Shown here piece by piece: positions 1 through 64,000 of a stretch of 64,000 bases of DNA. Within the stretch, counting starts at the first letter, position 1; each line of letters begins with the position of its first letter. Position numbers and translations under genes: made by a program. Source of the DNA: Demequina aestuarii (lineage in GTDB: Bacteria > Actinomycetota > Actinomycetes > Actinomycetales > Demequinaceae); assembly GCF_000975095.1 (NCBI RefSeq), contig NZ_BBRD01000001.1, positions 2,375,467 through 2,439,466 of the forward strand. The letters are read 5' to 3'. Under the pieces are notes generated by a model. It searched no databases. It had not been told where the DNA came from and saw only the letters and a program-made list of their open reading frames with translations.

Positions 1-37
1 GTTCACCGAGTGGGACGGTCCGCAGGTCGAGGGATGA
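1..37 (+). CDS. Possible C-terminal end of a gene entering from the left
   Basis: An open frame from base 2 reads FTEWDGPQVEG and stops at TGA 35-37. GC-rich third positions fit a coding tail, and a plus-strand gene here would converge on the NlpC/P60 gene that ends at 218. Eleven residues are too few to identify a family. Bases 38-217 hold no other gene that I can support. Confidence 0.25.
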   Translation, partial: FTEWDGPQVEG

Positions 38-217
38 CGGAGAAGCCGCCACGAAGTGAGGCATCTCATGTCGACGCTTCCCGGCGTGTCGCGGATGTAC
101 GAGGCGTGTCATCCAGATGCGCGGGAGAGCGACGCAGCGTGGGCTCAGAGAACCGGGTTCAGTGGCGAGAGCGCACAGGGCCGATGCACGAGCCGTCCAG
201 GGAGAGTCGCGCGAGGA

Positions 218-1639
218 CTACGGGCGGCCGATGTACGGCATCATGTCGCCGACAGCCCACGAGTAGAGGCTGCGTTGCTGCGCGGGCTTGCCGTGTGTCT
301 GGGCCTCCATGATCTGACCGTTGCCGATGTAGATCGCGACGTGGTAGATCGCCGAGGCGCTGCGGTTCGAACCCCAGAACACCAGGTCGCCCTTGCGCAA
401 CTGCGAGTACGGCAGCTTCGATACGCCTGCGTACTGGGTGCCGGAGGAACGCGGGATCGAGATCCCTGCCGTCCGCCATGACGCCGACGTCAGTCCGGAG
501 CAGTCGTACGCGGGGCCGTTGCCCGCCCACGCGTACGGCGCGCCCTTGAGGGTGAGCGAGTGCGAAGCGGCGCGCGAGCCCTGCGATGCGCTCGATCGCC
601 ACGAGTTCGTGGGCTCCGGCTCGGGCTCCGGCTCCGGTTCGGGTTCCGGCTCGGGCGCGGGGTTCGACGGCTGCTGCGGCTCGGGCTCCGCGGTCTCGGT
701 GGGGCGCGGGTTCGGCGCCGGCGTCACGGGGTTGTCGGTCGGGGATCCGCCGCTGTTCGAGCCGCCCCCGTTCGAGCCGCTGTCGCTCGACCCGCCGCCG
801 TTCGAAGCGGGCGGCGCCGCCTGCTCGGCACGCTGCTGCTCCTCCTGGAACTGCGCCTGCTGGCGTGCCGCGCGCTCGGAGGCGAGCCCGTTCTGTCGCT
901 CCTGCTCGAGCTCCGCGGTGACCCCGCGCATCTCGGCCAGTCGCGTGACTGCGGCGGCGCGCGCCGTCGCGGCATCCCCCACGGCCTGTTCCGCGGACTC
1001 GCGAGCGCCCTTGGCGGTCTCGAGTGCGGTGGCGGCCTCTGCCGCGGCCGTCTCGGCGGTGACCGCCGCCTGCTGCGCGTACTCGCGGGTGGTCGCGGCG
1101 ACGATCTCGGCTGCCTGGACCTGCTGCACCGTCGAGTCGGCATCGGCCGATGCGCGGGCGAGCCCCTCGGTGCGGGTCATGACCTCGTCGAAGCCGTCGG
1201 ACTTCACAATCGCCTCGATGTTGCCCATCGAACCCGCATTGCGGTACGAGGCCATCGCAACGGCAGCCAGCCCGGTCTTGGCCTCCGCCAGCGCGGCATC
1301 GGCCTCGTCGGCGCGCTTGTTCGCGGCATAGAGCTGGCGCTCGGCCGCCACGGCGGCGTCCTGCGCGAGGTGGTAGTCCTCGTCGGCGAGACGCGCAGCG
1401 ACATCGGCCTGGTGCAAGGCATCTTCGAGCTGAGCGATGGCGGCATCGAGCTGGGCCACTCCAGTGGCCGCGTCCGAGGCTGCGGCCTGCGCGGCGGCGA
1501 TCTCGTCCTCGCCCGGGTAGTCAGCGGCGCGGGCCGGCGCGATCGGGAAGGCCACGAGCGCCGTGAAAGCGAGCGCCGTCACGAGCCCCATCGTGCCCAC
1601 GGAGTGGGGTGCACGGCGGAGCGTGTGCCATCGCGACAT
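218..1639 (-). CDS. Secreted NlpC/P60-family peptidoglycan hydrolase with coiled-coil region
   Basis: 473 residues. A signal peptide (hydrophobic stretch ending near APARA) is followed by a long Ala/Glu/Asp-rich coiled coil (about residues 35-260), a Gly/Ser then Pro-Glu linker (repeated PEPEPE), and a C-terminal NlpC/P60 domain. The nucleophile is Cys380 in YDCSGLT and the general base His433 in YHVAIYIG. Enzymes of this RipA-like layout cut the D-Glu-DAP link in peptide stems during cell separation. I start at ATG 1639 because AGAAGG lies 8 nt before it and the signal peptide then begins properly; an in-frame ATG at 1708 would add 23 unlikely residues overlapping the promoter. Exact biological role (division or growth) is inferred. 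Confidence 0.9.
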   Translation of the reverse strand: MSRWHTLRRAPHSVGTMGLVTALAFTALVAFPIAPARAADYPGEDEIAAAQAAASDAATGVAQLDAAIAQLEDALHQADVAARLADEDYHLAQDAAVAAERQLYAANKRADEADAALAEAKTGLAAVAMASYRNAGSMGNIEAIVKSDGFDEVMTRTEGLARASADADSTVQQVQAAEIVAATTREYAQQAAVTAETAAAEAATALETAKGARESAEQAVGDAATARAAAVTRLAEMRGVTAELEQERQNGLASERAARQQAQFQEEQQRAEQAAPPASNGGGSSDSGSNGGGSNSGGSPTDNPVTPAPNPRPTETAEPEPQQPSNPAPEPEPEPEPEPEPEPTNSWRSSASQGSRAASHSLTLKGAPYAWAGNGPAYDCSGLTSASWRTAGISIPRSSGTQYAGVSKLPYSQLRKGDLVFWGSNRSASAIYHVAIYIGNGQIMEAQTHGKPAQQRSLYSWAVGDMMPYIGRP

Positions 1640-1666
1640 GTCGCCTGCCTTCTGAAGAACCATCGT

Positions 1667-1708
1667 TGTCACATCTGTCACATGCATCACATGCGACTCA
1701 CCTGTCAA
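1667..1708 (-). promoter_or_regulatory. Promoter region with GTCACA direct repeats / Crp-like site
   Basis: On the plus strand GTCACAT (1668), GTCACAT (1677) and ATCACAT (1686) recur every 9 nt. Bases 76-91 of this stretch (1676-1691) read TGTCACATGCATCACA, one base from the TGTGA-N6-TCACA Crp/GlxR consensus. A TTGACA -35 box on the minus strand lies at 1708-1703. Direct GTCACA repeats of 9-nt period resemble MtrA boxes, and MtrA is known to control peptidoglycan hydrolases in other actinobacteria. Which regulator binds cannot be told from sequence. Confidence 0.5.
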
Positions 1709-1793
1709 AGACTAAACGCCGTTCCTCCATCTGGCTACCCCCTGTGAGAAAACGGACAGACCGCGCGACTCCATCGGCTCCCGCGCCATCCCC

Positions 1794-1799
1794 TAGTGT
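1794..1799 (+). promoter_or_regulatory. -10 box for leaderless metX
   Basis: TAGTGT (TANNNT) ends 6 nt before the metX ATG at 1806 and no Shine-Dalgarno sequence is present. This spacing places the transcription start at the A of the ATG. The same arrangement recurs before several other genes in this window. Confidence 0.55.
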
Positions 1800-1805
1800 G
1801 GCCGC

Positions 1806-3002
1806 ATGGATGACGATGGGCTGGAGACCGAGGCCTGGGCCGCTGACGAGGGCCCGACCGTCGGCGTCCCCATCCCCGCATCGGCCGCCTGGCGCGAAGG
1901 CGACCACCCGGGGCGCCGCCGGTTCTTCTCGCTGGGAGACCTGACGCTCGAGGCCGACCCGATGGGCACGCTCCCGGGAGTGACGCTCGCGTACGAGACG
2001 TGGGGCGAGTTGAACCCTGCGAAGGACAACGCGGTCTACATCGCGCACGCCCTCACCGGGGACAGCCACGTGTGGGGGCCCGCTGAGGACGGCCACATCA
2101 CCGGTGGCTGGTGGAACGCGATGGTGGGACCGGGCCGGCCCATCGACCCCGAACGACACTTCATCGTCTGCGCCAACGTGGTCGGAGGGTGCCAGGGCAG
2201 CACGGGACCCGCGAGCGCACACCCGGTCGACGGACGGCCATGGGGATCCCGCTTCCCCTACGTGACCATGCGCGACATGGTGAACGCCGAGATCGCACTC
2301 GCCGATCACCTCGGCGTGGACCGCTGGCGGCTCATCACCGGACCGTCGATGGGCGGCATGCGCGCCATCGAATGGACCGTCATGGCGCCCGGCCGGGTGG
2401 GCGCGATCGCTCCCGTGGGGTCCACCGCCGCCGTGACCGCGGACCAGATCGCGTGGTCCACCACTCAGCTCGCAGCCATTGCGGCCGACCCGAACTTCCG
2501 GGGCGGCGACTACTACGGCGCCCCCGACGGGCAGGGGCCCCACGTCGGGCTCGGCATCGCGCGGATGATCGCCCACACCACATACCGATCAGAGCGAGAG
2601 CTCGCCGACCGGTTCGGGCGGTCGTATCAGGGCGACTCGGACCCGCTCGGCAGAGGCGGGCTCTTCGCAGTGCAGAGCTACCTGCAGCACCATGCGCGCA
2701 AGCTGGCGCGCAGGTTCGACGCGAACACCTATGTACGGCTCGCTCAGGCGATCCAGAGCCACGACGTGGGCCGCGACCGCGGTGGGGTCGAGACCGCCCT
2801 GGCGCGCTACACCGACCCGGCGCTCGTGATCGCCGTCGACTCGGACCGCCTCTACCCGCTGAAGAACTCCCAGCGACTGGACGCTGCGCTCTCCGGCTCC
2901 GACGGCGTCAAAGTGGTCCACTCCCCCGTGGGCCATGACGGGTTCCTGGTCGAGTCCGGACAGCTCAACGCATTCATGCAGGAGTTCGAGCGCTCGCTCT
3001 AG
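1806..3002 (+). CDS. metX: Homoserine O-acetyltransferase, first copy
   Basis: 398 residues, the usual family length. It transfers acetyl from acetyl-CoA to homoserine, the entry to direct-sulfhydrylation methionine synthesis. The alpha/beta-hydrolase triad is visible: nucleophile Ser181 in GPSMGG, Asp in AVDSDRLYP and His in GHDGFLV near the C-terminus. Conserved YETWGELN and NVVGGCQG motifs are present. It is clearly paralogous to the copy at 7059-8237 (shared GDYY, TTYRSE/TTYRTS, FDANTY/FDANSY blocks), yet is separated from metY by about 2.7 kb of unrelated sequence. It could have diverged in substrate (for example O-succinyl transfer), which motif reading cannot exclude. Confidence 0.9.
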   Translation: MDDDGLETEAWAADEGPTVGVPIPASAAWREGDHPGRRRFFSLGDLTLEADPMGTLPGVTLAYETWGELNPAKDNAVYIAHALTGDSHVWGPAEDGHITGGWWNAMVGPGRPIDPERHFIVCANVVGGCQGSTGPASAHPVDGRPWGSRFPYVTMRDMVNAEIALADHLGVDRWRLITGPSMGGMRAIEWTVMAPGRVGAIAPVGSTAAVTADQIAWSTTQLAAIAADPNFRGGDYYGAPDGQGPHVGLGIARMIAHTTYRSERELADRFGRSYQGDSDPLGRGGLFAVQSYLQHHARKLARRFDANTYVRLAQAIQSHDVGRDRGGVETALARYTDPALVIAVDSDRLYPLKNSQRLDAALSGSDGVKVVHSPVGHDGFLVESGQLNAFMQEFERSL

Positions 3003-3220
3003 TCTTCAGGCGGCCGATGCCCGAACGACGAGGTCGCGACTGAGCCTGTCGAGATAGGTCGGGATACGGAGACGCTTGCTCGACTCGTGTACAGACAACT
3101 GTTGTGCGGGTACACCCAGTTCTCGGGTCACAGCGCCGGCAGAGGATTGGTAGATTCGCGCTGGAACAAGCCAGTACTCGCGTCGGCTCCGGCCGACGCC
3201 GATCAGCGGGAGCATCCATC

Positions 3221-3874
3221 GTGGCAGATCGACAAGACGCGGCTGGCGCTCGCGTTGCGCTCGTCGCAAGCGCCGCCGTCGCGGTCACCGCTCTGCTCGC
3301 GTACGCACTGCAGGAATCTGACGCGACTGCGATCTGGCTCTACTACTCCAATCTCAGCGCCGCGGCAACCGCCGTGATAACGATCGGACGACTCACGGGG
3401 CGTGGCTTTCGGTCCGCCCTGTTCATCGGCTTCGCGGCGACGTCCTCACTCTTCTCGGCGATAATCTTCCTCGCGGTCATTGCCCCAGTCAACGGCATCG
3501 CAGAGTGGAGCGATCCATGGTCGGCCATCCACTCACTGAGTCTTCACATCGCACTGCCCATCGCCACCGTGCTGGCGCTGATCACAGTCCCGCACTCCGG
3601 GGTGCCCATATGGCGTGGAGTCGCGACGTGGATGATTCCGCCCGGGCTCTATGTCACGTTCCTGCTGATCGCCAGCGCGGGGGGGTGGATCGCCGACGTT
3701 CCCTATCTCTTCCTCTCCGTCGGCCAATATGGACCGCTGCGGGTCCTGCTCCATATCTCCGTGCTACTGGGGGTCTTCTCGCTCTGTTGTGCCGCCATAT
3801 CCGCTCTCCAGCGGCGCACAGCCTCCAAGACGGATCACTCACAGCCGCCGGGGGGCCTCAGGAGAGCAATGTGA
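3221..3874 (+). CDS. Polytopic membrane protein, Pr6Pr-like
   Basis: 217 residues from GTG 3221, which has GGGAG 8 nt upstream; longer in-frame starts add a non-membrane, low-complexity stretch. About six hydrophobic segments are visible, including ALVASAAVAVTALLAYAL and ALFIGFAATSSLFSAIIFL. The pattern of six helices and YSNLSA near the first loop resembles the Pr6Pr (FAR-17a/AIG1-like) family, whose function is not established. It lies between metX and metY with no link to methionine synthesis, and its 3' end overlaps the convergent gene at 3858 by 17 nt. Codon use is less GC-rich than its neighbours, compatible with recent acquisition. Confidence 0.65.
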   Translation: MADRQDAAGARVALVASAAVAVTALLAYALQESDATAIWLYYSNLSAAATAVITIGRLTGRGFRSALFIGFAATSSLFSAIIFLAVIAPVNGIAEWSDPWSAIHSLSLHIALPIATVLALITVPHSGVPIWRGVATWMIPPGLYVTFLLIASAGGWIADVPYLFLSVGQYGPLRVLLHISVLLGVFSLCCAAISALQRRTASKTDHSQPPGGLRRAM

Positions 3875-4892
3875 AGATCAACACGCTCAGTACCACCAGC
3901 CCGATGGCAAACGCGGCGAAGTAGTGAGCGTCGTCTCGCCAGTTCTTGCGCCGATCCTGTGTCTCTCGTCGTAGGACAAAGACTCCATACACCGCCGCCG
4001 TGACGGCGAAGAACAGAAGCGCGAATACGTTGCGCTCAGACGATGACTCAAGCATCGCGAGAGTGAAGAGCGATGCCCCCATCGCCATGGGGACTCCAGT
4101 CAAGAACGTCATATAGACGAACGGGTCCTTCTGCTTCCTAGGGTACCCACACGCGAGGAGGAAGGCTATACCTGCTGAGAGAAAGATGGCGACCGACAAT
4201 GACAAGGGAAGACTGGCGCCATCTTTCGCTGAGGAGATCAAGGCCACCATGGTCAGTACGTAGCCCGCGAAGCCGACATACGTGACGAACACCAAGAACA
4301 ACGTATTGATCAACACATGTGGCGACGTGAGTGAGTGGTGGCGACTCTCGGGCGGCCAAGGGTCCTTTCGTGCGATTCGGGCGTCGATGGCTGGCTCCAC
4401 CTTCAACTGCTGCGTTCTGACGAACGCGAGGACCACGAGCACCACGAGGGGCAACAGGATGTTGGCGAGCACGTCCCCGGTCAGCCCATCTTTGGGATCC
4501 ACAGGCAACTCGCTCACGACCCAGATCACAGCACTGGCTGCCCCGGCTCCCGCAGTGTTGGTACCCAGGTTCTCCCAGGCCCTGCCAGTGGGCTTCCTGC
4601 TGGGAGACAGGAATCTTTCGTCGCCACGAGTCCCTTGCCGCCAATCCTCAAGAACACCAGCAACCACAGCCAACAGTCCCAGCCCGATCAGGGCGACGGC
4701 CGTCGGCACGAGCGGAACGCTCGAGGGAAACAACGACACGTCTTGTGTGCTGGCGATGAAGGCGGCGGCAGAGGCGAGTGTCGCGAGCACCCAGGCCCCA
4801 TCCCGTGGATGAGGTGATGGAAGAATACGGGCGATCAGGAGGATGATGACATACAAGACCGCCACCATGCCCAACACCAAAGAATCAGACAA
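3858..4892 (-). CDS. Hypothetical polytopic membrane protein
   Basis: 344 residues. I do not recognise a family. Hydrophobic helices pair at the N-terminus (LVLGMVAVLYVIILLIARIL; WVLATLASAAAFIAS), then a central charged loop (residues about 95-115) and a run of further helices to the C-terminal VVLSVLIFTLL; roughly nine or ten in total. The start is TTG 4892 with GAGAGG about 10 nt upstream; an ATG nine codons in (VLGM) is the alternative. GC content is visibly lower than the flanking met genes. Together with the convergent Pr6Pr-like gene it forms a small accessory insert. Confidence 0.6.
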   Translation of the reverse strand: MSDSLVLGMVAVLYVIILLIARILPSPHPRDGAWVLATLASAAAFIASTQDVSLFPSSVPLVPTAVALIGLGLLAVVAGVLEDWRQGTRGDERFLSPSRKPTGRAWENLGTNTAGAGAASAVIWVVSELPVDPKDGLTGDVLANILLPLVVLVVLAFVRTQQLKVEPAIDARIARKDPWPPESRHHSLTSPHVLINTLFLVFVTYVGFAGYVLTMVALISSAKDGASLPLSLSVAIFLSAGIAFLLACGYPRKQKDPFVYMTFLTGVPMAMGASLFTLAMLESSSERNVFALLFFAVTAAVYGVFVLRRETQDRRKNWRDDAHYFAAFAIGLVVLSVLIFTLLS

Positions 4893-5708
4893 TGATCGAT
4901 CCTCTCAACGAAGGAATGCCGCATCCATGTGGAACATTGCAGGAGTTTGAAGATCCGGCTGTCGCGCCAGAGATTAGCGCGGGAGACTTGAACAGGCAAG
5001 AGATTCTTCGATATTTATCCGATGCAATCCGAATCGAGACCCTTCTCCGTATCTGCGTCTATCTTGCGGTGCGCGCCCACCGCGAGCATGACGACGACGC
5101 TCGACGCTCGTTGCGAGGTGCGCGGCGTGGTTGGCACAGGGCCGGGTCGAGCGCCCACCCTCTGGGCATTACGTTCGGCAACGGCCGATGCGCTGGCTGA
5201 ACGCCACCCGAGCGCCGGAGAAGCGCCTGGAATCACTAGTGGCACTTGGTTGTGTGCCTCCGGTGCGCAACTGACCACCCCAAGTGAGCCACGCTTGGTG
5301 CGAGACCCACCTTCCGTCTGGCAGCCGGCGACGAGGGCTCAATACTCCAGTGATGGGCGCATCGAACCCAGTCGACGTCGCCAAGATGGGCAGAGCTCCA
5401 ACTCAAGCCCCTTATGACGAACACGGGTTTGGCAGCACCGCACCCGGTGTCCTACACTCACCAGCATGTTCCGTCGAATGTGTCGCTGACCAGCGCACGT
5501 TCGGCGTGCGCCCACACGGGCGCGCCTCACCATAGGCGAACCGCTCCCGGCATCGAGCCGGCAGCTGCCCCGCGGGCACACCCTTCGTGACACCAGGCCC
5601 GAGCATGGGCCGTGGGCCAGCGGCGATCCCGTGGCGGCCGACGGGTGATGACGGGCCCCACCCCCACTGCATCGCCACCCCTGGCACCCACCACCCAAGG
5701 AGCACCAC
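4893..5708. other. 816-bp region without a supported gene; metY leader
   Basis: Open frames here are short, on conflicting strands, and lack family features or a codon bias like their neighbours. Bases 4893-5060 are relatively AT-rich. A perfect 7-bp stem (GCGCACG / CGTGCGC around TTCGG) lies at 5493-5511, and GGTGTC at 5446-5451 could pair with GACACC near 5589. The last bases give the metY ribosome-binding site, AAGGAG at 5697-5702. A structured 5' leader controlling metY is possible, but I could not match it to a SAM riboswitch. Confidence 0.4.
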
Positions 5709-7055
5709 ATGTCCACTGAATGGGCCTTCGAGACCAAGCAGATCCACGCCGGCCAGAACCCGGACCCGGCCACCGGCGCTCGCGCGCTGCCGATCCATCA
5801 GACCACCTCTTTCGTCTTCGAGGACACGAACCAGGCCGCCGCACGCTTCGCCCTGGCGCAGCTCGGACCCATCTACACGCGCATCGGCAACCCCACCCAG
5901 CAGGCCGTCGAGGACCGCGTGGCGGCGCTCGAGGGCGGCGTCGGCGCGCTGCTGCTCGCATCAGGCTCGGCGGCCAACACGATCGCGATCCAGAACCTGG
6001 CCGAGGCCGGCGACCACATCGTCTCGTCTCCCTCGCTCTACGGCGGCACCTACAACCTGTTCCACTACACGCTTCCCAAGTTCGGCATCGAGGTCTCGTT
6101 CGTGGAGAACCCGGACGACCCGGAGTCGTGGCGCGCGGCGGCCCGACCGAACACGAAGGCCTTCTTCGGCGAGTCGATCTCCAACCCCAAGCAGGACGTC
6201 CTGGACATCGAGGCCGTCGCGGCGGTCGCGCATGAGATCGGCGTGCCGCTCATCATCGACAACACCGTGGCCTCGCCCTACCTCGTCGAACCGCTCAAGT
6301 GGGGAGCCGACATCGTGACGCACTCGGCGACCAAGTACCTGGGCGGTCACGGCACGGCCATCGGCGGCGTCATCGTCGACGGCGGCTCGTTCGACTACGC
6401 CCAGCACCCCGACCGGTTCCCGCAGTACAACACCCCTGACCCGAGCTACCACGGGCTCGTGTACGCGCGTGACCTGGGGGTCGGCTCGGCCTTCGGCGCC
6501 AACCTCTCCTTCATCCTCAAGGCACGCGTGCAGCTCCTGCGCGACACCGGCCCCGCGATCTCGCCGTTCAATGCGTTCCTGATCGCGCAGGGCCTCGAGA
6601 CGCTGTCGCTGCGCATCGAGCGTCACGTCGAGAACGCGGTGAGCGTGGCGGACTACCTCGAGGGTCGTGACGACGTGCTGTCCGTCGCCTACTCGGGCCT
6701 GGCCTCGTCACCGTGGCATGCGCTGCAGCAGAAGTACGCCCCGCGCGGCGGCGGCTCAGTGCTCGCGTTCGAGATCGCCGGGGGCAAGGAGGCCGGCCAG
6801 GCCTTCGTCGACGCCCTCGAACTCCACTCGCTCGTGGCCAACATCGGCGACGTCCGCTCGTTGGTGATCCACCCCGCGACCACCACGCACTCGCAACTGA
6901 CGCCAGAGGAGCAGTCAGCGGCGGGCGTGACGCCTGGGCTCGTGCGTCTGGCCGTCGGCATCGAGCACATCGGCGACATCTTGGCCGACCTCGAGCGGGG
7001 CTTCGCAGCGGCCGCGGCCGTCCGTGAAGGCGCCGGAGAGACCGCCGGGGTCTGA
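5709..7055 (+). CDS. metY: O-acetylhomoserine sulfhydrylase (aminocarboxypropyltransferase)
   Basis: 448 residues, full length for the Cys/Met-metabolism PLP enzymes. It joins O-acetylhomoserine with sulfide (or methanethiol) to give homocysteine (or methionine). PLP-binding Lys209 sits in HSATKYLGGHG; the family motifs YTRIGNPT near residue 57 and LIIDNTVASPY are present. The length and the HGTAIGGV stretch match MetY rather than cystathionine gamma-synthase. AAGGAG lies 6 nt before the ATG. The stop is followed 3 nt later by the second metX, so substrate-making and substrate-using enzymes are co-transcribed. Confidence 0.95.
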   Translation: MSTEWAFETKQIHAGQNPDPATGARALPIHQTTSFVFEDTNQAAARFALAQLGPIYTRIGNPTQQAVEDRVAALEGGVGALLLASGSAANTIAIQNLAEAGDHIVSSPSLYGGTYNLFHYTLPKFGIEVSFVENPDDPESWRAAARPNTKAFFGESISNPKQDVLDIEAVAAVAHEIGVPLIIDNTVASPYLVEPLKWGADIVTHSATKYLGGHGTAIGGVIVDGGSFDYAQHPDRFPQYNTPDPSYHGLVYARDLGVGSAFGANLSFILKARVQLLRDTGPAISPFNAFLIAQGLETLSLRIERHVENAVSVADYLEGRDDVLSVAYSGLASSPWHALQQKYAPRGGGSVLAFEIAGGKEAGQAFVDALELHSLVANIGDVRSLVIHPATTTHSQLTPEEQSAAGVTPGLVRLAVGIEHIGDILADLERGFAAAAAVREGAGETAGV

Positions 7056-7058
7056 CGC

Positions 7059-8237
7059 ATGCCTGCACCCGGAGCGCCGTGGGCGCCAGACGGCATCGTG
7101 AGCGGTGAACTGCCGCGCGTGACCGCTGCCTGGCGCCCAGGCGACCCGGTGGGACGCCGCCAATTCCTGGACCTCGCGTCTCTGCCGCTCGAGGCCGATG
7201 CTCACGGCGCGCTCGACGTCACGCTCGCCTACGAGACCTGGGGCGAGCTCAACGCCGCTCGCGACAACGCGGTCTACGTCGCGCACGCGTTCACGGGCGA
7301 CAGTCACGTGCTCGGGCCGGCCGAGCCGGGGCATGCGAGCCCCGGCTGGTGGCCAGCGATCGTCGGACCCGGGCGTGCCATCGATCCGGAGCGGCACTTC
7401 ATCGTCTCCGCCAATGTGGTCGGAGGATGCCAAGGCACCACGGGACCCGCGCACCCACACCCCGACGATGGCCACGCCTGGGGCTCGCGCTTTCCATGGG
7501 TGACGGTGCGCGACATGGTGACCGCGGAGGCCCGGCTGGCCGATGCGCTGGGCATCGACCGGTGGCGCCTCGTGATTGGCCCCTCGCTCGGCGGCCTCCG
7601 GGCGCTCGAATGGGCGGCCTCCTTCCCCGACCGGGTTCAGGGCATCGGCGTCATCGGCGCCACCGCAGCGACCACTGCGGACCAGATCGCGTGGGGCTCC
7701 GCGCAGGCACACGCGATCCACCTGGATCCCGGCTTTCGCGGCGGCGACTACTACGACGTGGACGATGGTGCGGGCCCTCATCGGGGGCTCGCCCTGGCGC
7801 GCGAGATCGCCCACACGACCTACCGGACGTCTGCCGAGCTCGACGCGCGGTTCGGACGCACCGTCCAGCACGGCGACCCCTTGACGCCTCACGGCCAGTT
7901 CGCCGTGCAGAGCTACCTGGCCCACCACGGCACCAAGCTGGTCGGCAGGTTCGACGCGAACTCGTACCTGCGCATGATTCACGCCGTGGACACTCACGAC
8001 GTGGGCCGCGGTCGAGGCGGCGCGGCGCGCGCACTCTCAGCGTTCACGGGGCGAGCGCTGGTCGTGGCGGTGGATTCGGACCGCCTCTACCCCGTCGACG
8101 ATGCCAGACGCACGGCCGAGGCACTCGGCACGGGCACCGAGGTCACGGTGCTCGAGGCCGCCAGCGGTCACGACAGCTTCTTGGCCGACTGGCCGGAACT
8201 GGCGCAGGAGGTCGCCGCCTTCGAGCGTGACCTGTGA
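7059..8237 (+). CDS. metX: Homoserine O-acetyltransferase, second copy, in operon with metY
   Basis: 392 residues. Triad: Ser176 in GPSLGG, Asp in AVDSDRLYP, His in GHDSFLA. Starts 3 nt after the metY stop, so translation is probably coupled. It shares most of its length with the copy at 1806 (by eye well over half of residues identical), the N-terminal 20 residues being unrelated. The linked copy is the expected supplier of O-acetylhomoserine to MetY. The window does not show why the genome keeps two. Confidence 0.92.
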   Translation: MPAPGAPWAPDGIVSGELPRVTAAWRPGDPVGRRQFLDLASLPLEADAHGALDVTLAYETWGELNAARDNAVYVAHAFTGDSHVLGPAEPGHASPGWWPAIVGPGRAIDPERHFIVSANVVGGCQGTTGPAHPHPDDGHAWGSRFPWVTVRDMVTAEARLADALGIDRWRLVIGPSLGGLRALEWAASFPDRVQGIGVIGATAATTADQIAWGSAQAHAIHLDPGFRGGDYYDVDDGAGPHRGLALAREIAHTTYRTSAELDARFGRTVQHGDPLTPHGQFAVQSYLAHHGTKLVGRFDANSYLRMIHAVDTHDVGRGRGGAARALSAFTGRALVVAVDSDRLYPVDDARRTAEALGTGTEVTVLEAASGHDSFLADWPELAQEVAAFERDL

Positions 8238-8258
8238 GCGGGACCTGAGCCCGAGAGG

Positions 8259-9806
8259 TCAGTACGCCCCGCGCCGTGCGAGCACGGCGAACGCCGTGCG
8301 GAACAGGATCACCAGGTCTCCCGCGAGCGACCAGTTCTCGGTGTAATAGAGGTCGAGCCTGACGCTCTCCTCCCACGACAGATCGCTGCGTCCCGAGACC
8401 TGCCACAATCCGGTGATGCCTGGCTTGACGAGCTGACGTCGCGCGACATCCTCGTCCCACGCGTCGGCCTCCCGGGACAGTGGAGGGCGGGGTCCCACCA
8501 GCGACATGTCGCCGCGGATCACGTTGATGAGCTGCGGGAGCTCGTCCAGCGACAGTCGTCGCAGCACCGCACCGACGCGCGTGACGCGCGGATCGTCCTT
8601 CATCTTGAAGGTCGCGCCGTCGCCCTCGTTGAGATGTGCGATCGCCTCGAAACGCTGCTCGGCATCCGCATACATGGTGCGGAACTTGAGCATCTCGAAC
8701 GGCGCGTGGTCGAGCCCCAGGCGCTGCTGCCGGAAGAACACCGGACCGGGACTGTCGAGCCTGACCGCCAGCGCAATGATCGCCATGGGCACCGCCGCGA
8801 CCACGAGCAGCACCACCGAGACGATCATGTCGAAGACCGTCTTGACGAAGTACTTGCGACCCGAGAACTCGGGAGAGTCCACGTGGAGCAGCGGCAGGCC
8901 CTCGACCGGGCTCATCACCATGCGCGGACCGGCGACGTCGACGATGGCGGGCGCCACGATAAGGCCGATGTCCTGACCCTCAAGCGACCAGCCCAGCCTG
9001 CGCGACTCGGCGAGCGACATGTCATCGTTGCCACACAGCACGACGAACTCGGCGCCGACGCTGCGGGCCTGCGCGACGGGATCGCGCAGTGGCCCGAGCA
9101 GCGGCACGCCACGAATCTCAGCACGGCCGCTGGGAGCGGCATGCGACGGCAGGCATGCACCCACGACGTTGTAGCCTGCACGGCGCGCACGCTGCAGGCG
9201 CCGCACCATCTCTGAGGCGGTCTCCTCGTTCCCGACCACCAGCACCTGTGCCTGGAGCAGTCCGCCGTCGCGCTGCGCGTGGATCCACAGCCGCCAGAGA
9301 TACCGGTAGCCGAGCAGCACGAGTGTGCCGAGCGGGACGGCCATCAGCAGATAACCCCGGGACAGCTGCCACTGGGACAGGAACCCGAAGATCGCGATGG
9401 TCGCGAAGACGAGCCACCCCGCACGTACCACCCGGATGAACTCCTGGGGACCGTGCCCGAGGATGCGCGCCTCACGCGAGTGCGTCCAGTGCAGGGCGAC
9501 GATCCACAGCACGCCGATGGCGAGCGTCACGAACCAGTAGGTGGGCGCGGAAGGTCCGGCCACGGGCTCGAGAAGATCCGGCCCGAACCTCACCGCGTGC
9601 GCACCGATCAGCACGAACGACACGACGAACGCATCACTCCCCGCGAGGCGGCGCCCGTACTTGGCGGACCAGCCGTGGCGGCCGAGCATCGGCTCCGTGG
9701 ATGCAGGCTTCAGCGCCAACTCCGCGGTGATCGGTCCGGTCCGCTCAGGAGCAGCCGCCCTCGGCTCGAACCGCACCGAGGTGACGCGGTCGTCGAGGTC
9801 GGTCAT
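8259..9806 (-). CDS. Exopolysaccharide polyprenyl-phosphate glycosyl-1-phosphotransferase
   Basis: 515 residues. The N-terminal half has four or five membrane helices followed by a nucleotide-binding-fold domain (VLVVGNEETASEMVRRL), then another helix (FDMIVSVVLLVVAAVPMAII) and the C-terminal bacterial sugar-transferase domain with FFRQQRLG, LKFRTM, MSLVGPRPP and PGITGLWQVSGRS. This is the WcaJ/WbaP-type layout: it loads the first sugar phosphate onto undecaprenyl phosphate at the cytoplasmic face. It lies next to the dTDP-rhamnose genes, which suggests a rhamnose-containing polymer. Its start overlaps the upstream gene by 4 nt (ATGA). Confidence 0.93.
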   Translation of the reverse strand: MTDLDDRVTSVRFEPRAAAPERTGPITAELALKPASTEPMLGRHGWSAKYGRRLAGSDAFVVSFVLIGAHAVRFGPDLLEPVAGPSAPTYWFVTLAIGVLWIVALHWTHSREARILGHGPQEFIRVVRAGWLVFATIAIFGFLSQWQLSRGYLLMAVPLGTLVLLGYRYLWRLWIHAQRDGGLLQAQVLVVGNEETASEMVRRLQRARRAGYNVVGACLPSHAAPSGRAEIRGVPLLGPLRDPVAQARSVGAEFVVLCGNDDMSLAESRRLGWSLEGQDIGLIVAPAIVDVAGPRMVMSPVEGLPLLHVDSPEFSGRKYFVKTVFDMIVSVVLLVVAAVPMAIIALAVRLDSPGPVFFRQQRLGLDHAPFEMLKFRTMYADAEQRFEAIAHLNEGDGATFKMKDDPRVTRVGAVLRRLSLDELPQLINVIRGDMSLVGPRPPLSREADAWDEDVARRQLVKPGITGLWQVSGRSDLSWEESVRLDLYYTENWSLAGDLVILFRTAFAVLARRGAY

Positions 9807-10321
9807 GTCAATGCGCCTCGATACAGATCGATGCGGCGGTTCTCGACGCCACGCCTGCGGGCGCTGGCGTAGACGACGATCGCGCCGACCGCGAGCGCAC
9901 CGAAGGCCGTCCCGGCCACGGTGATGTTCGGCACGCCGAGCATGACGGGATCGACGGCGCTGGCCTGAGGCAGGGAGACCACTGCGGAGGCGACTTCGGT
10001 GCCGTCCACGAGCGCCAGGGCGATGACGCGGGCCGCGCCGTCGGGCACCGGCTCCGTGAAGGTGGCCGTGGTGCCTGAGATCGGTTTGGACGAGGCGACC
10101 GCCTCTTCAGTGCCGGCAGTGTCTTCGATCGCCAGCACCAGCGTCGCCTCAGAGCCCTCGGGCCCGCTCACCGTGCAGGAGACCTGCGCCGGGGTACCGC
10201 CGCTCACGGATCCGCAGACCAGTGGGTCCGTCTCCACCGCTGACGCCGCCGTGGATAATGCGACGCCAGCCGCAAGTCCCACGCCGATCGCTCCGATCAG
10301 AATGCGCGCTCGGTACCACAT
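9803..10321 (-). CDS. Secreted or membrane-anchored small protein upstream of the sugar transferase
   Basis: 172 residues: signal peptide (GAIGVGLAAGVALSTAASA), an extracellular stretch of about 100 residues with two Cys (VCGSVSG and VSCTVSG), and a C-terminal membrane helix (NITVAGTAFGALAVGAIVVY) ending in a basic tail SARRRGVENRR. No known family recognised. GAGGGG lies 6 nt before the ATG. Translational coupling to the sugar transferase suggests a role in the same polysaccharide export or assembly step, which is inference. Two Crp/GlxR-type sites lie within 260 bp upstream. Confidence 0.75.
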   Translation of the reverse strand: MWYRARILIGAIGVGLAAGVALSTAASAVETDPLVCGSVSGGTPAQVSCTVSGPEGSEATLVLAIEDTAGTEEAVASSKPISGTTATFTEPVPDGAARVIALALVDGTEVASAVVSLPQASAVDPVMLGVPNITVAGTAFGALAVGAIVVYASARRRGVENRRIDLYRGALT

Positions 10322-10387
10322 AGTTACCCCTCATCACCGACGCGAGACCCCACCGCCAAGCGGTGGACCCTCACGCAGTCCCTCAAC

Positions 10388-10403
10388 TGTGATGTATGTC
10401 ACA
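10388..10403. promoter_or_regulatory. Crp/GlxR-type operator
   Basis: TGTGATGTATGTCACA matches the GlxR/Crp consensus TGTGA-NNTANN-TCACA at every fixed position; the symmetry extends one base each side (C...G). It lies 67 bp upstream of the polysaccharide-linked gene starting at 10321 on the minus strand. Binding by a cAMP-responsive Crp-family protein is inferred from the motif alone. Confidence 0.65.
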
Positions 10404-10430
10404 GACGCTACCACCGAGAGCTCTCGCTAG

Positions 10431-13136
<2,706 letters not shown>

Positions 13137-13147
13137 CGAGGAGATCC

Positions 13148-14026
13148 ATGAAGGGCATCATCCTGGCGGGCGGCTCCGGCACCCGTCTGCACCCGATCAC
13201 GCTCGGCGTCTCGAAGCAGCTGACGCCGGTGTACGACAAGCCGATGATCTACTACCCGCTCTCGACGCTGATGCTGGCGGGGGTCACGGACGTGCTGGTG
13301 ATCACCACGCCACATGACGCCGAGCAGTTCCGCCGCCTGCTGGGCGACGGATCTCAGTTCGGGATCTCCCTCACGTTCGCGACGCAGGACACTCCCAACG
13401 GTCTCGCGCAGGCATTCGTGATCGGCAAGGACTTCATCGGCGACGAGCCGGTGGCGCTGGTCCTGGGCGACAACATCTTCTACGGACCCGGCATGGGCCA
13501 GACCCTGACGCGCTTCGCCGACATCGACGGCGGCGCAATCTTCGCGTACCGAGTCACGGACCCGACCGCATACGGCGTGGTCGAGTTCGACTCCGCGGGC
13601 CGTGCGATCTCCCTCGAGGAGAAGCCCGCGCACCCTCGATCAACCTACGCGGTTCCCGGCTTGTACTTCTACGAGGCCGGCGTCACCGAGGTCGCCGCCG
13701 GGCTCGCCCCGTCGGCGCGGGGCGAGTACGAGATCACCGACATCAACCGGCACTACCTCGAGCAGGGGCGCCTCACGGTCGAGGTCCTCCCGCGAGGCAC
13801 CGCATGGCTCGACACCGGCACGTTCGAGTCGCTGGTCGAGGCCGCCGAGTTCGTGCGCACCGTGCAGAACCGCCAGGGGCTGTCGATCGGCGCCCCCGAG
13901 GAGGTCGCGTGGCGTCAGGGTCTGCTCACCGATGCCCAACTGGCGGCACGCGCCGAGCAGTTCGGCAAGTCCGGCTATGGCGCCTACCTGCTGGGGCTTC
14001 TCGAGGCGGAGCGCGACGAGCGATAG
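13148..14026 (+). CDS. rfbA: Glucose-1-phosphate thymidylyltransferase
   Basis: 292 residues from ATG 13148 with GAGGAG immediately upstream. First step of the pathway: dTTP plus glucose-1-phosphate gives dTDP-glucose. The signature [34 protein letters not shown], and [10 protein letters not shown] match RmlA. All four rhamnose genes are thus intact here. It converges on the CAP lipoprotein gene with only 9 nt between stops. Confidence 0.95.
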
Positions 14027-14035
14027 CCGCAGGGA

Positions 14036-14548
14036 TCAGCCGAGAGCCTCGGCCTGCCCGGGCCCCTGGAACACGACGGAGCACGCCATCCCGGCGAGCT
14101 CCTCATCCAGGTCGGCCGGACGGTTCGAATCCTCGAACGACACCCCCACGCAGCCCACGCCCGCATGCGTGAAGCCCTCGTCCACCAGGTTCGGGTACTG
14201 GAGGTCATCCTCCGCCCACGTCGACACCACTTGGCCGGGAGTCAACTCGGAACGCGACACGTTCTCGCCGGCGTAGTCGAAGTCGCCGCAGTCGGCGGGC
14301 AGGTCCTCGCGAGGAGCGGACTCGGCGCCGGGCAGCGTGGCGGCGCGGTCGCGCGCGTGGCCCGCCATGCAGGAATCGGCCTGCAGACGCGGTGCGCCCA
14401 CACCGATCCGCAGCGCGTTGATCTCGTCGAGCAGCTGCGCCTCGAAGGACTCCGGCGCGGGAAGATCGACGGGTTCTCGCATCGCGCACCCGGCGAGGGC
14501 CGATGCGCTCACGAGAGCGCCCAGGAGGGCGGCGACGGCGCGACTCAT
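14036..14548 (-). CDS. CAP/SCP-domain lipoprotein
   Basis: 170 residues: lipobox LAGC at residues 18-21 within a short signal peptide, then a CAP (SCP/TAPS) domain with LLDEINALR at its start, GENVSRSELTP and HAGVGCVGVSFED. Bacterial CAP proteins are surface or secreted and of uncertain activity. Four Cys suggest disulfides. Its ATG overlaps the stop of the upstream FAD/Fe-S dehydrogenase by 4 nt, so it is translated with it, although a functional connection is not obvious. Confidence 0.8.
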   Translation of the reverse strand: MSRAVAALLGALVSASALAGCAMREPVDLPAPESFEAQLLDEINALRIGVGAPRLQADSCMAGHARDRAATLPGAESAPREDLPADCGDFDYAGENVSRSELTPGQVVSTWAEDDLQYPNLVDEGFTHAGVGCVGVSFEDSNRPADLDEELAGMACSVVFQGPGQAEALG

Positions 14549-17500
14549 CGGTCCACGCTCGTCTCGGTGGCAGCGGTCTCGAGGCGTTCGGCGAGCAGTT
14601 GCGCGAGGTGGCGGCCCCGGACTCCCGCGAGGTCGTCGGCCTGGGTGCGACAGCTGACGCCGTCAGCGAGGTAGATGCTGCCGTCGGGGGCGTCGCGCAG
14701 GGCGGGGAGCAGGGAGTTCTCGGCGACCGTGATCGACGTCTCGTAGTGGCCCTTCTCGGTGCCCCAGTTGCCGGCGAGTCCGCAGCAGCCCGAGGCCTCC
14801 GTGATGGTCGCACCAAGGCCACGCATGAGTTCGCGGTCGGCGCCGAATCCCACCACCGAGTACTGATGGCAGTGGGGCTGGACCACTGCCGTGACGTCCG
14901 CGAGGCTCGGCGGCGTCCAGTCTTCGGCGGGCTTGACCGGTGCCCGTCCGGCGAGAACCTCGGCCAGGGTGAAGGTCTGGTTCGCGACCGCGAAGGCCCG
15001 GGGGTCGTCGGGCAGCAGCTCGAGAAGGTCGGAGCGGAGCGTCGCGATGCAGCTGGGCTCGACGCCGATGATCGGGACGCCGTTGATCGCGAACGGGCCG
15101 AGCACCGTGAGGAGGTCGCGCATGCGGCGGCGCGCGCCGTCGAGCTGTCCCGTGCTGATCCACGTGACACCGCAACAGGCCTGCTGACTGGGGATGATGA
15201 CGGTGAGGCCGGCCGCCTCGAGCACCTTCACTATTGCCGTCGGGACCTCGGGGTCCAGACCGTCGGTGAAGCTGTCCGCCCAGAGGACCACGAGCCTGCG
15301 GACTGGCGCCTCGACCGCGCCTGACGTGGCCGTGCCGCCTGTCTGTGCGACATCGAAGGCGGGCGAACCAGCCCTCACGTGGCTGAGCGCATCGGCCGTG
15401 GTGCCCTCCACGTCCGTGGGAACGTCGGTCGCCGACGAGGCGGATCCCTCTGCACCGGGCTCAACCCCGCGCCCGCCGTCCAGATTCGCCATCGGACCCA
15501 CGTGAACCGCGTCCGTGCCTTCATCGACGGCCATGGCGCTCCAGCCTGGACCCACATCATTCAGAAGGTCATCCACCGAGGGGCGCCGCGACCTGGCCAC
15601 CTCGGTGCGGCGGAAGGGCGTGGCCGCGAACACCGGAAGATTCCGGCGGGTGTCCATGCCGGCGGCTCCCACCGCGAATCTCTGGATCCACGCCGGGCGC
15701 AGCAGCGCGTTGACGAGCCTGGGCGCCACGCCCACGACCTTGAGCCAGCGCGGCAGCCAGCCGATGCTGTAGTGAGTCATCGGCCTTACTTTGTTCTTGT
15801 ATGACCGGTGCAGCACCTCGGCCTTGTAGGCGGCCATGTCCACGCCCGAGGGGCAGTCCGAGCTGCACGCCTTGCAGCTGAGGCAGAGGTCGAGGCTCTC
15901 GCGGACCTCGGGAGCAGTGAGCCCGCCGATGAGCGTGCCGTTGATCGCGTCCTGGAGCACCCGGGCGCGGCCGCGCGTCACGTCCTTCTCGTCCCCCGTG
16001 GCGGCGTAGCTGGGGCACATGAAGCCGCTGCCGCCGCCGATCGCATCGGCCCGGCACTTTCCCACGCCGGTGCAGCGGTGGACGGCCTCGGTCAGGTCGC
16101 CGTGATCGTGAGCAAAGGCGAGTCCCCCGCTGCTCGGCTTGGTGCGCGGTGCGGCGGGGCGGCGCAGGTCCTGGTCGAGCGGCGCTGGGTCGACGATGAT
16201 GCCCGGGTTGAGGTGACCGCGGGGGTCGAAGAGCGCCTTGACCTGGCCGAAGACGTCAATCGCCTCTGGCGAGTACATGGCCTTGAGCAGCTCGCCCCGG
16301 GCCCGGCCGTCGCCGTGCTCCCCCGACAGCGATCCACCATGGCTCGCGACCAGGGCCGCGGCATCCTCCATGAAAGCCCGCAGCGGCCGGCCGTCGTGCT
16401 GCAGCGGGATGTCGAGCCGCACGTGAATGCAGCCGTCGCCGAAGTGGCCGAACGGCTGACCCGTGACGCCATGGCTCGCCATGAGGGTGTCGAACTCGCG
16501 CAAATAGGTGCCCAGGCGCTCGGGCGGGACGGCGGCGTCCTCCCAGCCCGGCCAGGACTCCTTGTTGTCGGCGCTGCGCCCCGCGAGGCCGGCGCCGTCC
16601 GCGCGGATCGCCCACAGCCGGGCCGCCTCGCGCGGGTCTTCAAGGACGCGAACCGAATCGGTGCCGGAGTCGGCGATGAGGCCCGCGAGGATCTCGCGCG
16701 CCTCGCCTTCCGTGTCCGCGCCCACCTCGATGAACAGCCACCCGGCTCCCGGCGGCAGGTCGGGGATGGCGGCGTCGCCTTTCGCGAGCCGGATCCGTTC
16801 CACGAGCCGGGCGTCAAGTCCCTCGACCGCGTGGGGGCGATGGGTCATGATCGGGACGACGGCATCGGCGGCCGAGGGCATGTCGGCGTACCCGAGCGCT
16901 GCCGTGAGCCGGACGGGCGCGATCGGCACCAGCCGGACGGTCGCCTCGACCGTCGTCGCGAGCGTTCCTTCCGTACCCACCAGGAACTTCGCGAGGTCGG
17001 CGCCATTCTCCGTCAGCAGATGCTCCAGGCTGTACCCGCTGACCTGGCGGTCGAACCGACCGAACTCCGTGCGGATCAAAGCCATGTTCGCGCGGACGAG
17101 GTCTGCCAGGCCGGCGACCGCATCGGCCGTCCTGGGGCCGGCGGTGATCAGCCGGCCGTCACCCGTGATTGCCTGCAGGCCGAGGACGTTCTGCGCGGTC
17201 TTGCCGTGCGCGACCGCGTGAGGGCCGCACGCGTTGTTGCCGATCATCCCGCCCAGCGTGGCGCGGTTGGTGGTCGACGGGTCCGGGCCGAACCGCAGGC
17301 CGTGCGGCGCCGCGACCTTCTGGAGCTCCGAGAGCACCACGCCGGGCTGGACCCGCGCCGAGCCGGACTCGGGGTCGACCTCGAGAATCCTGGTGAGGTG
17401 ACGGCTGGCGTCGATGACCACGCCGGGCCCGATGCTGTTGCCCGCGACCGAGGTGCCGCCGCCGCGCATGGTGACGGGCGCATCGGCCGCGCGGGCGGCA

Positions 17501-17697
17501 TCGAGGGTGGCGGCGAGGTCCGCGGCGTCACGGGGGAAGACCACCACCGCCGGCGGGACGCGGTAGTTGGACGCGTCCGTCGAGTACTCGGCGCGGCGCC
17601 GCGGAGCGTCGTCCACGTCGCCGTCGATGTGTGCGCGCAGGTGAGCCGCGAGGTCCGTGGTACCGAGGTCTCTCACCTCATGCGCGGGGGCAGTCAC
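14545..17697 (-). CDS. FAD-binding and 4Fe-4S D-lactate dehydrogenase-type oxidoreductase (fused)
   Basis: 1050 residues from GTG 17697; upstream in-frame sequence is non-coding in character. Order: FAD-binding type-4 domain (VTMRGGGTSVAGNSIGPG near residue 85), FAD-oxidase C-terminal domain (HFGDGCIHVRLD, LSGEHGDGRARG), ferredoxin-like dicluster segment (CTGVGKC...CPSY; CLSCKACSSDCPSG) and C-terminal cysteine-rich CCG domains (ACCGVTW, SGCCGLAG). This is the DLD-II/GlpC-type fusion of soluble flavin and iron-sulfur subunits that oxidises D-lactate or a related 2-hydroxy acid and passes electrons to the respiratory chain. Between residues about 690 and 770 the Fe-S and CCG parts are joined by a low-complexity acidic linker. 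Substrate is inferred. Confidence 0.88.
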   Translation of the reverse strand: MTAPAHEVRDLGTTDLAAHLRAHIDGDVDDAPRRRAEYSTDASNYRVPPAVVVFPRDAADLAATLDAARAADAPVTMRGGGTSVAGNSIGPGVVIDASRHLTRILEVDPESGSARVQPGVVLSELQKVAAPHGLRFGPDPSTTNRATLGGMIGNNACGPHAVAHGKTAQNVLGLQAITGDGRLITAGPRTADAVAGLADLVRANMALIRTEFGRFDRQVSGYSLEHLLTENGADLAKFLVGTEGTLATTVEATVRLVPIAPVRLTAALGYADMPSAADAVVPIMTHRPHAVEGLDARLVERIRLAKGDAAIPDLPPGAGWLFIEVGADTEGEAREILAGLIADSGTDSVRVLEDPREAARLWAIRADGAGLAGRSADNKESWPGWEDAAVPPERLGTYLREFDTLMASHGVTGQPFGHFGDGCIHVRLDIPLQHDGRPLRAFMEDAAALVASHGGSLSGEHGDGRARGELLKAMYSPEAIDVFGQVKALFDPRGHLNPGIIVDPAPLDQDLRRPAAPRTKPSSGGLAFAHDHGDLTEAVHRCTGVGKCRADAIGGGSGFMCPSYAATGDEKDVTRGRARVLQDAINGTLIGGLTAPEVRESLDLCLSCKACSSDCPSGVDMAAYKAEVLHRSYKNKVRPMTHYSIGWLPRWLKVVGVAPRLVNALLRPAWIQRFAVGAAGMDTRRNLPVFAATPFRRTEVARSRRPSVDDLLNDVGPGWSAMAVDEGTDAVHVGPMANLDGGRGVEPGAEGSASSATDVPTDVEGTTADALSHVRAGSPAFDVAQTGGTATSGAVEAPVRRLVVLWADSFTDGLDPEVPTAIVKVLEAAGLTVIIPSQQACCGVTWISTGQLDGARRRMRDLLTVLGPFAINGVPIIGVEPSCIATLRSDLLELLPDDPRAFAVANQTFTLAEVLAGRAPVKPAEDWTPPSLADVTAVVQPHCHQYSVVGFGADRELMRGLGATITEASGCCGLAGNWGTEKGHYETSITVAENSLLPALRDAPDGSIYLADGVSCRTQADDLAGVRGRHLAQLLAERLETAATETSVDR

Positions 17698-17795
17698 GCC
17701 GCCATTGTTCCACGCGCGCCGCAGGGCTCTGACGGCTGGCCCAGGCGCACAAGACCCCAGAAAGCGGCCGTGGCGACGACGCAGGAGACGCGCCG

Positions 17796-18467
17796 TCAGG
17801 AGGTGGCGACGCGGTCCTCGATCTCGACGCCGAGCTCCGTCAACAGGCCGCGCACGCGGGTCTCGATCTGATCGCGCACCGGCCGCACATTCTCGATGCT
17901 CGTGCCCGGCAGCGCGTCGATCTCCCAGTCGAGGTACCGCTTGCCCGGATAGATGGGGCAGGCATCGCCGCAGCCCATGGTGACGACCACATCGGCCGCC
18001 TTGAGGATCTCCTCCGTCCATGGCTTGGGGAACTCGCCCGAGATGTCGATGTCGACCTCGCGCATCGCGGCCACCGAGTGCTCGTTGAGACTCGTGCCCG
18101 GCTCGGAGCCGCCCGACCAACCGATCACGCGGTCGCCAGCGAGCTTCTTCATGAAGCCGAGAGCCATCTGCGACTTGCCGGCGTTGTGCACGCACAGGAA
18201 CAGCACCACCGGCTTGCCGTCGTGGGGCTCATTCTCGACGCGGCTGAGCGCGTGGAGGCGCTGGCGGGCAAAGCGTTCCGCGAGCAGGGGCAGGAAGTTG
18301 ATGACCGTGGCGTGACCCGCGAACTGGTCATAGGAACTGGCGAGGAACGTCGAGATGGTCTCGCGGTTGAAGACGCCGACGAATTCTGACTCGAGCTGAC
18401 GAGCGGCCACCTCGAGAGCGTAGGCCTGGTCGAGCGACAGCGTCTCGACGCGCTTGAGGTGGCTCAT
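17796..18467 (-). CDS. arsC: Arsenate reductase with N-terminal three-helix domain
   Basis: 223 residues. The first ~75 residues form the helical dimerisation domain found on actinobacterial arsenate reductases; the rest is a low-molecular-weight phosphatase fold with the loop LCVHNAGKSQMALGF carrying the nucleophilic Cys, where Lys replaces the usual Arg as in other actinobacterial members. Such enzymes reduce arsenate through a mycothiol adduct. It starts 3 nt after the fusion gene at 18471 ends, forming a two-gene unit. No ArsB or Acr3 arsenite exporter is next to it. Confidence 0.88.
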   Translation of the reverse strand: MSHLKRVETLSLDQAYALEVAARQLESEFVGVFNRETISTFLASSYDQFAGHATVINFLPLLAERFARQRLHALSRVENEPHDGKPVVLFLCVHNAGKSQMALGFMKKLAGDRVIGWSGGSEPGTSLNEHSVAAMREVDIDISGEFPKPWTEEILKAADVVVTMGCGDACPIYPGKRYLDWEIDALPGTSIENVRPVRDQIETRVRGLLTELGVEIEDRVATS

Positions 18468-18470
18468 GGC

Positions 18471-19175
18471 TCAACTTCCATTCGTGAGGGCGGCAGCAAG
18501 GCGCTGCACACGGGGTTCGATCTGGGCAAAGGCGTCTGCGAAGGCAGCGGTGGCGTCATCGTCCTTGCCGCCACCGGCCGATGCGCGGGCGGGGTCGGGC
18601 ACCGACCAGTGCAGTCGGGTGTCGCCGTCTGTCGCCTCGCGAGCGTTGTCGCACACGGTGACGACGAGGTCACCAGTGCGGCGCTCGTCGGCCAGCGCCC
18701 TCGGCGCGGGCGACAGCGGTGCGAGACCGTGACGAGCGAGTTCCACGATGGCCTGCGGATTGATGGCTGGGGCAGGCGCGGTGCCGGCCGATGCGACCGG
18801 AACGTCGGACTGACGCGCGAACAGGCTTGCGGCGAACTGGGAGCGGGCGGAGTTGGCAGTGCAGACGAAGACCACGCGGCAGGCCGTGATCGCGGGCCCC
18901 TGCGTGACGGTGGCCGCCACCAGCGGCCGGTCCCATGAGAGCGCGAGATAGGAACGACGACCGTCACCCTCGGACCGCCGGCGAAGGACGGCGCCGGCGT
19001 CGACGAGGACGCCCACGTGGTGCGCGAGCAGATTGCTGGGAAGGTCGAGCGCGCGCGACAACTCGGACGGCGACCGATCCGACAGCGCCAAAGCGTCGAC
19101 GATCCGCAGCCGCTGCGGATCCGCGAGTGCGGACAGGAGCGCCTGCCGATCGCCAGGCTGCTGAGAGGGTTCCAT
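18471..19175 (-). CDS. ArsR-type HTH fused to a low-molecular-weight phosphatase/arsenate reductase
   Basis: 234 residues. Residues ~1-85 are an ArsR winged helix (DPQRLRIVDALALSDRSPSELSRAL, then LLAHHVGVLVDAGAV); residues ~95-230 are a phosphatase/reductase domain with VFVCTANSARSQFAASLF (Cys-x5-Arg loop) and SVPDPA. Fusion of the arsenic-responsive repressor to the reductase means regulator and enzyme are made in equal amounts. No Cys pair typical of the classical ArsR alpha3 metal site is visible in the HTH, so arsenic may be sensed through the enzymatic domain (inference). Transcript appears leaderless: TAATAT ends 6 nt before the ATG. Confidence 0.87.
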   Translation of the reverse strand: MEPSQQPGDRQALLSALADPQRLRIVDALALSDRSPSELSRALDLPSNLLAHHVGVLVDAGAVLRRRSEGDGRRSYLALSWDRPLVAATVTQGPAITACRVVFVCTANSARSQFAASLFARQSDVPVASAGTAPAPAINPQAIVELARHGLAPLSPAPRALADERRTGDLVVTVCDNAREATDGDTRLHWSVPDPARASAGGGKDDDATAAFADAFAQIEPRVQRLAAALTNGS

Positions 19176-19181
19176 GCCGTC

Positions 19182-19203
19182 ATATTACCTCAACTTTCAT
19201 TGA
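19182..19203 (-). promoter_or_regulatory. ars promoter with ArsR-like operator
   Basis: On the minus strand a TAATAT -10 box (19187-19182) ends 6 nt before the ATG at 19175. Immediately upstream, 19190-19203 reads TCAA-CTTTCA-TTGA, an inverted repeat of the ArsR/SmtB operator type placed across the -10/-35 spacer, where bound repressor would block polymerase. Confidence 0.6.
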
Positions 19204-19278
19204 GTCATCGCCGAGAGACGCACTGGCCCGCCACGAGCCCAGGCGACGCGCCGGAGTCGCCAAACCCAGGCGACGGAC

Positions 19279-19443
19279 GGTGTGACGGAAGTAACATCCG
19301 CGGTCCGGAGCGCCAATGCGCCACCTTCGGGGCGATCTGCGCTAGCAGTGAGCACGAGAAATCAGTCACTTAGACCCCAGCAGGTAACATCAGTCACTTC
19401 CGTCACACCTTCCCGTTGACAGTGTGAGAAATGTCACTAGCGT
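19279..19443 (+). promoter_or_regulatory. Complex promoter of the surface-protein gene
   Basis: GGTGTGACGGAAGTAAC at 19279 is repeated inverted at 19393-19409 (one mismatch). GTAAC (19384), GTCAC (19393) and GTCAC (19402) recur every 9 nt. A TTGACA -35 box (19416-19421) is followed after 16 nt by TAGCGT (19438-19443), and TGTGAGAAATGTCACT (19423-19438), one base from the Crp/GlxR consensus, fills the spacer. A repressor there would block the promoter directly. Confidence 0.5.
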
Positions 19444-19511
19444 CTGTATCAGCGGGGGAGCTGAGGGGACTGCGGACAACGCGATCCATCCTCCGTGCTG
19501 GGGAGGACGCA

Positions 19512-22445
19512 ATGAAGCTGGGGAAGAACATTCTTGCGACGCTGGCCGCTGCCGCGATCGCGATCGTCGGGTGGGCGGTGCCGTCCGCGTACGCGGACAG
19601 CACAGACAGCCCGAACACCGCCGGGTACTGGGAGAATCAGTACTCGCACGCCGTGAAGTGTTGGAAGTTCGAGCGCGCCGAGACCTCGTCATACGGTGCG
19701 ATCGCTCACGACGCGGAAGGCAACGAGGGCGTCAAGCTATCCCAGTTCGACACGAACCTGCCGGGAGACCGGTGGGAGGTGCTCATCGTCAAGGGCGGAG
19801 ACGAGAGGAGCGTCTACGAGCGGCCGAATGCGGGTGAGGTGTACCACGCCCCCCTCAACGGCGGAGAGAATGTCGCCGACGTCTCCCACTGGATCGTCTG
19901 CGGAGGCGCCGACGGCGACGACTGGCGCTACGACGACCCGACCTGCACGAGCCTCACTGTCGCCTACCCGGACGGCATCGGTGGCGACGACGTGAACGTG
20001 CGCGTCAAGGGCATGGGCGCCGATGCTGGCGACGAGGTCACGTTGAACTTCCACTCCTCGAACCCATGGCCGAGCCCCACCACCTTCGTGTTCGCCGAGC
20101 ACGCGAAGTGGCCTGGCTGGGCTGAGTGGGCGGTCGACTGGGTCCAGGTGGAGGGCACCAACTCCCACTGGGACGACGACCTGTCATGCGGTGAGCCGGA
20201 ACCTGAGCCCGAGCCTGAACTCGTCAGCCTCTGTGTGTGGGACGCCGACAAGGGAGTGGCAGTGAAGACTGCGGTCGAGACCGCCAGCGACGACGACATC
20301 CCGTGGAGCGATGGCACCGAGTGCACCCCGCAGGACGAGCCGGAACTGGTGAACATCTGCGTATGGAACGCCGACAAGGGTGTGGCGGAGAAGACTGCGG
20401 CCGAGACCGCCGGCGACGACGACATCCTGTGGAATGACGGCACCGAATGCGCGCCCCAAGACGACGCCGACCCGGTGTACATCTGCGTATGGAACGCTCA
20501 GACGGACAGCCCTGACAAGCAGGAAGTCGCGTCGATGGACGACGGTGATGTCCTCTGGGTCGACGGCACCGAGTGCGCACCTGACGAGCCGGACGAGCCG
20601 GACGAGCCCCAGACCGTCGCCGTGTGCGACGCGATCAAAGTCAACGGCACCATCGTCGGATGGGAGCGGGTGGACAAGACTCCTGTCGAAGCCGCGAACT
20701 GGCCGTATTTCGACTGGAACCCGGACCTTCCGAACAACGGCTGCTGGTACGAGACGTTCGTGTGCTGGGAGGTGACGGCGACCGACTTCCAGATGGCGGG
20801 CGGCCTCCCCGTCGCGAACGAGAAGCTCTTCACGCCCAAGCAGACGTTCGTCATGGAGGCGGCCTCGTTCGCGGAGCTCCAGGACTGCTGGGACTACGTC
20901 GCCGAGTGCGGCACCACCACCTGGTACCAGCTCGACCGATATACCGTGCACAACTACTCCGGAAACTCGCTGCTCGAGCGCCTCAAGGTCGACGGCCTCG
21001 GCCAGGAGTACCGCATCACGAATCAGGGGATTCCCCTCGCCGTGGGGCCGGAAGACGCTCCCATCCAGCGCGGCTACCAGTTCCGCTCCGCCGTCGGCGA
21101 CGAGTGTGCTCCGCCCGAGGTCACCATCTGCGCGCAGGATGGGGACAGCTGGTACGGGTTGACGGTCCTTGAGGACGAGCTGCCAGCCGAGTACATCGTC
21201 TGGACCGGCGACCCCGAGGACTGCTTCACGACGGACCCGACCCTCGACGGGTCGACCACGGTCGGGGTGTGCATCGACGGTGCCCCGTACCTCGACTACA
21301 CGATCCGGCTGACGGATCCGGACGCACAAGTGGCGGACTCCGCACTGGAGTCGGCGACGCTGACGTTCGTGCACCCCACGGACTCCGCGCTCGACCACGC
21401 GGTCGAGGTCGACCTCGGCGCGGGCACCACGGAGTGGACCGGATCGCTCCTGTGGCCGGGCGCGTCTCTCGACCCGGCCGCGTGGCCGGGCTGGGAGCGG
21501 CTCGAGAACGGCACGTACGTGCCGGTGGGCGACGGCAACTTCGGCTGGACTCGCGGAGGCGTGGACATCCGGATCGAGATCAACCCGGAGATCACGCTCG
21601 AGGGGGTCCTGTACCCGGACGCCAGCCCCGTCTGCGACACCCCCCCGCCGGTCGACATCTGCGTGTGGGACGGCACCACCGCGCAGCAGGTGACGCTCTA
21701 CGGCACCGCCCCTGAGGGTGCGATTCTGTGGGACGGCACAGGAGCCGCGTGCACCCCGACCGTCGACATCTGCGTCGAAGGCGAGGCGGCCAACTCCTGG
21801 ACGTCCGGCACGATCCCGGTGAACGAACTCGACGGCGACATGCGCCTGTGGGATTCGGAACTCGCCGGAGGCGGATGCGGCGAGCCGCAGCAGCCCACGC
21901 TCGACGGCTCACTGATCAGCGAGCTGTGCATTGCGGACTCGCCGTGGATCTCGTACGACGTCAGGGTGTTCAACCCCAACAACCTCCCGCTTGACGGGGT
22001 GGCCGAGGGCGAGGAACCGGTCGCGACCATCACATTCATCAATCCGAACGGTGAGGACTACGTCCTTGACGACCTGCCACTCGGGCCTGGCACCTTCCTG
22101 TGGCCAGGTGCGGAGGTTGAGCCGGCGGCGGGCTTCACCGCGGCGGATATCGATCCATCGCGTCCCGAGACCTTCGTCGCCACGAACTGGCCCGGGTGGT
22201 TCCAAGACGACGCGGGCGACTGGGTCGAGGTGACGGACCCACAGGACCGCTTCGCCTGGACTCGAGATGGGGTCCAGGTCACCATCGAGGTGAACCCGGC
22301 CGATACGTTCACCATCAACTACCCGCCGCCCACTGCCACATGCGCGGCGCGTCCCCCGGAGGAGTTCACGTCAGTCCTCGGCGCCCTGCCGCTCGACGCC
22401 CCGGCCGCAACGCCGGTCGTCGCCGAGGCCACCTACACCGGCTGA
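19512..22445 (+). CDS. Large secreted Cys-rich repeat surface protein
   Basis: 977 residues from ATG 19512 (GGGGAGG 6 nt upstream). Signal peptide ends near VPSAYA. An N-terminal domain with NQYSHAVKCWKFE and ADVSHWIVCGG resembles the first domain of many Gram-positive adhesin-like surface proteins. Around residues 235-385 a ~45-residue repeat (ICVWNADKG ... WNDGTECAP) occurs three times, with a more distant copy near VDICVWDGTTAQQ; further on two domains of ~100 residues (LDGSTTVGVCIDGAPYLDYT; LDGSLISELCIADSPWISYD) repeat. The protein ends in YTG with no membrane helix, but a hydrophobic helix follows in another frame (see next entry). It is probably meant to be cell-wall linked. Ligand unknown. 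Confidence 0.85.
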   Translation: MKLGKNILATLAAAAIAIVGWAVPSAYADSTDSPNTAGYWENQYSHAVKCWKFERAETSSYGAIAHDAEGNEGVKLSQFDTNLPGDRWEVLIVKGGDERSVYERPNAGEVYHAPLNGGENVADVSHWIVCGGADGDDWRYDDPTCTSLTVAYPDGIGGDDVNVRVKGMGADAGDEVTLNFHSSNPWPSPTTFVFAEHAKWPGWAEWAVDWVQVEGTNSHWDDDLSCGEPEPEPEPELVSLCVWDADKGVAVKTAVETASDDDIPWSDGTECTPQDEPELVNICVWNADKGVAEKTAAETAGDDDILWNDGTECAPQDDADPVYICVWNAQTDSPDKQEVASMDDGDVLWVDGTECAPDEPDEPDEPQTVAVCDAIKVNGTIVGWERVDKTPVEAANWPYFDWNPDLPNNGCWYETFVCWEVTATDFQMAGGLPVANEKLFTPKQTFVMEAASFAELQDCWDYVAECGTTTWYQLDRYTVHNYSGNSLLERLKVDGLGQEYRITNQGIPLAVGPEDAPIQRGYQFRSAVGDECAPPEVTICAQDGDSWYGLTVLEDELPAEYIVWTGDPEDCFTTDPTLDGSTTVGVCIDGAPYLDYTIRLTDPDAQVADSALESATLTFVHPTDSALDHAVEVDLGAGTTEWTGSLLWPGASLDPAAWPGWERLENGTYVPVGDGNFGWTRGGVDIRIEINPEITLEGVLYPDASPVCDTPPPVDICVWDGTTAQQVTLYGTAPEGAILWDGTGAACTPTVDICVEGEAANSWTSGTIPVNELDGDMRLWDSELAGGGCGEPQQPTLDGSLISELCIADSPWISYDVRVFNPNNLPLDGVAEGEEPVATITFINPNGEDYVLDDLPLGPGTFLWPGAEVEPAAGFTAADIDPSRPETFVATNWPGWFQDDAGDWVEVTDPQDRFAWTRDGVQVTIEVNPADTFTINYPPPTATCAARPPEEFTSVLGALPLDAPAATPVVAEATYTG

Positions 22446-22606
22446 TCCCCCCTCAGCCGGCGACGACGCCCGTCATCGCGCTCCTCAGCGGCGCGGTGGC
22501 GGGCATCGTGCTCTGTGTCGCCGGGTCCGGCCACGCACACGCCGCGCCCATCCGCGATGCTGACGCTACGCGTTCGCGCTCGCCAGCGGCTGGGCGTCGT
22601 CGCTGA
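22442..22606 (+). other. Out-of-frame membrane anchor following the surface-protein stop
   Basis: In the frame one base back from the surface-protein gene, the sequence after its TGA encodes LIPPQPATTPVIALLSGAVA followed by GIVLCVAGSGHAHAAPIRD, a membrane-helix-like segment about 10 residues after the TG of ATYTG, the spacing expected in a sortase signal. A single-base deletion (or -1 frameshifting) near 22440 would explain it. Without the shift this stretch has no start and no function that I can see. The tail is weakly basic, so the case is not complete. It overlaps the end of the convergent L,D-transpeptidase gene. Confidence 0.45.
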
Positions 22607-23381
22607 TCAGCACCGGCGTTCCGAGCGGCAGGCCGACCTCATTCACGATCTGAGTGATGGCGTCGTTGGGGAGGCGGATGCAGCCGCTCGAGACATACTC
22701 ACCGATCAGTTCCGGTTCATTCGTGCCGTGCAGTCCGATCACCGCCTGGCCACTGTTGAACTCATCCAGCACTGGCGAATAGCCCGACAATCCGTATGCG
22801 TAAGGCCCGTAGACGCCGCTGGGGTCAGGGGGCTGCAGCAGTTCGCGAATGTAATAGACGCCCCCCGGGGTGGGACGATCCTCACGACCCACGGAGATGG
22901 GGGTGGTCAGGACTGCATCCTGGCCATCGAAGACCGTGAGCTCGAAGTCGACCAGCGAGACCTCGACGGAGAAGTCCGTGGTGGCGAGCGTCACGTCGGC
23001 TGTTCGCACCCACCCCGTTGACCCGTTGGGACGGATGGGAAGATAGACCTCCAACCAGCCGTCAGCATCGTCCTTGACGAGGAAGACGAGTGGCGTCGCC
23101 TCGGGGGCCGTGAGCACGTCCGGGGCCGCGACCGTCTGCTGCACCTGTCCGTCAGGCTCGTCATAGACATCGATCGACGCACCGAGTGCGGTGGCGATGC
23201 TCGACGCACCGCGAACCTCTGGGCCCTCGAACGGGGCCTCGGTCACCTCGGGCGCGGTGATGGCGGGGGCGGTGCTCGACGGCTGAGTGACGGCGGGCTC
23301 GGGCTCGGGTTCGGCGCCGCAGGCCGCGAGTGCGAGCGCGGCGGTGCAGACAAGCGCGAACCAGCGCGTCGATGGCGTCAT
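22566..23381 (-). CDS. L,D-transpeptidase (YkuD) lipoprotein
   Basis: 271 residues. Lipobox LAACG at residues ~17-21, a Pro/Thr/Glu-rich linker, an SH3-like segment (DGWLEVYLPI, GWVRTADV) and a YkuD domain with catalytic motif IGLHGTNEPELIG...SSGCIRLPN (His and Cys). These enzymes form 3-3 peptidoglycan cross-links or attach proteins to the wall from the outer membrane face. GAGGG lies 7 nt before the ATG. It is convergent with the surface-protein gene and divergent from the aldehyde dehydrogenase gene. Confidence 0.92.
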   Translation of the reverse strand: MTPSTRWFALVCTAALALAACGAEPEPEPAVTQPSSTAPAITAPEVTEAPFEGPEVRGASSIATALGASIDVYDEPDGQVQQTVAAPDVLTAPEATPLVFLVKDDADGWLEVYLPIRPNGSTGWVRTADVTLATTDFSVEVSLVDFELTVFDGQDAVLTTPISVGREDRPTPGGVYYIRELLQPPDPSGVYGPYAYGLSGYSPVLDEFNSGQAVIGLHGTNEPELIGEYVSSGCIRLPNDAITQIVNEVGLPLGTPVLISDDAQPLASANA

Positions 23382-23564
23382 ATTGGACCCTCAGTCTGAT
23401 CGGTCGGCCGCGCCGACTCTCGTCCCGAGACTATCGCCGCGGGCCTCATGACGGCCAGTGTCCCGCCGACGGCGATCGCCCCGGCCCGCACTTGCGGCAT
23501 CGAGATCGCCCTCTCCGCCCGAGTTGATGAATGATGGTCGGAAGGCACAATCGAAGGGGTTGCC

Positions 23565-25031
23565 ATGATCACAGAAGTCGAGGCCGTGCTGCTGAGCCAG
23601 GTGCCCGAGGGGCTGTCGATCGGCGGCGAGTGGCGCCCTGCGTCTGACGGATCCACCCTCGACGTTCACGACCCCGCGACGGGAGACGTGATCCGTACCG
23701 TCGCGTCGGCCACCGCCGCCGACGGCCGAGACGCACTGGACGCCGCGTGCGACGCCTTCGCCTCGTGGTCGGCGACGCCGGCGCGCGGGCGCGGGGAGAT
23801 CCTGCGACGCGCCTTCGATCTGCTCACAGCGAGATCCGACGACTTTGCAATGCTCATGACCCTCGAGATGGGCAAGCCGCTCGCCGAGTCGCGCGCAGAG
23901 GTGACGTACGGCGCGGAGTTCCTGCGGTGGTTCTCCGAAGAGGCGGTGCGGATCCAGGGCCGCTACGGCGCGAACCCCGAGGGCACAGGGCGCACCATCG
24001 TCACCGAGCATCCGGTAGGACCGTGCTTGCTGATCACGCCGTGGAACTTCCCGCTCGCGATGGCCACCCGCAAGATCGCGCCCGCGCTGGCGGCGGGCTG
24101 CACGGCGGTCATCAAACCCGCGTCCCTCACCCCGCTCACCACGATGGCGTTCGCCGCGCTCCTCGAGGAGGCCGGCCTCCCCGCGGGGGTGCTGAACGTC
24201 GTCACCACGGCACAGTCGAGCGCCGTCTCCGAGCCGATCATTCGCGACCCACGACTGCGCAAGTTGTCGTTCACGGGCTCGACCGAAGTCGGAAGGGAGC
24301 TCCTCAAGCAGGCAGCCGACGGTGTGCTCCGGACCTCGATGGAACTCGGCGGCAACGCGCCGTTCGTGGTGTTCGAGGACGCAGACCTCGACAAGGCCGT
24401 CGAGGGAGCCATCGCCGCGAAGTTCCGCAACGTGGGTCAGGCATGCACCGCTGCGAACCGGTTCCTCGTGCATCGTGACGTCGTCCACGAGTTCGCGCGC
24501 CGCGTAACCGCACGGGTCGACGCCATGAGAGTGGGCCGTGGCACCGAGCATGGAGTGGAGATCGGCCCGCTCATCAATGAGGAGGCCGTGCAGAAGGCGC
24601 ACTCTCTCGTCACCGACGCCGTCGCACGCGGGGCCACTGTGCTCGCGGGCGGGTCGCCGCTCGAGGGGCGGGGAACGTTCCTCGCGCCGACGGTGCTGTC
24701 CGGCGTTCAACCGGGCTCCGACATCCTGCACAAGGAGATCTTTGGGCCAGTCCTCGCCATCGCGGCCTTCGACTCGGAGGAGGAAGCCGTGTCGCGTGCG
24801 AACGACACGGAGTACGGCCTGGTCTCCTACGTATTCACCGAGTCGCTCGCGCGCGGGCAGCGCATGATCGAGTCACTCGAGACGGGGATGATGGGCCTCA
24901 ACGTGGGGGTGGTGTCGAATGCCGCGGCCCCGTTCGGCGGCTGGAAGGCCTCGGGGCTGGGCCGCGAGGGCGGCACCGAGGGCATTCACGAATACCTGGA
25001 GACCAAGTACACCTTGACCCCGAACCCGTGA
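23565..25031 (+). CDS. gabD: NAD(P)-dependent succinate-semialdehyde dehydrogenase-like enzyme
   Basis: 488 residues, the standard aldehyde dehydrogenase length. Cofactor-binding TPWNFPLAMATRK and FTGSTEVGRELL, catalytic Glu in MELGGNAPFVVFED and nucleophile Cys in GQACTAANRF are all present. Motifs and length fit the GabD branch (succinate semialdehyde to succinate), but substrate specificity within this superfamily is uncertain and no GABA transaminase lies nearby. GAAGGGG precedes the ATG by 5 nt. Confidence 0.85.
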   Translation: MITEVEAVLLSQVPEGLSIGGEWRPASDGSTLDVHDPATGDVIRTVASATAADGRDALDAACDAFASWSATPARGRGEILRRAFDLLTARSDDFAMLMTLEMGKPLAESRAEVTYGAEFLRWFSEEAVRIQGRYGANPEGTGRTIVTEHPVGPCLLITPWNFPLAMATRKIAPALAAGCTAVIKPASLTPLTTMAFAALLEEAGLPAGVLNVVTTAQSSAVSEPIIRDPRLRKLSFTGSTEVGRELLKQAADGVLRTSMELGGNAPFVVFEDADLDKAVEGAIAAKFRNVGQACTAANRFLVHRDVVHEFARRVTARVDAMRVGRGTEHGVEIGPLINEEAVQKAHSLVTDAVARGATVLAGGSPLEGRGTFLAPTVLSGVQPGSDILHKEIFGPVLAIAAFDSEEEAVSRANDTEYGLVSYVFTESLARGQRMIESLETGMMGLNVGVVSNAAAPFGGWKASGLGREGGTEGIHEYLETKYTLTPNP

Positions 25032-25059
25032 GTTCCCTGCCCGCCAGTCCCGCCCACCC

Positions 25060-25119
25060 CGCCTTAGCGCCCCAGCGTGCGGTGGGTGTCGGATCTGGGG
25101 CGCGAGCGAATCCTGGCGG
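25060..25119 (+). repeat. Dispersed ~60-bp element, copy B1
   Basis: Starts CGCCTTAGCGCCCCAGCG, contains GGTGGGTGTCGGATCTGGG and ends AATCCTGGCGG. The same order of blocks occurs at 41745-41804 and, inverted, at 41949-42007. A partial internal copy (CGGTGAGTGTCGG) follows at 25121. It sits 28 bp after the gabD stop and before the tRNA terminator. Confidence 0.7.
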
Positions 25120-25159
25120 GCGGTGAGTGTCGGCTCGACTCGCGCATCGGCCCCCGGGG

Positions 25160-25192
25160 AAAGCGAAAGGCCCCGATCGCAGGACCGGGGCC
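25160..25192 (-). terminator. Rho-independent terminator of tRNA-Thr
   Basis: Read on the minus strand, GGCCCCGGT and ATCGGGGCC form a 9-bp stem (one G-T) with a 6-nt loop (25192-25169), followed by TTTCGCTTT. It lies 6 nt downstream of the tRNA 3' end. Confidence 0.8.
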
Positions 25193-25198
25193 AGACGA

Positions 25199-25270
25199 GC
25201 CGCCTAAGGGAATCGAACCCTTGACCTATTCATTACGAGTGAATCGCTCTGCCGACTGAGCTAAGGCGGC
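25199..25270 (-). tRNA. tRNA-Thr (anticodon CGT)
   Basis: 72 nt with a 7-bp acceptor stem (GCCGCCT / AGGCGGC), D-arm TAGCTCAGTCGGCAGAG, anticodon stem ATTCA/TGAAT closing the loop CTCGTAA (anticodon CGT, codon ACG), and T-loop GGTTCGATTCCC. CCA is not encoded. The gene sits downstream of the TAP-like hydrolase on the opposite strand order common in actinobacteria. Confidence 0.95.
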
Positions 25271-25305
25271 GTGCGCCAAGAGGCGCGGTTAGTCATCTTA
25301 GCGGC

Positions 25306-26856
25306 TCAGCACTGAGTTCCCGAATCCGGCATGCGCCCATCCACCAGGAAGCCGTCGACGGCATCGATGATGCACTGGTTTGACCGCCCGTAGGCCGTGT
25401 GGCCCTCGCCGTCGTATGTCAGCAGCGACGCGTCCAACCGCTCGGCGAGCGATTCCGACCACCAGTAGGGCGTGGCGGGGTCATTGGTGGTGCCGATCAC
25501 GAGCATCTGCTCGGCGGTCGCGGCGGCATCCAGCGAGGTGACGTGCTCGTTCGCGGTCCAAGGCCACTCGTCGCACCCGGCGCCGCTCGCGAACCACCAG
25601 CCGAACGTCGGCGAGGCCTCGACCATGGCGGCCCGGAACTCGTCGACGTCATCGATGGTCCAGGGGTCGCCCGGCACCTCATCGAGGCAGCCGATCGCGG
25701 TGAAGGCCCACGTCGAGTTGGTGTTGTACTCCCCCGTCGCGGTGTCGCGGTCCAGGTAGAAGTTGGCCAGCTCGTACATCACGGCCGCCTCTCCCGTCCC
25801 GGCGACCTCCTCGAGCGCGATCTCGAGGAACGGCCACGAGGCCTCGTCGTACAGCGTGACGACCACGCCGTAGACGAACAGGTTGCCGTTGACGCCCCAC
25901 TCGGTGCCAGAGTCGTATGGCTCGTCGAGCGCGCGCTCCATCATGGCGCTGAGCTGGCTCTTCTGCGCGTCGAGGCCGCCTTCAAGCGGGCACGTGTCTC
26001 GCTCGCCACACCAGCGAAGGAAGTTCGTGAGCGCATTCTCGAAGCCCTCCGCCTGGCCACGGGCCTGATCGATGCTGGGCAGCAGGAAGTCGACGGCGCC
26101 GTCGAGGACGAGCCGGCCCACATTCTCGGGGTATAGCTCCGCGTACGTGGCGCCCAGCTGAGTCCCGTACGAGAATCCCAGGAAGTTGAGCTGCTCGTCG
26201 CCGACGGCAGCTCGGATGACGTCCATGTCGCGAGCCGCGCTCACGGTATCGACGTTCTCGATCACCTCGCCGGACTCGACCCGGCAGGTGGCGGCGAACT
26301 CGGCGGCGCGTGCATTCGCGGCGTCAAGGTCATCCTGCGTCTCGATCTGCGTGTCCGGGAGGTAGAACGCGTCGATCTCCTCGTCCGACCCGCACTGCAC
26401 GGGAGTCGAGGCCCCCACTCCACGGGGGTCGAATCCCACGACGTCGTACGCGTCGAGGAGATCGTCGCCAGCGGTGGTCGCGAAGTACTCCGTGAGGTCC
26501 AGGCCGGAACCGCCAGGGCCGCCAGGGTTGATGAGCAGCGACCCGAGCCGCGCATCGGCGCTCCTCGCCGGATGGCGGTTGAGCGCAACCTCGATGGTGT
26601 CGCCGTCGGGCTCTGACCAGTCCAGGGGCACCTGAATGGTGGCGCACTCGAGTTCGCCGCACTCGCTCCACTGGAGGTCCTGGTCGTAGACGTCCGATGC
26701 GCCGGTCGCCGGTGGCGCCGCCGTTCCAGTGGGGGCGGGATCGCCCTCATCGCTGGGGGACACCTGCGTCTTATCCGGAGAGCAGCCCGCGAGGACGAGC
26801 ACTGCGACGGCCGATGCGGCCACCAGGCGGGCAAGGGCGGGCACGCGTCGAATCAT
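25306..26856 (-). CDS. TAP-like alpha/beta-hydrolase lipoprotein
   Basis: 516 residues. Lipobox VLAGC in the signal peptide; alpha/beta-hydrolase fold with INPGGPGGSG oxyanion region, nucleophile in LGFSYGTQLG, acid in IGTTNDPATP and His in GEGHTAYG, the last within the TAP-like C-terminal domain (YWWSESLAERL). Homologues (MEROPS S33, SlpD/E type) are secreted amino- or tripeptidyl-peptidases. The mRNA is probably leaderless: TAGGCT ends 6 nt before the ATG. The gene follows holB, an order often seen in actinobacteria. Confidence 0.9.
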   Translation of the reverse strand: MIRRVPALARLVAASAVAVLVLAGCSPDKTQVSPSDEGDPAPTGTAAPPATGASDVYDQDLQWSECGELECATIQVPLDWSEPDGDTIEVALNRHPARSADARLGSLLINPGGPGGSGLDLTEYFATTAGDDLLDAYDVVGFDPRGVGASTPVQCGSDEEIDAFYLPDTQIETQDDLDAANARAAEFAATCRVESGEVIENVDTVSAARDMDVIRAAVGDEQLNFLGFSYGTQLGATYAELYPENVGRLVLDGAVDFLLPSIDQARGQAEGFENALTNFLRWCGERDTCPLEGGLDAQKSQLSAMMERALDEPYDSGTEWGVNGNLFVYGVVVTLYDEASWPFLEIALEEVAGTGEAAVMYELANFYLDRDTATGEYNTNSTWAFTAIGCLDEVPGDPWTIDDVDEFRAAMVEASPTFGWWFASGAGCDEWPWTANEHVTSLDAAATAEQMLVIGTTNDPATPYWWSESLAERLDASLLTYDGEGHTAYGRSNQCIIDAVDGFLVDGRMPDSGTQC

Positions 26857-26944
26857 GCGCCTAGCCTAAGCGGCGGGACCGGCTCTCCGTGGCGGCACTG
26901 CCTCGATGACACCGCGCAGTCCCGACGACGACGCGCAGTCCCGA

Positions 26945-28087
26945 CTACGACGCGGCACGAGGGCGGAGCGCCAGCGCCATGGCCTCGAGGGCGAGCACGG
27001 GCGCGACGTTGCCGGCCAGTCGCCTGCGCGTCTCGGTGAGAGCGTCGAGGCACCGCATCGTCTCGGTGAGCGTGCTGCGTCCCGCAAGGTCTTCGACGTG
27101 GCCGCGATGGGACTCGTTCACCAGGGGGACGGTCGCTCCCACCTGGAGACACGCCACATCTCGGTACAGGGACATGAGGTCCACGATGGCGCGGTCGAGC
27201 ACGTCCCGCTTGAGCCGCGTCGCACGGCGCTTCTGGTCGTCTTCGAGTTGCTTCACCTGGGAGCGCAGCGCGGGCGGGAGCCGACCGCCGTCGTCGGCGC
27301 CGAGGGTGCGGAGCAACGCGTTGCGCTCCTCGACATCGCGCTCCTCGGTCGAGGCCTTCGCGTCCGCCTCGGCGACCGCTGCGAGGTCCGCCGCAGCGAG
27401 CACGGCGTCTCCCACTCCGCGGATCTCGGTGGCGAGCGCGAGCACCTGATCGCGGCGCCCGCGCGCGGCGGGGTCGCGAGCAAGCCGCCGAGCGATGCCG
27501 ATGTGGCTCTGAGCGGCATACGCACACTGACGCGCTAGCTCAGGTTCCACGCCGTCGCGGTCGACGAGCAGTTGTGCGACCACCTCGGGGTCGGGCACGC
27601 GCATTCTCACGTGCCGGGAGCGGGACCGGATGGTCACCGCGACGTCCTCCGCGGACGGCGCGCACATCACCCAGACGGTGCGCGGCGGAGGCTCTTCGAT
27701 GGACTTGAGCAGCACGTTCGACGTGCGCTCGGTCATGCGGTCCGCGTCCTCGACCACCATGACGCGCCACCTGCCCTCGCTGGGCGAGGACTGCGCCGTC
27801 GCGATGAGGTCCCGCACCTCGTCGATGCTGATGGTGACCTTCTCGGTGGCGAGCAGCGTGACGTCGGCGTGCGCCCCGCTGAGCGACGTGGTGCACGCGC
27901 GGCACTGACCGCACCCGCCTTCGAGGCACTGCAGGGCGGCCGCGAACGCCCGTGCGGCGTAGGACCGCCCCGATCCTGGGGGACCGGTGACGATCCACGC
28001 GTGCGTCATGGCGGACGGATCCGCGACCGCAGCCCTCAACGGCGCGATGGCCACCTCCTGGCCGACCACCTCATCCCACACGCTCAC
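26945..28087 (-). CDS. holB: DNA polymerase III, delta-prime subunit
   Basis: 380 residues from GTG 28087, which overlaps the tmk stop as GTGA; an ATG at 28099 is the alternative. Walker A is ATGPPGSGRS-like (VTGPPGSGRSYAARAF), a four-Cys zinc module reads CLEGGCGQCRAC, then VMVVEDADRMTERTSN (Walker B) and the clamp-loader SRC-type position in TIRSRSRHVRMRVP. It is part of the clamp loader that places the beta clamp on DNA. Coupling to tmk is common in bacteria. Confidence 0.9.
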   Translation of the reverse strand: MSVWDEVVGQEVAIAPLRAAVADPSAMTHAWIVTGPPGSGRSYAARAFAAALQCLEGGCGQCRACTTSLSGAHADVTLLATEKVTISIDEVRDLIATAQSSPSEGRWRVMVVEDADRMTERTSNVLLKSIEEPPPRTVWVMCAPSAEDVAVTIRSRSRHVRMRVPDPEVVAQLLVDRDGVEPELARQCAYAAQSHIGIARRLARDPAARGRRDQVLALATEIRGVGDAVLAAADLAAVAEADAKASTEERDVEERNALLRTLGADDGGRLPPALRSQVKQLEDDQKRRATRLKRDVLDRAIVDLMSLYRDVACLQVGATVPLVNESHRGHVEDLAGRSTLTETMRCLDALTETRRRLAGNVAPVLALEAMALALRPRAAS

Positions 28088-28773
28088 GGCGTACCCCACG
28101 GCTCGAGCCCCTCGGACGCGGCTGCCACGGACCCCGCCCGCGCATCGGCCGCCCAGATGCCCGAGCGGGCCATGACCTCGGCCACGGCGCGTGCGACATC
28201 GCCGGCGACGTCCTCGACCGAGCGTGCGGCATCGATCACGGCGTACCGCGAGGGCTCGCGCGCCGCCAACCCCAGGAAGGCCTGGCGGATCAGGGCGCCG
28301 TGCTCCCCGGTCTCCCGCTCGACCCGGTCCAGCTCGCGCTCCATCCGCCCCGCGGCCGGCTCCATGTCCAGCACGATCGTGAGATCGGGCAGCAGGTCCT
28401 CGGAGGCCCAGCGCGAGATGCGCTCGACCTCGTCTCCCAGCCCACGCGCGCCACCCTGGTAGACGATCGACGAGTCGACATAACGGTCCTGCACCACTAC
28501 GGCGCCGCGCTCAAGAGCGGGACGCACCTTGGTGGCGATGTGGTGGGCGCGATCCGCGGCATAGAGCAGCGCTTCGGCACGGGGGGCCACGTGATCACCG
28601 TGCATGATCGCCTGCCGAAGCTCCTGCCCCAACAGCGTGCCGCCTGGCTCACGGGTGGCGACGACCTCGAAGCCGCCCCCTGCCGGAGCGCGCAGATGCC
28701 CGGCCAGCAGGTCGGTCTGCGTGGACTTGCCCACGCCGTCGCCGCCCTCGAACACCACGAAGAATCCGGTCAT
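28084..28773 (-). CDS. tmk: Thymidylate kinase
   Basis: 229 residues. Phosphorylates dTMP to dTDP. P-loop FEGGDGVGKSTQ, TREPGG (DR-like motif region), LLYAADRAHH, and VVQDRYVDSSIVYQGGARG identify the family. TAGGTT ends 6 nt before the ATG, suggesting a leaderless mRNA that starts the tmk-holB unit. In many actinobacteria topA is the next gene; here about 9 kb of other genes intervene. Confidence 0.95.
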   Translation of the reverse strand: MTGFFVVFEGGDGVGKSTQTDLLAGHLRAPAGGGFEVVATREPGGTLLGQELRQAIMHGDHVAPRAEALLYAADRAHHIATKVRPALERGAVVVQDRYVDSSIVYQGGARGLGDEVERISRWASEDLLPDLTIVLDMEPAAGRMERELDRVERETGEHGALIRQAFLGLAAREPSRYAVIDAARSVEDVAGDVARAVAEVMARSGIWAADARAGSVAAASEGLEPWGTP

Positions 28774-28836
28774 GCGACCAACCTACCGGCGCGGTACGAC
28801 GGCCGATGCGCGAGGTGCGCACGCGGCCGCGTGCGG

Positions 28837-29865
28837 CTACTTCTCGTTCGGGTAGACCACGCCGATCTGCGCACGGACCTCATCCATGATGCGCATGATC
28901 TCGAGCGAGTCGTCCAAGGTGTGCAGGGGGCTCTCGGTGGCGCCCGCTGCGACCTGGCGCGCCACCTCGGCGGCCTGCCACTGGAAGCCGTTGTCGAACA
29001 CGCCCTCATACGTCCACGAGGTGCCGTCGAGGCGGAACAGAGTGAAGTTGGTGGGCTGGTAGAAGGTGCCCTCGATCTCGATGGCCCCCTCAGTGCCGCC
29101 GATGTGGCCGGTGCACGGCGTGCGCGCCTCCATCGTGGTGGTGAGGCTGGCCTGCGCGCCGTCGTACTCGAAGATCATCGAGACCTGGCCGTCGACGCCG
29201 GTATCGCGCAGGCGGCCCTTGGCGGTGATGGCCTGGGGCACGCCCAGGATGTCGTGCGCGAAGGCGATCGGGTAGACGCCGAGGTCCAGCAGCGCACCGC
29301 CGGCGAGCTCAGGCCGCACCATGCGCTGGACGTGCGTGAGCATCTGGCCGTGGTCGGCCTGGACCGACACCACGTCGCCGATCTCGCCGCGGGCGATGGC
29401 GGCGCGGATTGCGTACATGTGCGGAAGGTGGCGGGCCCACATCGCCTCCATGACGAACACGCCCTTGGCACGGGCGGCGTCCACGATGAGCTGGGCCTGG
29501 GCCTCGTTCTGCGTGAAGGCCTTCTCGACGAGAACGTGCTTGCCGGCCTCAATGGCCAGGAGCGCGGGCTCGTGGTGGTTGTTGTGGGTGGTCGCGACGT
29601 AGACGATGTCGATGCTCTCGTCGGCGAGCAGCTCCTCGTACGAGCCGTACGCGGCAGCGATGCCCTTCTCGTCGGCGAACTGCTGTGCGCGCTCCACACC
29701 CGAGGCCGAGGCGACGCCCACGACCTCTGACTGCGTGTACCGAGTGACCGCGTCCGCGAGCTTGCGGGCGATGCCACCTGCTCCCATGATTCCCCAGCGG
29801 TACGCGGGCGCGTCCATGGGGTTCGGTGCGATGGTGGTCGGCGTGGTGCTCTGCGATGAACTCAT
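28837..29865 (-). CDS. Gfo/Idh/MocA-family oxidoreductase
   Basis: 342 residues. N-terminal Rossmann domain (WGIMGAGGIARKLADAV), the EKAFTQNEAQ segment with the family Lys, and the C-terminal alpha/beta domain with LLDLGVYPIAFAHDIL. Family members oxidise or reduce sugars, inositols or dihydrodiols with NAD(P). The substrate cannot be inferred: no transporter or sugar kinase is adjacent. TAGGCT ends 6 nt before the ATG (leaderless). Confidence 0.88.
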   Translation of the reverse strand: MSSSQSTTPTTIAPNPMDAPAYRWGIMGAGGIARKLADAVTRYTQSEVVGVASASGVERAQQFADEKGIAAAYGSYEELLADESIDIVYVATTHNNHHEPALLAIEAGKHVLVEKAFTQNEAQAQLIVDAARAKGVFVMEAMWARHLPHMYAIRAAIARGEIGDVVSVQADHGQMLTHVQRMVRPELAGGALLDLGVYPIAFAHDILGVPQAITAKGRLRDTGVDGQVSMIFEYDGAQASLTTTMEARTPCTGHIGGTEGAIEIEGTFYQPTNFTLFRLDGTSWTYEGVFDNGFQWQAAEVARQVAAGATESPLHTLDDSLEIMRIMDEVRAQIGVVYPNEK

Positions 29866-29931
29866 GAGGCCAGCCTAGCGACGCCGCGACGTCCGACCCA
29901 CCCGCGCGGCATCGGCGTGCGAACCTGTCGC

Positions 29932-30591
29932 ATGAGCTCTCTGACCTCCCCGTCCACGCGCGCGCTGGGGCTGATCGCGATCGTCGGAGCGGTCGTCTGG
30001 ATGGGCACGGTCGCCGCGTTCCACCTCATCCGGCCCGACCTCTCCCCTGGCGACGCCTACATCAGCAACTACGCGCGCGGCGACTGGGCGTGGGTGATGC
30101 AGACCGCATTCCTCGTCAACGGGACGGGTTGGGCGGCGGCGGGCATCGGGCTCCGGCGCACGCTCGGTAGCGCTCCCGGCGCCAAGGCACTGGCCGTGCT
30201 TGCCGCCGTCGCAGCGCTGGGGATGGTGCTCGCCGGCATCTTCCGCGCCGACCCGCTCGGCACCATGTCGCCGTCGCTCGAGGGCCTCGTCCACTCGCGC
30301 ACCGCAGGACTCGCGTTCCTTTGCTTCATCGCGCTCGGCTTCGTGGGGTGGTGGGCCGCGCGGACGGCCGATGCGTGGGCCGGCTGGGCACTGCCCTCTC
30401 TCGCCTTCGGGTTCGTGACACTCACACTATTCGTCACGTTCAACGCATGGCCCGCGGTCGCCGGAAGCGGCTTCGGGTGGTGGCAGCGGCTGCTCGCGGC
30501 CGTCGTGATCCCGGGCGCGCTCGCCGCTATCGGTGGAAGACTGGCCCATCCCGCGCATCGGACGCTCGCCGTGGGCCTCCGCGAGGAGTAG
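29932..30591 (+). CDS. DUF998 membrane protein, first of a tandem pair
   Basis: 219 residues from ATG 29932. Six hydrophobic helices with the DUF998 landmarks FHLIRPDLSPGDAYISNYARG after helix 1 and GIFRADP between helices 3 and 4, and GFGWWQR near the end. Function unknown. The gene 41 bp downstream encodes a clear paralogue, so this is a tandem duplication. Confidence 0.8.
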   Translation: MSSLTSPSTRALGLIAIVGAVVWMGTVAAFHLIRPDLSPGDAYISNYARGDWAWVMQTAFLVNGTGWAAAGIGLRRTLGSAPGAKALAVLAAVAALGMVLAGIFRADPLGTMSPSLEGLVHSRTAGLAFLCFIALGFVGWWAARTADAWAGWALPSLAFGFVTLTLFVTFNAWPAVAGSGFGWWQRLLAAVVIPGALAAIGGRLAHPAHRTLAVGLREE

Positions 30592-30632
30592 CGTCGGAGG
30601 TATCAGGCACGACCTCGTGAGAGGGGGCTGAG

Positions 30633-31325
30633 ATGACCGGCAACGACGCAGGTCCAGGCACAACGAAGACTCCCATCCGCTCCACGCGCGTGCCGTTGTC
30701 CGCATCGGCCCTCGGCCTCGGAGCGATCTACGCCTCCCTCTTCTGGGTGCTCGTGGTGCTGGCATTCCACTGGATCCGTCCCGACCTCGACCCGTGCTGC
30801 AGCGACGTCAGCGCCTACGGCCGCGGCGACTATGAGTGGCTCATGCAGGCGGCATTCGTGGTGTTCGGCTTCGGCTGGATGGCCGCCGGAATCTCGCTGC
30901 GACGGGCCCTGCGCGATACCCGCTCTGCTGCGGTGCTGCGGACCCTGCTCTTCATGGTGGGTTTCGGTCTGCTCGTCGCCGGGATGTGGCGGGCCGACGA
31001 CCTCGGCGCCGCAGGCGACCCCTCCCCGGAAGACGTGTTCCACACGATCGGCAGCCTGGCGGCCTACGGCGGGCTGATCGTCTTCGGGCTGCTCTCCGCG
31101 TGGCTGCTGCGGGGCACCCGGCTGAGCGGGCTCACCGTGATGCACCTGGTGCTCGGGCTCGTCACCCTCGCCTTGCTCCTGACGTTCAGCATCATGGCCG
31201 ATGCTGGCACCGACGGTTTCGGGTGGTGGCAGCGGGCGCTGACCATGGTGGTCATGCCGGGCTGGCTCATCTGGCTGGGCTGGCGCCTGGCGCTGACGGC
31301 GAGGGCCGACGCCAGCAACGCTTGA
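30633..31325 (+). CDS. DUF998 membrane protein, second of the pair
   Basis: 230 residues; GAGAGGGGG lies 5 nt before the ATG. Same topology and landmarks as its neighbour (FHWIRPDLDPCCSDVSAYGRG, GMWRADDLG, GFGWWQRALTMVVMPGWL), with an extra ~25-residue hydrophilic N-terminus and two adjacent Cys in the first external loop that the first copy lacks. Function unknown. It converges on the sigma-linked gene at 31450 across palindromic element A1. Confidence 0.8.
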   Translation: MTGNDAGPGTTKTPIRSTRVPLSASALGLGAIYASLFWVLVVLAFHWIRPDLDPCCSDVSAYGRGDYEWLMQAAFVVFGFGWMAAGISLRRALRDTRSAAVLRTLLFMVGFGLLVAGMWRADDLGAAGDPSPEDVFHTIGSLAAYGGLIVFGLLSAWLLRGTRLSGLTVMHLVLGLVTLALLLTFSIMADAGTDGFGWWQRALTMVVMPGWLIWLGWRLALTARADASNA

Positions 31326-31339
31326 CCCGCCTCGCCCCT

Positions 31340-31433
31340 TCACTGCGAACCACTCTTCTCGCGACACGCCGCGGCCAAGGGCCGATGCGCGGGCCGGGTC
31401 CGGGGTGTCGGGCCCAAGAGCGGTTCGCAGTTG
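31340..31433. repeat. Long imperfect palindrome, copy A1
   Basis: Left arm CACTGCGAACCACTCTT ... CGACACGCC; right arm, read in reverse complement, AACTGCGAACCGCTCTT ... CGACACCCC. The loop region carries GGGCCGATGCGCGGG. It occupies the space between two convergent stops (31325 and 31450), so it could also end transcripts from both sides. Related copies are at 33456 and 35602. Confidence 0.75.
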
Positions 31434-31449
31434 CTGCGGTGAGTGGCGG

Positions 31450-32847
31450 TCAGTCCGCCTCGCCCAGGTAGACCCAGGTCTGGTAGCCGTCACGATCGCC
31501 ACCTGGATCGGCACCCGCCTCGTCGACCGCGCCCCAATCCACGCCGTCGATCACCAGGAACACCGCGCCGTCGACCTCGGGGATCGGCGCGTCGTCGGCA
31601 CAGTCGTCTCCCCGCAGCGGATCTACTCCCCCCTGGCGCAGGATGAACTGCAGGCCCGGGTGCCACTGGAGGTGCGGGTCCGGGATCCCGGCGCTGACGT
31701 CATCCGCCACCAGCCAGGCATGGTGCTCGAGATACCAGGGAGTCTCGCCGCCGGTGAGACTCAGCACCCACTCGTCGCCCCACAGCTCGCCGGTGAGCTC
31801 ATCGTTCCGGAACGGCAGCCTGACCGTGTACTCGGGCGCGTCAGTACTGGGGTGGCCCACGTCCCGCAGGTCGGCCAGCGGCGAGCATCCTGGCTCGGGC
31901 CGCGGCACCACGAACGCCTGATGGGCCGGTTGCGTCTGGCGCAGCTCGGCCGATTCCACGGCGTCCGGCGACTCCCGGTCGATGCTCGGCGACTCGGAGG
32001 AGTTGGCGGGCTCGTTGGGGTCCACGACGACCGTCGCGAGGAGGGTGCTCTCTCCTGTTTCGCTGGTCGACCAGTACTGAGCGATGAGCCGCGTGTCCAT
32101 GGGATCGCCCGGGTCGTTGGACCACGTGTCGAGCGAGTCGTCGCAGTGGCCGATTCGCGGGATGCCGGCTCCCGACTCCCCCATCAGCAGGCCGTCCTCA
32201 TCGCCCCCCGAGCCGTATGCGCTGGACGCCACAACACCCGCGACGGTGTCGTCATCCATCAGCAGCGTGGCGACGCGGTAGGACCGCACCTCGCCACCCC
32301 CGGCGATCCTCCACGAGGGCGAGTCTGGGTCCCAGCCAGTCATAATCCCGTCCGGATTGTCGGGGTCCAGCGGCCTCGGCTCCGCGGTGGGGGTGCCGAG
32401 CGTGTCCCCCAATGTGGTCAGTTCCGCCTCGAGGAACAGCTCGCGATCGAGCGCCCGCGCATCATGCACCGTGAACCCGGGCGTGAGGTCGAGCTCGTCG
32501 CCGCACATCACCGCGCCGGCCCCCCGCAATATCACCTCCGGTTCGCCTTCGCGCACGTCGGCCTCGGACTCGACCGAGTAGCGCCACGGCCCCGCGTTCA
32601 CCTCCGTCTCCGGTCCGGCGGGCTCGGACTCCCATACCCCGGCCAGCGGCAGCACGAGCCATCCGGCCAGACCGATCACCGCGACGCCGAGGGCGCCGAC
32701 CCCGGCCTGAGCCGTCGCCCTCCGCCGCCGACCGCGCGCGATGCCGTCGACGCTGGACGCCACCACCGCATCGGCCGTCAGCCCAGGCGCGACCGCCTCA
32801 CCGTGCCGCCGTGCCGCACTGCGAAGCGCGTCGTGGAAGTCGCTCAT
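31450..32847 (-). CDS. Sigma-linked single-pass membrane protein, locus 1
   Basis: 465 residues. A basic cytoplasmic N-terminus (RSAARRHGEAVAPGLTADAV, GRRRRATAQ), one membrane helix at about 50-70 (GVGALGVAVIGLAGWLVLPL), then a long acidic extracellular part. A block MCGDELDLTPGFTVHDAR is shared with the locus-2 protein, as are later Cys in the order HCDD, GCSP, DDC. The gene overlaps the upstream ECF sigma gene by 4 nt. Position and topology suggest an anti-sigma or sensor role, but no zinc anti-sigma (HxxxCxxC) motif is present. No known domain recognised. Confidence 0.75.
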   Translation of the reverse strand: MSDFHDALRSAARRHGEAVAPGLTADAVVASSVDGIARGRRRRATAQAGVGALGVAVIGLAGWLVLPLAGVWESEPAGPETEVNAGPWRYSVESEADVREGEPEVILRGAGAVMCGDELDLTPGFTVHDARALDRELFLEAELTTLGDTLGTPTAEPRPLDPDNPDGIMTGWDPDSPSWRIAGGGEVRSYRVATLLMDDDTVAGVVASSAYGSGGDEDGLLMGESGAGIPRIGHCDDSLDTWSNDPGDPMDTRLIAQYWSTSETGESTLLATVVVDPNEPANSSESPSIDRESPDAVESAELRQTQPAHQAFVVPRPEPGCSPLADLRDVGHPSTDAPEYTVRLPFRNDELTGELWGDEWVLSLTGGETPWYLEHHAWLVADDVSAGIPDPHLQWHPGLQFILRQGGVDPLRGDDCADDAPIPEVDGAVFLVIDGVDWGAVDEAGADPGGDRDGYQTWVYLGEAD

Positions 32848-33380
32848 CGCTCGCTCCTCTCGACGACAGGCATTCGCTCCGGTTCGTCGGCGCTCACTCC
32901 CAGCACGGGCGCGAGTCGCTGCCGCCCCTCTGCCAGGTACTTCTTGACGGTCCCGTCGCTCAGGCGCATGGCGACCGCGATGTCCGCGACCGTGAGGTCG
33001 TCGTAGAACCGCAGAGCGACGGCGGTGCGCACGCGGGGAGGGAGGCCCGCGAGTGCCCGGCTGATGTCGTCGTGATCCTCGACGTGTTCGGCATGCTCGT
33101 GCGGATCAGGCGTCGCGACCTTGGGGACCAGCCGGCGCCACGTCGCGTCGCGCCGAATGCCGTCAATGTGGAGCGTGCGCATGGTCGCGCGGACGTAGCC
33201 CTCGATGGCGCGATGGTCGTCGAGCCGGCGCCGTTTGACCAGGGTCTTCACCAGCGCCGCCTGCACCAGCTCCTCGGCGCCGTGATGAGAGCCGGTCAGC
33301 ACGTAGCCGTAGGCGGCCAGGCGCGACCCCGCCTCGCGGTACACGTCCGCGACCACCTCGGCGATATCCGGCCTGCTCAT
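32844..33380 (-). CDS. SigE-family ECF RNA polymerase sigma factor, locus 1
   Basis: 178 residues. Region 2 (AAYGYVLTGSHHGAEELVQA, VKTLVKRRR, RTLHIDGIRR) and region 4 (LPPRVRTAVALRFYDDLTVADIAVAM, GTVKKYLAEGRQRL) are complete. TATGGT lies 9 nt before ATG 33380. Overlaps its partner gene by 4 nt (ATGA). ECF factors redirect polymerase on an extracytoplasmic cue; the membrane partner downstream is the obvious candidate for receiving it. Palindromic element A2 lies just upstream. Confidence 0.88.
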   Translation of the reverse strand: MSRPDIAEVVADVYREAGSRLAAYGYVLTGSHHGAEELVQAALVKTLVKRRRLDDHRAIEGYVRATMRTLHIDGIRRDATWRRLVPKVATPDPHEHAEHVEDHDDISRALAGLPPRVRTAVALRFYDDLTVADIAVAMRLSDGTVKKYLAEGRQRLAPVLGVSADEPERMPVVERSER

Positions 33381-33455
33381 GTCCCTCACACCATAGAGAC
33401 GGTTGAGGGGCGCTCGGGGGTGGGGTGCGACTTCTCCCGGTCCGTCCCACCCACT

Positions 33456-33550
33456 TTCACTACGCACCACTTCTCGCGCGACACGCCGCGGCATCGGGCC
33501 GATGCGGGTGCTGGCCCGGGGTGTCGCGCGCCACAGTGGTTCGTAGTGAA
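33456..33550. repeat. Long imperfect palindrome, copy A2
   Basis: Left arm TTCACTACGCACCACTTC ... GCGACACGCC; right arm in reverse complement TTCACTACGAACCACTG ... GCGACACCCC; the loop has GGGCCGATGCGGG. It lies between the stop of the locus-2 partner (33602) and the promoter region of the locus-1 sigma gene. Compensating changes between arms (TACG against TGCG in the other copies) suggest selection for pairing or copying as a unit. Confidence 0.75.
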
Positions 33551-33601
33551 GAGTGAAGGAGGTGAAAGCGGCCGATGCACGGGTCCCGTCGGCCGGCGGA
33601 G

Positions 33602-35002
33602 TCACCCCTCGTGGAGCTCGGGGATCGACGGCACGCCGTCCACGACCGTGATGGACGTCAGGTCGTACACGTCCCCCTTCTCCGGCACCACGAGACTGGC
33701 GGAGTACTCGCCAGGTTCGACGACACCGGGGCTGGAGCAGTCCCACACCGGGCTCAGCTCGACGAACCACCCCGGCTCATCGTGCGGGAGGTCGTCGCGC
33801 TCGGACCAGCGCGCGTCGAACACCCACATCCCATCGACGCCGCGCAACACGAGTCGCATGTCGCCGACCTCGACCATCCGAGAGATGGGACCGGTACCAT
33901 CCTCACTTCCGTTGACCGGAATCGGGTACCCGCCGACGAGCGCGTCATCTCCGTAGCCATACAGGCGACCGGTCTCGATCGTGCTGGGCACCGGAATGCT
34001 GCCGACGACGTCTCCGGCGTCACCCGTGCCGGTCACGAAGGCCTGATCGTCCGAGAGCGCGGCGCACTCGAGCCCGCCGTTCCACTCCCGCACCTCGATG
34101 ACGGACGCGAGCGCGTCGTCACCCCACGTGTTCCCGAGCAAGCCGGAGTCATCGACCTCAGGCTCACCCAGGCCGGAGTACTCGATCTCGCCGGCGCTGA
34201 ACACGATGGTCGCGAGCGGCTCTGGGGACGTCACGTCGCTGGTCCACAGGCGCGTCACCCACACCGGCTCGTATGTTCCGTCTCCGAACTCGGCCGAGCG
34301 GTCCTCGTCCCCGCACTGACCCGGCGACGGCGTCCACTCTGGCAGCCAGTCGTCACCGCCAGGTTCGACGGCGAGCGACCCGCCCCCGCCACTGCCACCC
34401 CCGGCGACACCTACGCCAACGACCACGCCATCGCGCACGAGAAGCGGCACCTCCACCTGCGCCACGGACTGGATGCCGTCGAACTCTGATGCGAACCGGA
34501 AGTAATGCGTTTCGAACCCGAGGTTGATGCCGGTGGGAGCCGCGTGGTGAGACCCGTCATCGTGAAGCGCCCACGACGACGCGCTCGCGACCCATGAGTC
34601 ATCGAGAACGCTCGCGTCGTGGACTGTGACACCTTCTTCCAGCTCGAACGGGTCGCCACACATCAATTCGGGGTAGGCCAGCGTGTCCTCGTTGTCGAAC
34701 GGACCACCGGGCAGTGGCTCGACCGGGGCGCTATCAGAGACCCGGTAGGTCGTCGCGTCGCCACCGACTCCCGCCGGGTCCGCTACCGTGCCGTTGCCGA
34801 GCCCCGGCAGCACGCTCCACGCGCCCACCGCCACCAGAGCGATCCCGGCCACGGCACCCACGCCGCCACCGACCGCGCGGCGCCGACGGCCCCGGCGCAC
34901 CCGCGCGCCCAACGCCGCACGCACGTCGCTCGAACTCAAGCGCCGTGCAGACTCGTCGACCGCATCGGCCCCGTGCCTTCCCAACTCGTCGTGCAGATTC
35001 AT
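33602..35002 (-). CDS. Sigma-linked single-pass membrane protein, locus 2
   Basis: 466 residues with the same design as the locus-1 protein: N-terminal LGRHGADAVDESARRLSSSD and a basic GRRRRA segment, one helix (GVGAVAGIALVAVGAWSVLP), and an extracellular region starting with LMCGDPFELEEGVTVHDAS. Four widely spaced Cys (MCGD, GQCGD, LECAA, WDCSS) suggest two disulfides. Gly/Ser-rich loop (GGGSGGGGS) at about residue 210. Overlaps the sigma gene by 4 nt. Role inferred only from context. Confidence 0.75.
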   Translation of the reverse strand: MNLHDELGRHGADAVDESARRLSSSDVRAALGARVRRGRRRRAVGGGVGAVAGIALVAVGAWSVLPGLGNGTVADPAGVGGDATTYRVSDSAPVEPLPGGPFDNEDTLAYPELMCGDPFELEEGVTVHDASVLDDSWVASASSWALHDDGSHHAAPTGINLGFETHYFRFASEFDGIQSVAQVEVPLLVRDGVVVGVGVAGGGSGGGGSLAVEPGGDDWLPEWTPSPGQCGDEDRSAEFGDGTYEPVWVTRLWTSDVTSPEPLATIVFSAGEIEYSGLGEPEVDDSGLLGNTWGDDALASVIEVREWNGGLECAALSDDQAFVTGTGDAGDVVGSIPVPSTIETGRLYGYGDDALVGGYPIPVNGSEDGTGPISRMVEVGDMRLVLRGVDGMWVFDARWSERDDLPHDEPGWFVELSPVWDCSSPGVVEPGEYSASLVVPEKGDVYDLTSITVVDGVPSIPELHEG

Positions 35003-35538
35003 GACCGTCCCTCCGTCTCCACCACTGCGACGCGTTCGACATCGAAGGTCGCGTCATCACCTACTTCGACCGCGAGCCGGTCGAGGGCTTCCGAGAGATA
35101 CCGCTTGACCGTCCCGGTCGCGAGACCCATCTCGTGCGCCACGTCAACGACCGTGAGGTCGTCGTAGAAGCGCAGCACCACCGCGGTGCGTTGGCGCGGA
35201 CTGAGCGCGCCGAGCGCCCTGCCCACCGCATCGGCCGCATGAATGCGGTCGGTGGCGTCGGGCACCTCGTCGCGGACAGCCTGACCGGGCATGAGTCGCC
35301 GCCACACCTTGTCGCGGCGCAGACCGTCGAGGTGCAGGGTGCGCATCGCGGCGCGCACGTAGCCCTCGGCAGCAGCGGCATTGGGGATGCGGCGGCGACG
35401 CACGAAGACCTTCACGATCGCGTCTTGCACCAGGTCCTCGCCAGCGTGCTGCGAACCCGTCAGCAGGTAGCCGTAGGCGGCGAGCCGCCTCGAAGCGCGC
35501 TCGAGCATCTCGCTCAGCAACTCGTCATCCGCAGTCAC
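34999..35538 (-). CDS. SigE-family ECF RNA polymerase sigma factor, locus 2
   Basis: 179 residues from GTG 35538, chosen because GAGAGGGG lies 6 nt upstream; an ATG at 35559 is possible. Region 2: AAYGYLLTGSQHAGEDLVQDA, RTLHLDGLRR; region 4: LSPRQRTAVVLRFYDDLTVVDVA and TGTVKRYLSEALDRL. Closely related to the locus-1 factor. Palindrome A3 lies 64 bp upstream. Confidence 0.88.
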   Translation of the reverse strand: MTADDELLSEMLERASRRLAAYGYLLTGSQHAGEDLVQDAIVKVFVRRRRIPNAAAAEGYVRAAMRTLHLDGLRRDKVWRRLMPGQAVRDEVPDATDRIHAADAVGRALGALSPRQRTAVVLRFYDDLTVVDVAHEMGLATGTVKRYLSEALDRLAVEVGDDATFDVERVAVVETEGRS

Positions 35539-35601
35539 GGGTGCCCCTCTCGTCGGCATAAGAACGGCCGATGCGCGCGAAGGGTTGTGGTCGCCCCGCC
35601 G

Positions 35602-35696
35602 TCAACTGCGAACCACTTTCCCAGCGACACGCCGGGGCATCCGGCCGATGCGCGGGTCACCGTGGGCGTGTCTGCGAAAGATGGGTTCGGAGTTGA
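35602..35696. repeat. Long imperfect palindrome, copy A3
   Basis: Left arm TCAACTGCGAACCACTTT ... GCGACACGCC; right arm in reverse complement TCAACTCCGAACCCATCTTT ... GACACGCC; the loop has CCGGCCGATGCGCGGG. It fills the space between the ABC permease stop (35725) and the locus-2 sigma gene. Confidence 0.75.
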
Positions 35697-35724
35697 TGAG
35701 GGGGGAGACAGCCGGGCCGCCTCA

Positions 35725-37287
35725 TCAGCCGGCGAGGATGAGCTGGGTCACGCGCAACTGGTGCGCGTCGAGCCGACGCGCGGCCCACGCCACGACCGGC
35801 CACGACGCGGCGATGCTCGCCGCGAGCGCCCCGAGCGCGATGACGAGCCCGAGCCCGAGCCCCCCAACGGCCCAGATCACCCCTGCCGCGATGCCGATGG
35901 TGGTGAACACCAGCAGGATGGCACCCAAGTGCCAGAACGCCGCGACGGTGCGGCCATCGGATTTCTTGTCGGCGTCGTACGGTGCGATCACCGACACCGC
36001 AGCGCCCACGGCCGTCGCCCACAGCGCGGCCGCCGCCCCGCAGATCAAGGCGCCCACCACGTCGACCTCAAGGAACCCCAGGGCGGCCTCAACCGCGACG
36101 AAGACCACCAGCGCCGCGAGCGCGATGGTCGCGACCACGACCGCTTTGCCCACCAGCACGGCCCGCATCGGCGCGCCTGAGATCACCGAGAACTCCGCGC
36201 CCGCACCGTCGTAGTTCAGCAGACCGGTGCTCAGGGAGACCGCGACCAAGCCCCCGAGCATGGCCCCAGCAAGAGCGAAGCTCGCGTCGACTCCCAAAGA
36301 ATGGGCGAGAAAGCCTCCGATGCCCAAGGAGGTCAGCGTCTGTTGGGCTGCACGCGGCTTACGAAAGAAGAGGTAGCGCGCGTACTGGGCGGCCGCCGCT
36401 CCGCCGGGGCTCTTCGGCGACAGCCGCAGCAGGCCACCCGTCAGGGCGAGGCGAGTGCCGGCGCGCGGAGACCGCCTGCGTCGAGCCGGAGACTGCAATC
36501 CGCCGCGCTCCTTGCGGGCCAGCACCCATACCCACAGCGCGATCGCCGCGATCACCCAGGCGAGCGCGTAGGCGGCGCGACCCAGCGCGACCACGGCATC
36601 TCCCGCATCGAGGTCGAGGGCCATCTGCAACGATGCCCCCGGCGGCGTCCAGGCCAGCAGCACGGCGACCACACTATCGGAGACGCCGTTGACGAGCGCC
36701 TCAGGATTGCGGGTGAGGATCTGGATGCCGACGTAGAAGCCGACGCCGAGCAAGCCGGACGCCATGAGAGCGACGTCCCGGCCGCGGCGGGAGGCGGTCG
36801 CGCGGCTGAGCATCGCCTGCAACGCCCGGGACCAGGCGACACACATGACCGTGAACACCACCGCGCCCACGAGGGCGAGGGCACGTGCGCCCCAGCCGAT
36901 GCCGGGCGCGAACACTGCCCCGAGGGCCGCAAGAAGCGTGCCCGTCGCGGTGGGCGCCACCAACCCGCCCAACAGCAGTCCGGAGACCTTCTCGCGCGCC
37001 GTCAGGGGGTACATCTCGAGCCGGGCGGGATCGACGGTCTGGTCCTGCAGGGCGGGAGTGATCAGCGGCATCAGCAGCCAGCCCAGGAAGATCACCGTCA
37101 GCACCGCCAGCGCGGCAGCGCCGTCGCCGTCCAGCCACAGCAGGAAGGCGACGAGCGCGCCCGTCGCCACGCCCGCACCCACAGCGAGCAGCCACATGCC
37201 GATGATGATCACGCCACGGGTGGACGACCACGACCCACGGCCCGAGCGCTGGATCGCGAGGCGCAGCCTCAGGAGGACGACAGCCAC
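35725..37287 (-). CDS. ABC transporter permease, ABC-2-like
   Basis: 520 residues from GTG 37287 (GGGGA 8 nt upstream), overlapping the ATPase gene by 19 nt. About twelve membrane helices in two groups separated by a basic loop (RKERGGLQSPARRRRSPR, about residues 265-290). No solute-binding motif; together with the single ATPase this looks like an exporter or a membrane-protein complex of unknown substrate. C-terminal tail ARRLDAHQLRVTQLILAG is cytoplasmic. Confidence 0.8.
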   Translation of the reverse strand: MAVVLLRLRLAIQRSGRGSWSSTRGVIIIGMWLLAVGAGVATGALVAFLLWLDGDGAAALAVLTVIFLGWLLMPLITPALQDQTVDPARLEMYPLTAREKVSGLLLGGLVAPTATGTLLAALGAVFAPGIGWGARALALVGAVVFTVMCVAWSRALQAMLSRATASRRGRDVALMASGLLGVGFYVGIQILTRNPEALVNGVSDSVVAVLLAWTPPGASLQMALDLDAGDAVVALGRAAYALAWVIAAIALWVWVLARKERGGLQSPARRRRSPRAGTRLALTGGLLRLSPKSPGGAAAAQYARYLFFRKPRAAQQTLTSLGIGGFLAHSLGVDASFALAGAMLGGLVAVSLSTGLLNYDGAGAEFSVISGAPMRAVLVGKAVVVATIALAALVVFVAVEAALGFLEVDVVGALICGAAAALWATAVGAAVSVIAPYDADKKSDGRTVAAFWHLGAILLVFTTIGIAAGVIWAVGGLGLGLVIALGALAASIAASWPVVAWAARRLDAHQLRVTQLILAG

Positions 37288-38036
37288 GACAGTTCCCCGT
37301 CGTCGATCGCCCGGCGTCCCACGAGATCGACGAACGCCTGCTGCAGAGATGGAGCGCTGCCGCGCACCTCCGGCACCGTCCCCTCCACGCGGACCGCTCC
37401 GCCGGCGATCACCACCACCCGATCGCACAGCCGCTCCACCACGTCCATCACGTGGCTGGAGAACACGACGGTGCCGCCCCCCGCACGGTAGCGATGCAGC
37501 ATCTCCTCCATCACCTGGGTGTTCACGGGATCGAGTGACCCGAACGGCTCGTCGAGGATGAGCACCCGGGGGCTGTGCAGGAGCGCCACCGCGAGGCCGA
37601 TGCGCTTGGTCATGCCCAACGAGTAGTCAGCGATCATGCGGTTCTCGTCGTCGGTCATCGCGAGGATCCGCAGCAGCTCGTCCGCACGGCGAGTGATCTC
37701 GGCAGGGTCCATGCGACGCAGCAGGCCCGCGTACTCCAGCATCTCGCGCCCCGACAGCCGGTCGAACAGGGCAGGGTTGTCTGCCACGAATCCCAGTCGC
37801 CCCTTGGCTTCGCGCGGATCCGGCCACACCGCCACGCCGTCGACCTCGACCTCGCCCGCATCGGGCTGCAGTGCGCCGATCATCATGCGGAGCGCCGTGG
37901 TCTTGCCCGCGCCGTTGGGACCCGCGATCCCGTAGAAGGCCCCGCGCGGGATGTCCAGGTCGAGCCCGGCCACGGCGCGCGTGTGTCCGAACGCCTTGTG
38001 CAGTCCACGCACCCGCACAGCAGACGCGTCAAGCAT
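37269..38036 (-). CDS. ABC transporter ATP-binding protein
   Basis: 255 residues. Walker A GPNGAGKTT, Q-loop region RLGFVADNPALFDRLSG, an atypical signature YSLGMTKR in place of LSGGQ, Walker B RVLILDEPFGSLDP and H-loop VVFSSHVMDV. The SxGMxxR signature is usual for ABC-2-type exporters. Operon with the permease; no further partner gene follows. Confidence 0.92.
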   Translation of the reverse strand: MLDASAVRVRGLHKAFGHTRAVAGLDLDIPRGAFYGIAGPNGAGKTTALRMMIGALQPDAGEVEVDGVAVWPDPREAKGRLGFVADNPALFDRLSGREMLEYAGLLRRMDPAEITRRADELLRILAMTDDENRMIADYSLGMTKRIGLAVALLHSPRVLILDEPFGSLDPVNTQVMEEMLHRYRAGGGTVVFSSHVMDVVERLCDRVVVIAGGAVRVEGTVPEVRGSAPSLQQAFVDLVGRRAIDDGELSWLSSS

Positions 38037-38077
38037 GAGTCCCCCTCTGCCGAGCCGCCTGCGGCGGTCGGCGCGAC

Positions 38078-40738
38078 CTACTTCTTCTTCGGAGCCGCCT
38101 TCTTCGCGGCAGGCTTCTTCTTCGCGGGAGCGCGCTTCTTCTTGGCGGGGCCCTTGGCGCGCTTCTCCTGCAGGAGCTCGATGGCACGCTCGGAGGTCAT
38201 GCCCTCGACCGTGTCGCCGCGCGGGATCGTCACGTTGGTCTCGCCGTCGGTGATGTACTCGCCGAACCGGCCTTCCTTGATGACGATGGCCTTCTTGCTG
38301 ACCGGATCCTCGCCCAGCTCCTTGAGCGGGGGCTTGGCGGCGGGACGGCCGCGGCCGCGCTTGGGCTCGGAGTAGATCTTCAGCGCCTCCTCGAGGGTGA
38401 CGGTGAACATCTGGGCCTCGGTCTCGAGCGAGCGCGAGTCCGTGCCCTTCTTGAGGTACGGGCCGTAACGGCCGTTCTGCGCCGTGATGACGTCGCCGGA
38501 CTCCGGGTCCTTGCCGACCTCACGAGGAAGGCTCATCAAGGTGAGCGCGTCGTCGAGGGTGATGGTCTCCAGCGACATCGACTTGAGCAGGCTCGCCGTG
38601 GCGGGCTTGCCCTTGGCGTCCTCGGGCAGCACCTCGGTGACGTACGGGCCGTAGCGTCCGCCCTTGGCCACGATCTCGTAGCCGGTCTCGGGGTGCTTGC
38701 CCAGCGAGCGCTCGTCGCCGCCCTGGTTCTCGAAGAGTTCGAGCGCCTTGGCGACCGTGAGCTCGTCGGGGGCGAGATCCTCGGGGATCGAGGCAGTCTG
38801 CCGTTCGCCGTCGACCATCCGCTCGACGTACGGTCCGTAGCGACCGGGTCGCGCGGCGATTCCCTCGCCGATCTCGAACGTGTTGATGGCCTTGGCGTCG
38901 ATGTCGCCCAGCGACTCGACCAGGTTCTTCAGGCCCTCGGGTCCGTCGCCGTCGGCGCCGAAGTAGAACTCGTGGAGCCACGCCCGCTGGTCGCGCTCGC
39001 CGGTGGCGATGCGGTCGAGCCCCGCCTCCATCTCGGCGGTGAACGCATAGTCCACCAGCGTGGGGAAGTGCTGCTCGAGCAGACGCACGATCGCAAAGGC
39101 GATCCACGTGGGCACGAGCGTCTGCTTGTCGATCCGCACGTACTCCCGCGCGACCAGTACGTCCACGGTCGACGCGTACGTGGACGGGCGGCCCAGCTTG
39201 CGGTCCTCGAGCTCCTGGATCATGCCGCCCTGAGTGAAGCGCGGCGGCGGCGTGGTCGCGTGCGTGATGGGCTCGAGATCCTCGGCCTCGACCTGCTGAC
39301 CCTCGGCGAGCTGCGGCAGGCGCTTGTCCTTGTCCTGCGTGGCTTCCTTGGTGTCATCCTCGTAGCGCGAGCGCTCCTTGGACTCCTCGTACGCCGCCAG
39401 GAACCCCGGCGACGTGATGATGGTGCCGGAAGCGGAGAACTCCACCGCGTGCCCGGCCGCGGTCTTCGCGCCGATGCGCACCGTCGAGGTGCTGCCCACC
39501 GCATCGGCCATCTGCGAGGCCACGGTGCGCTTCCAGATCATCTCGTACATGCGGAACTCGTCGCCCGACAGCTCGCCGCGCACCGAGGCCGGCGTGCGGA
39601 ACTTGTCGCCGGCGGGCCGGATCGCCTCGTGCGCCTCCTGCGCGTTCGTGTCCTGGCTGGCGTAGACGCGAGGCGACGATGCGACCGAGTCAGAGCCGTA
39701 GAGCTCGGAAGCCTGCGCCCGGGCGGCACGGATGGCCTCTCCCGACAGCGCCGGCGAGTCGGACCTCATATAGGTGATGTAGCCGCGCTGGTACAGGCCC
39801 TGCGCCACGCCCATCGCCTGGCGAGCGCCGAGGCGCATCTTGCGGCTGGCCTCCTGGATGAGCGACGACGTGATGAAGGGGGCGGCCGGCCTGCGCTTGT
39901 AGGGCTTGGACTCGACGCTCGACACGGAATAGGAGGAGTGGGCGAGGCCCGATGCGAGGGCTCCGGCCTCTCCAGCCGTCACGTGGTGCACCTTGGCGTT
40001 CTTCAGCACGCCGCGGTCGTCGAAGTCCTTGCCGGTCGCGACTCGCTTGCCGTCGACCGTGGTGAGGCGCGCGGTGAAGCCCTTGCCCGCATCGGCCCCC
40101 TCGGAGGCGGTGAAGGTCGCGGTGAGGTCCCAGTACTCTGCGGACTGGAACGCCATGCGCTCCTTCTCGCGGTCCACGACGAGGCGCAGCGCGACGGACT
40201 GCACGCGACCGGCGCTCAGGCCCTGCTGAATCTTGCGCCACAGCACCGGCGAGACCTCGTAGCCGTAGAGGCGGTCGAGCACGCGGCGCGCCTCCTGGGC
40301 TTCCACGAGCTCCATGTCGATGTCGCGCGGGTTCGCCAGGGCACGCTCGATGCCCTCGCGGGTGATCTCATGGAATGCCAGGCGCTTCACGGGGACCTTG
40401 GGCTTCAACACCTCGAGCAGGTGCCACGCGATGGCCTCCCCCTCGCGGTCCTCATCCGTCGCGAGGTAGAGCTCGTCGGCACCCTTGAGCGCACGCTTGA
40501 GATCAGCCACCAGCTTCTTCTTCTCGGGGCTCACCACATAGAACGGTGCGAAGCCGTTCTCGACGTCGACCGCGAACTTGCCGAGCGATCCCGTCTTCTT
40601 GTCGGCGGGCATCTCCGAGGGCTGGGGAAGGTCGCGAATGTGCCCGACGGACGACACCACCTCGTAGTCGGCACCCAGGTAGCCGCCGATCGTGCGCGAC
40701 TTGGTGGGTGACTCGACGATCACGAGCTTGTGCGTCAT
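38078..40738 (-). CDS. topA: DNA topoisomerase I (type IA)
   Basis: 886 residues. Toprim domain at the N-terminus (LVIVESPTKSRTIGGYLG; DREGEAIAWHL), active-site Tyr323 in GYITYMRSDSPALS, and four C-terminal repeats of the GRYGPYV/GRFGEYI type in place of zinc fingers, ending in a lysine-rich tail (PAKKKPAAKKAAPKKK), as in other actinobacteria. It relaxes negative supercoils. AGGAG precedes the ATG. It normally neighbours tmk; here an accessory block lies between. Confidence 0.96.
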   Translation of the reverse strand: MTHKLVIVESPTKSRTIGGYLGADYEVVSSVGHIRDLPQPSEMPADKKTGSLGKFAVDVENGFAPFYVVSPEKKKLVADLKRALKGADELYLATDEDREGEAIAWHLLEVLKPKVPVKRLAFHEITREGIERALANPRDIDMELVEAQEARRVLDRLYGYEVSPVLWRKIQQGLSAGRVQSVALRLVVDREKERMAFQSAEYWDLTATFTASEGADAGKGFTARLTTVDGKRVATGKDFDDRGVLKNAKVHHVTAGEAGALASGLAHSSYSVSSVESKPYKRRPAAPFITSSLIQEASRKMRLGARQAMGVAQGLYQRGYITYMRSDSPALSGEAIRAARAQASELYGSDSVASSPRVYASQDTNAQEAHEAIRPAGDKFRTPASVRGELSGDEFRMYEMIWKRTVASQMADAVGSTSTVRIGAKTAAGHAVEFSASGTIITSPGFLAAYEESKERSRYEDDTKEATQDKDKRLPQLAEGQQVEAEDLEPITHATTPPPRFTQGGMIQELEDRKLGRPSTYASTVDVLVAREYVRIDKQTLVPTWIAFAIVRLLEQHFPTLVDYAFTAEMEAGLDRIATGERDQRAWLHEFYFGADGDGPEGLKNLVESLGDIDAKAINTFEIGEGIAARPGRYGPYVERMVDGERQTASIPEDLAPDELTVAKALELFENQGGDERSLGKHPETGYEIVAKGGRYGPYVTEVLPEDAKGKPATASLLKSMSLETITLDDALTLMSLPREVGKDPESGDVITAQNGRYGPYLKKGTDSRSLETEAQMFTVTLEEALKIYSEPKRGRGRPAAKPPLKELGEDPVSKKAIVIKEGRFGEYITDGETNVTIPRGDTVEGMTSERAIELLQEKRAKGPAKKKRAPAKKKPAAKKAAPKKK

Positions 40739-40887
40739 CTGCTCCTGCTTTCGGGTGGGGGCGACTCCTGCGCAACGGGCGGGAGACGCTCACAGAATAC
40801 ATACGGTGCGCGCAGAGTCGAACGGGACCGGTCCCGCAATGCTCTGCCGTTCACCCCGCCGCCACCCGGCTCTGTCACCATGGGGGT

Positions 40888-41715
40888 GTGAATAGTGAAG
40901 CAGTGGGACAGGCGATGCGAGACGTCGCGGATGACCTCATTCGACCGAGGTTCCGAACCCTGACGGACGGAGATGTCGATACCAAGTCGGGACCGGATGA
41001 TCTGGTGACCATCGCCGACGTGGAGGCCGAGCGCGCCCTCACGCCGCTGTTGGCGGCCATCACGGACCAGCCGGTGGTGGGAGAAGAGGCCTCCGAGGCC
41101 GACCCGTCGCTTCCCGACGTGCTCGGAACCGCGCCTGCAGCATGGACCGTGGACCCCGTGGACGGGACGTGGAACTTCGCGCACGGCTCGATCGACTACG
41201 CGGTGATGGTGGGACACGTGGACTCGGGCAACGCCCACACCGGGTGGATCCTCCACCCTGAGACCGGCAACCTCCTGTACGGGGGCGTCGACGCTCCGGT
41301 GACCGTCACGGACGATTCCGGCATGGTGCGGACGGTCGAGTCGGTCGCGAGCGCGCCGGTGCGCCCCGTCTCGGAGCTGCGCGGCATGGCGGTGCTGAAG
41401 TTCGCGCCGGAGAGTACCGCGAGCGGCCTCGTGGGGCTCGCTGAGGACGTCGCCGAGGTCACGCCGCCGCGCATGTGCGCCGGGTGGGACTACTGGGACA
41501 TCATCGACGGCGAGCTCGACTTCCTGCTGTACTTCCGGGCCAAGCCGTGGGATCACGCTCCCGGCGCAGCGATCTGCCGGGCCGCGGGCTATGCGGTGCG
41601 CCACCTCGACGGCGCCGAGTACCGGCCCGGCGACCCCGGACGCCCGTTCCTGGTGGCACGCGCGGGCGAGTGGGAGGCGCTGGCCGCCGCCGTGCGCGCC
41701 CGCGCGACGCTCTAG
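40888..41715 (+). CDS. Inositol monophosphatase-family enzyme
   Basis: 275 residues from GTG 40888. Metal-binding motifs of the family are present: GEEASEAD, WTVDPVDGTWNFAHGS, and C-terminal WDYWDIIDGELDF with PWDHAPGAAICRAAGY. Substrate could be inositol-1-phosphate or histidinol phosphate (HisN); the motifs do not decide. The ribosome-binding site is unclear (a G-run abuts the start), so initiation may be leaderless or from a nearby codon. Confidence 0.85.
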   Translation: MNSEAVGQAMRDVADDLIRPRFRTLTDGDVDTKSGPDDLVTIADVEAERALTPLLAAITDQPVVGEEASEADPSLPDVLGTAPAAWTVDPVDGTWNFAHGSIDYAVMVGHVDSGNAHTGWILHPETGNLLYGGVDAPVTVTDDSGMVRTVESVASAPVRPVSELRGMAVLKFAPESTASGLVGLAEDVAEVTPPRMCAGWDYWDIIDGELDFLLYFRAKPWDHAPGAAICRAAGYAVRHLDGAEYRPGDPGRPFLVARAGEWEALAAAVRARATL

Positions 41716-41744
41716 CCCTCCCCGCCCCCGCTCTTCCTCGCTCT

Positions 41745-42007
41745 CGCCTTGGCGCGCTAGCGGGCGGTGAGTGTCGCAATTGGGCGGTCTGCGGATCCTG
41801 GCGGACATCCATTGTCGATCGTGAGGTGTGCCGCGCCGCCAGCGTCCTCCCGGCCGATGCATCATCGGGCTGCGTCTCGCGTGAGGCACCTCGTGCGGTG
41901 CGAGGCGGGTGCGCGTGGGCGTGCGCGTGCTCAACGACACTGGGCGTTCTCCAGGATTCGTGAATACACCCGATGCGACACTCAGCGTCCCCTGGCGCGC
42001 TAAGGCG
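41745..42007. repeat. MITE-like element with ~60-bp inverted ends (copies B2 and B3)
   Basis: Left end 41745-41804 starts CGCCTTGGCGCGCTAGCG and has GGTGAGTGTCGCAATTGGG and GGATCCTGGCGG. The right end 41949-42007, reverse-complemented, starts CGCCTTAGCGCGCCAGGG with CTGAGTGTCGCATCGGG and GAATCCTGGAG. The 144 bp between contains short palindromes (for example GAGGCACCTC) and GGCCGATGC but no ORF that I trust. The unit sits directly after the phosphatase stop. It accounts for nearly all of the gene-free stretch 41716-42074. Confidence 0.65.
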
Positions 42008-42036
42008 GAGATGGGGTGCGAGGGTGCGGGGACACG

Positions 42037-42062
42037 AAAAGAGGGCCCCAGGAGGGGCCCTC
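42037..42062 (-). terminator. Rho-independent terminator
   Basis: GAGGGCCCC and GGGGCCCTC form a perfect 9-bp stem with an AGGA loop, flanked on the minus-strand downstream side by TTTT. It terminates the gene ending at 42075. Confidence 0.85.
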
Positions 42063-42074
42063 TTCGCGTATCGC

Positions 42075-42737
42075 TTACGCCTCGGTCGTGCCGACCTTGT
42101 CTGCACGGGTCGCCCACACCAGGCCGAGTCCGGTCAGGATCAGGGTGAGGCCCAGGCCAGCTGCGATCGCGGCGGTGCCCAGACCGAGCACCAGCACGTT
42201 GGCGGTGACCGAGCCGACGCCCAGCTCGCCGATCAGTGCGTGTGCGGTGGGGTTCCATGCCTCGGCGCGTGCCGCGCCCTCGAGCGGGTGCATGCGGTCG
42301 AAGTCGGCCCAGTAGCGACCGTCGGTGGGAACCTCGTAGGTGCCGGCCTCGAAGGTCTCGCCGTTGTACTCGACGGGCTCGTCCAGCGTCACCTCGGTGG
42401 TGCCGTTGAGCGTGTGGTAGGCCACGAGACCCATCTGGTACATGTACTCGGAGCCGGTGTTCACCAGCGGGTTGTCGGGGTCCATCTCGTAGCCCTTGAG
42501 CGCGTAGCCCCAGTCGTCCTCGACGAGCGACTTGATGGCCTCTGCGCCCTCGACCTCGCCGCGGTCGACGAGCACGCCGTCCTCGTTGTAGGTCAGGGTG
42601 ACGTTCTGTGCCGCGGAGAAGGCCTGCAGGGAGTCGTTGCCCGCCTTCACCTGGAGCGCGGCGAATGCGCCGACGCCGATGAAGCCGATGCCGATGATGG
42701 CGAGAATGATGCCGAGGAGCTTGAGTCGAGCGGTCAT
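42075..42737 (-). CDS. Two-helix membrane protein of unknown function
   Basis: 220 residues from ATG 42737 (AAGGA 9 nt upstream). A membrane helix at residues ~5-28 (LLGIILAIIGIGFIGVGAFAAL), an extracellular domain of ~140 residues (TLTYNEDGVLVDRGEVEGAEA; YNGETFEAGTYEVPTDGRYW), and a second helix near the C-terminus (GLGLTLILTGLGLVWATRA). Similar actinobacterial proteins are often mislabelled as LigA ring-opening dioxygenases; no dioxygenase feature is visible here. Single-gene transcript with its own terminator. Confidence 0.75.
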   Translation of the reverse strand: MTARLKLLGIILAIIGIGFIGVGAFAALQVKAGNDSLQAFSAAQNVTLTYNEDGVLVDRGEVEGAEAIKSLVEDDWGYALKGYEMDPDNPLVNTGSEYMYQMGLVAYHTLNGTTEVTLDEPVEYNGETFEAGTYEVPTDGRYWADFDRMHPLEGAARAEAWNPTAHALIGELGVGSVTANVLVLGLGTAAIAAGLGLTLILTGLGLVWATRADKVGTTEA

Positions 42738-42927
42738 GATGTGGGGTCCTTTCCCATCCGGGGTTGGTGTTGCTAGTGCCCCAAGACTGACGGCCCCAAA
42801 GAGCCCGCGTACGGGACCATGGACCCACCGCGACCCATTTGTCACGAATCCACGAGGAAAAACCCTCCGCGGTCTTTCCAGGGAGTTCGCCGAGAGTTGA
42901 GAGAGGGCGCGCTCGAACCGGTCGAAA

Positions 42928-44496
42928 TCAGCGCAGGAGCAGTCCGTCGCGGACGAGGTCCCGCACAGCGGGCACGATTCCGCCGATGACGTCTCCCGGC
43001 GCCACGTCGAGCAGCGCCGCGAGGGCGTGCGCGATCTGGCCCACCGTGAGCTCGCCGTCGCTCGCACCCACGAGCCCCGCGAGTGCCGTGTCGGCCTTGA
43101 TCACGCGGCCGAAGCCGCCGCCCTGACGAAGCAGGATGTGCTCGGGGTGAGCCTCGAGCGGCCGTCCGTGCGTCTCCTTGGTGACGTCGGGCGCGACCGT
43201 GAACGCGGTGTCCAGGACGTCGCCGTCTGAGGCCGACGCCAGCCAATCGTGCGCCTCCAGCGCGGCGGCGAGCGTGGGACCCAGCGGCGTGGCCATGGCG
43301 CCCTCGTGCTCCTCGAATCGGCGCAGCGTCGGGGTACCGGTCAGCGGCCTGCGCAGGACCACCAGACCGAAGCCGATGGCCTCCACGGCGTCCTCGTCGA
43401 ACGCCCGCAGATATGCCTCGTACGCACTCGACCACAGGGCAGGATCACGGTCCGCAGTGACGCCGGCGTCCCGCAGCCACGTCTCCGCGTACTCTGCAGC
43501 ATCCAGCGCATCGCGTTGGACGATCCAGGCGTCGAGCGGCACCGACGCCGTGTCGAGCCAGTGCTCGATGCGGGCACGCCAGTCGCCGCCGTCATCGCCA
43601 CGGCGAATCTCCCAATTGCCGAGCAGTTGCGCCACGCCTCCCAGCGCCAGGACCGCACCGACGTCGGAGATCAGTCCGGCAGTGACGCCGTCGCCCGCAA
43701 CTCCCCCGTGGCGGTACTCGTAGGTGGGCGCGCCCGGAGGTGTGATGACGAAGGGCGGGTTCGACACGACCAGGTCGAACGACTCGCCTGCCACCGGCTC
43801 GAGCATGGATCCTTCGCGCAGGTCCCAGGCGCGATGTGCCGTGGCACCGCCGCCGAGCGCAGGTGCGTTGACCGTCTCGTTGAACCGCGCATACGACAGC
43901 GCCCGTGCCGAGATGTCCGTCGCGACCACCGCATCGGCGTGCAGAGAGGCGTGCATGGCCTGGATGCCGCACCCCGTGCCGATGTCGAGCACTCGGTTGC
44001 GCGGAGTACGCACCGTCACCGACGCGAGGGTCGTGGCGGCGCCGCCGATCCCCAAGACGTGATCCTGCCCGACGCCCTGAGCCGTCACCGCTTCGCCCTG
44101 ATCGGATGCGATCCACCAGTCGACCTGGCCATGCTCGGTGGTGGCCGCATACGGGCGCAGGTCGATGAGAGACCGCACACCGTCGTCAGCCCCCTCGCCC
44201 GCGGACCGCACGAGGCCGATGCGCTCCGCACCAGGCACCCCCAGGTGGGCCAGTGCGGCGTCGGCCTGCGCGCGCGTGACGTCATCGCCGAGCATGAACA
44301 GCCTCGTCAGGATGGCAGTCGGCGCGTCACCGGCGGCGCGCGCCTCCAGGAGTGCGGGCACCACCTGCTCACGTCCGAGCGCGCGGAAGGCACGATCGCC
44401 CACCAGGGTGCTCACGTCATCGACGGTCCAGCCGTCGAGGTCCGCGCGCAAGGCGGCGGCGGCGGGGGCGTCGACCGCGGGGGGACGGGTGCTCAC
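42928..44496 (-). CDS. Class I SAM-dependent methyltransferase with helical N-terminal domain
   Basis: 522 residues. An N-terminal helical domain (~150 residues) precedes a Rossmann methyltransferase fold with VLDIGTGCGIQAMHAS (SAM loop), VVATDISARALSYARFN and VVSNPPFVI. NPPF is the motif of enzymes that methylate glutamine or nucleobase amino groups (HemK/RlmG type), so a ribosomal RNA or protein target is likely. A C-terminal ~120-residue domain of unknown role follows. GTG start with TAGCCT 7 nt upstream (leaderless). Located between topA and the transporter genes, as in other actinobacteria. Confidence 0.82.
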   Translation of the reverse strand: MSTRPPAVDAPAAAALRADLDGWTVDDVSTLVGDRAFRALGREQVVPALLEARAAGDAPTAILTRLFMLGDDVTRAQADAALAHLGVPGAERIGLVRSAGEGADDGVRSLIDLRPYAATTEHGQVDWWIASDQGEAVTAQGVGQDHVLGIGGAATTLASVTVRTPRNRVLDIGTGCGIQAMHASLHADAVVATDISARALSYARFNETVNAPALGGGATAHRAWDLREGSMLEPVAGESFDLVVSNPPFVITPPGAPTYEYRHGGVAGDGVTAGLISDVGAVLALGGVAQLLGNWEIRRGDDGGDWRARIEHWLDTASVPLDAWIVQRDALDAAEYAETWLRDAGVTADRDPALWSSAYEAYLRAFDEDAVEAIGFGLVVLRRPLTGTPTLRRFEEHEGAMATPLGPTLAAALEAHDWLASASDGDVLDTAFTVAPDVTKETHGRPLEAHPEHILLRQGGGFGRVIKADTALAGLVGASDGELTVGQIAHALAALLDVAPGDVIGGIVPAVRDLVRDGLLLR

Positions 44497-44517
44497 AGGC
44501 TCGAGGCTAGCGCGCCG

Positions 44518-45939
44518 CTACGGCTGGCCCGGCGCCGACGGCCCCAGCGCGTCACCGGTGAGGAGCGCGCGATAGAACGCGACCCCCGCCCCGAGCGCGT
44601 CGATCTCGACGTTCTCGTTCGGACCATGGATCGACTCGCGCTGGGCCTTGTCCATCCGGAGCGGCGAGAATCGATACACCGCCGGCGAGATACGAGCCAC
44701 GTGCCGCGCATCGGAGGCGGCAAGCATGATGTACGGCACCGTCACGGCGTCCGGGTACGAGGCGGCGACGGCCGCACCGAGCGCGCGCCACCGGGCATCG
44801 TCTCCCGTGGGCGACACGGGCGAGGGTTCGGTGGCCTCCACCACCTCGACCGTCACCCGGGCGTCGTCGATGGCGTCGACCAGGTGCGCCGTGGCCTCGG
44901 CGCAGCTGGATCCGACCGCGACGCGCACATTGATGACGGCCGATGCGCGGGTCGCCAGCACGTTCTGTGCGGGGCTGCCTTCGAGCTGGGTGATGGCTGC
45001 GGTGGTGCGCACCATGGCCGCGAGCTCGGGCCCGAACCGGGGCATGACCCGCCCCAGCACCGCGCGCCGGCGACCGGCGCGCATGAGCAGCCCGCGCATC
45101 GGCCGCGCGACGTGGGGGGCGACGCCCTCGAGCATCTCGATCGTGACATCGTGCACTGCCGCCGGGAAGGGGTGCTCCTCGATCTCGACCAGGGCACGGG
45201 CCAGGATTCCCGGCGCGGACTGGCGCGGCGGCGTCGACGCATGGCCGCCCAGGCTGGCGACGCTGAGCCGCAGCGTCATGATGCCCTTCTCCGAGGCGCC
45301 GATCACGGCCATCGGCCCCCGCAGCGTGGGAAAGGCCTCGGTCGCGACCGCGCCGCCCTCGTCGAGGACCATCCACGGCTCGATGCCGCGCTCCTCGAGC
45401 ACGCGCACCGCCTCGACCGCAGCTGCTCCGTGAAGCTCCTCGTCACCGCCGAAGAACAGGTACAGATCCCGCACCGGGGACCAGCCCTGACGCAGCAGCG
45501 AATCGAGAGCCTCCAGCAGCACCACCATCGCGCCCTTGTCGTCGAGCGTGCCGCGACCGTGCACGCGGCCACCCGCGATCACGCCGTCGAACGGCGGGTG
45601 CTCCCACCCCTCCGCGGACCAGTCGGCCGGCACCGGCACCACGTCCTGATGCGCCATGAGCAGGACGGGACGTTCCGTGAACTGGCCGGGCACGCGCAGC
45701 AGCAGTCCCGCCCGGCCCGCGGTCTCGACCTCGGCCGCGGCGAAGACGCGCGGGTAGATCGCCTCGAGCTCCTTGCGGTGCGCGGTGAACACGGCGGCGT
45801 CGGCATCGGAGAGCGGGCCGGGCGGCGGCGTGACCGTGGGGATGCGCACCAGCCGCGCGAGGTGCTCCGCGGCGCGCAGCGCCTCGGCCGAGTGGTCGGC
45901 GGTCGGGACGGCCGATGCGCGTCTGCGGAACCTCATCAT
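44518..45939 (-). CDS. M20-family peptidase (PM20D1-like)
   Basis: 473 residues from ATG 45939. Zinc ligands and catalytic residues are in order: LLMAHQDVVPV (His, Asp), GRGTLDDKGAM (Asp), FGGDEELHG (Glu-Glu), MVLDEGGAV, and HGPNENVEID near the C-terminus. Family members hydrolyse N-acyl amino acids or dipeptides. No signal peptide is evident. It begins 10 nt after the stop of an MFS transporter gene, suggesting uptake or export of the same kind of compound. Confidence 0.88.
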   Translation of the reverse strand: MMRFRRRASAVPTADHSAEALRAAEHLARLVRIPTVTPPPGPLSDADAAVFTAHRKELEAIYPRVFAAAEVETAGRAGLLLRVPGQFTERPVLLMAHQDVVPVPADWSAEGWEHPPFDGVIAGGRVHGRGTLDDKGAMVVLLEALDSLLRQGWSPVRDLYLFFGGDEELHGAAAVEAVRVLEERGIEPWMVLDEGGAVATEAFPTLRGPMAVIGASEKGIMTLRLSVASLGGHASTPPRQSAPGILARALVEIEEHPFPAAVHDVTIEMLEGVAPHVARPMRGLLMRAGRRRAVLGRVMPRFGPELAAMVRTTAAITQLEGSPAQNVLATRASAVINVRVAVGSSCAEATAHLVDAIDDARVTVEVVEATEPSPVSPTGDDARWRALGAAVAASYPDAVTVPYIMLAASDARHVARISPAVYRFSPLRMDKAQRESIHGPNENVEIDALGAGVAFYRALLTGDALGPSAPGQP

Positions 45940-45949
45940 CGTGACACTC

Positions 45950-47482
45950 TCATCGCTGGTCCTCGTCGGTGGTGGGGTGCGTCGCGGGGTGGCCCTCGCT
46001 CGTGGGCGCTGCCATGGGGACGCCGGCGGCGGGGACGCCCGCCTCGGCGACCAGCGCATCGGCGCTCGAACTGAAGGCGACCTTGGGCATCGCGAACAGG
46101 AACGCCATCGCCACCAGCGCCGTGCCGCCACAGATCGCCCACACGGTGATGTAGCCGGACATCGCGCCGGCGGTGGAGGCGGCGCCGGTCGCGGTGACGG
46201 CCACTCCCGTGGACAGCGCGATCGCGAAGGCGGCCGAGGCGAACGCGCCGCCGATGGTCTTGGTGGTGTTCGTCAGACCTGCGGCGACGCCCGTGTGCTG
46301 CGGGGGCGCTGCTGCGGCGGCGGCGGCCGGGAGCGCGGCGACGAGCGCACCGGAGCCGACGCCCGCGACCACCATGCACCCCAGGACCATCGCGAAGGTG
46401 TCATGGAACGGGATCAGGGCCAGATAGCCGGCACCCACCAGGCCGGAGGCGCCGATCAGCACCAGGCGTGGCGAAGTCATCGTCGAGATCTTGGCGAAGA
46501 CGGCGGCCCCCAACAGCAGCGAGAGCACGTATGCGCCGATGAGGTACGAGGCTGTCGCGGAGTTCAGCCCGAGCCCGTAGCCCACCTCAGTGGGGTCCGT
46601 GCGGGCGAACGTCGACAGCGGGCCCTGCGCGCCCAGCACGCTCACGCCGAACAGTCCCGCTGTCACGACCACGGGCCACAGAGCCGGGCTGCGCAGCATC
46701 GCAATGTCGACAAGCGGGTGCTCGGTGCGCGCCTCGACCCTGACGAAGACCCAGAGCAGCGCAATGCCGATCAGCACCATTCCCGCCACCCACAGGGTGA
46801 TCCCGTCCACCCGCACCAGCGACAGCCCGCCCATGATGGCGAGCAGGGCGATGGTCAGGATCGAGGTGCCCCGGGTGTCGATGGTCCCCTCGCCCCGCTG
46901 GCCGGTGTCAGGGACCTTGGCGATGACCACGATGAGCGCGATCGACACCAGCACGGCGGGCACGCACAGCGCGGCCCACAGCGGCAGGATCCCGCCCAGC
47001 TGGCCGCCCGCGAGAGCCCCGAAGATGGCGCCCGCCTGCAGCGCCACCACGATGATGCCGGCGCCCTTGCGAGTGAGCGCCGCGCCGTCGGGCCGCGAGC
47101 GAGCGCGAGAGAAGATGATCGCGACGTTCAGCGGCAGCCACACCACGTAGAAGCCCTGCAGCGCCCAGGCCGCCACGAACAGCGGGAAGGTAGGGGCGAA
47201 CGCGATCGCGAAGCTCGCGATCATCGTCAGGACCAGAGAGGCGATCAGCACCTTGCGGTGGCCCACCATGTCGCCCAGCCGCGCAAGCACGGGCACCGCG
47301 ATCGAACTGAGCAGCAGCTGCGCCGCCTCGAACCAGTTGATGTCCGCATCGTTGATCTCGAGATGCCTGGCGATATCGGTGAACAGCGGCGTGTAGTAGC
47401 CCTGGAGCACTCCGGAGACGCCCTCGACCACCACGAGCGCGCCCACCACCCCTCCGGCCAGCGCGGTGCGGGATCTCGTCAT
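45950..47482 (-). CDS. MFS transporter, drug/proton antiporter-like (14-helix type)
   Basis: 510 residues with about 14 hydrophobic helices. The conserved loop 2-3 motif reads ARLGDMVGHRKVL (GxxxDxxGxRxxx). Late helices are Ala/Gly-rich (AALPAAAAAAAPP linker then TGVAAGLTNTTKTIGGAFASA). Substrate unknown. First gene of a unit with the M20 peptidase. Confidence 0.88.
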   Translation of the reverse strand: MTRSRTALAGGVVGALVVVEGVSGVLQGYYTPLFTDIARHLEINDADINWFEAAQLLLSSIAVPVLARLGDMVGHRKVLIASLVLTMIASFAIAFAPTFPLFVAAWALQGFYVVWLPLNVAIIFSRARSRPDGAALTRKGAGIIVVALQAGAIFGALAGGQLGGILPLWAALCVPAVLVSIALIVVIAKVPDTGQRGEGTIDTRGTSILTIALLAIMGGLSLVRVDGITLWVAGMVLIGIALLWVFVRVEARTEHPLVDIAMLRSPALWPVVVTAGLFGVSVLGAQGPLSTFARTDPTEVGYGLGLNSATASYLIGAYVLSLLLGAAVFAKISTMTSPRLVLIGASGLVGAGYLALIPFHDTFAMVLGCMVVAGVGSGALVAALPAAAAAAAPPQHTGVAAGLTNTTKTIGGAFASAAFAIALSTGVAVTATGAASTAGAMSGYITVWAICGGTALVAMAFLFAMPKVAFSSSADALVAEAGVPAAGVPMAAPTSEGHPATHPTTDEDQR

Positions 47483-47539
47483 GAACGCATCGTGCCACGG
47501 CCGCTCGGCGCACGGGTGGAGGCGGTGCTCGCCGCCGCT

Positions 47540-48475
47540 TCAGCGGGGCGACTCGGGGCCGACGAACGTCAGCTCGATCGAGTCCAGGCCTTTCGAAGCA
47601 GAAGCGAGCGCCCGCGTGATCGCACCCACGTGCCGTGTGTCCGCGACGTCGGCGCGAGCGGCCATGTAGGTCACGCGGAAGCTCTCCGCGACGACCGACC
47701 GCCACACACCGCTGTGCACGTCCACGATCCCTAGACTGGGCACCAGAGCGATGCCGAGCCCGGCACGCACCATCCCGTGCAACTGCGCATGATCCGCGGC
47801 GCGGTACACCACCTCGGGCGGGCGCAGGCCGTGGTCCTCGAACATCTGGTCCACTCGCGGTGGCGAACCTCGGTGGACCGTATGCGAGATGCGTGGCTCG
47901 TGAGTGAGAGCTGCCAGGTCGAGTGGTGAAACGTGCAGGTCTGAGCGGTCTGCGGCCGTGAGCAGGATGAGCGCCTCGTCGAGCAAGGGGGTCAACTCCA
48001 GGTCGGATGCCTCCGGTTCGGGAAACCCCCACACGAGCCCCACGTCGGCTCGACCCTGCTCCAGCAGCATGGTCACCTCGTCGTCCGTATCGCGTTCAGC
48101 GGCATCGACGCGAACGCGTGGATATGAGCGACGCATGATCGCCATCGCGGAAGGCACGATCGTTGTCGCGGCCGCCCGCGTGTAGGCGATGCGCACCACG
48201 CCTTCGGACCCGGCACGCACCTCCTCCACGGCAGCGAGAAATGCCGCCTCCTCCTCGAGCAGCAGCCGGGCGTGATCTGCCACGATGCGCGCCGCCAGCA
48301 GGACCTGTGATGCCCGCGCGCCACGGCGCAGCAGCGTCACTCCCAGGTGACGCTCCAGGGCCGTGACGTGCCGGGAGACCGCCGACGCGCTGTAGCCGAG
48401 CTCGCGCGCGGCCTCTGCGATCGAACCGGTCTCGACGACGGCCACGAGCGAGCGCACGGCCGTGAGGTCGATCAT
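47540..48475 (-). CDS. LysR-family transcriptional regulator
   Basis: 311 residues from ATG 48475. N-terminal winged helix (VVETGSIAEAARELGYSASAVSRHVTAL, split by eye into helix-turn-helix) and a periplasmic-binding-like effector domain (RIAYTRAAATTIVPSAMA, GRADVGLVWGFPE, HGMVRAGLGIALVPS). Its start overlaps the transporter stop by 4 nt (ATGA), so regulator and transporter share a transcript. LysR genes are more often divergent from their targets; here autoregulation through the palindrome upstream of the transporter is plausible. Confidence 0.9.
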   Translation of the reverse strand: MIDLTAVRSLVAVVETGSIAEAARELGYSASAVSRHVTALERHLGVTLLRRGARASQVLLAARIVADHARLLLEEEAAFLAAVEEVRAGSEGVVRIAYTRAAATTIVPSAMAIMRRSYPRVRVDAAERDTDDEVTMLLEQGRADVGLVWGFPEPEASDLELTPLLDEALILLTAADRSDLHVSPLDLAALTHEPRISHTVHRGSPPRVDQMFEDHGLRPPEVVYRAADHAQLHGMVRAGLGIALVPSLGIVDVHSGVWRSVVAESFRVTYMAARADVADTRHVGAITRALASASKGLDSIELTFVGPESPR

Positions 48476-49776
48476 TCGTCGGCCTCGCTCACGGGGCTGT
48501 CGGTCATCGAGAGCGAACTCACCACGATGGCGATGATGGCCGTGGCGGTGAGCACGACCGGGAATCCCCAGGTGATGCCGGTCTCTTGGCGCAGCAGAAG
48601 CACCCCAGCAGGCGTGAGCCCACCCACCACGGTCGCGCAGTTGTATCCCAGCGCGCCAAGGCCGGCCCGCGACTGCACTGGGAAGAACTCGGCGACGTTG
48701 AGGTAGGCGGGCGTCACGATCGCCCCGGCGGCAACGCCCAGCATCACAGCGCCTGCGAGCGACAGGAGGAGGTTGCCGCTGCTGCCCAACGCGAACGCAG
48801 GAAACGCCACCACCGCGAGGAGGCCGGCTCCCGCGCGAAGCACCCGGCGCCGCCCCAGCCTGTCGATCGCCGCACCGCTGACCAGGCACGTCGCCACCAC
48901 GGTGGCGATGCCAAGTGTGCTGACGAGGTGCGCGGGCGCATCGGACAGGCGCGCGAGGTGCAGGTGGGTGAGATAGCCGCCGAGCAGCGCGCCGGCCGTC
49001 ACGTTGTAGACCATGCCCACGGACACCATCGTCACCAGGCCAGGGACGTTCTGGCGGATGGCGGTCGCGATGCCCTGGTGACCACCGCCCATGGCACGGA
49101 ACTCGGGCGTCTCGGGGGCCCGCGCTCGCATCCACAGGACTACGACGAGCAGCGGCAAGGCGAGGAGCAAGGGGATGCGCCACCCCCAGTCATACATCGC
49201 GTCGGGACCAAGGAGCCACGCAAGCGCGGCCACCATTCCTCCGCCGAGCACCGAGGCGCCGTACGTGCTGACAGCCAGCCACCGCACGGTCCGCCCCGCC
49301 CGGCCGGGCGCAGCAGTCTCACGGAGGTACACGATGGCGAGCGCCATCTCGCCGCCCGCTGCGGCTCCTTGGATCAGGCGGAGCATGACCACGATGGCTG
49401 GCGCTATCAGGCCAATCGTCGCGTACGCGGGCACAAGTCCCGTCAGGCCCGTGGCGATTCCCATCAAGGTGACAGACACGAGCAGAGCCGGGCGGCGACC
49501 CCAGACGTCTCCGAGATGCGCGAGAAGCGTGCCACCGATGGGCCTCACCAGATAGGCGACGCCGAAGGATGCCCATGCCGCGAGGAGTGCTGTCAGCTCG
49601 CTGGCTTCGGGGAAGAAGGCTCGGCCCGCGTACACCGCGAGCAGCGAGTAGATCCCGAACTCGTACCACTCAAGCGCGTTTCCGATGACGACGGCACGCA
49701 CCGCCCGCCGGTGGCTGGCGGTGCCGACGGCGGCAGACGGTGAACGCTCGAGTGGAACGATCGCATCGGGGAGCAT
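48472..49776 (-). CDS. MFS metabolite:proton symporter (MHS family)
   Basis: 434 residues, 12 helices. MHS markers: VVIGNALEWYEFGIYSLL in helix 1, RPIGGTLLAHLGDVWGRR in the loop 2-3 region, and RLIQGAAAGGEMALAIVYLRE in helix 4. Relatives (ProP, KgtP, ShiA) import osmolytes, dicarboxylates or aromatic acids. Leaderless: TACGTT lies 6 nt before the ATG, inside a 14-bp palindrome. Confidence 0.88.
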   Translation of the reverse strand: MLPDAIVPLERSPSAAVGTASHRRAVRAVVIGNALEWYEFGIYSLLAVYAGRAFFPEASELTALLAAWASFGVAYLVRPIGGTLLAHLGDVWGRRPALLVSVTLMGIATGLTGLVPAYATIGLIAPAIVVMLRLIQGAAAGGEMALAIVYLRETAAPGRAGRTVRWLAVSTYGASVLGGGMVAALAWLLGPDAMYDWGWRIPLLLALPLLVVVLWMRARAPETPEFRAMGGGHQGIATAIRQNVPGLVTMVSVGMVYNVTAGALLGGYLTHLHLARLSDAPAHLVSTLGIATVVATCLVSGAAIDRLGRRRVLRAGAGLLAVVAFPAFALGSSGNLLLSLAGAVMLGVAAGAIVTPAYLNVAEFFPVQSRAGLGALGYNCATVVGGLTPAGVLLLRQETGITWGFPVVLTATAIIAIVVSSLSMTDSPVSEADE

Positions 49777-49780
49777 GGGG

Positions 49781-49794
49781 CAAACGTACGTTTG
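49781..49794. promoter_or_regulatory. Perfect 14-bp palindromic operator over the -10 box
   Basis: CAAACGTACGTTTG is a perfect palindrome. It contains the TACGTT -10 hexamer of the MHS-transporter/LysR unit (ATG at 49776) and so would cover the promoter itself. The rest of the divergent gap to 50077 holds a TAGCCT hexamer near 49992 facing the asparaginase gene and nothing else that I can identify. Confidence 0.6.
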
Positions 49795-50077
49795 GGCGGT
49801 TTCGGCCGTGTTTCGCGGCTCGTGCCTCCCGGCCGTCGAGCCTGCTGATCACGCACGCTCAGTGCGCGCGCGGGGGAAGCGGGACCCGGAAACGGCCGCA
49901 GCACCAAGACGCCGCAATCGCAAATTACCAGGCACATTACTCAAGTGTTGCCGCATCGACGCTCGCGAGCAGCACTCCTGGCTCCGCCCCTAGCCTGGCT
50001 CCACGCCCCACGGCGTACCGCGCGGATTGATCGATGTCTCTTCCCCCAGAGAGACCTGAAGAAACGGACCTCCTTCC

Positions 50078-51262
50078 ATGAATTCACGCACCACACTCGT
50101 CCGGATTGCAGCCGTCGCCGGACTCGCCCTCGTCGTCTCTGGCTGCAGCTCCTCCGACGACGAACCCGCCGCAGAAGAGACCACGGTCGCCTCTCTCGAG
50201 GCAGTCGACGACTCGACCGACATGCCCAACGTCGTGATTCTCGACGGGGGCGGCACCATCACCTCGACCGCGGTCGGCCCTGCGGAGTACACCGAGTACG
50301 GAGGCGATGGCGTCCCCAACGGCATCGTCGACATCCTGGACCGCATCCAGCCCGAAATCGCCGAGGTCGCAGACATCACCATCGTGGACGGCGCGATTCC
50401 AGGCTCTTCGGCGCGCACGCTGACACGTGAGCTGTTCGACATGACCGGTCAGCTCGATGAGATCCTCGCCGACGACGCGGTGGACGCTGTCGTCGTCAAC
50501 ACCGGCACGAACATCATGGAGGAGATCGCCTACTGGGCAGACCTCACCGTGCAGTCAGAGAAGCCCGTGGTCTTCACGGGTTCCATGCGTCAGTCGAACA
50601 CCTTCTCATTCGACGGCGAAGCGAATCTGTTCAATGCGATCCGTCTCGCAGCGAGCCAGGAGACCTACTGCTACGGCACCGTCATGCTGATGGCCGACGA
50701 GTACTTCGCGGCTCGCGAGGTCACCAAGACAGACGCGTGGCGTCCCGACACATTCAGTGGCGGACGCTACGGCGCTCTCGGCACAATCGACGGCTCGAAC
50801 CAGCGGCACATGCGTGCGCCCGGCCGAGTGGAGGCATGCGGCACCGACGAGTGGTTCACCCCCTTCGACCTGAGCACGGTCGAGTTCGAGGACCTCGCGA
50901 GCGCGGAGATCGTCTTCAGCTACGTCGAGGCGAGCCCGGTGCCGATCGAGGCCCTTGTCGAGGCAGGCGTGGACGGCATTGTGACGGCGGGGCACGGCGC
51001 CGGCGGCATCTCGTCGACCCAAGCGGAGGCGCGTGAGGCCGGGGTTGACGATGGCACGGTGTTCGTGAGCACCACGCGCACTGGATCGGGCTCGATCTAC
51101 GACACCGGCGAGCCGGATGTCATCGGCGGACTCGATCTCACCCCGCAGAAGGCCCGCGTGCTGCTTCAACTGGCACTGACCTTCGCCGAGGACACCGAGC
51201 AGGTGCGGGACTGGTTCCAGACGGTCGGAAACCCCGAGTTCTCGTACTCTCCCTCCGAGTAG
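50078..51262 (+). CDS. Asparaginase-family lipoprotein (divergent type II)
   Basis: 394 residues. Lipobox VVSGC in the signal peptide, then the asparaginase fold. First signature LDGGGTITST keeps the nucleophilic Thr; VTKTDAWRPDTF keeps the catalytic Lys; MRQSNTFSFDGEANLFNAI matches the MRPxxxxSxDGxxNL block. The second signature reads NTGTNIMEEIAYW where active enzymes usually have THGTDTMEE: the catalytic Asp is Asn here. It may act weakly, act on another amide or only bind. No asparagine transporter adjoins it, though the divergent MHS symporter is 300 bp away. Confidence 0.85.
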   Translation: MNSRTTLVRIAAVAGLALVVSGCSSSDDEPAAEETTVASLEAVDDSTDMPNVVILDGGGTITSTAVGPAEYTEYGGDGVPNGIVDILDRIQPEIAEVADITIVDGAIPGSSARTLTRELFDMTGQLDEILADDAVDAVVVNTGTNIMEEIAYWADLTVQSEKPVVFTGSMRQSNTFSFDGEANLFNAIRLAASQETYCYGTVMLMADEYFAAREVTKTDAWRPDTFSGGRYGALGTIDGSNQRHMRAPGRVEACGTDEWFTPFDLSTVEFEDLASAEIVFSYVEASPVPIEALVEAGVDGIVTAGHGAGGISSTQAEAREAGVDDGTVFVSTTRTGSGSIYDTGEPDVIGGLDLTPQKARVLLQLALTFAEDTEQVRDWFQTVGNPEFSYSPSE

Positions 51263-51272
51263 CGAGAGCATT

Positions 51273-51308
51273 GTCAGGGCGGGCGATCGCATGGTCGCCC
51301 GCCCTGAC
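51273..51308. terminator. Bidirectional stem-loop between convergent genes
   Basis: GTCAGGGCGGGCGA and TCGCCCGCCCTGAC form a perfect 14-bp stem with an 8-nt loop. No T-run follows on either strand. Its place between the asparaginase stop and the pyrophosphatase stop fits a U-less actinobacterial terminator. Confidence 0.75.
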
Positions 51309-51322
51309 GTGCGTCCGGGCGG

Positions 51323-53698
51323 CTAGTGCGAGCCGCGGTCGTCGGAGCCTGCCGTGGCCCCCGGGTCCATGGCAGCCTGCGCCGAGTCACCTGGCGACGG
51401 CTCGTGATGGCCCTCGGACGCCACCGCGCGGTCCGCCACGCCTTCGAGGTCGGAGGCGTGCGAGCGGCGGGACGCACCGGCGACGGCCACGATGGCGATC
51501 GCGGCGGCGAGGCCGGCGATTCCCCACCTGAGCCACGGGTTCGCGTCGTCTCCGTAGCTCGTCATGACCACCGCGGGGGCGATCAGCAGCGCGACGAGGT
51601 TCATCACCTTGATGAGCGGGTTGATGGCCGGGCCAGCGGTGTCCTTGAACGGGTCGCCGATGGTGTCGCCGATGACCGTCGCCTCGTGTGCGGGCGAGTT
51701 CTTGCCGCCGTGGTGGCCGTCCTCGACGATCTTCTTCGCGTTGTCCCACGAGCCGCCTGAGTTGGCAAGGAACACGGCCATCAGCACGCCGGTGCCGATG
51801 GCGCCGGCGAGGAACCCCGCGAGCGCACCCACGCCCAGGCCGAAGCCCACGAAGATGGGCGCCATCGCGGCGAGCAGGCCGGGCGTCGCGAGCTCGCGCA
51901 GGCTGTCGCGCGTGCAGATGTCCACGACGCGGCCGTACTGGGGCCGCACCTCGCCGGTCATGATCCCCGGGTACTCGCGGAACTGGCGGCGCACCTCGAA
52001 CACGATCGCGCCGGCGGCCCTCGTGACCGCATCGATGGCGAGCCCCGAGAACAGGAACACGGTCGCGCCGCCGATGATCACGCCCACCAGCGTCAGTGGG
52101 TTGATGACCTCGTACGAGAAGTCGGTGGCCGATGCGGCGGCGTCGGCGATCGCCTGGCTCACCGCATCGGAGTAGGAGCCGAACAGCGCGGTGGCGGCGA
52201 GCACGGCCGTCGCGATCGCGATGCCCTTGGTGACGGCCTTGGTGGTGTTGCCCACGGCGTCGAGGTCGGTGAGGATCTGAGCACCCTCGGCGTCGACCTC
52301 GCCCGACATCTCGGCGATGCCCTGCGCGTTGTCGGACACCGGGCCGAACGTGTCCATGGCCACGATCACGCCCACGGTGGTGAGCAGCCCGCAGCCGGCG
52401 AGCGCCACCAGGAAGAGGGACAGAGTGATCACGCCGCCGGCGACGAAGTACAGGATCACCACGGCGCCCGCGATGACCGTCGCGGTGTAGACGGCGGACT
52501 CCAGCCCCAGGCCGATGCCGGAGAGCACCACGGTCGCGGCGCCGGTGCGGGAGGTCTCTGCCACGCGCTTGGTGGGCTTGGACCCCGTATCGGTGAAGTA
52601 GCCGGTCAGCCACAGGATCAGCCCCGCGAGGCCGATGCCCACGAATACGGCGACCGTGGCCATGATCCGGGGGTCCCCGGTGACGCCCTCGAGTGCGGCG
52701 GTGCCGATCTCGTCGAACGAGGCGGGCAGGTACACGAACGCGGCGATGGCAGCGAGCACGGCGCCGATCGCAGCGGAGGTGTAGAAGCCGCGGTTGATCG
52801 CGGCGAGGCCGGCCTCATCCTTGCGGATCTTGGTGATGAACACGCCGATCGCGGCGACGAATGCTCCGATGGCGGTCACGATGAGCGGGAACACGAGGCC
52901 CTGCTCCCCCATCGCGGCCTTGCCGAGGATCAGCGCGGCGACCAGCATCACGGCGTACGACTCGAACAGGTCGGCCGCCATGCCGGCGCAGTCGCCCACG
53001 TTGTCGCCCACGTTGTCCGCGATGGTCGCGGCATTGCGCGGGTCGTCCTCAGGAATGTGCTGCTCGACCTTGCCGACGAGGTCCGCCCCCACATCGGCCG
53101 CCTTGGTGAAGATGCCACCGCCCACGCGCATGAACATGGCGAGCAGCGCTGCCCCGAAGCCGAAGCCTTCCAGCACTGCTGCCGCGTCGCCGCGGTAGAA
53201 GAACACCACCGCGGAGGCGCCCACCAGGCCGAGGCCTACCACTGACATCCCCACGGCGCCGCCGGTGCGGAACGCGATGCGCGCGCCCTCCACGCGCCCG
53301 CCGGGCTGGGTGGCCGCGTGCGCCACCCGCACGTTGGCACGCACCGCGAGCCACATGCCCATGTAGCCGATGGTCGCCGAGAACCCGGCTCCCAGCAGGA
53401 AGAAGATCGAACGGCCGATGCGCACTCCCGTGTCTCCCGGGAGGAGGAACAGCAACGCGAACACGACTGCGGCGAACAGCAGCAGCGTGCGGAACTGCCG
53501 GCTCAGGTACGCCGACGCCCCTTCTTGAATCGCACCGGCGATGTCACGCATCTTGTCCGAGCCGTCCGCGGATCTCAGCACCTGCTGTCGCAGCACATAG
53601 GAGAAGACCAGGGCGGCGGCACCGATCACTCCGATGATGGCAACGATGGTGAGGCTGGAACTTCCGACCTCGACGGCGGGGTTGACCACGTGATGCAT
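51323..53698 (-). CDS. hppA: Membrane proton-translocating pyrophosphatase
   Basis: 791 residues, about 16 helices. Substrate-binding motifs DVGADLVGKVE, DNVGDNVGDCAGM and the C-terminal DTIGDPFKDTAGPA are intact. The residue after GNTT is Lys (GNTTKAV), which marks the potassium-independent subgroup. The enzyme couples PPi hydrolysis to proton export. AAGGAGG lies 5 nt before the ATG. The His/Ser/Asp-rich C-terminal tail (~45 residues) is not part of the conserved fold. Confidence 0.95.
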   Translation of the reverse strand: MHHVVNPAVEVGSSSLTIVAIIGVIGAAALVFSYVLRQQVLRSADGSDKMRDIAGAIQEGASAYLSRQFRTLLLFAAVVFALLFLLPGDTGVRIGRSIFFLLGAGFSATIGYMGMWLAVRANVRVAHAATQPGGRVEGARIAFRTGGAVGMSVVGLGLVGASAVVFFYRGDAAAVLEGFGFGAALLAMFMRVGGGIFTKAADVGADLVGKVEQHIPEDDPRNAATIADNVGDNVGDCAGMAADLFESYAVMLVAALILGKAAMGEQGLVFPLIVTAIGAFVAAIGVFITKIRKDEAGLAAINRGFYTSAAIGAVLAAIAAFVYLPASFDEIGTAALEGVTGDPRIMATVAVFVGIGLAGLILWLTGYFTDTGSKPTKRVAETSRTGAATVVLSGIGLGLESAVYTATVIAGAVVILYFVAGGVITLSLFLVALAGCGLLTTVGVIVAMDTFGPVSDNAQGIAEMSGEVDAEGAQILTDLDAVGNTTKAVTKGIAIATAVLAATALFGSYSDAVSQAIADAAASATDFSYEVINPLTLVGVIIGGATVFLFSGLAIDAVTRAAGAIVFEVRRQFREYPGIMTGEVRPQYGRVVDICTRDSLRELATPGLLAAMAPIFVGFGLGVGALAGFLAGAIGTGVLMAVFLANSGGSWDNAKKIVEDGHHGGKNSPAHEATVIGDTIGDPFKDTAGPAINPLIKVMNLVALLIAPAVVMTSYGDDANPWLRWGIAGLAAAIAIVAVAGASRRSHASDLEGVADRAVASEGHHEPSPGDSAQAAMDPGATAGSDDRGSH

Positions 53699-53865
53699 TC
53701 GTCCTCCTTGACGAATCGCGCCGCGGCGACGACGTTGTCGCGCGGTCGATCAGTATTCGGGGAGTCTAGGCGACGATGGTCTGCGGGGCGCGATGCCACC
53801 CAACGGTGGCGACCAGTTGTACGTCGATACTGCAGCGGAACCAATAGTCGAGGACCGGAGGGGTC

Positions 53866-54426
53866 ATGTCTCAGTGGCAGGACACGATGGATCAGCTGGT
53901 GCGCACCCGGGAGCGCGCCCTGCTGTCCTATGCGTATCTGGTGTGCGGCAACCCCGTGCAGGCCCAGGACCTGGTGCAGGACGCCCTGGTGCGCACGTTC
54001 TCCAAAGAGCGCGCGGGCCTCACCGCCGTCAAGGCGGAGAGCTACGTGCGTCGTGCGATCACCACCATCTATGTCGATCAGTACCGACGCGGTCAGCGCT
54101 GGCAACGGGTGCAGCACCTGTTCCGCCCGGAACGGCTCGCGCCTGATGAGTTCGGCCAAGTGGAGGCGGGCTCGGAGGTGTCCGATGCGCTCGCCACCCT
54201 TCCTCCACGCGTCCGGGCGTGCGTGGTGCTGAGGTTCTTCGACGACCTCACGGTTCCGCAGATCGGACGGGCGCTCGGCATCGCCGAAGGCACCGTCAAG
54301 CGCTACCTCAGCGACGGGATGACGCAGATGCAGCTCGCCCTCGGCCCGCTCGAGGACGCACCACAGGCTGACGCGGACGAGACCCCGGTGGACTCGCCCC
54401 GCACGCACGGAAGGAATGAGTCATGA
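53866..54426 (+). CDS. SigE-family ECF RNA polymerase sigma factor, locus 3
   Basis: 186 residues, GGAGGGG 4 nt before the ATG. Region 2: LLSYAYLVCGNPVQAQDLVQDA, VRTFSKER; region 4: LPPRVRACVVLRFFDDLTVPQIGRAL and EGTVKRYLSDGMTQM. Related to the factors at loci 1 and 2. A hydrophilic tail of ~25 residues follows region 4. ATGA overlap with its partner. No type-A palindrome lies near this locus. Confidence 0.88.
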   Translation: MSQWQDTMDQLVRTRERALLSYAYLVCGNPVQAQDLVQDALVRTFSKERAGLTAVKAESYVRRAITTIYVDQYRRGQRWQRVQHLFRPERLAPDEFGQVEAGSEVSDALATLPPRVRACVVLRFFDDLTVPQIGRALGIAEGTVKRYLSDGMTQMQLALGPLEDAPQADADETPVDSPRTHGRNES

Positions 54427-56324
54427 AGCTCTCAGACGCGCTCAGGGGCGCCGCGGACCGCGCGCCGGTGGAGCAGATGCACGTCTCGACCGCCCACGCG
54501 GCGGGCAGGGTCAAGCGCGAGCGGGCGCTGCGCATGGGTGCGAACGGACTCGTGGGAGTCGGGGCGGCGGCGGTGGTCGCCGTGGGCGCCATCGGTCCGC
54601 TCGGCGTGGGGACGAGCGACGAGTCCGCCTCCGACGCGGCGGCGATGGGAGGCGCCGACCTTCCGGAGATGGCGGCCGAGGATTCCGCCGGAGGTGCCGC
54701 CGGCACGCGTCTCGCCGAACAATGGATGTGCGGCACCGAGTTCGCCGCGGACGACGGCGCGTGGGCATGGGGAGACTCGTCCGGCGTGACCTACACGGTG
54801 AGCGCGCCCGAGGTGGACGGCTCCGAGATCTGGCTGCCCAGCACCCTCGAAGCGAGCCGTCCCGTGGACCTGATCTCGGGATCTGACTACGTCGTGACGT
54901 GGGACGGCATCGTGGTCGGTCGATCCGTCAATGACACGCCGATCCAGTACGGCCCGGCGGACGAACCCATGCTCCCGGAGGAAGAGGTGTACGAGCGGCT
55001 CGACCCGGCGACCGAGTTCTCGACCCTCGAACAGTCGACCCAGCTCGACCCGGTGAACTGCTGGGATGGCGCGCCGCTGCCTGCCGGCGACTACGAGGTG
55101 CACCAGGCGTGGACCTTGGCGTACGCGGACGATGCAGCGGACCCTGCCGCCCCCACGGAGCCGACGGCCGAACCGGACGCGTCGATCGACGGCGACGGCA
55201 CCGCATCTGAAGGAGATCCCGCGTCAAACGAGAGCTCGGCCTCCAGCGATGACGCGCTTCCCGCGCCGGCGATGCCGGAACTCTTCCGCGTCGCCGCCGA
55301 GCCGCTCGACCTGACCATCGATGGTGAGCCGGTGGACGACCCGTTCGCGGCGTACCTCGACGGCGACACCCCGGTGGAACCGGTGCCGCTGCCGGAACCC
55401 ATCGACCCTGAACCGCTCCCCGACGGCTACCTGACGCCGGATGTCGCTCGCCAGATGTTCGAAGCGAATCGGGTCGACGGGGCCTGGGACATGGCGCCGG
55501 GTTCGCAGCGATGGGTGAAGGTGAACGACTCGGCATCGAGCGGTGACGACTGGACCGCAAACTTCTTCGGTTGTTCGTGGGACGGCAAGGAGGGTGCGTC
55601 GTTCCCTGCGACCTCGGCCGTGATAGACCTGTTGTCCACGGACGTGGACCTGCCTGCGCGCATCGACGTGAGCTATGGGTTCGTGGTGGATGGCAACCCG
55701 CTGGTGTCCTCGACCGTCAAGAACGCGTCGGAGTACACGATCCCGGGACAGGTGAGCCCACAGCCACAGCTATTCCTGGTGAAGGACGGCCGCGTGGTGG
55801 CGGAAGGGTTCCCGGTGAGCCTCCGTGACGAGGGCATCGGGATTGCGCGCACCGCCGAGGGTGGCGATGCAGCCACCGACATGATGATCGCGCCCAGTGA
55901 CGGCGGCGCTCTCGAGCCCGGTCAGTCGCTGGAGGGTGAGTTCCTGTGGCGGGACATCAACGGGTGCTACTCCGAGTCGGGTCGCACCGAGGTGGAGCCC
56001 GGCACCTACACCGTGCTCACCATGCAGTCGCTCAGCCTCTCGAGTGCCTACCCGCCCGTGTACTACGAGGACCCCCAGCCGCTGCCCGAACTGAACGACT
56101 CTGCGCTGGTGGGGCCGGACACCGGGGACACCACCCTTGGCGGCGTGCCGCGGGAGGATTTCGGATTCGGCGGCGGTGACTCCGGTGCCGCGGGCTTCTC
56201 CGAACTGACGATCGACGGGCAGATCGAGCCCGACATCACGATCGCCCCGGCCCCCGACCAGGGCGAGTGGCTCGAGCTCCAGGCGTGGACGTCGCTCGGC
56301 ACGATCAACGTCTCGGCTTCGTAG
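54423..56324 (+). CDS. Sigma-linked single-pass membrane protein, locus 3
   Basis: 633 residues, the longest of this group. Short N-terminus (LRGAADRAPVEQMHVSTAHA, then RVKRERALR), one helix (GLVGVGAAAVVAVGAIGPLG), then two extracellular halves: the first with WMCGTEFAADDGAWAWGDSS and NCWDGAPLPAGDYEVHQAW, the second with FFGCSWDGKEGAS and NGCYSESGRTEVEPGTYTV, joined by an acidic Pro/Glu linker (~residues 240-335). The repeated PAGDYEV/EPGTYTV and LV-GxVV-G strands suggest a duplicated beta-rich domain. Same coupling and topology as loci 1 and 2. Confidence 0.75.
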   Translation: MKLSDALRGAADRAPVEQMHVSTAHAAGRVKRERALRMGANGLVGVGAAAVVAVGAIGPLGVGTSDESASDAAAMGGADLPEMAAEDSAGGAAGTRLAEQWMCGTEFAADDGAWAWGDSSGVTYTVSAPEVDGSEIWLPSTLEASRPVDLISGSDYVVTWDGIVVGRSVNDTPIQYGPADEPMLPEEEVYERLDPATEFSTLEQSTQLDPVNCWDGAPLPAGDYEVHQAWTLAYADDAADPAAPTEPTAEPDASIDGDGTASEGDPASNESSASSDDALPAPAMPELFRVAAEPLDLTIDGEPVDDPFAAYLDGDTPVEPVPLPEPIDPEPLPDGYLTPDVARQMFEANRVDGAWDMAPGSQRWVKVNDSASSGDDWTANFFGCSWDGKEGASFPATSAVIDLLSTDVDLPARIDVSYGFVVDGNPLVSSTVKNASEYTIPGQVSPQPQLFLVKDGRVVAEGFPVSLRDEGIGIARTAEGGDAATDMMIAPSDGGALEPGQSLEGEFLWRDINGCYSESGRTEVEPGTYTVLTMQSLSLSSAYPPVYYEDPQPLPELNDSALVGPDTGDTTLGGVPREDFGFGGGDSGAAGFSELTIDGQIEPDITIAPAPDQGEWLELQAWTSLGTINVSAS

Positions 56325-56354
56325 GTCCACACACGGTCGCGCACGCGGCGCCGG

Positions 56355-56741
56355 TCATCCCGACTCCGCGTGCGCAGGGCCAGCCACCGCGGTCGCCCTC
56401 GCCTCGATGCGACCCCGCCGTAGCGACACCTCCACGGTGACCACGGCGCCCTCCACCGCGCACCGACGGGTGCGCGCACCGTTGTCACCCGCGGCAGATG
56501 TCGCGGCGGCACACGCGCGAGCCGCAGGATCCCGTCCGAGCGCCCGCTCGCCCCGCGCCGCGTGCGCACCCGCCAGCGCCGCCTCGTCCACGGCGTGCTG
56601 AGCCGCGACCCTCACCGCAGACGCCGCCGCACCCGCCACGATCACCGCACCCACCATCACCACCACCATCACCAGGGCGAGCGTCAGGATGCTGGCGCTC
56701 CCGCTGTCAGACGTCCTCCTGTCGCCCGGGGTGAGCGTCAC
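56355..56741 (-). CDS. TadG-like/helicase-secretion-neighbourhood pseudopilin-type protein
   Basis: 128 residues from GTG 56741, overlapping the TadE-like gene as GTGA. After a short N-terminus (DRRTSDSGSASILTL) comes one hydrophobic helix (LALVMVVVMVGAVIVAGAAA) and an Ala-rich domain with HAVDEAALAGAHAARGE and two Cys (RACAAA, RRCAVEG). This is the last small protein of actinobacterial Tad clusters (Rv3654c-like), exported as a minor pilin or assembly factor. Confidence 0.75.
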   Translation of the reverse strand: MTLTPGDRRTSDSGSASILTLALVMVVVMVGAVIVAGAAASAVRVAAQHAVDEAALAGAHAARGERALGRDPAARACAAATSAAGDNGARTRRCAVEGAVVTVEVSLRRGRIEARATAVAGPAHAESG

Positions 56742-57091
56742 GGCGACACGCGTGCCACGGAGGTCGCTGAGGCGGCCGGCAGCCATCCCGGCCCGTCGAT
56801 CTGCACGGTGACCCGGACGCTCTCGCCGGTGGCATCGACTCCCACCACCGCCTGGGGCACCGCCCGTGCGATCTCGGCCCGCGCCGCATCCGCGCCTTCG
56901 ACGACGGCGATCCGTGCGCCTACGGACGCCGCCTCGGTCGCGACGACGCCCATGCGCGCCCACCCCACGGCGGCGAGGACGAGCCCCAGCACGATGACCA
57001 CCGCTGGCAGCGCGGCCGCGAGCTCCACCGTCACCGTCCCGGCCTGGCGATCACCGGACCAGCGCCCCCGCCGCGGCGCCACCGCGCTCAC
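56738..57091 (-). CDS. TadE-like pilus protein
   Basis: 117 residues from GTG 57091, overlapping both neighbours by 4 nt (GTGA each time). The TadE start motif GTVTVELAAALPAVVIVLGLV is followed by helix and a short beta-rich domain. TadE-like proteins are pseudopilins needed for Flp pilus assembly. Confidence 0.82.
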   Translation of the reverse strand: MSAVAPRRGRWSGDRQAGTVTVELAAALPAVVIVLGLVLAAVGWARMGVVATEAASVGARIAVVEGADAARAEIARAVPQAVVGVDATGESVRVTVQIDGPGWLPAASATSVARVSP

Positions 57092-57276
57092 CCGAACGCC
57101 GAGCGCAGGATCCCCGCCAGCAGCTCCCGCACCTCCTCCGACCGCACCAGCGCGATCAGCACGCCCGCGAATGCTGCAGCCGCGACCGTCACGAGCGCGT
57201 ACTCGGTGGTGGCCATGCCGTCGTCGTCGCGCGGGTCCCAGTGCCGGCCCTCGCGCTCATCGATCCACGTGTCCAT
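57088..57276 (-). CDS. DUF4244 protein, probable Flp-type major pilin
   Basis: 62 residues from ATG 57276 (GAAGGG 6 nt upstream; ATG 57282 is too close to it). Acidic leader ending in DDDGMATTEYALVTVAAAAFAG: cleavage after Gly/Met-type prepilin sites with Glu five residues on is the Flp pattern, then a single helix and RSEEVRELLAGILRSAFG. Too short for most gene callers. The 140 bp between it and the TadBC stop contain no gene. Confidence 0.82.
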   Translation of the reverse strand: MDTWIDEREGRHWDPRDDDGMATTEYALVTVAAAAFAGVLIALVRSEEVRELLAGILRSAFG

Positions 57277-57416
57277 CGTCATCCCTTCCGGACCGCGACC
57301 CTCGCCGCCCATGCCCCACGCTGATGGACCGCGGAGTGCACCGCATCGGCGCCACCATCGAATGGTGGACCCGCCACGCTCGGCGCCAGTTGGGGACAAG
57401 GGTCCACGCACCGCTG

Positions 57417-58427
57417 TCAGGGTGGGGGTGGCGGTGTCGGTGCCACGCTCGCCGGTGTCGGCACGTCGAGCGACCCCAGATCCGCGCCCACCACCACCGC
57501 GACGATGAGCGGCAGCACGCCCGCAAGCGCGAAGGCCGGCAGCAGGCACAGTGCGAGCGGCAGCGCCAGGCGAACACCGAGCTCGCCAGCGGACCGCGCC
57601 GCATCACGCCGCGCGTCCCGATCAAGGCGCACCATCGCCGCACGAAGGCCGTGCCCGGCGGGCGCACCGGCCGACTGCGCGAGCGCCAAGGGACGGGCCA
57701 GCGCCTCGACCAGCGGCCCCTCCAGGTCCGGGGCGGTCCCGCCGTAGGCGTGCGCGGCCGCGAGCGCACGCAGCGGCCCGGCGGTGCGGGGGTCGGCGGC
57801 GTCGGCGGTGCGCGCCAGGGCCGTCGACACGTCGAGACCGGCCGCGAGCGCGGCGTCCACCAGGGCCAGCACCACCGGGACGGGCAGCCCCTCCGAGGCC
57901 GACACGGTGGCCGCCTTCACCAGCCGCGACATCCACCACGACCCGAGCCAGGTCAGCAGACCGGCGCCGCCCAGCATCGCCCACCCCAGCGGGGACGCGA
58001 TCAGCAGGCCGAGAGCGCCTGGGTCGACCGCTGCCGCCAGCCCCACACCCACGAGCGGCAGCCACCGCAGGATCCGCGCGCTCATCCGCGGACCCGCGAG
58101 CTGCGCCTCCGCAGCGTCACGCGCATCGCGGTCTCGCGCGACAGCATCGTCCACCCGAGCGAGCACCCTCGCGAGCGGCATGCCCGTGTCCCGCGCAAGA
58201 GTGCAGGCTGCCGCCACCGACTGCGCCGCCGTGCGGCCCCCGTTCCACACGGGAGCATCCGCGAGCGGCACGCCCTTGGAGTCCACCGGCACCCCCGCGA
58301 GCGTCCACGCGCGGATGGGCGGAAGGCCCGATTCGAGCAGCGCGATCGCATCGGCGAACAGCAACGAGACGTCGACCGAGGCCCCGCCGACCGCGCCCGT
58401 CTGACCTCGACGGCTAACCCACCGCAT
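57417..58427 (-). CDS. Tad pilus inner-membrane platform protein (TadB/TadC-like)
   Basis: 336 residues from ATG 58427, overlapping tadA by 14 nt. Two blocks of type II secretion F-domain character, each with a helix pair (LPLVGVGLAAAVDPGALGLL; LALPLALCLLPAFALAGVLP) and GLPVPVVLALVDAALAAGLDVSTAL as the second F domain. A single gene seems to do the work of TadB and TadC. The C-terminus ends in a poly-Pro tail (TPPPPP). Confidence 0.8.
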   Translation of the reverse strand: MRWVSRRGQTGAVGGASVDVSLLFADAIALLESGLPPIRAWTLAGVPVDSKGVPLADAPVWNGGRTAAQSVAAACTLARDTGMPLARVLARVDDAVARDRDARDAAEAQLAGPRMSARILRWLPLVGVGLAAAVDPGALGLLIASPLGWAMLGGAGLLTWLGSWWMSRLVKAATVSASEGLPVPVVLALVDAALAAGLDVSTALARTADAADPRTAGPLRALAAAHAYGGTAPDLEGPLVEALARPLALAQSAGAPAGHGLRAAMVRLDRDARRDAARSAGELGVRLALPLALCLLPAFALAGVLPLIVAVVVGADLGSLDVPTPASVAPTPPPPP

Positions 58428-59487
58428 CGGCCGTATCCCCCAGTGCCGCCGCCAGGTCGCCCCACGCCGGACCCGCACGCCAGCGGCCCTCCGCATCCCA
58501 GGCCCACGCCACGGCGACCTCGAGTCCCGGGTCGCACGAGCGCAGCACGCACACCTCGGTGAGCCGTCGCACGCCGCCTGCCCGCGAGACGTGCAGCACC
58601 ACGTCCAATCCAGCGGCAGCCTGAGCCTCGACTGCGGCGGCGGGCATGCCCGCGAGAGCGCCGAGGGTCGTCAGCCTGACCGGCACGTCTCGCGGGGAGT
58701 TCGCGTGGATGGTGGTCATTCCGCCGCGGTGTCCCGTGTTGAACGCGGACAGCACCTCTCGCAGTTCGGCCCCTCGACACTCCCCCAGCACCACCCGATC
58801 AGGACGCATCCGAAGCGCCTCCCGGACCAATCGGGCCAGGCCCACCGCACCCGCGCCCTCGACGTTCGCGCGCCGCTCCACGAGCCGCACCACGTGGGGG
58901 TGGGCGGGGGCGATCTCGCCCGCCTCCTCGATGACGACGATGCGTTCGTGCGGCGCCGCCAGCGACAACAGGGATGCCATGAGCGTGGTCTTGCCGCTTC
59001 CCGTGGCGCCGCACACCAGCACCGACAGCCGTGTTCGGACGATGCGCGCGAGCAGCGCCGCCGTGCGCGCATCGATCGCGCCGGACGCGGCAAGATCCGC
59101 GAGGGTGAGCGCCTGGGAGCGCACCACCCGCAACGAGATCGCGGCACACCCGGGCGACACCGGCGGCAGCACGGCGTGCAGCCTGTTGCCGTCGGGCAGG
59201 CGGGCATCGGCGACGGGGCTCGCGTCGTCGAGCCGCTGGCCCCCCGCCGCGGCGAGCCGGACCGCGAGCGCCCTCACCGCATCGGCGTCGTGCAATGCGA
59301 CGTCGACGCGCTCGAGGCCGAGCCCGCGGTCCACCCACGCCTCGCCAGGACGGTGCACCAGCACATCGGTGACCCCCGGGGTGCGCAGCAGCAGAGCGAG
59401 CGGGCCCGCCCACGCCATCGCCGCGGGGTCTCGATGCTCGGAGGCCTCCCCCCGGCCCTCGTCTGCGCCCTCCGCTCTCCCCGTCAC
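58414..59487 (-). CDS. tadA: TadA-family pilus assembly ATPase
   Basis: 357 residues. Secretion ATPase core with Walker A CGATGSGKTTLM, Asp box IVVIEEAGEIAP, Walker B RPDRVVLGECRGAE and His box GGMTTIHANSPRDV. It powers assembly of the Flp-like pilus encoded by the following genes. The Ssd/TadZ gene that often precedes it in actinobacteria is not present; the next gene upstream is the divergent HAD phosphatase. Confidence 0.9.
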   Translation of the reverse strand: MTGRAEGADEGRGEASEHRDPAAMAWAGPLALLLRTPGVTDVLVHRPGEAWVDRGLGLERVDVALHDADAVRALAVRLAAAGGQRLDDASPVADARLPDGNRLHAVLPPVSPGCAAISLRVVRSQALTLADLAASGAIDARTAALLARIVRTRLSVLVCGATGSGKTTLMASLLSLAAPHERIVVIEEAGEIAPAHPHVVRLVERRANVEGAGAVGLARLVREALRMRPDRVVLGECRGAELREVLSAFNTGHRGGMTTIHANSPRDVPVRLTTLGALAGMPAAAVEAQAAAGLDVVLHVSRAGGVRRLTEVCVLRSCDPGLEVAVAWAWDAEGRWRAGPAWGDLAAALGDTADAVG

Positions 59488-59633
59488 ACGAGCCAGCGTG
59501 AACGCCGGACCGCACCCGCGCGTCGGCCGGGCTGCCGTGGTGGGGAACGTTCGGGTGAACGTGCCGTCTGGGGACGGCCGCCGGGTGTCGAATGTCGGCC
59601 GCGTTGGTTAGGGTTGCGGTCAGAGGAGGTGCC

Positions 59634-60434
59634 ATGGCCGGCCAGAAGGTGTCGAAGCCCACAGCGGCGTTCTTCGACCTCGACAAGACCATCATCGCGA
59701 CCAGTTCATCGATGGCGTTCTCGAGGCCGTTCTACGACGGAGGCCTCGTCACGCGCACGCACGCGCTGCGCACCGCCTACGCACAGTTCCTGTTCCTGGT
59801 CGGGGGCGCAGACGAGCGCCAGACCAACCGGCTCCGGGACTCGCTCAGCGACCTCATCAAGGGCTGGGAGGTGGAGAAGGTCAAGCGCATCGTCGCCGAG
59901 ACCATCCACGACTACATCGACCCGGTGGTCTACGAAGAGGCCCTCCAGCTGATCCGGCGTCACCAGGCGAACGGTCGCGACGTCGTGGTCGTCAGCGCCT
60001 CGGCCTCCGACATCGTCGAACCCATCGCCGAACTCCTGGGTGCCGATGCCGTGGTCGCGTCGCAGCTGGGCGTCAAGAAGGGCTTCTACACGGGCGACAT
60101 CACCTTCTACGCCTACGGCGAGGCGAAGGCCGACGCGGTCCGCCAGCTGGCCGAGGACAAGGGCTACGACCTGTCCCGCTCGTACGCGTATTCCGATTCG
60201 ATCACTGACGCGCCACTGTTGAACGAGGTGGGCTACGGGTTCGTGATCAATCCCGACCGCGCGCTCAGGCGCGCCGCCGCCCTGCACGGGTGGGGCGCCC
60301 TGACGTTCAAGAAGCCAGTCGGGCTGCGGACGGGACCGTCGGCGCGGTCCACCATCCTCACACTGCTCGCCACGGCCGCCGTCGTGACGGGAATCGTGCT
60401 GCTGGTACGCGCCGCGCGGTCGGACGACGACTGA
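59634..60434 (+). CDS. HAD-IB family phosphatase with C-terminal membrane helix
   Basis: 266 residues from ATG 59634 (GAGGAGG 4 nt upstream). Nucleophile motif AAFFDLDKTIIA, motif II VVVSASASDIV, and motif III/IV AYSDSITDAPLLNEVG. The C-terminal TILTLLATAAVVTGIVLLV is a membrane helix followed by RAARSDDD. SerB-like enzymes of this type next to Tad genes (Rv3661-like) act on unknown phosphomonoesters, possibly lipid phosphates. Divergent from tadA. Confidence 0.88.
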   Translation: MAGQKVSKPTAAFFDLDKTIIATSSSMAFSRPFYDGGLVTRTHALRTAYAQFLFLVGGADERQTNRLRDSLSDLIKGWEVEKVKRIVAETIHDYIDPVVYEEALQLIRRHQANGRDVVVVSASASDIVEPIAELLGADAVVASQLGVKKGFYTGDITFYAYGEAKADAVRQLAEDKGYDLSRSYAYSDSITDAPLLNEVGYGFVINPDRALRRAAALHGWGALTFKKPVGLRTGPSARSTILTLLATAAVVTGIVLLVRAARSDDD

Positions 60435-60453
60435 CGAGCGCCTACCCCCCACG

Positions 60454-61188
60454 ATGAGACGCTGGACTCGGCTCTACGACGAGCTCGCCGGGCCACGCTT
60501 TCCTGCCCTGCTGGCGTACGCAAGCCTGCTGACCGGCGACCGCGACACGGCCGATGCGCTGGTCGCCTCCGCACTCCGGCGCACCTTCGCTCGGCCTCGC
60601 CGGCTGAGCGGTCCGGGCGAGGCCGAGCTCCACGTCCGCCGGGCCATCGTGGCCCAGTTCCTCGCCCGTGCGCGTGAGTTCGCGCCCGCGCCGCCCTCGA
60701 CCGATCAAGCGGGCGTCGACCACAGGAGTGACGAGCCGGCGGCGGCGCCCTCCGCAGCCAAGCACGCGGTCCACGGACAGGCCAACCCCTACGCGCCTCC
60801 GGGCCACGACAGCGGCACCGTCTCTCAGTCCCCGCCACGCACCGCGGACCAGGGCGAGGCCGAGCCTGCCAGCACATCGGCCGGACGGCCCGAGCGGACC
60901 GATGCCGCCCCCGACGGTGTTGACGACGATGCCCGCCTCGCAGAGACCCTCCTGGCGCTGCCGCCCCAGACGCGCGCGGTAGCGCTGCTGCGCCACCACG
61001 ACGGGCGGACGCCGGGTCAGATCGCGGAACAGCTGGCCCTCCCGCCCCTTGCCGTCCGGGACGCGCTGCGGGAGGTGACCGCGGTCGTCAGCGAACGGCT
61101 GGGCATCGCGCTCGCCCATGATGACCTCGGGGACGACGGTCACATGGCCGCGGAGATCACCGTCGCGGACCATGCGGTGCGGCCCTGA
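60454..61188 (+). CDS. Degenerate ECF-type sigma factor with long linker, locus 4
   Basis: 244 residues. A shortened region 2 (PALLAYASLLTGDRDTADAL, LHVRRAIVAQFLARAR) and a region 4 (LLALPPQTRAVALLRHHDGR, TPGQIAEQLALPPLAVRDAL) are recognisable, but ~85 residues of low-complexity hydrophilic sequence separate them, against about 20-30 in loci 1-3, and the FYDDLT motif is replaced by HHDGRT. It lies 20 nt after the HAD gene and 1 nt before the partner gene. Activity as a sigma factor is uncertain. Confidence 0.65.
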   Translation: MRRWTRLYDELAGPRFPALLAYASLLTGDRDTADALVASALRRTFARPRRLSGPGEAELHVRRAIVAQFLARAREFAPAPPSTDQAGVDHRSDEPAAAPSAAKHAVHGQANPYAPPGHDSGTVSQSPPRTADQGEAEPASTSAGRPERTDAAPDGVDDDARLAETLLALPPQTRAVALLRHHDGRTPGQIAEQLALPPLAVRDALREVTAVVSERLGIALAHDDLGDDGHMAAEITVADHAVRP

Positions 61189-61189
61189 C

Positions 61190-62740
61190 GTGGACGAGTT
61201 CAGCGAGCGAGTACGAGCCGCGGCCGATGCGCGGTCACGGCAATGGCCCGATGCGCGGGCGGGCCGCGAACGGCGCCGCTCGATCGGGCGGGCTCGCGCC
61301 CTGCGGGTAGGCGGTTCGGCCGCCATCGCTGCGGTCGTCATCACCGGCATCGGGGCCGCGGGTGTGGGATTCACCGGAGTGGGCTCCGCGCCCGAGCCGA
61401 GCCCCAGCGCCTCGCCCGACCTCACCCTCGGTCAGGGCGACACCGCCTACGCCACGCTGCCCTTTCCCGACGAGCACGAGATGGACTCCCACATGCGCCA
61501 GCTCGCGGCCTACTGCGGCGGGCCGGTCCCCGAGACGCGCGCTGAATCGGAGGACTTCTCCGTCGCGTACGACATCCCGGAACGCCTCGACATCGATCAG
61601 CAGACAGGCGTCTCTGCCGGCCCTGCGCAGTCCTCGGCTCAACTCACGTTCTCGGGGAGCTCCCCGCTCCCCGCATTCGTGTCCGGCCCCTCAGCGCTGT
61701 TCGTCGAGGACGGGACCGTCGTGGGCGCGGCACCGGACTATCAGGAACCCATCGTGAGGACGTTCCAACCAGGGGGGACCGCGACCTATCGCTGGGAGTC
61801 GATCGGGGGCGCCGCCTCCTGCGACACCGAGAGCGAGCCCGGGTTCGGGTTCGGCACCCTGGAGCCAGGCGACTACGAGATGGTGCTGGTCACCCAGGTG
61901 TACAACGACGAGGCCGCCGCGGCGACGCAGAGCCTGCGCATGGACGGCTACACGCTGCCGGTCATGAGCGAGCTCCCGGCTTTCAGGGAAGGCGCCTACG
62001 AGTGCGACAGCGAGGACCGCTGGGGTGGCATCACGCCGCTCACGTGTGATCCGCATGCACTTCCCGGGGTGGAGATCGATGACGAGGCGGGCACCGTGAC
62101 GGTGCCGTACGAGGCGTCGTTCTACACGGAGGACGTGTCGCTCCTGTATGTCTCGCCACCGATAGCCGTCACCGTCACCCCGAACGAGAACGGCGCCGAG
62201 GACTTCTTACTCTCCCCGCCCGTGCCCGGGTTCGAGCGGGGCACTGTCCCCGCCTGTGGCGATCAGTTCGGCAGCATCGGCACTGGCTCGATCCAAGGCC
62301 CGTGGGACTCGATGGCGGGGTCCCTCGCTGGCACGGAGGTGGGCGACGCGCTCGATCCGGAACTGTGGCGCAGGGGCTCGGGGTGGCTCGAAGCAGAGGT
62401 CACCGTGCCTGTGGACCCGCGCGTCTGGGTCCTGGCCCAGCGTGACATCGCGTTCGACGACGGCGATGGCGATGCCTCGACCGAGAGCCTGTACTCCGCG
62501 CAGGAGGTCGTGGGCTGGTTCGACACCGACTCCGGATCGGACGCCACCACGTTGAAGATCGTGCGCTACGACGGACCAGAGACATGGCCGCTCTCCGTCA
62601 CGGACGTGCAGTGGTGCGAGGGCTTCGACAGTGCTGACACCACGGATGACAACCACCTGGGGATGGTCGCCTCGCCGTCCACCGTGACTCTGGACGACGG
62701 CACCCGCGAAGAACTCGACGCGCTGGTGTTCTCGCCGTGA
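61190..62740 (+). CDS. Sigma-linked single-pass membrane protein, locus 4, first copy
   Basis: 516 residues from GTG 61190. Basic N-terminus (RRRSIGRARALR), one helix (GGSAAIAAVVITGIGAAGVG), a Pro/Ser linker (APEPSPSASPD) and an extracellular part starting LAAYCGGPVPE; Cys continue as SCDTE, YECDSED, LTCDPH, ACGDQF, WCEGF. LEPGDYEMVLVTQVYND resembles the PAGDYEV strand of the locus-3 protein. A tandem paralogue follows at 62788. Function inferred only from linkage to sigma genes. Confidence 0.75.
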   Translation: MDEFSERVRAAADARSRQWPDARAGRERRRSIGRARALRVGGSAAIAAVVITGIGAAGVGFTGVGSAPEPSPSASPDLTLGQGDTAYATLPFPDEHEMDSHMRQLAAYCGGPVPETRAESEDFSVAYDIPERLDIDQQTGVSAGPAQSSAQLTFSGSSPLPAFVSGPSALFVEDGTVVGAAPDYQEPIVRTFQPGGTATYRWESIGGAASCDTESEPGFGFGTLEPGDYEMVLVTQVYNDEAAAATQSLRMDGYTLPVMSELPAFREGAYECDSEDRWGGITPLTCDPHALPGVEIDDEAGTVTVPYEASFYTEDVSLLYVSPPIAVTVTPNENGAEDFLLSPPVPGFERGTVPACGDQFGSIGTGSIQGPWDSMAGSLAGTEVGDALDPELWRRGSGWLEAEVTVPVDPRVWVLAQRDIAFDDGDGDASTESLYSAQEVVGWFDTDSGSDATTLKIVRYDGPETWPLSVTDVQWCEGFDSADTTDDNHLGMVASPSTVTLDDGTREELDALVFSP

Positions 62741-62787
62741 CCGCACTGTGCTTCGCCTCGACCTGGACCACGCGGTGAGGCCCTGAG
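62741..62787 (+). other. Relic of the sigma-gene 3' end in the duplication junction
   Basis: GGACCACGCGGTGAGGCCC ahead of the second copy matches GGACCATGCGGTGCGGCCC, the end of the locus-4 sigma gene, and continues into both GTGGACG starts. The duplication therefore carried the last codons of the sigma gene along with the partner gene. Confidence 0.7.
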
Positions 62788-64000
62788 GTGGACGTCTTCA
62801 GCGAGCGGATACGAGCGGCGGCCGATGCGCGGGCAGGGCGATGGTCGGATGCGCGCGTCGGGGGCGGCCTGCGAGGGTCCATCGGGCGCGCTCGAGCCAT
62901 GCGGATCGGCGGGTCGGCGGCGATCGCGGCGGTCGTCATCACCGGAGTCGGGGCCGCCGGCGCCGGGTTCACCGGAGTGGGCGTCGCGCCCGAGCCGAGC
63001 CCCAGCGCCTCACCCGACCTCACCATCGACCAGGGCGACACCGCCTACGCCACCGTGCCGTTCCCCGAGCACCCGTGGGGCCACAGCGTGAACACCGCGA
63101 ACGACTACTGCGGCGAGCCGGTTCCGGCGGAGACGGCCGAGAACGAGGGCTTCTCGGCGCTCTTCGAGATGCCTGCACAGCTCGACCTGGACAGCTCCGG
63201 GGAAGCGCTCATCAACGCCGAGACGCGGCCCCATGTCACCCTGTCGTTCACGGGCTCCGATCCGCTGCCGGTGTTCGTCGAGCAGCCCGAGGCCCTGTTC
63301 CTGCAAGACGGCGTGGTCGTGGGCCACGGATGGGCCGACATGGCACCCTCGGTGACCACTCTCGAGCCAGGCGGCGCGCTCACTCACCTCTGGCAGTGGG
63401 CGGGTGCCGCCGCCGACTGCGAGGCCGCGTCCGAGTCCGGCTCGCTCGACTCCGGAGAATACGAGATGGTGCTTGTCTCTCGCGTTCACAACAGCGAGCA
63501 GACTGCGGCGGTCCACAGCCTCCGGCTGCAGAACTACGGCCTGCCGGCTCGCTCCGACCTCCCGGCCATCCGCGAAGGCGCCTACGAGTGCCGCGATGAC
63601 TACCTGTGGGGCGGGATCACCCCCATCACGTGCCAGCCGAATGCGCTGCCCGGCGTCGTCGTCGACGAGGAGGCGGGCGTGACGACGGTCCCGTACGACT
63701 CCGCGCTCTACTCCAGGGACGTGGACCTTGTCTTCGCTTCGACGCCTATCCCGGTCACGCTCGAGAGTGACCGGTCGTGGTACGTGAACACCGAGGGGCC
63801 CGACCTGCCGGCGTACGAGCGCGAGAGCGTTCCCGCCTGTGGTGATGCGTACGCGACCTTCAACTCGGGGTCTCTGGGCGGCTTCTGGGCGCCCGACACC
63901 CCGCAGCTGAGCAGCCTCGAGGAGGGGGATTCCGTTCAGGTGTCCTTCTGGATCGACGAAAGCGGATGGACCGAGGCGGAGGTCACCATGCCCGCCAACC
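62788..64000 (+). CDS. Sigma-linked single-pass membrane protein, locus 4, second copy (runs off window)
   Basis: 404 codons from GTG 62788 are open to the window end. Closely similar to the preceding copy through the N-terminus, helix and linker (VFSERIRAAADARAGR; GGSAAIAAVVITGVGAAG; APEPSPSASPDLTIDQGD) and most of the extracellular part (YCGEPVPAE, LDSGEYEMVLVSRV, YECRDDYLWGGITPITC), but diverging in between. No sigma gene precedes it, so if the partner acts with a sigma factor the two copies share one. Confidence 0.75.
   Translation, partial: MDVFSERIRAAADARAGRWSDARVGGGLRGSIGRARAMRIGGSAAIAAVVITGVGAAGAGFTGVGVAPEPSPSASPDLTIDQGDTAYATVPFPEHPWGHSVNTANDYCGEPVPAETAENEGFSALFEMPAQLDLDSSGEALINAETRPHVTLSFTGSDPLPVFVEQPEALFLQDGVVVGHGWADMAPSVTTLEPGGALTHLWQWAGAAADCEAASESGSLDSGEYEMVLVSRVHNSEQTAAVHSLRLQNYGLPARSDLPAIREGAYECRDDYLWGGITPITCQPNALPGVVVDEEAGVTTVPYDSALYSRDVDLVFASTPIPVTLESDRSWYVNTEGPDLPAYERESVPACGDAYATFNSGSLGGFWAPDTPQLSSLEEGDSVQVSFWIDESGWTEAEVTMPAN

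Follow-up and report, generated by a model that had tools for sequence, protein, structure and literature searches.

The window, that is the whole stretch of 64,000 nucleotides of Demequina aestuarii DNA that was analysed, contains two operons each made of an ECF-type sigma factor gene and a partner gene, and three imperfect palindromes of about 95 bp, named A1 to A3, that lie in the intergenic gaps around them. The palindromes and their neighbours are listed below in window coordinates, R1 and R2 being covariance models of the repeat, G000 this genome and C6 the contig.

31335..31438 (no strand assigned): A1, palindromic element of about 97 bp in the gap between convergent genes, a DUF998 gene (30633-31325, plus strand) and sigma-partner gene 1 (31450-32847, minus strand); R1/R2 hit at G000:C6:2406801-2406904
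31362..31371 (plus strand): left inner arm of A1, CGACACGCCG, with the right inner arm CGGGGTGTCG at 31401-31410
33452..33554 (no strand assigned): A2, palindromic element between the stop of partner gene 2 (33602) and the start of sigma gene 1 (~33380); R2 hit at G000:C6:2408918-2409020
35598..35700 (no strand assigned): A3, palindromic element between sigma gene 2 (34999-35559) and the next minus-strand gene, which ends at 35725; R2 hit at G000:C6:2411064-2411166
32844..33380 (minus strand): ECF-type sigma factor gene 1, a neighbour and not part of the element (Pfam Sigma70_r4_2 8e-15, Sigma70_r2 2e-6)
34999..35559 (minus strand): ECF-type sigma factor gene 2, a neighbour and not part of the element (Pfam Sigma70_r4 5e-13)
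31450..32847 (minus strand): sigma-partner gene 1, a neighbour without Pfam family
33602..35002 (minus strand): sigma-partner gene 2, a neighbour without Pfam family

A first-pass annotation of the sequence had placed the three palindromes at 31340-31433, 33456-33550 and 35602-35696, with co-varying arms and a shared loop, at the edges of the two sigma operons. This observation is confirmed by direct reading of the sequence, although several of its details had to be corrected. The folding energies are 4.5-7 SD beyond those of dinucleotide shuffles on both strands, GCGACACGCC occurs on the plus strand of the window only at the three A elements, and outside them the window has no full-length relative. 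The loop sequence GGCCGATGCG, on the other hand, is not specific to the element. It is a heavily over-represented word of the genome, found 38 times in the window (for example at 31380, 33497, 35566 and 35643) against 1.4 expected and 101 times in 224 kb, 29 of them intergenic. It is independent of the palindromes and could be an uptake-, Chi- or terminator-type word. The arms do agree (TACG/CGTA in A2), but the right arm of A3 is CGGAGT, a mismatch.

In order to determine if the palindromes are restricted to this locus, DNA and covariance model searches were performed. A DNA search found four further full copies, and a covariance model built from seven copies found 17 full-length copies in the genome, so that the result which the first-pass annotation had named as refuting its reading, only three copies genome-wide, was not obtained. 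In the other families of the order this model found none, apart from one odd match in G038. A wider model built from 56 copies found the family in 37 of 41 genomes of the genus, with up to about 48 places each (these genomes are designated below by G numbers). A pattern scan of named genomes gave mostly hits in Demequina species, with scattered hits elsewhere, and other palindromes with CGACACGCCG arms, possibly related repeats, were seen in Glaciihabitans (loci L122 and L154), Bifidobacterium cuniculi (L116 and L164) and Mycobacterium sp. D16R12 (L103, L130 and L143). No Rfam family matched positions 30000-37000 up to E=1.

The association with sigma operons is local, and the same family lies beside hpt, ftsH, tRNA-Gln and many unrelated genes. 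A1-A3 share the loop GGCCGATGCG and the same operon-edge placement, and the three-copy arrangement is also present in G034, so local duplication among these three is plausible. As a full explanation, however, duplication together with the two sigma operons is refuted by the fourteen other copies at unrelated genes and by the genus-wide family. In an ungapped comparison A2 and A3 are no more alike (0.64) than A1 is to the copy at 2360122 (0.68). Ten of ten sites of this genome in a 190-kb region have an element at the same place in G034, sometimes of another dialect, the term used here for the species-specific version of the arm sequence. Ten of the 17 copies cluster in these 190 kb, but the complete genomes G001, G003 and G017 show no consistent pattern of origin or terminus bias. 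An ABC transporter gene pair (window 35725-38036) lies between A3 and topA here but is absent in G034, where the equivalent element directly follows topA.

The anatomy of the element was examined in 93 non-redundant copies anchored on the inner arm. The outer arm is variable but mirrored, a linker of 9-10 bp is unpaired, and the inner arm (CGACACGCC, CGACACGCCG in this alignment) is nearly invariant, with conservation of about 97-100% at most positions. The centre (~29 bp) is neither conserved nor paired, yet the inner-to-inner length is 47-49. Named loci in this set were selected on a 27-29 bp centre, but unrestricted pairs in 877 kb, a check free of that selection in part, fall at 29-31 with only two exceptions, and the spacing between outer GAACC and GGTTC is mostly 69-70 in five genomes, whose sets were found with a covariance model that favours the usual length. 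In G003 a second, 87-bp subfamily (L220-L239) with a different outer arm, GAACAGTTCTGACCG, and the same inner arm coexists with the 97-bp one, sometimes side by side (47447/47641; 178955/179103). It is exactly 10 bp shorter in 7 of 7 copies, and a change of one helical turn points to a double-stranded DNA-protein complex.

To test if the agreement of the arms reflects an RNA helix, right arms were swapped among copies of the same genome. Complementarity was equal after swapping in the homogeneous genomes G001, G003 and G017 (p=0.67, 0.16 and 0.99 respectively), and only the mixed-dialect genomes G000 and G034 showed an excess (p=0.01 and 0.002). The symmetry is thus that of paired half-sites written in species dialects. 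Despite the stable predicted folds, a structured RNA family is very unlikely, considering the absence of an Rfam match, the high model scores on both strands, the lack of within-genome compensation in homogeneous genomes and the unconserved, unpaired centre of fixed length.

The genomic context of the copies was then classified. Of 97 copies, 42 are convergent (43%), 47 tandem and 8 divergent, whereas background intergenic gaps are 15, 54 and 31 percent, and 89 of the 97 lie at a gene 3' end, typically 7-20 bp after the stop codon. The complete copy sets of five genomes give 31 convergent, 48 tandem and 15 divergent, with 79 of 94 classified copies at a 3' end. One divergent copy lies 3' of tRNA-Gln, but others, such as that in locus L045, lie between true divergent genes. 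This placement and the strong folding would be consistent with transcription terminators, acting both ways between convergent genes. However, flanks are C-rich before and G-rich after the element in every context and no U-tract follows the hairpin. The centre is unpaired, the arms do not compensate within homogeneous genomes, and neither the conserved inner sequence nor the fixed spacing is needed for a terminator, which would also not explain the pairing with a nuclease gene described below. Termination as the main role is consequently unlikely, although insulating terminators cannot be excluded as a side effect, because most copies (~80-92%) lie just 3' of genes.

Evidence of mobility was also sought. 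Two copies in D. gelatinilytica are identical over exactly 100 bp with unrelated flanks, which defines the unit. No target-site duplication was found, as there was no excess of direct repeats at the element ends in a search of all boundary positions, and no clean empty site was found between G000 and G034, homologous gaps holding other sequence or other palindromes.

In all five genomes with complete sets, two or more elements lie between hpt and ftsH, and in G000, G034, G003, G001 and G017 this gap encodes a protein of about 300 aa. Most Demequina species encode there a protein of about 280-300 aa. In this genome the gene, for a protein of 297 aa, is at C6:2370036-2370926 (locus L280), about 4.5 kb left of the window, and is flanked by two copies of the element. 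Pfam finds AbiEi_4, a winged-helix domain, at the N-terminus and MTES_1575/DUF559 at the C-terminus, MTES_1575 being described as a Vsr-type REase (PMC3710099). The AlphaFold model (AF2, pLDDT 93) matches by Foldseek the AbiEi antitoxin 6y8q and the catalytic domain of the EDxHD homing endonuclease I-Bth0305I (3r3p, TMt 0.77). E180, D207, D219, H224 and D233 are invariant in 40 homologues, so that the predicted nuclease retains an intact EDxHD-type set of E, D, H and D residues (E180, D207, H224, D233), as judged from fold and conservation rather than from a residue-by-residue match to I-Bth0305I. Among the loci retrieved, no AbiEi-DUF559 gene was found beside dispersed copies outside the hpt-ftsH locus.

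R2 found two elements flanking this gene in about 18 genomes. Reading of the flanks of 32 hpt-ftsH-type loci, in some of which hpt or ftsH was not recovered, showed a flanking pair in nearly all of them, the exceptions being loci cut by contig ends and G017, whose score is borderline. Genomes without the 97-bp family at this locus have their own matched pairs, for example GGCCRCTCAGCAACCA in G020 and CGATCGTTTTGACACAA in G010, two genomes where the gene had at first seemed to lack palindromes. As a quantitative control, the best shared segment between upstream and downstream flanks was scored, and it exceeded the 95 percent level of 277 ordinary genes in 29 of 30 hpt-type loci, in 22 of 28 paralogues elsewhere in Demequina and in 7 of 11 genes of other families. 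Among the control genes, the one at window 61364-62740 had by far the highest score (104) and so probably lies between long repeats. The inner motif GACACGCC is present at 24 of 32 hpt-type loci against 35 of 279 controls, and appears at least twice at three loci of other families. The AbiEi-DUF559 genes of L342, L343, L347, L348, L349 and L350, from other actinobacterial families, are flanked by matched palindromes, some with this motif.

It was therefore of interest to establish whether the dialect follows the gene. A parsimony count of dialect changes on the gene and species trees was too weak to separate them (7 against 8 changes), and a partial Mantel-type test was used instead, with dialects assigned by eye. 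Given the identity of hpt plus ftsH, protein identity still tracks the dialect (partial r 0.50 for the winged helix, 0.69 for the middle and 0.53 for the nuclease; p=0.0005). G019 and G011, for instance, are 98.7 percent identical in hpt plus ftsH but only 33 percent in the protein, with different dialects, which makes the hpt-ftsH cassette an extreme hypervariable locus, evolving extremely fast beside almost invariant neighbours. Linkage alone could carry gene and flanks together when the cassette is swapped, and could thus explain the flanking pair, but it cannot explain why a second dialect (ACCGCTCAACACAC), which flanks the gene in G014 and G023, is also dispersed at several other places in those two genomes. 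In G004, G006, G011, G014, G022, G023, G025 and G030, on the other hand, the 97-bp copies do not match the dialect now at the hpt locus, and must be relics or belong to another gene.

Since AbiEi antitoxins bind pairs of inverted repeats in their own promoter, with spacers of 3 or 13 bp (PMC7319586), and the model matches AbiEi, the protein could alternatively be a repressor that is autoregulated through the flanking palindromes and regulates other genes through the dispersed ones. This operator reading is unlikely, as copies avoid promoters and favour 3' ends, one of the two palindromes at the gene lies at or in its 3' end, and a nuclease domain with a conserved active site is not needed for a repressor.

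Taken together, the explanation held to be more likely than not is that A1-A3 are dispersed, non-autonomous copies of a DNA element of about 97 bp belonging to a two-part selfish system, the other part being the gene for the AbiEi-type winged-helix protein fused to an EDxHD/Vsr-type, homing-endonuclease-like nuclease domain. In this view, a protein dimer would bind the two symmetric arms at a fixed, helically phased spacing, the outer arm being the dialect and the inner arm CGACACGCC the conserved contact, and cleavage at palindromes or target gaps would then let repair copy the element to new intergenic places and replace older dialects. The family, its anatomy and fixed spacing, the 3'-end bias, the paired flanking of the nuclease gene, the dialect following the gene, the absence of RAYT and the intact residue set are established by the present analysis, whereas binding, nuclease activity and copying by repair are inferred. 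Any effect on transcription of the sigma operons would be secondary. The first-pass interpretation is thus partly supported: its mobile REP/MITE-like option is supported by the genus-wide dispersed family with a discrete unit length, and its RNA structure option is not.

A broader reading, considered about as likely as not, is that actinobacteria carry a widespread, undescribed class of selfish palindromic repeats driven by AbiEi-EDxHD nucleases rather than HUH transposases, in which gene and flanking palindromes form an exchangeable cassette at fixed loci and the dispersed palindromes are its non-autonomous populations, re-founded each time the cassette is swapped. REPs and REPINs are among the oldest puzzles of bacterial intergenic DNA, and no partner protein other than the HUH-type RAYT is known to us. 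A second, unrelated nuclease family paired with palindromic repeats in the same layout would show that this way of life evolved more than once, and would give a role to the AbiEi-DUF559 proteins, which Pfam describes as antitoxin-like and of unknown function. It predicts dialect-specific binding, and new copies or replacement only with an active nuclease. No paper joining DUF559 with inverted repeats, or AbiEi with DUF559, was found among the open-licence literature, most subscription journals and preprints being outside the search, and novelty is therefore provisional.

Among known systems, the REPIN/RAYT arrangement of Pseudomonas (REP doublets with TnpA-REP; PMC3116915, PMC2817692) likewise has an inverted doublet of conserved arms around a less conserved spacer, about 100 bp long, intergenic, in many copies and with species dialects, and a cognate nuclease gene at a fixed place flanked by the repeat. 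Here, however, the flanked gene encodes the AbiEi winged helix-turn-helix with an EDxHD/Vsr nuclease, the arm is not itself a REP-type hairpin, and no Y1/HUH protein (PF01797) was found in any of the 41 Demequina genomes, while the control gave a signal in E. coli and four others. With respect to MITEs of DDE transposons, a gene flanked by two copies exists but encodes an EDxHD-type nuclease and not a transposase. ERIC and NEMIS-type miniature repeats are also imperfect palindromes of about 100 bp and near-constant length at gene ends, but are of unrelated sequence and taxon and are not known to be paired with an AbiEi-EDxHD gene. The AbiEi antitoxin of type IV TA systems (PMC7319586) shares the N-terminal winged helix, the two-domain layout and the binding of inverted repeats, with spacers differing by 10 bp, whereas in the present case a C-terminal nuclease is added, no AbiEii toxin gene lies in the hpt-ftsH gap, and palindromes are found on both sides of the gene and dispersed. 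Finally, EDxHD homing endonucleases share the predicted nuclease fold and the conserved acidic/His set, and dimeric action on a very long target (~60 bp) is described for I-Bth0305I (PMC3943268). In Demequina the domain is instead fused to an AbiEi-like DNA-binding part, chromosomal and flanked by paired palindromes, with dispersed target-like copies that lack the gene.
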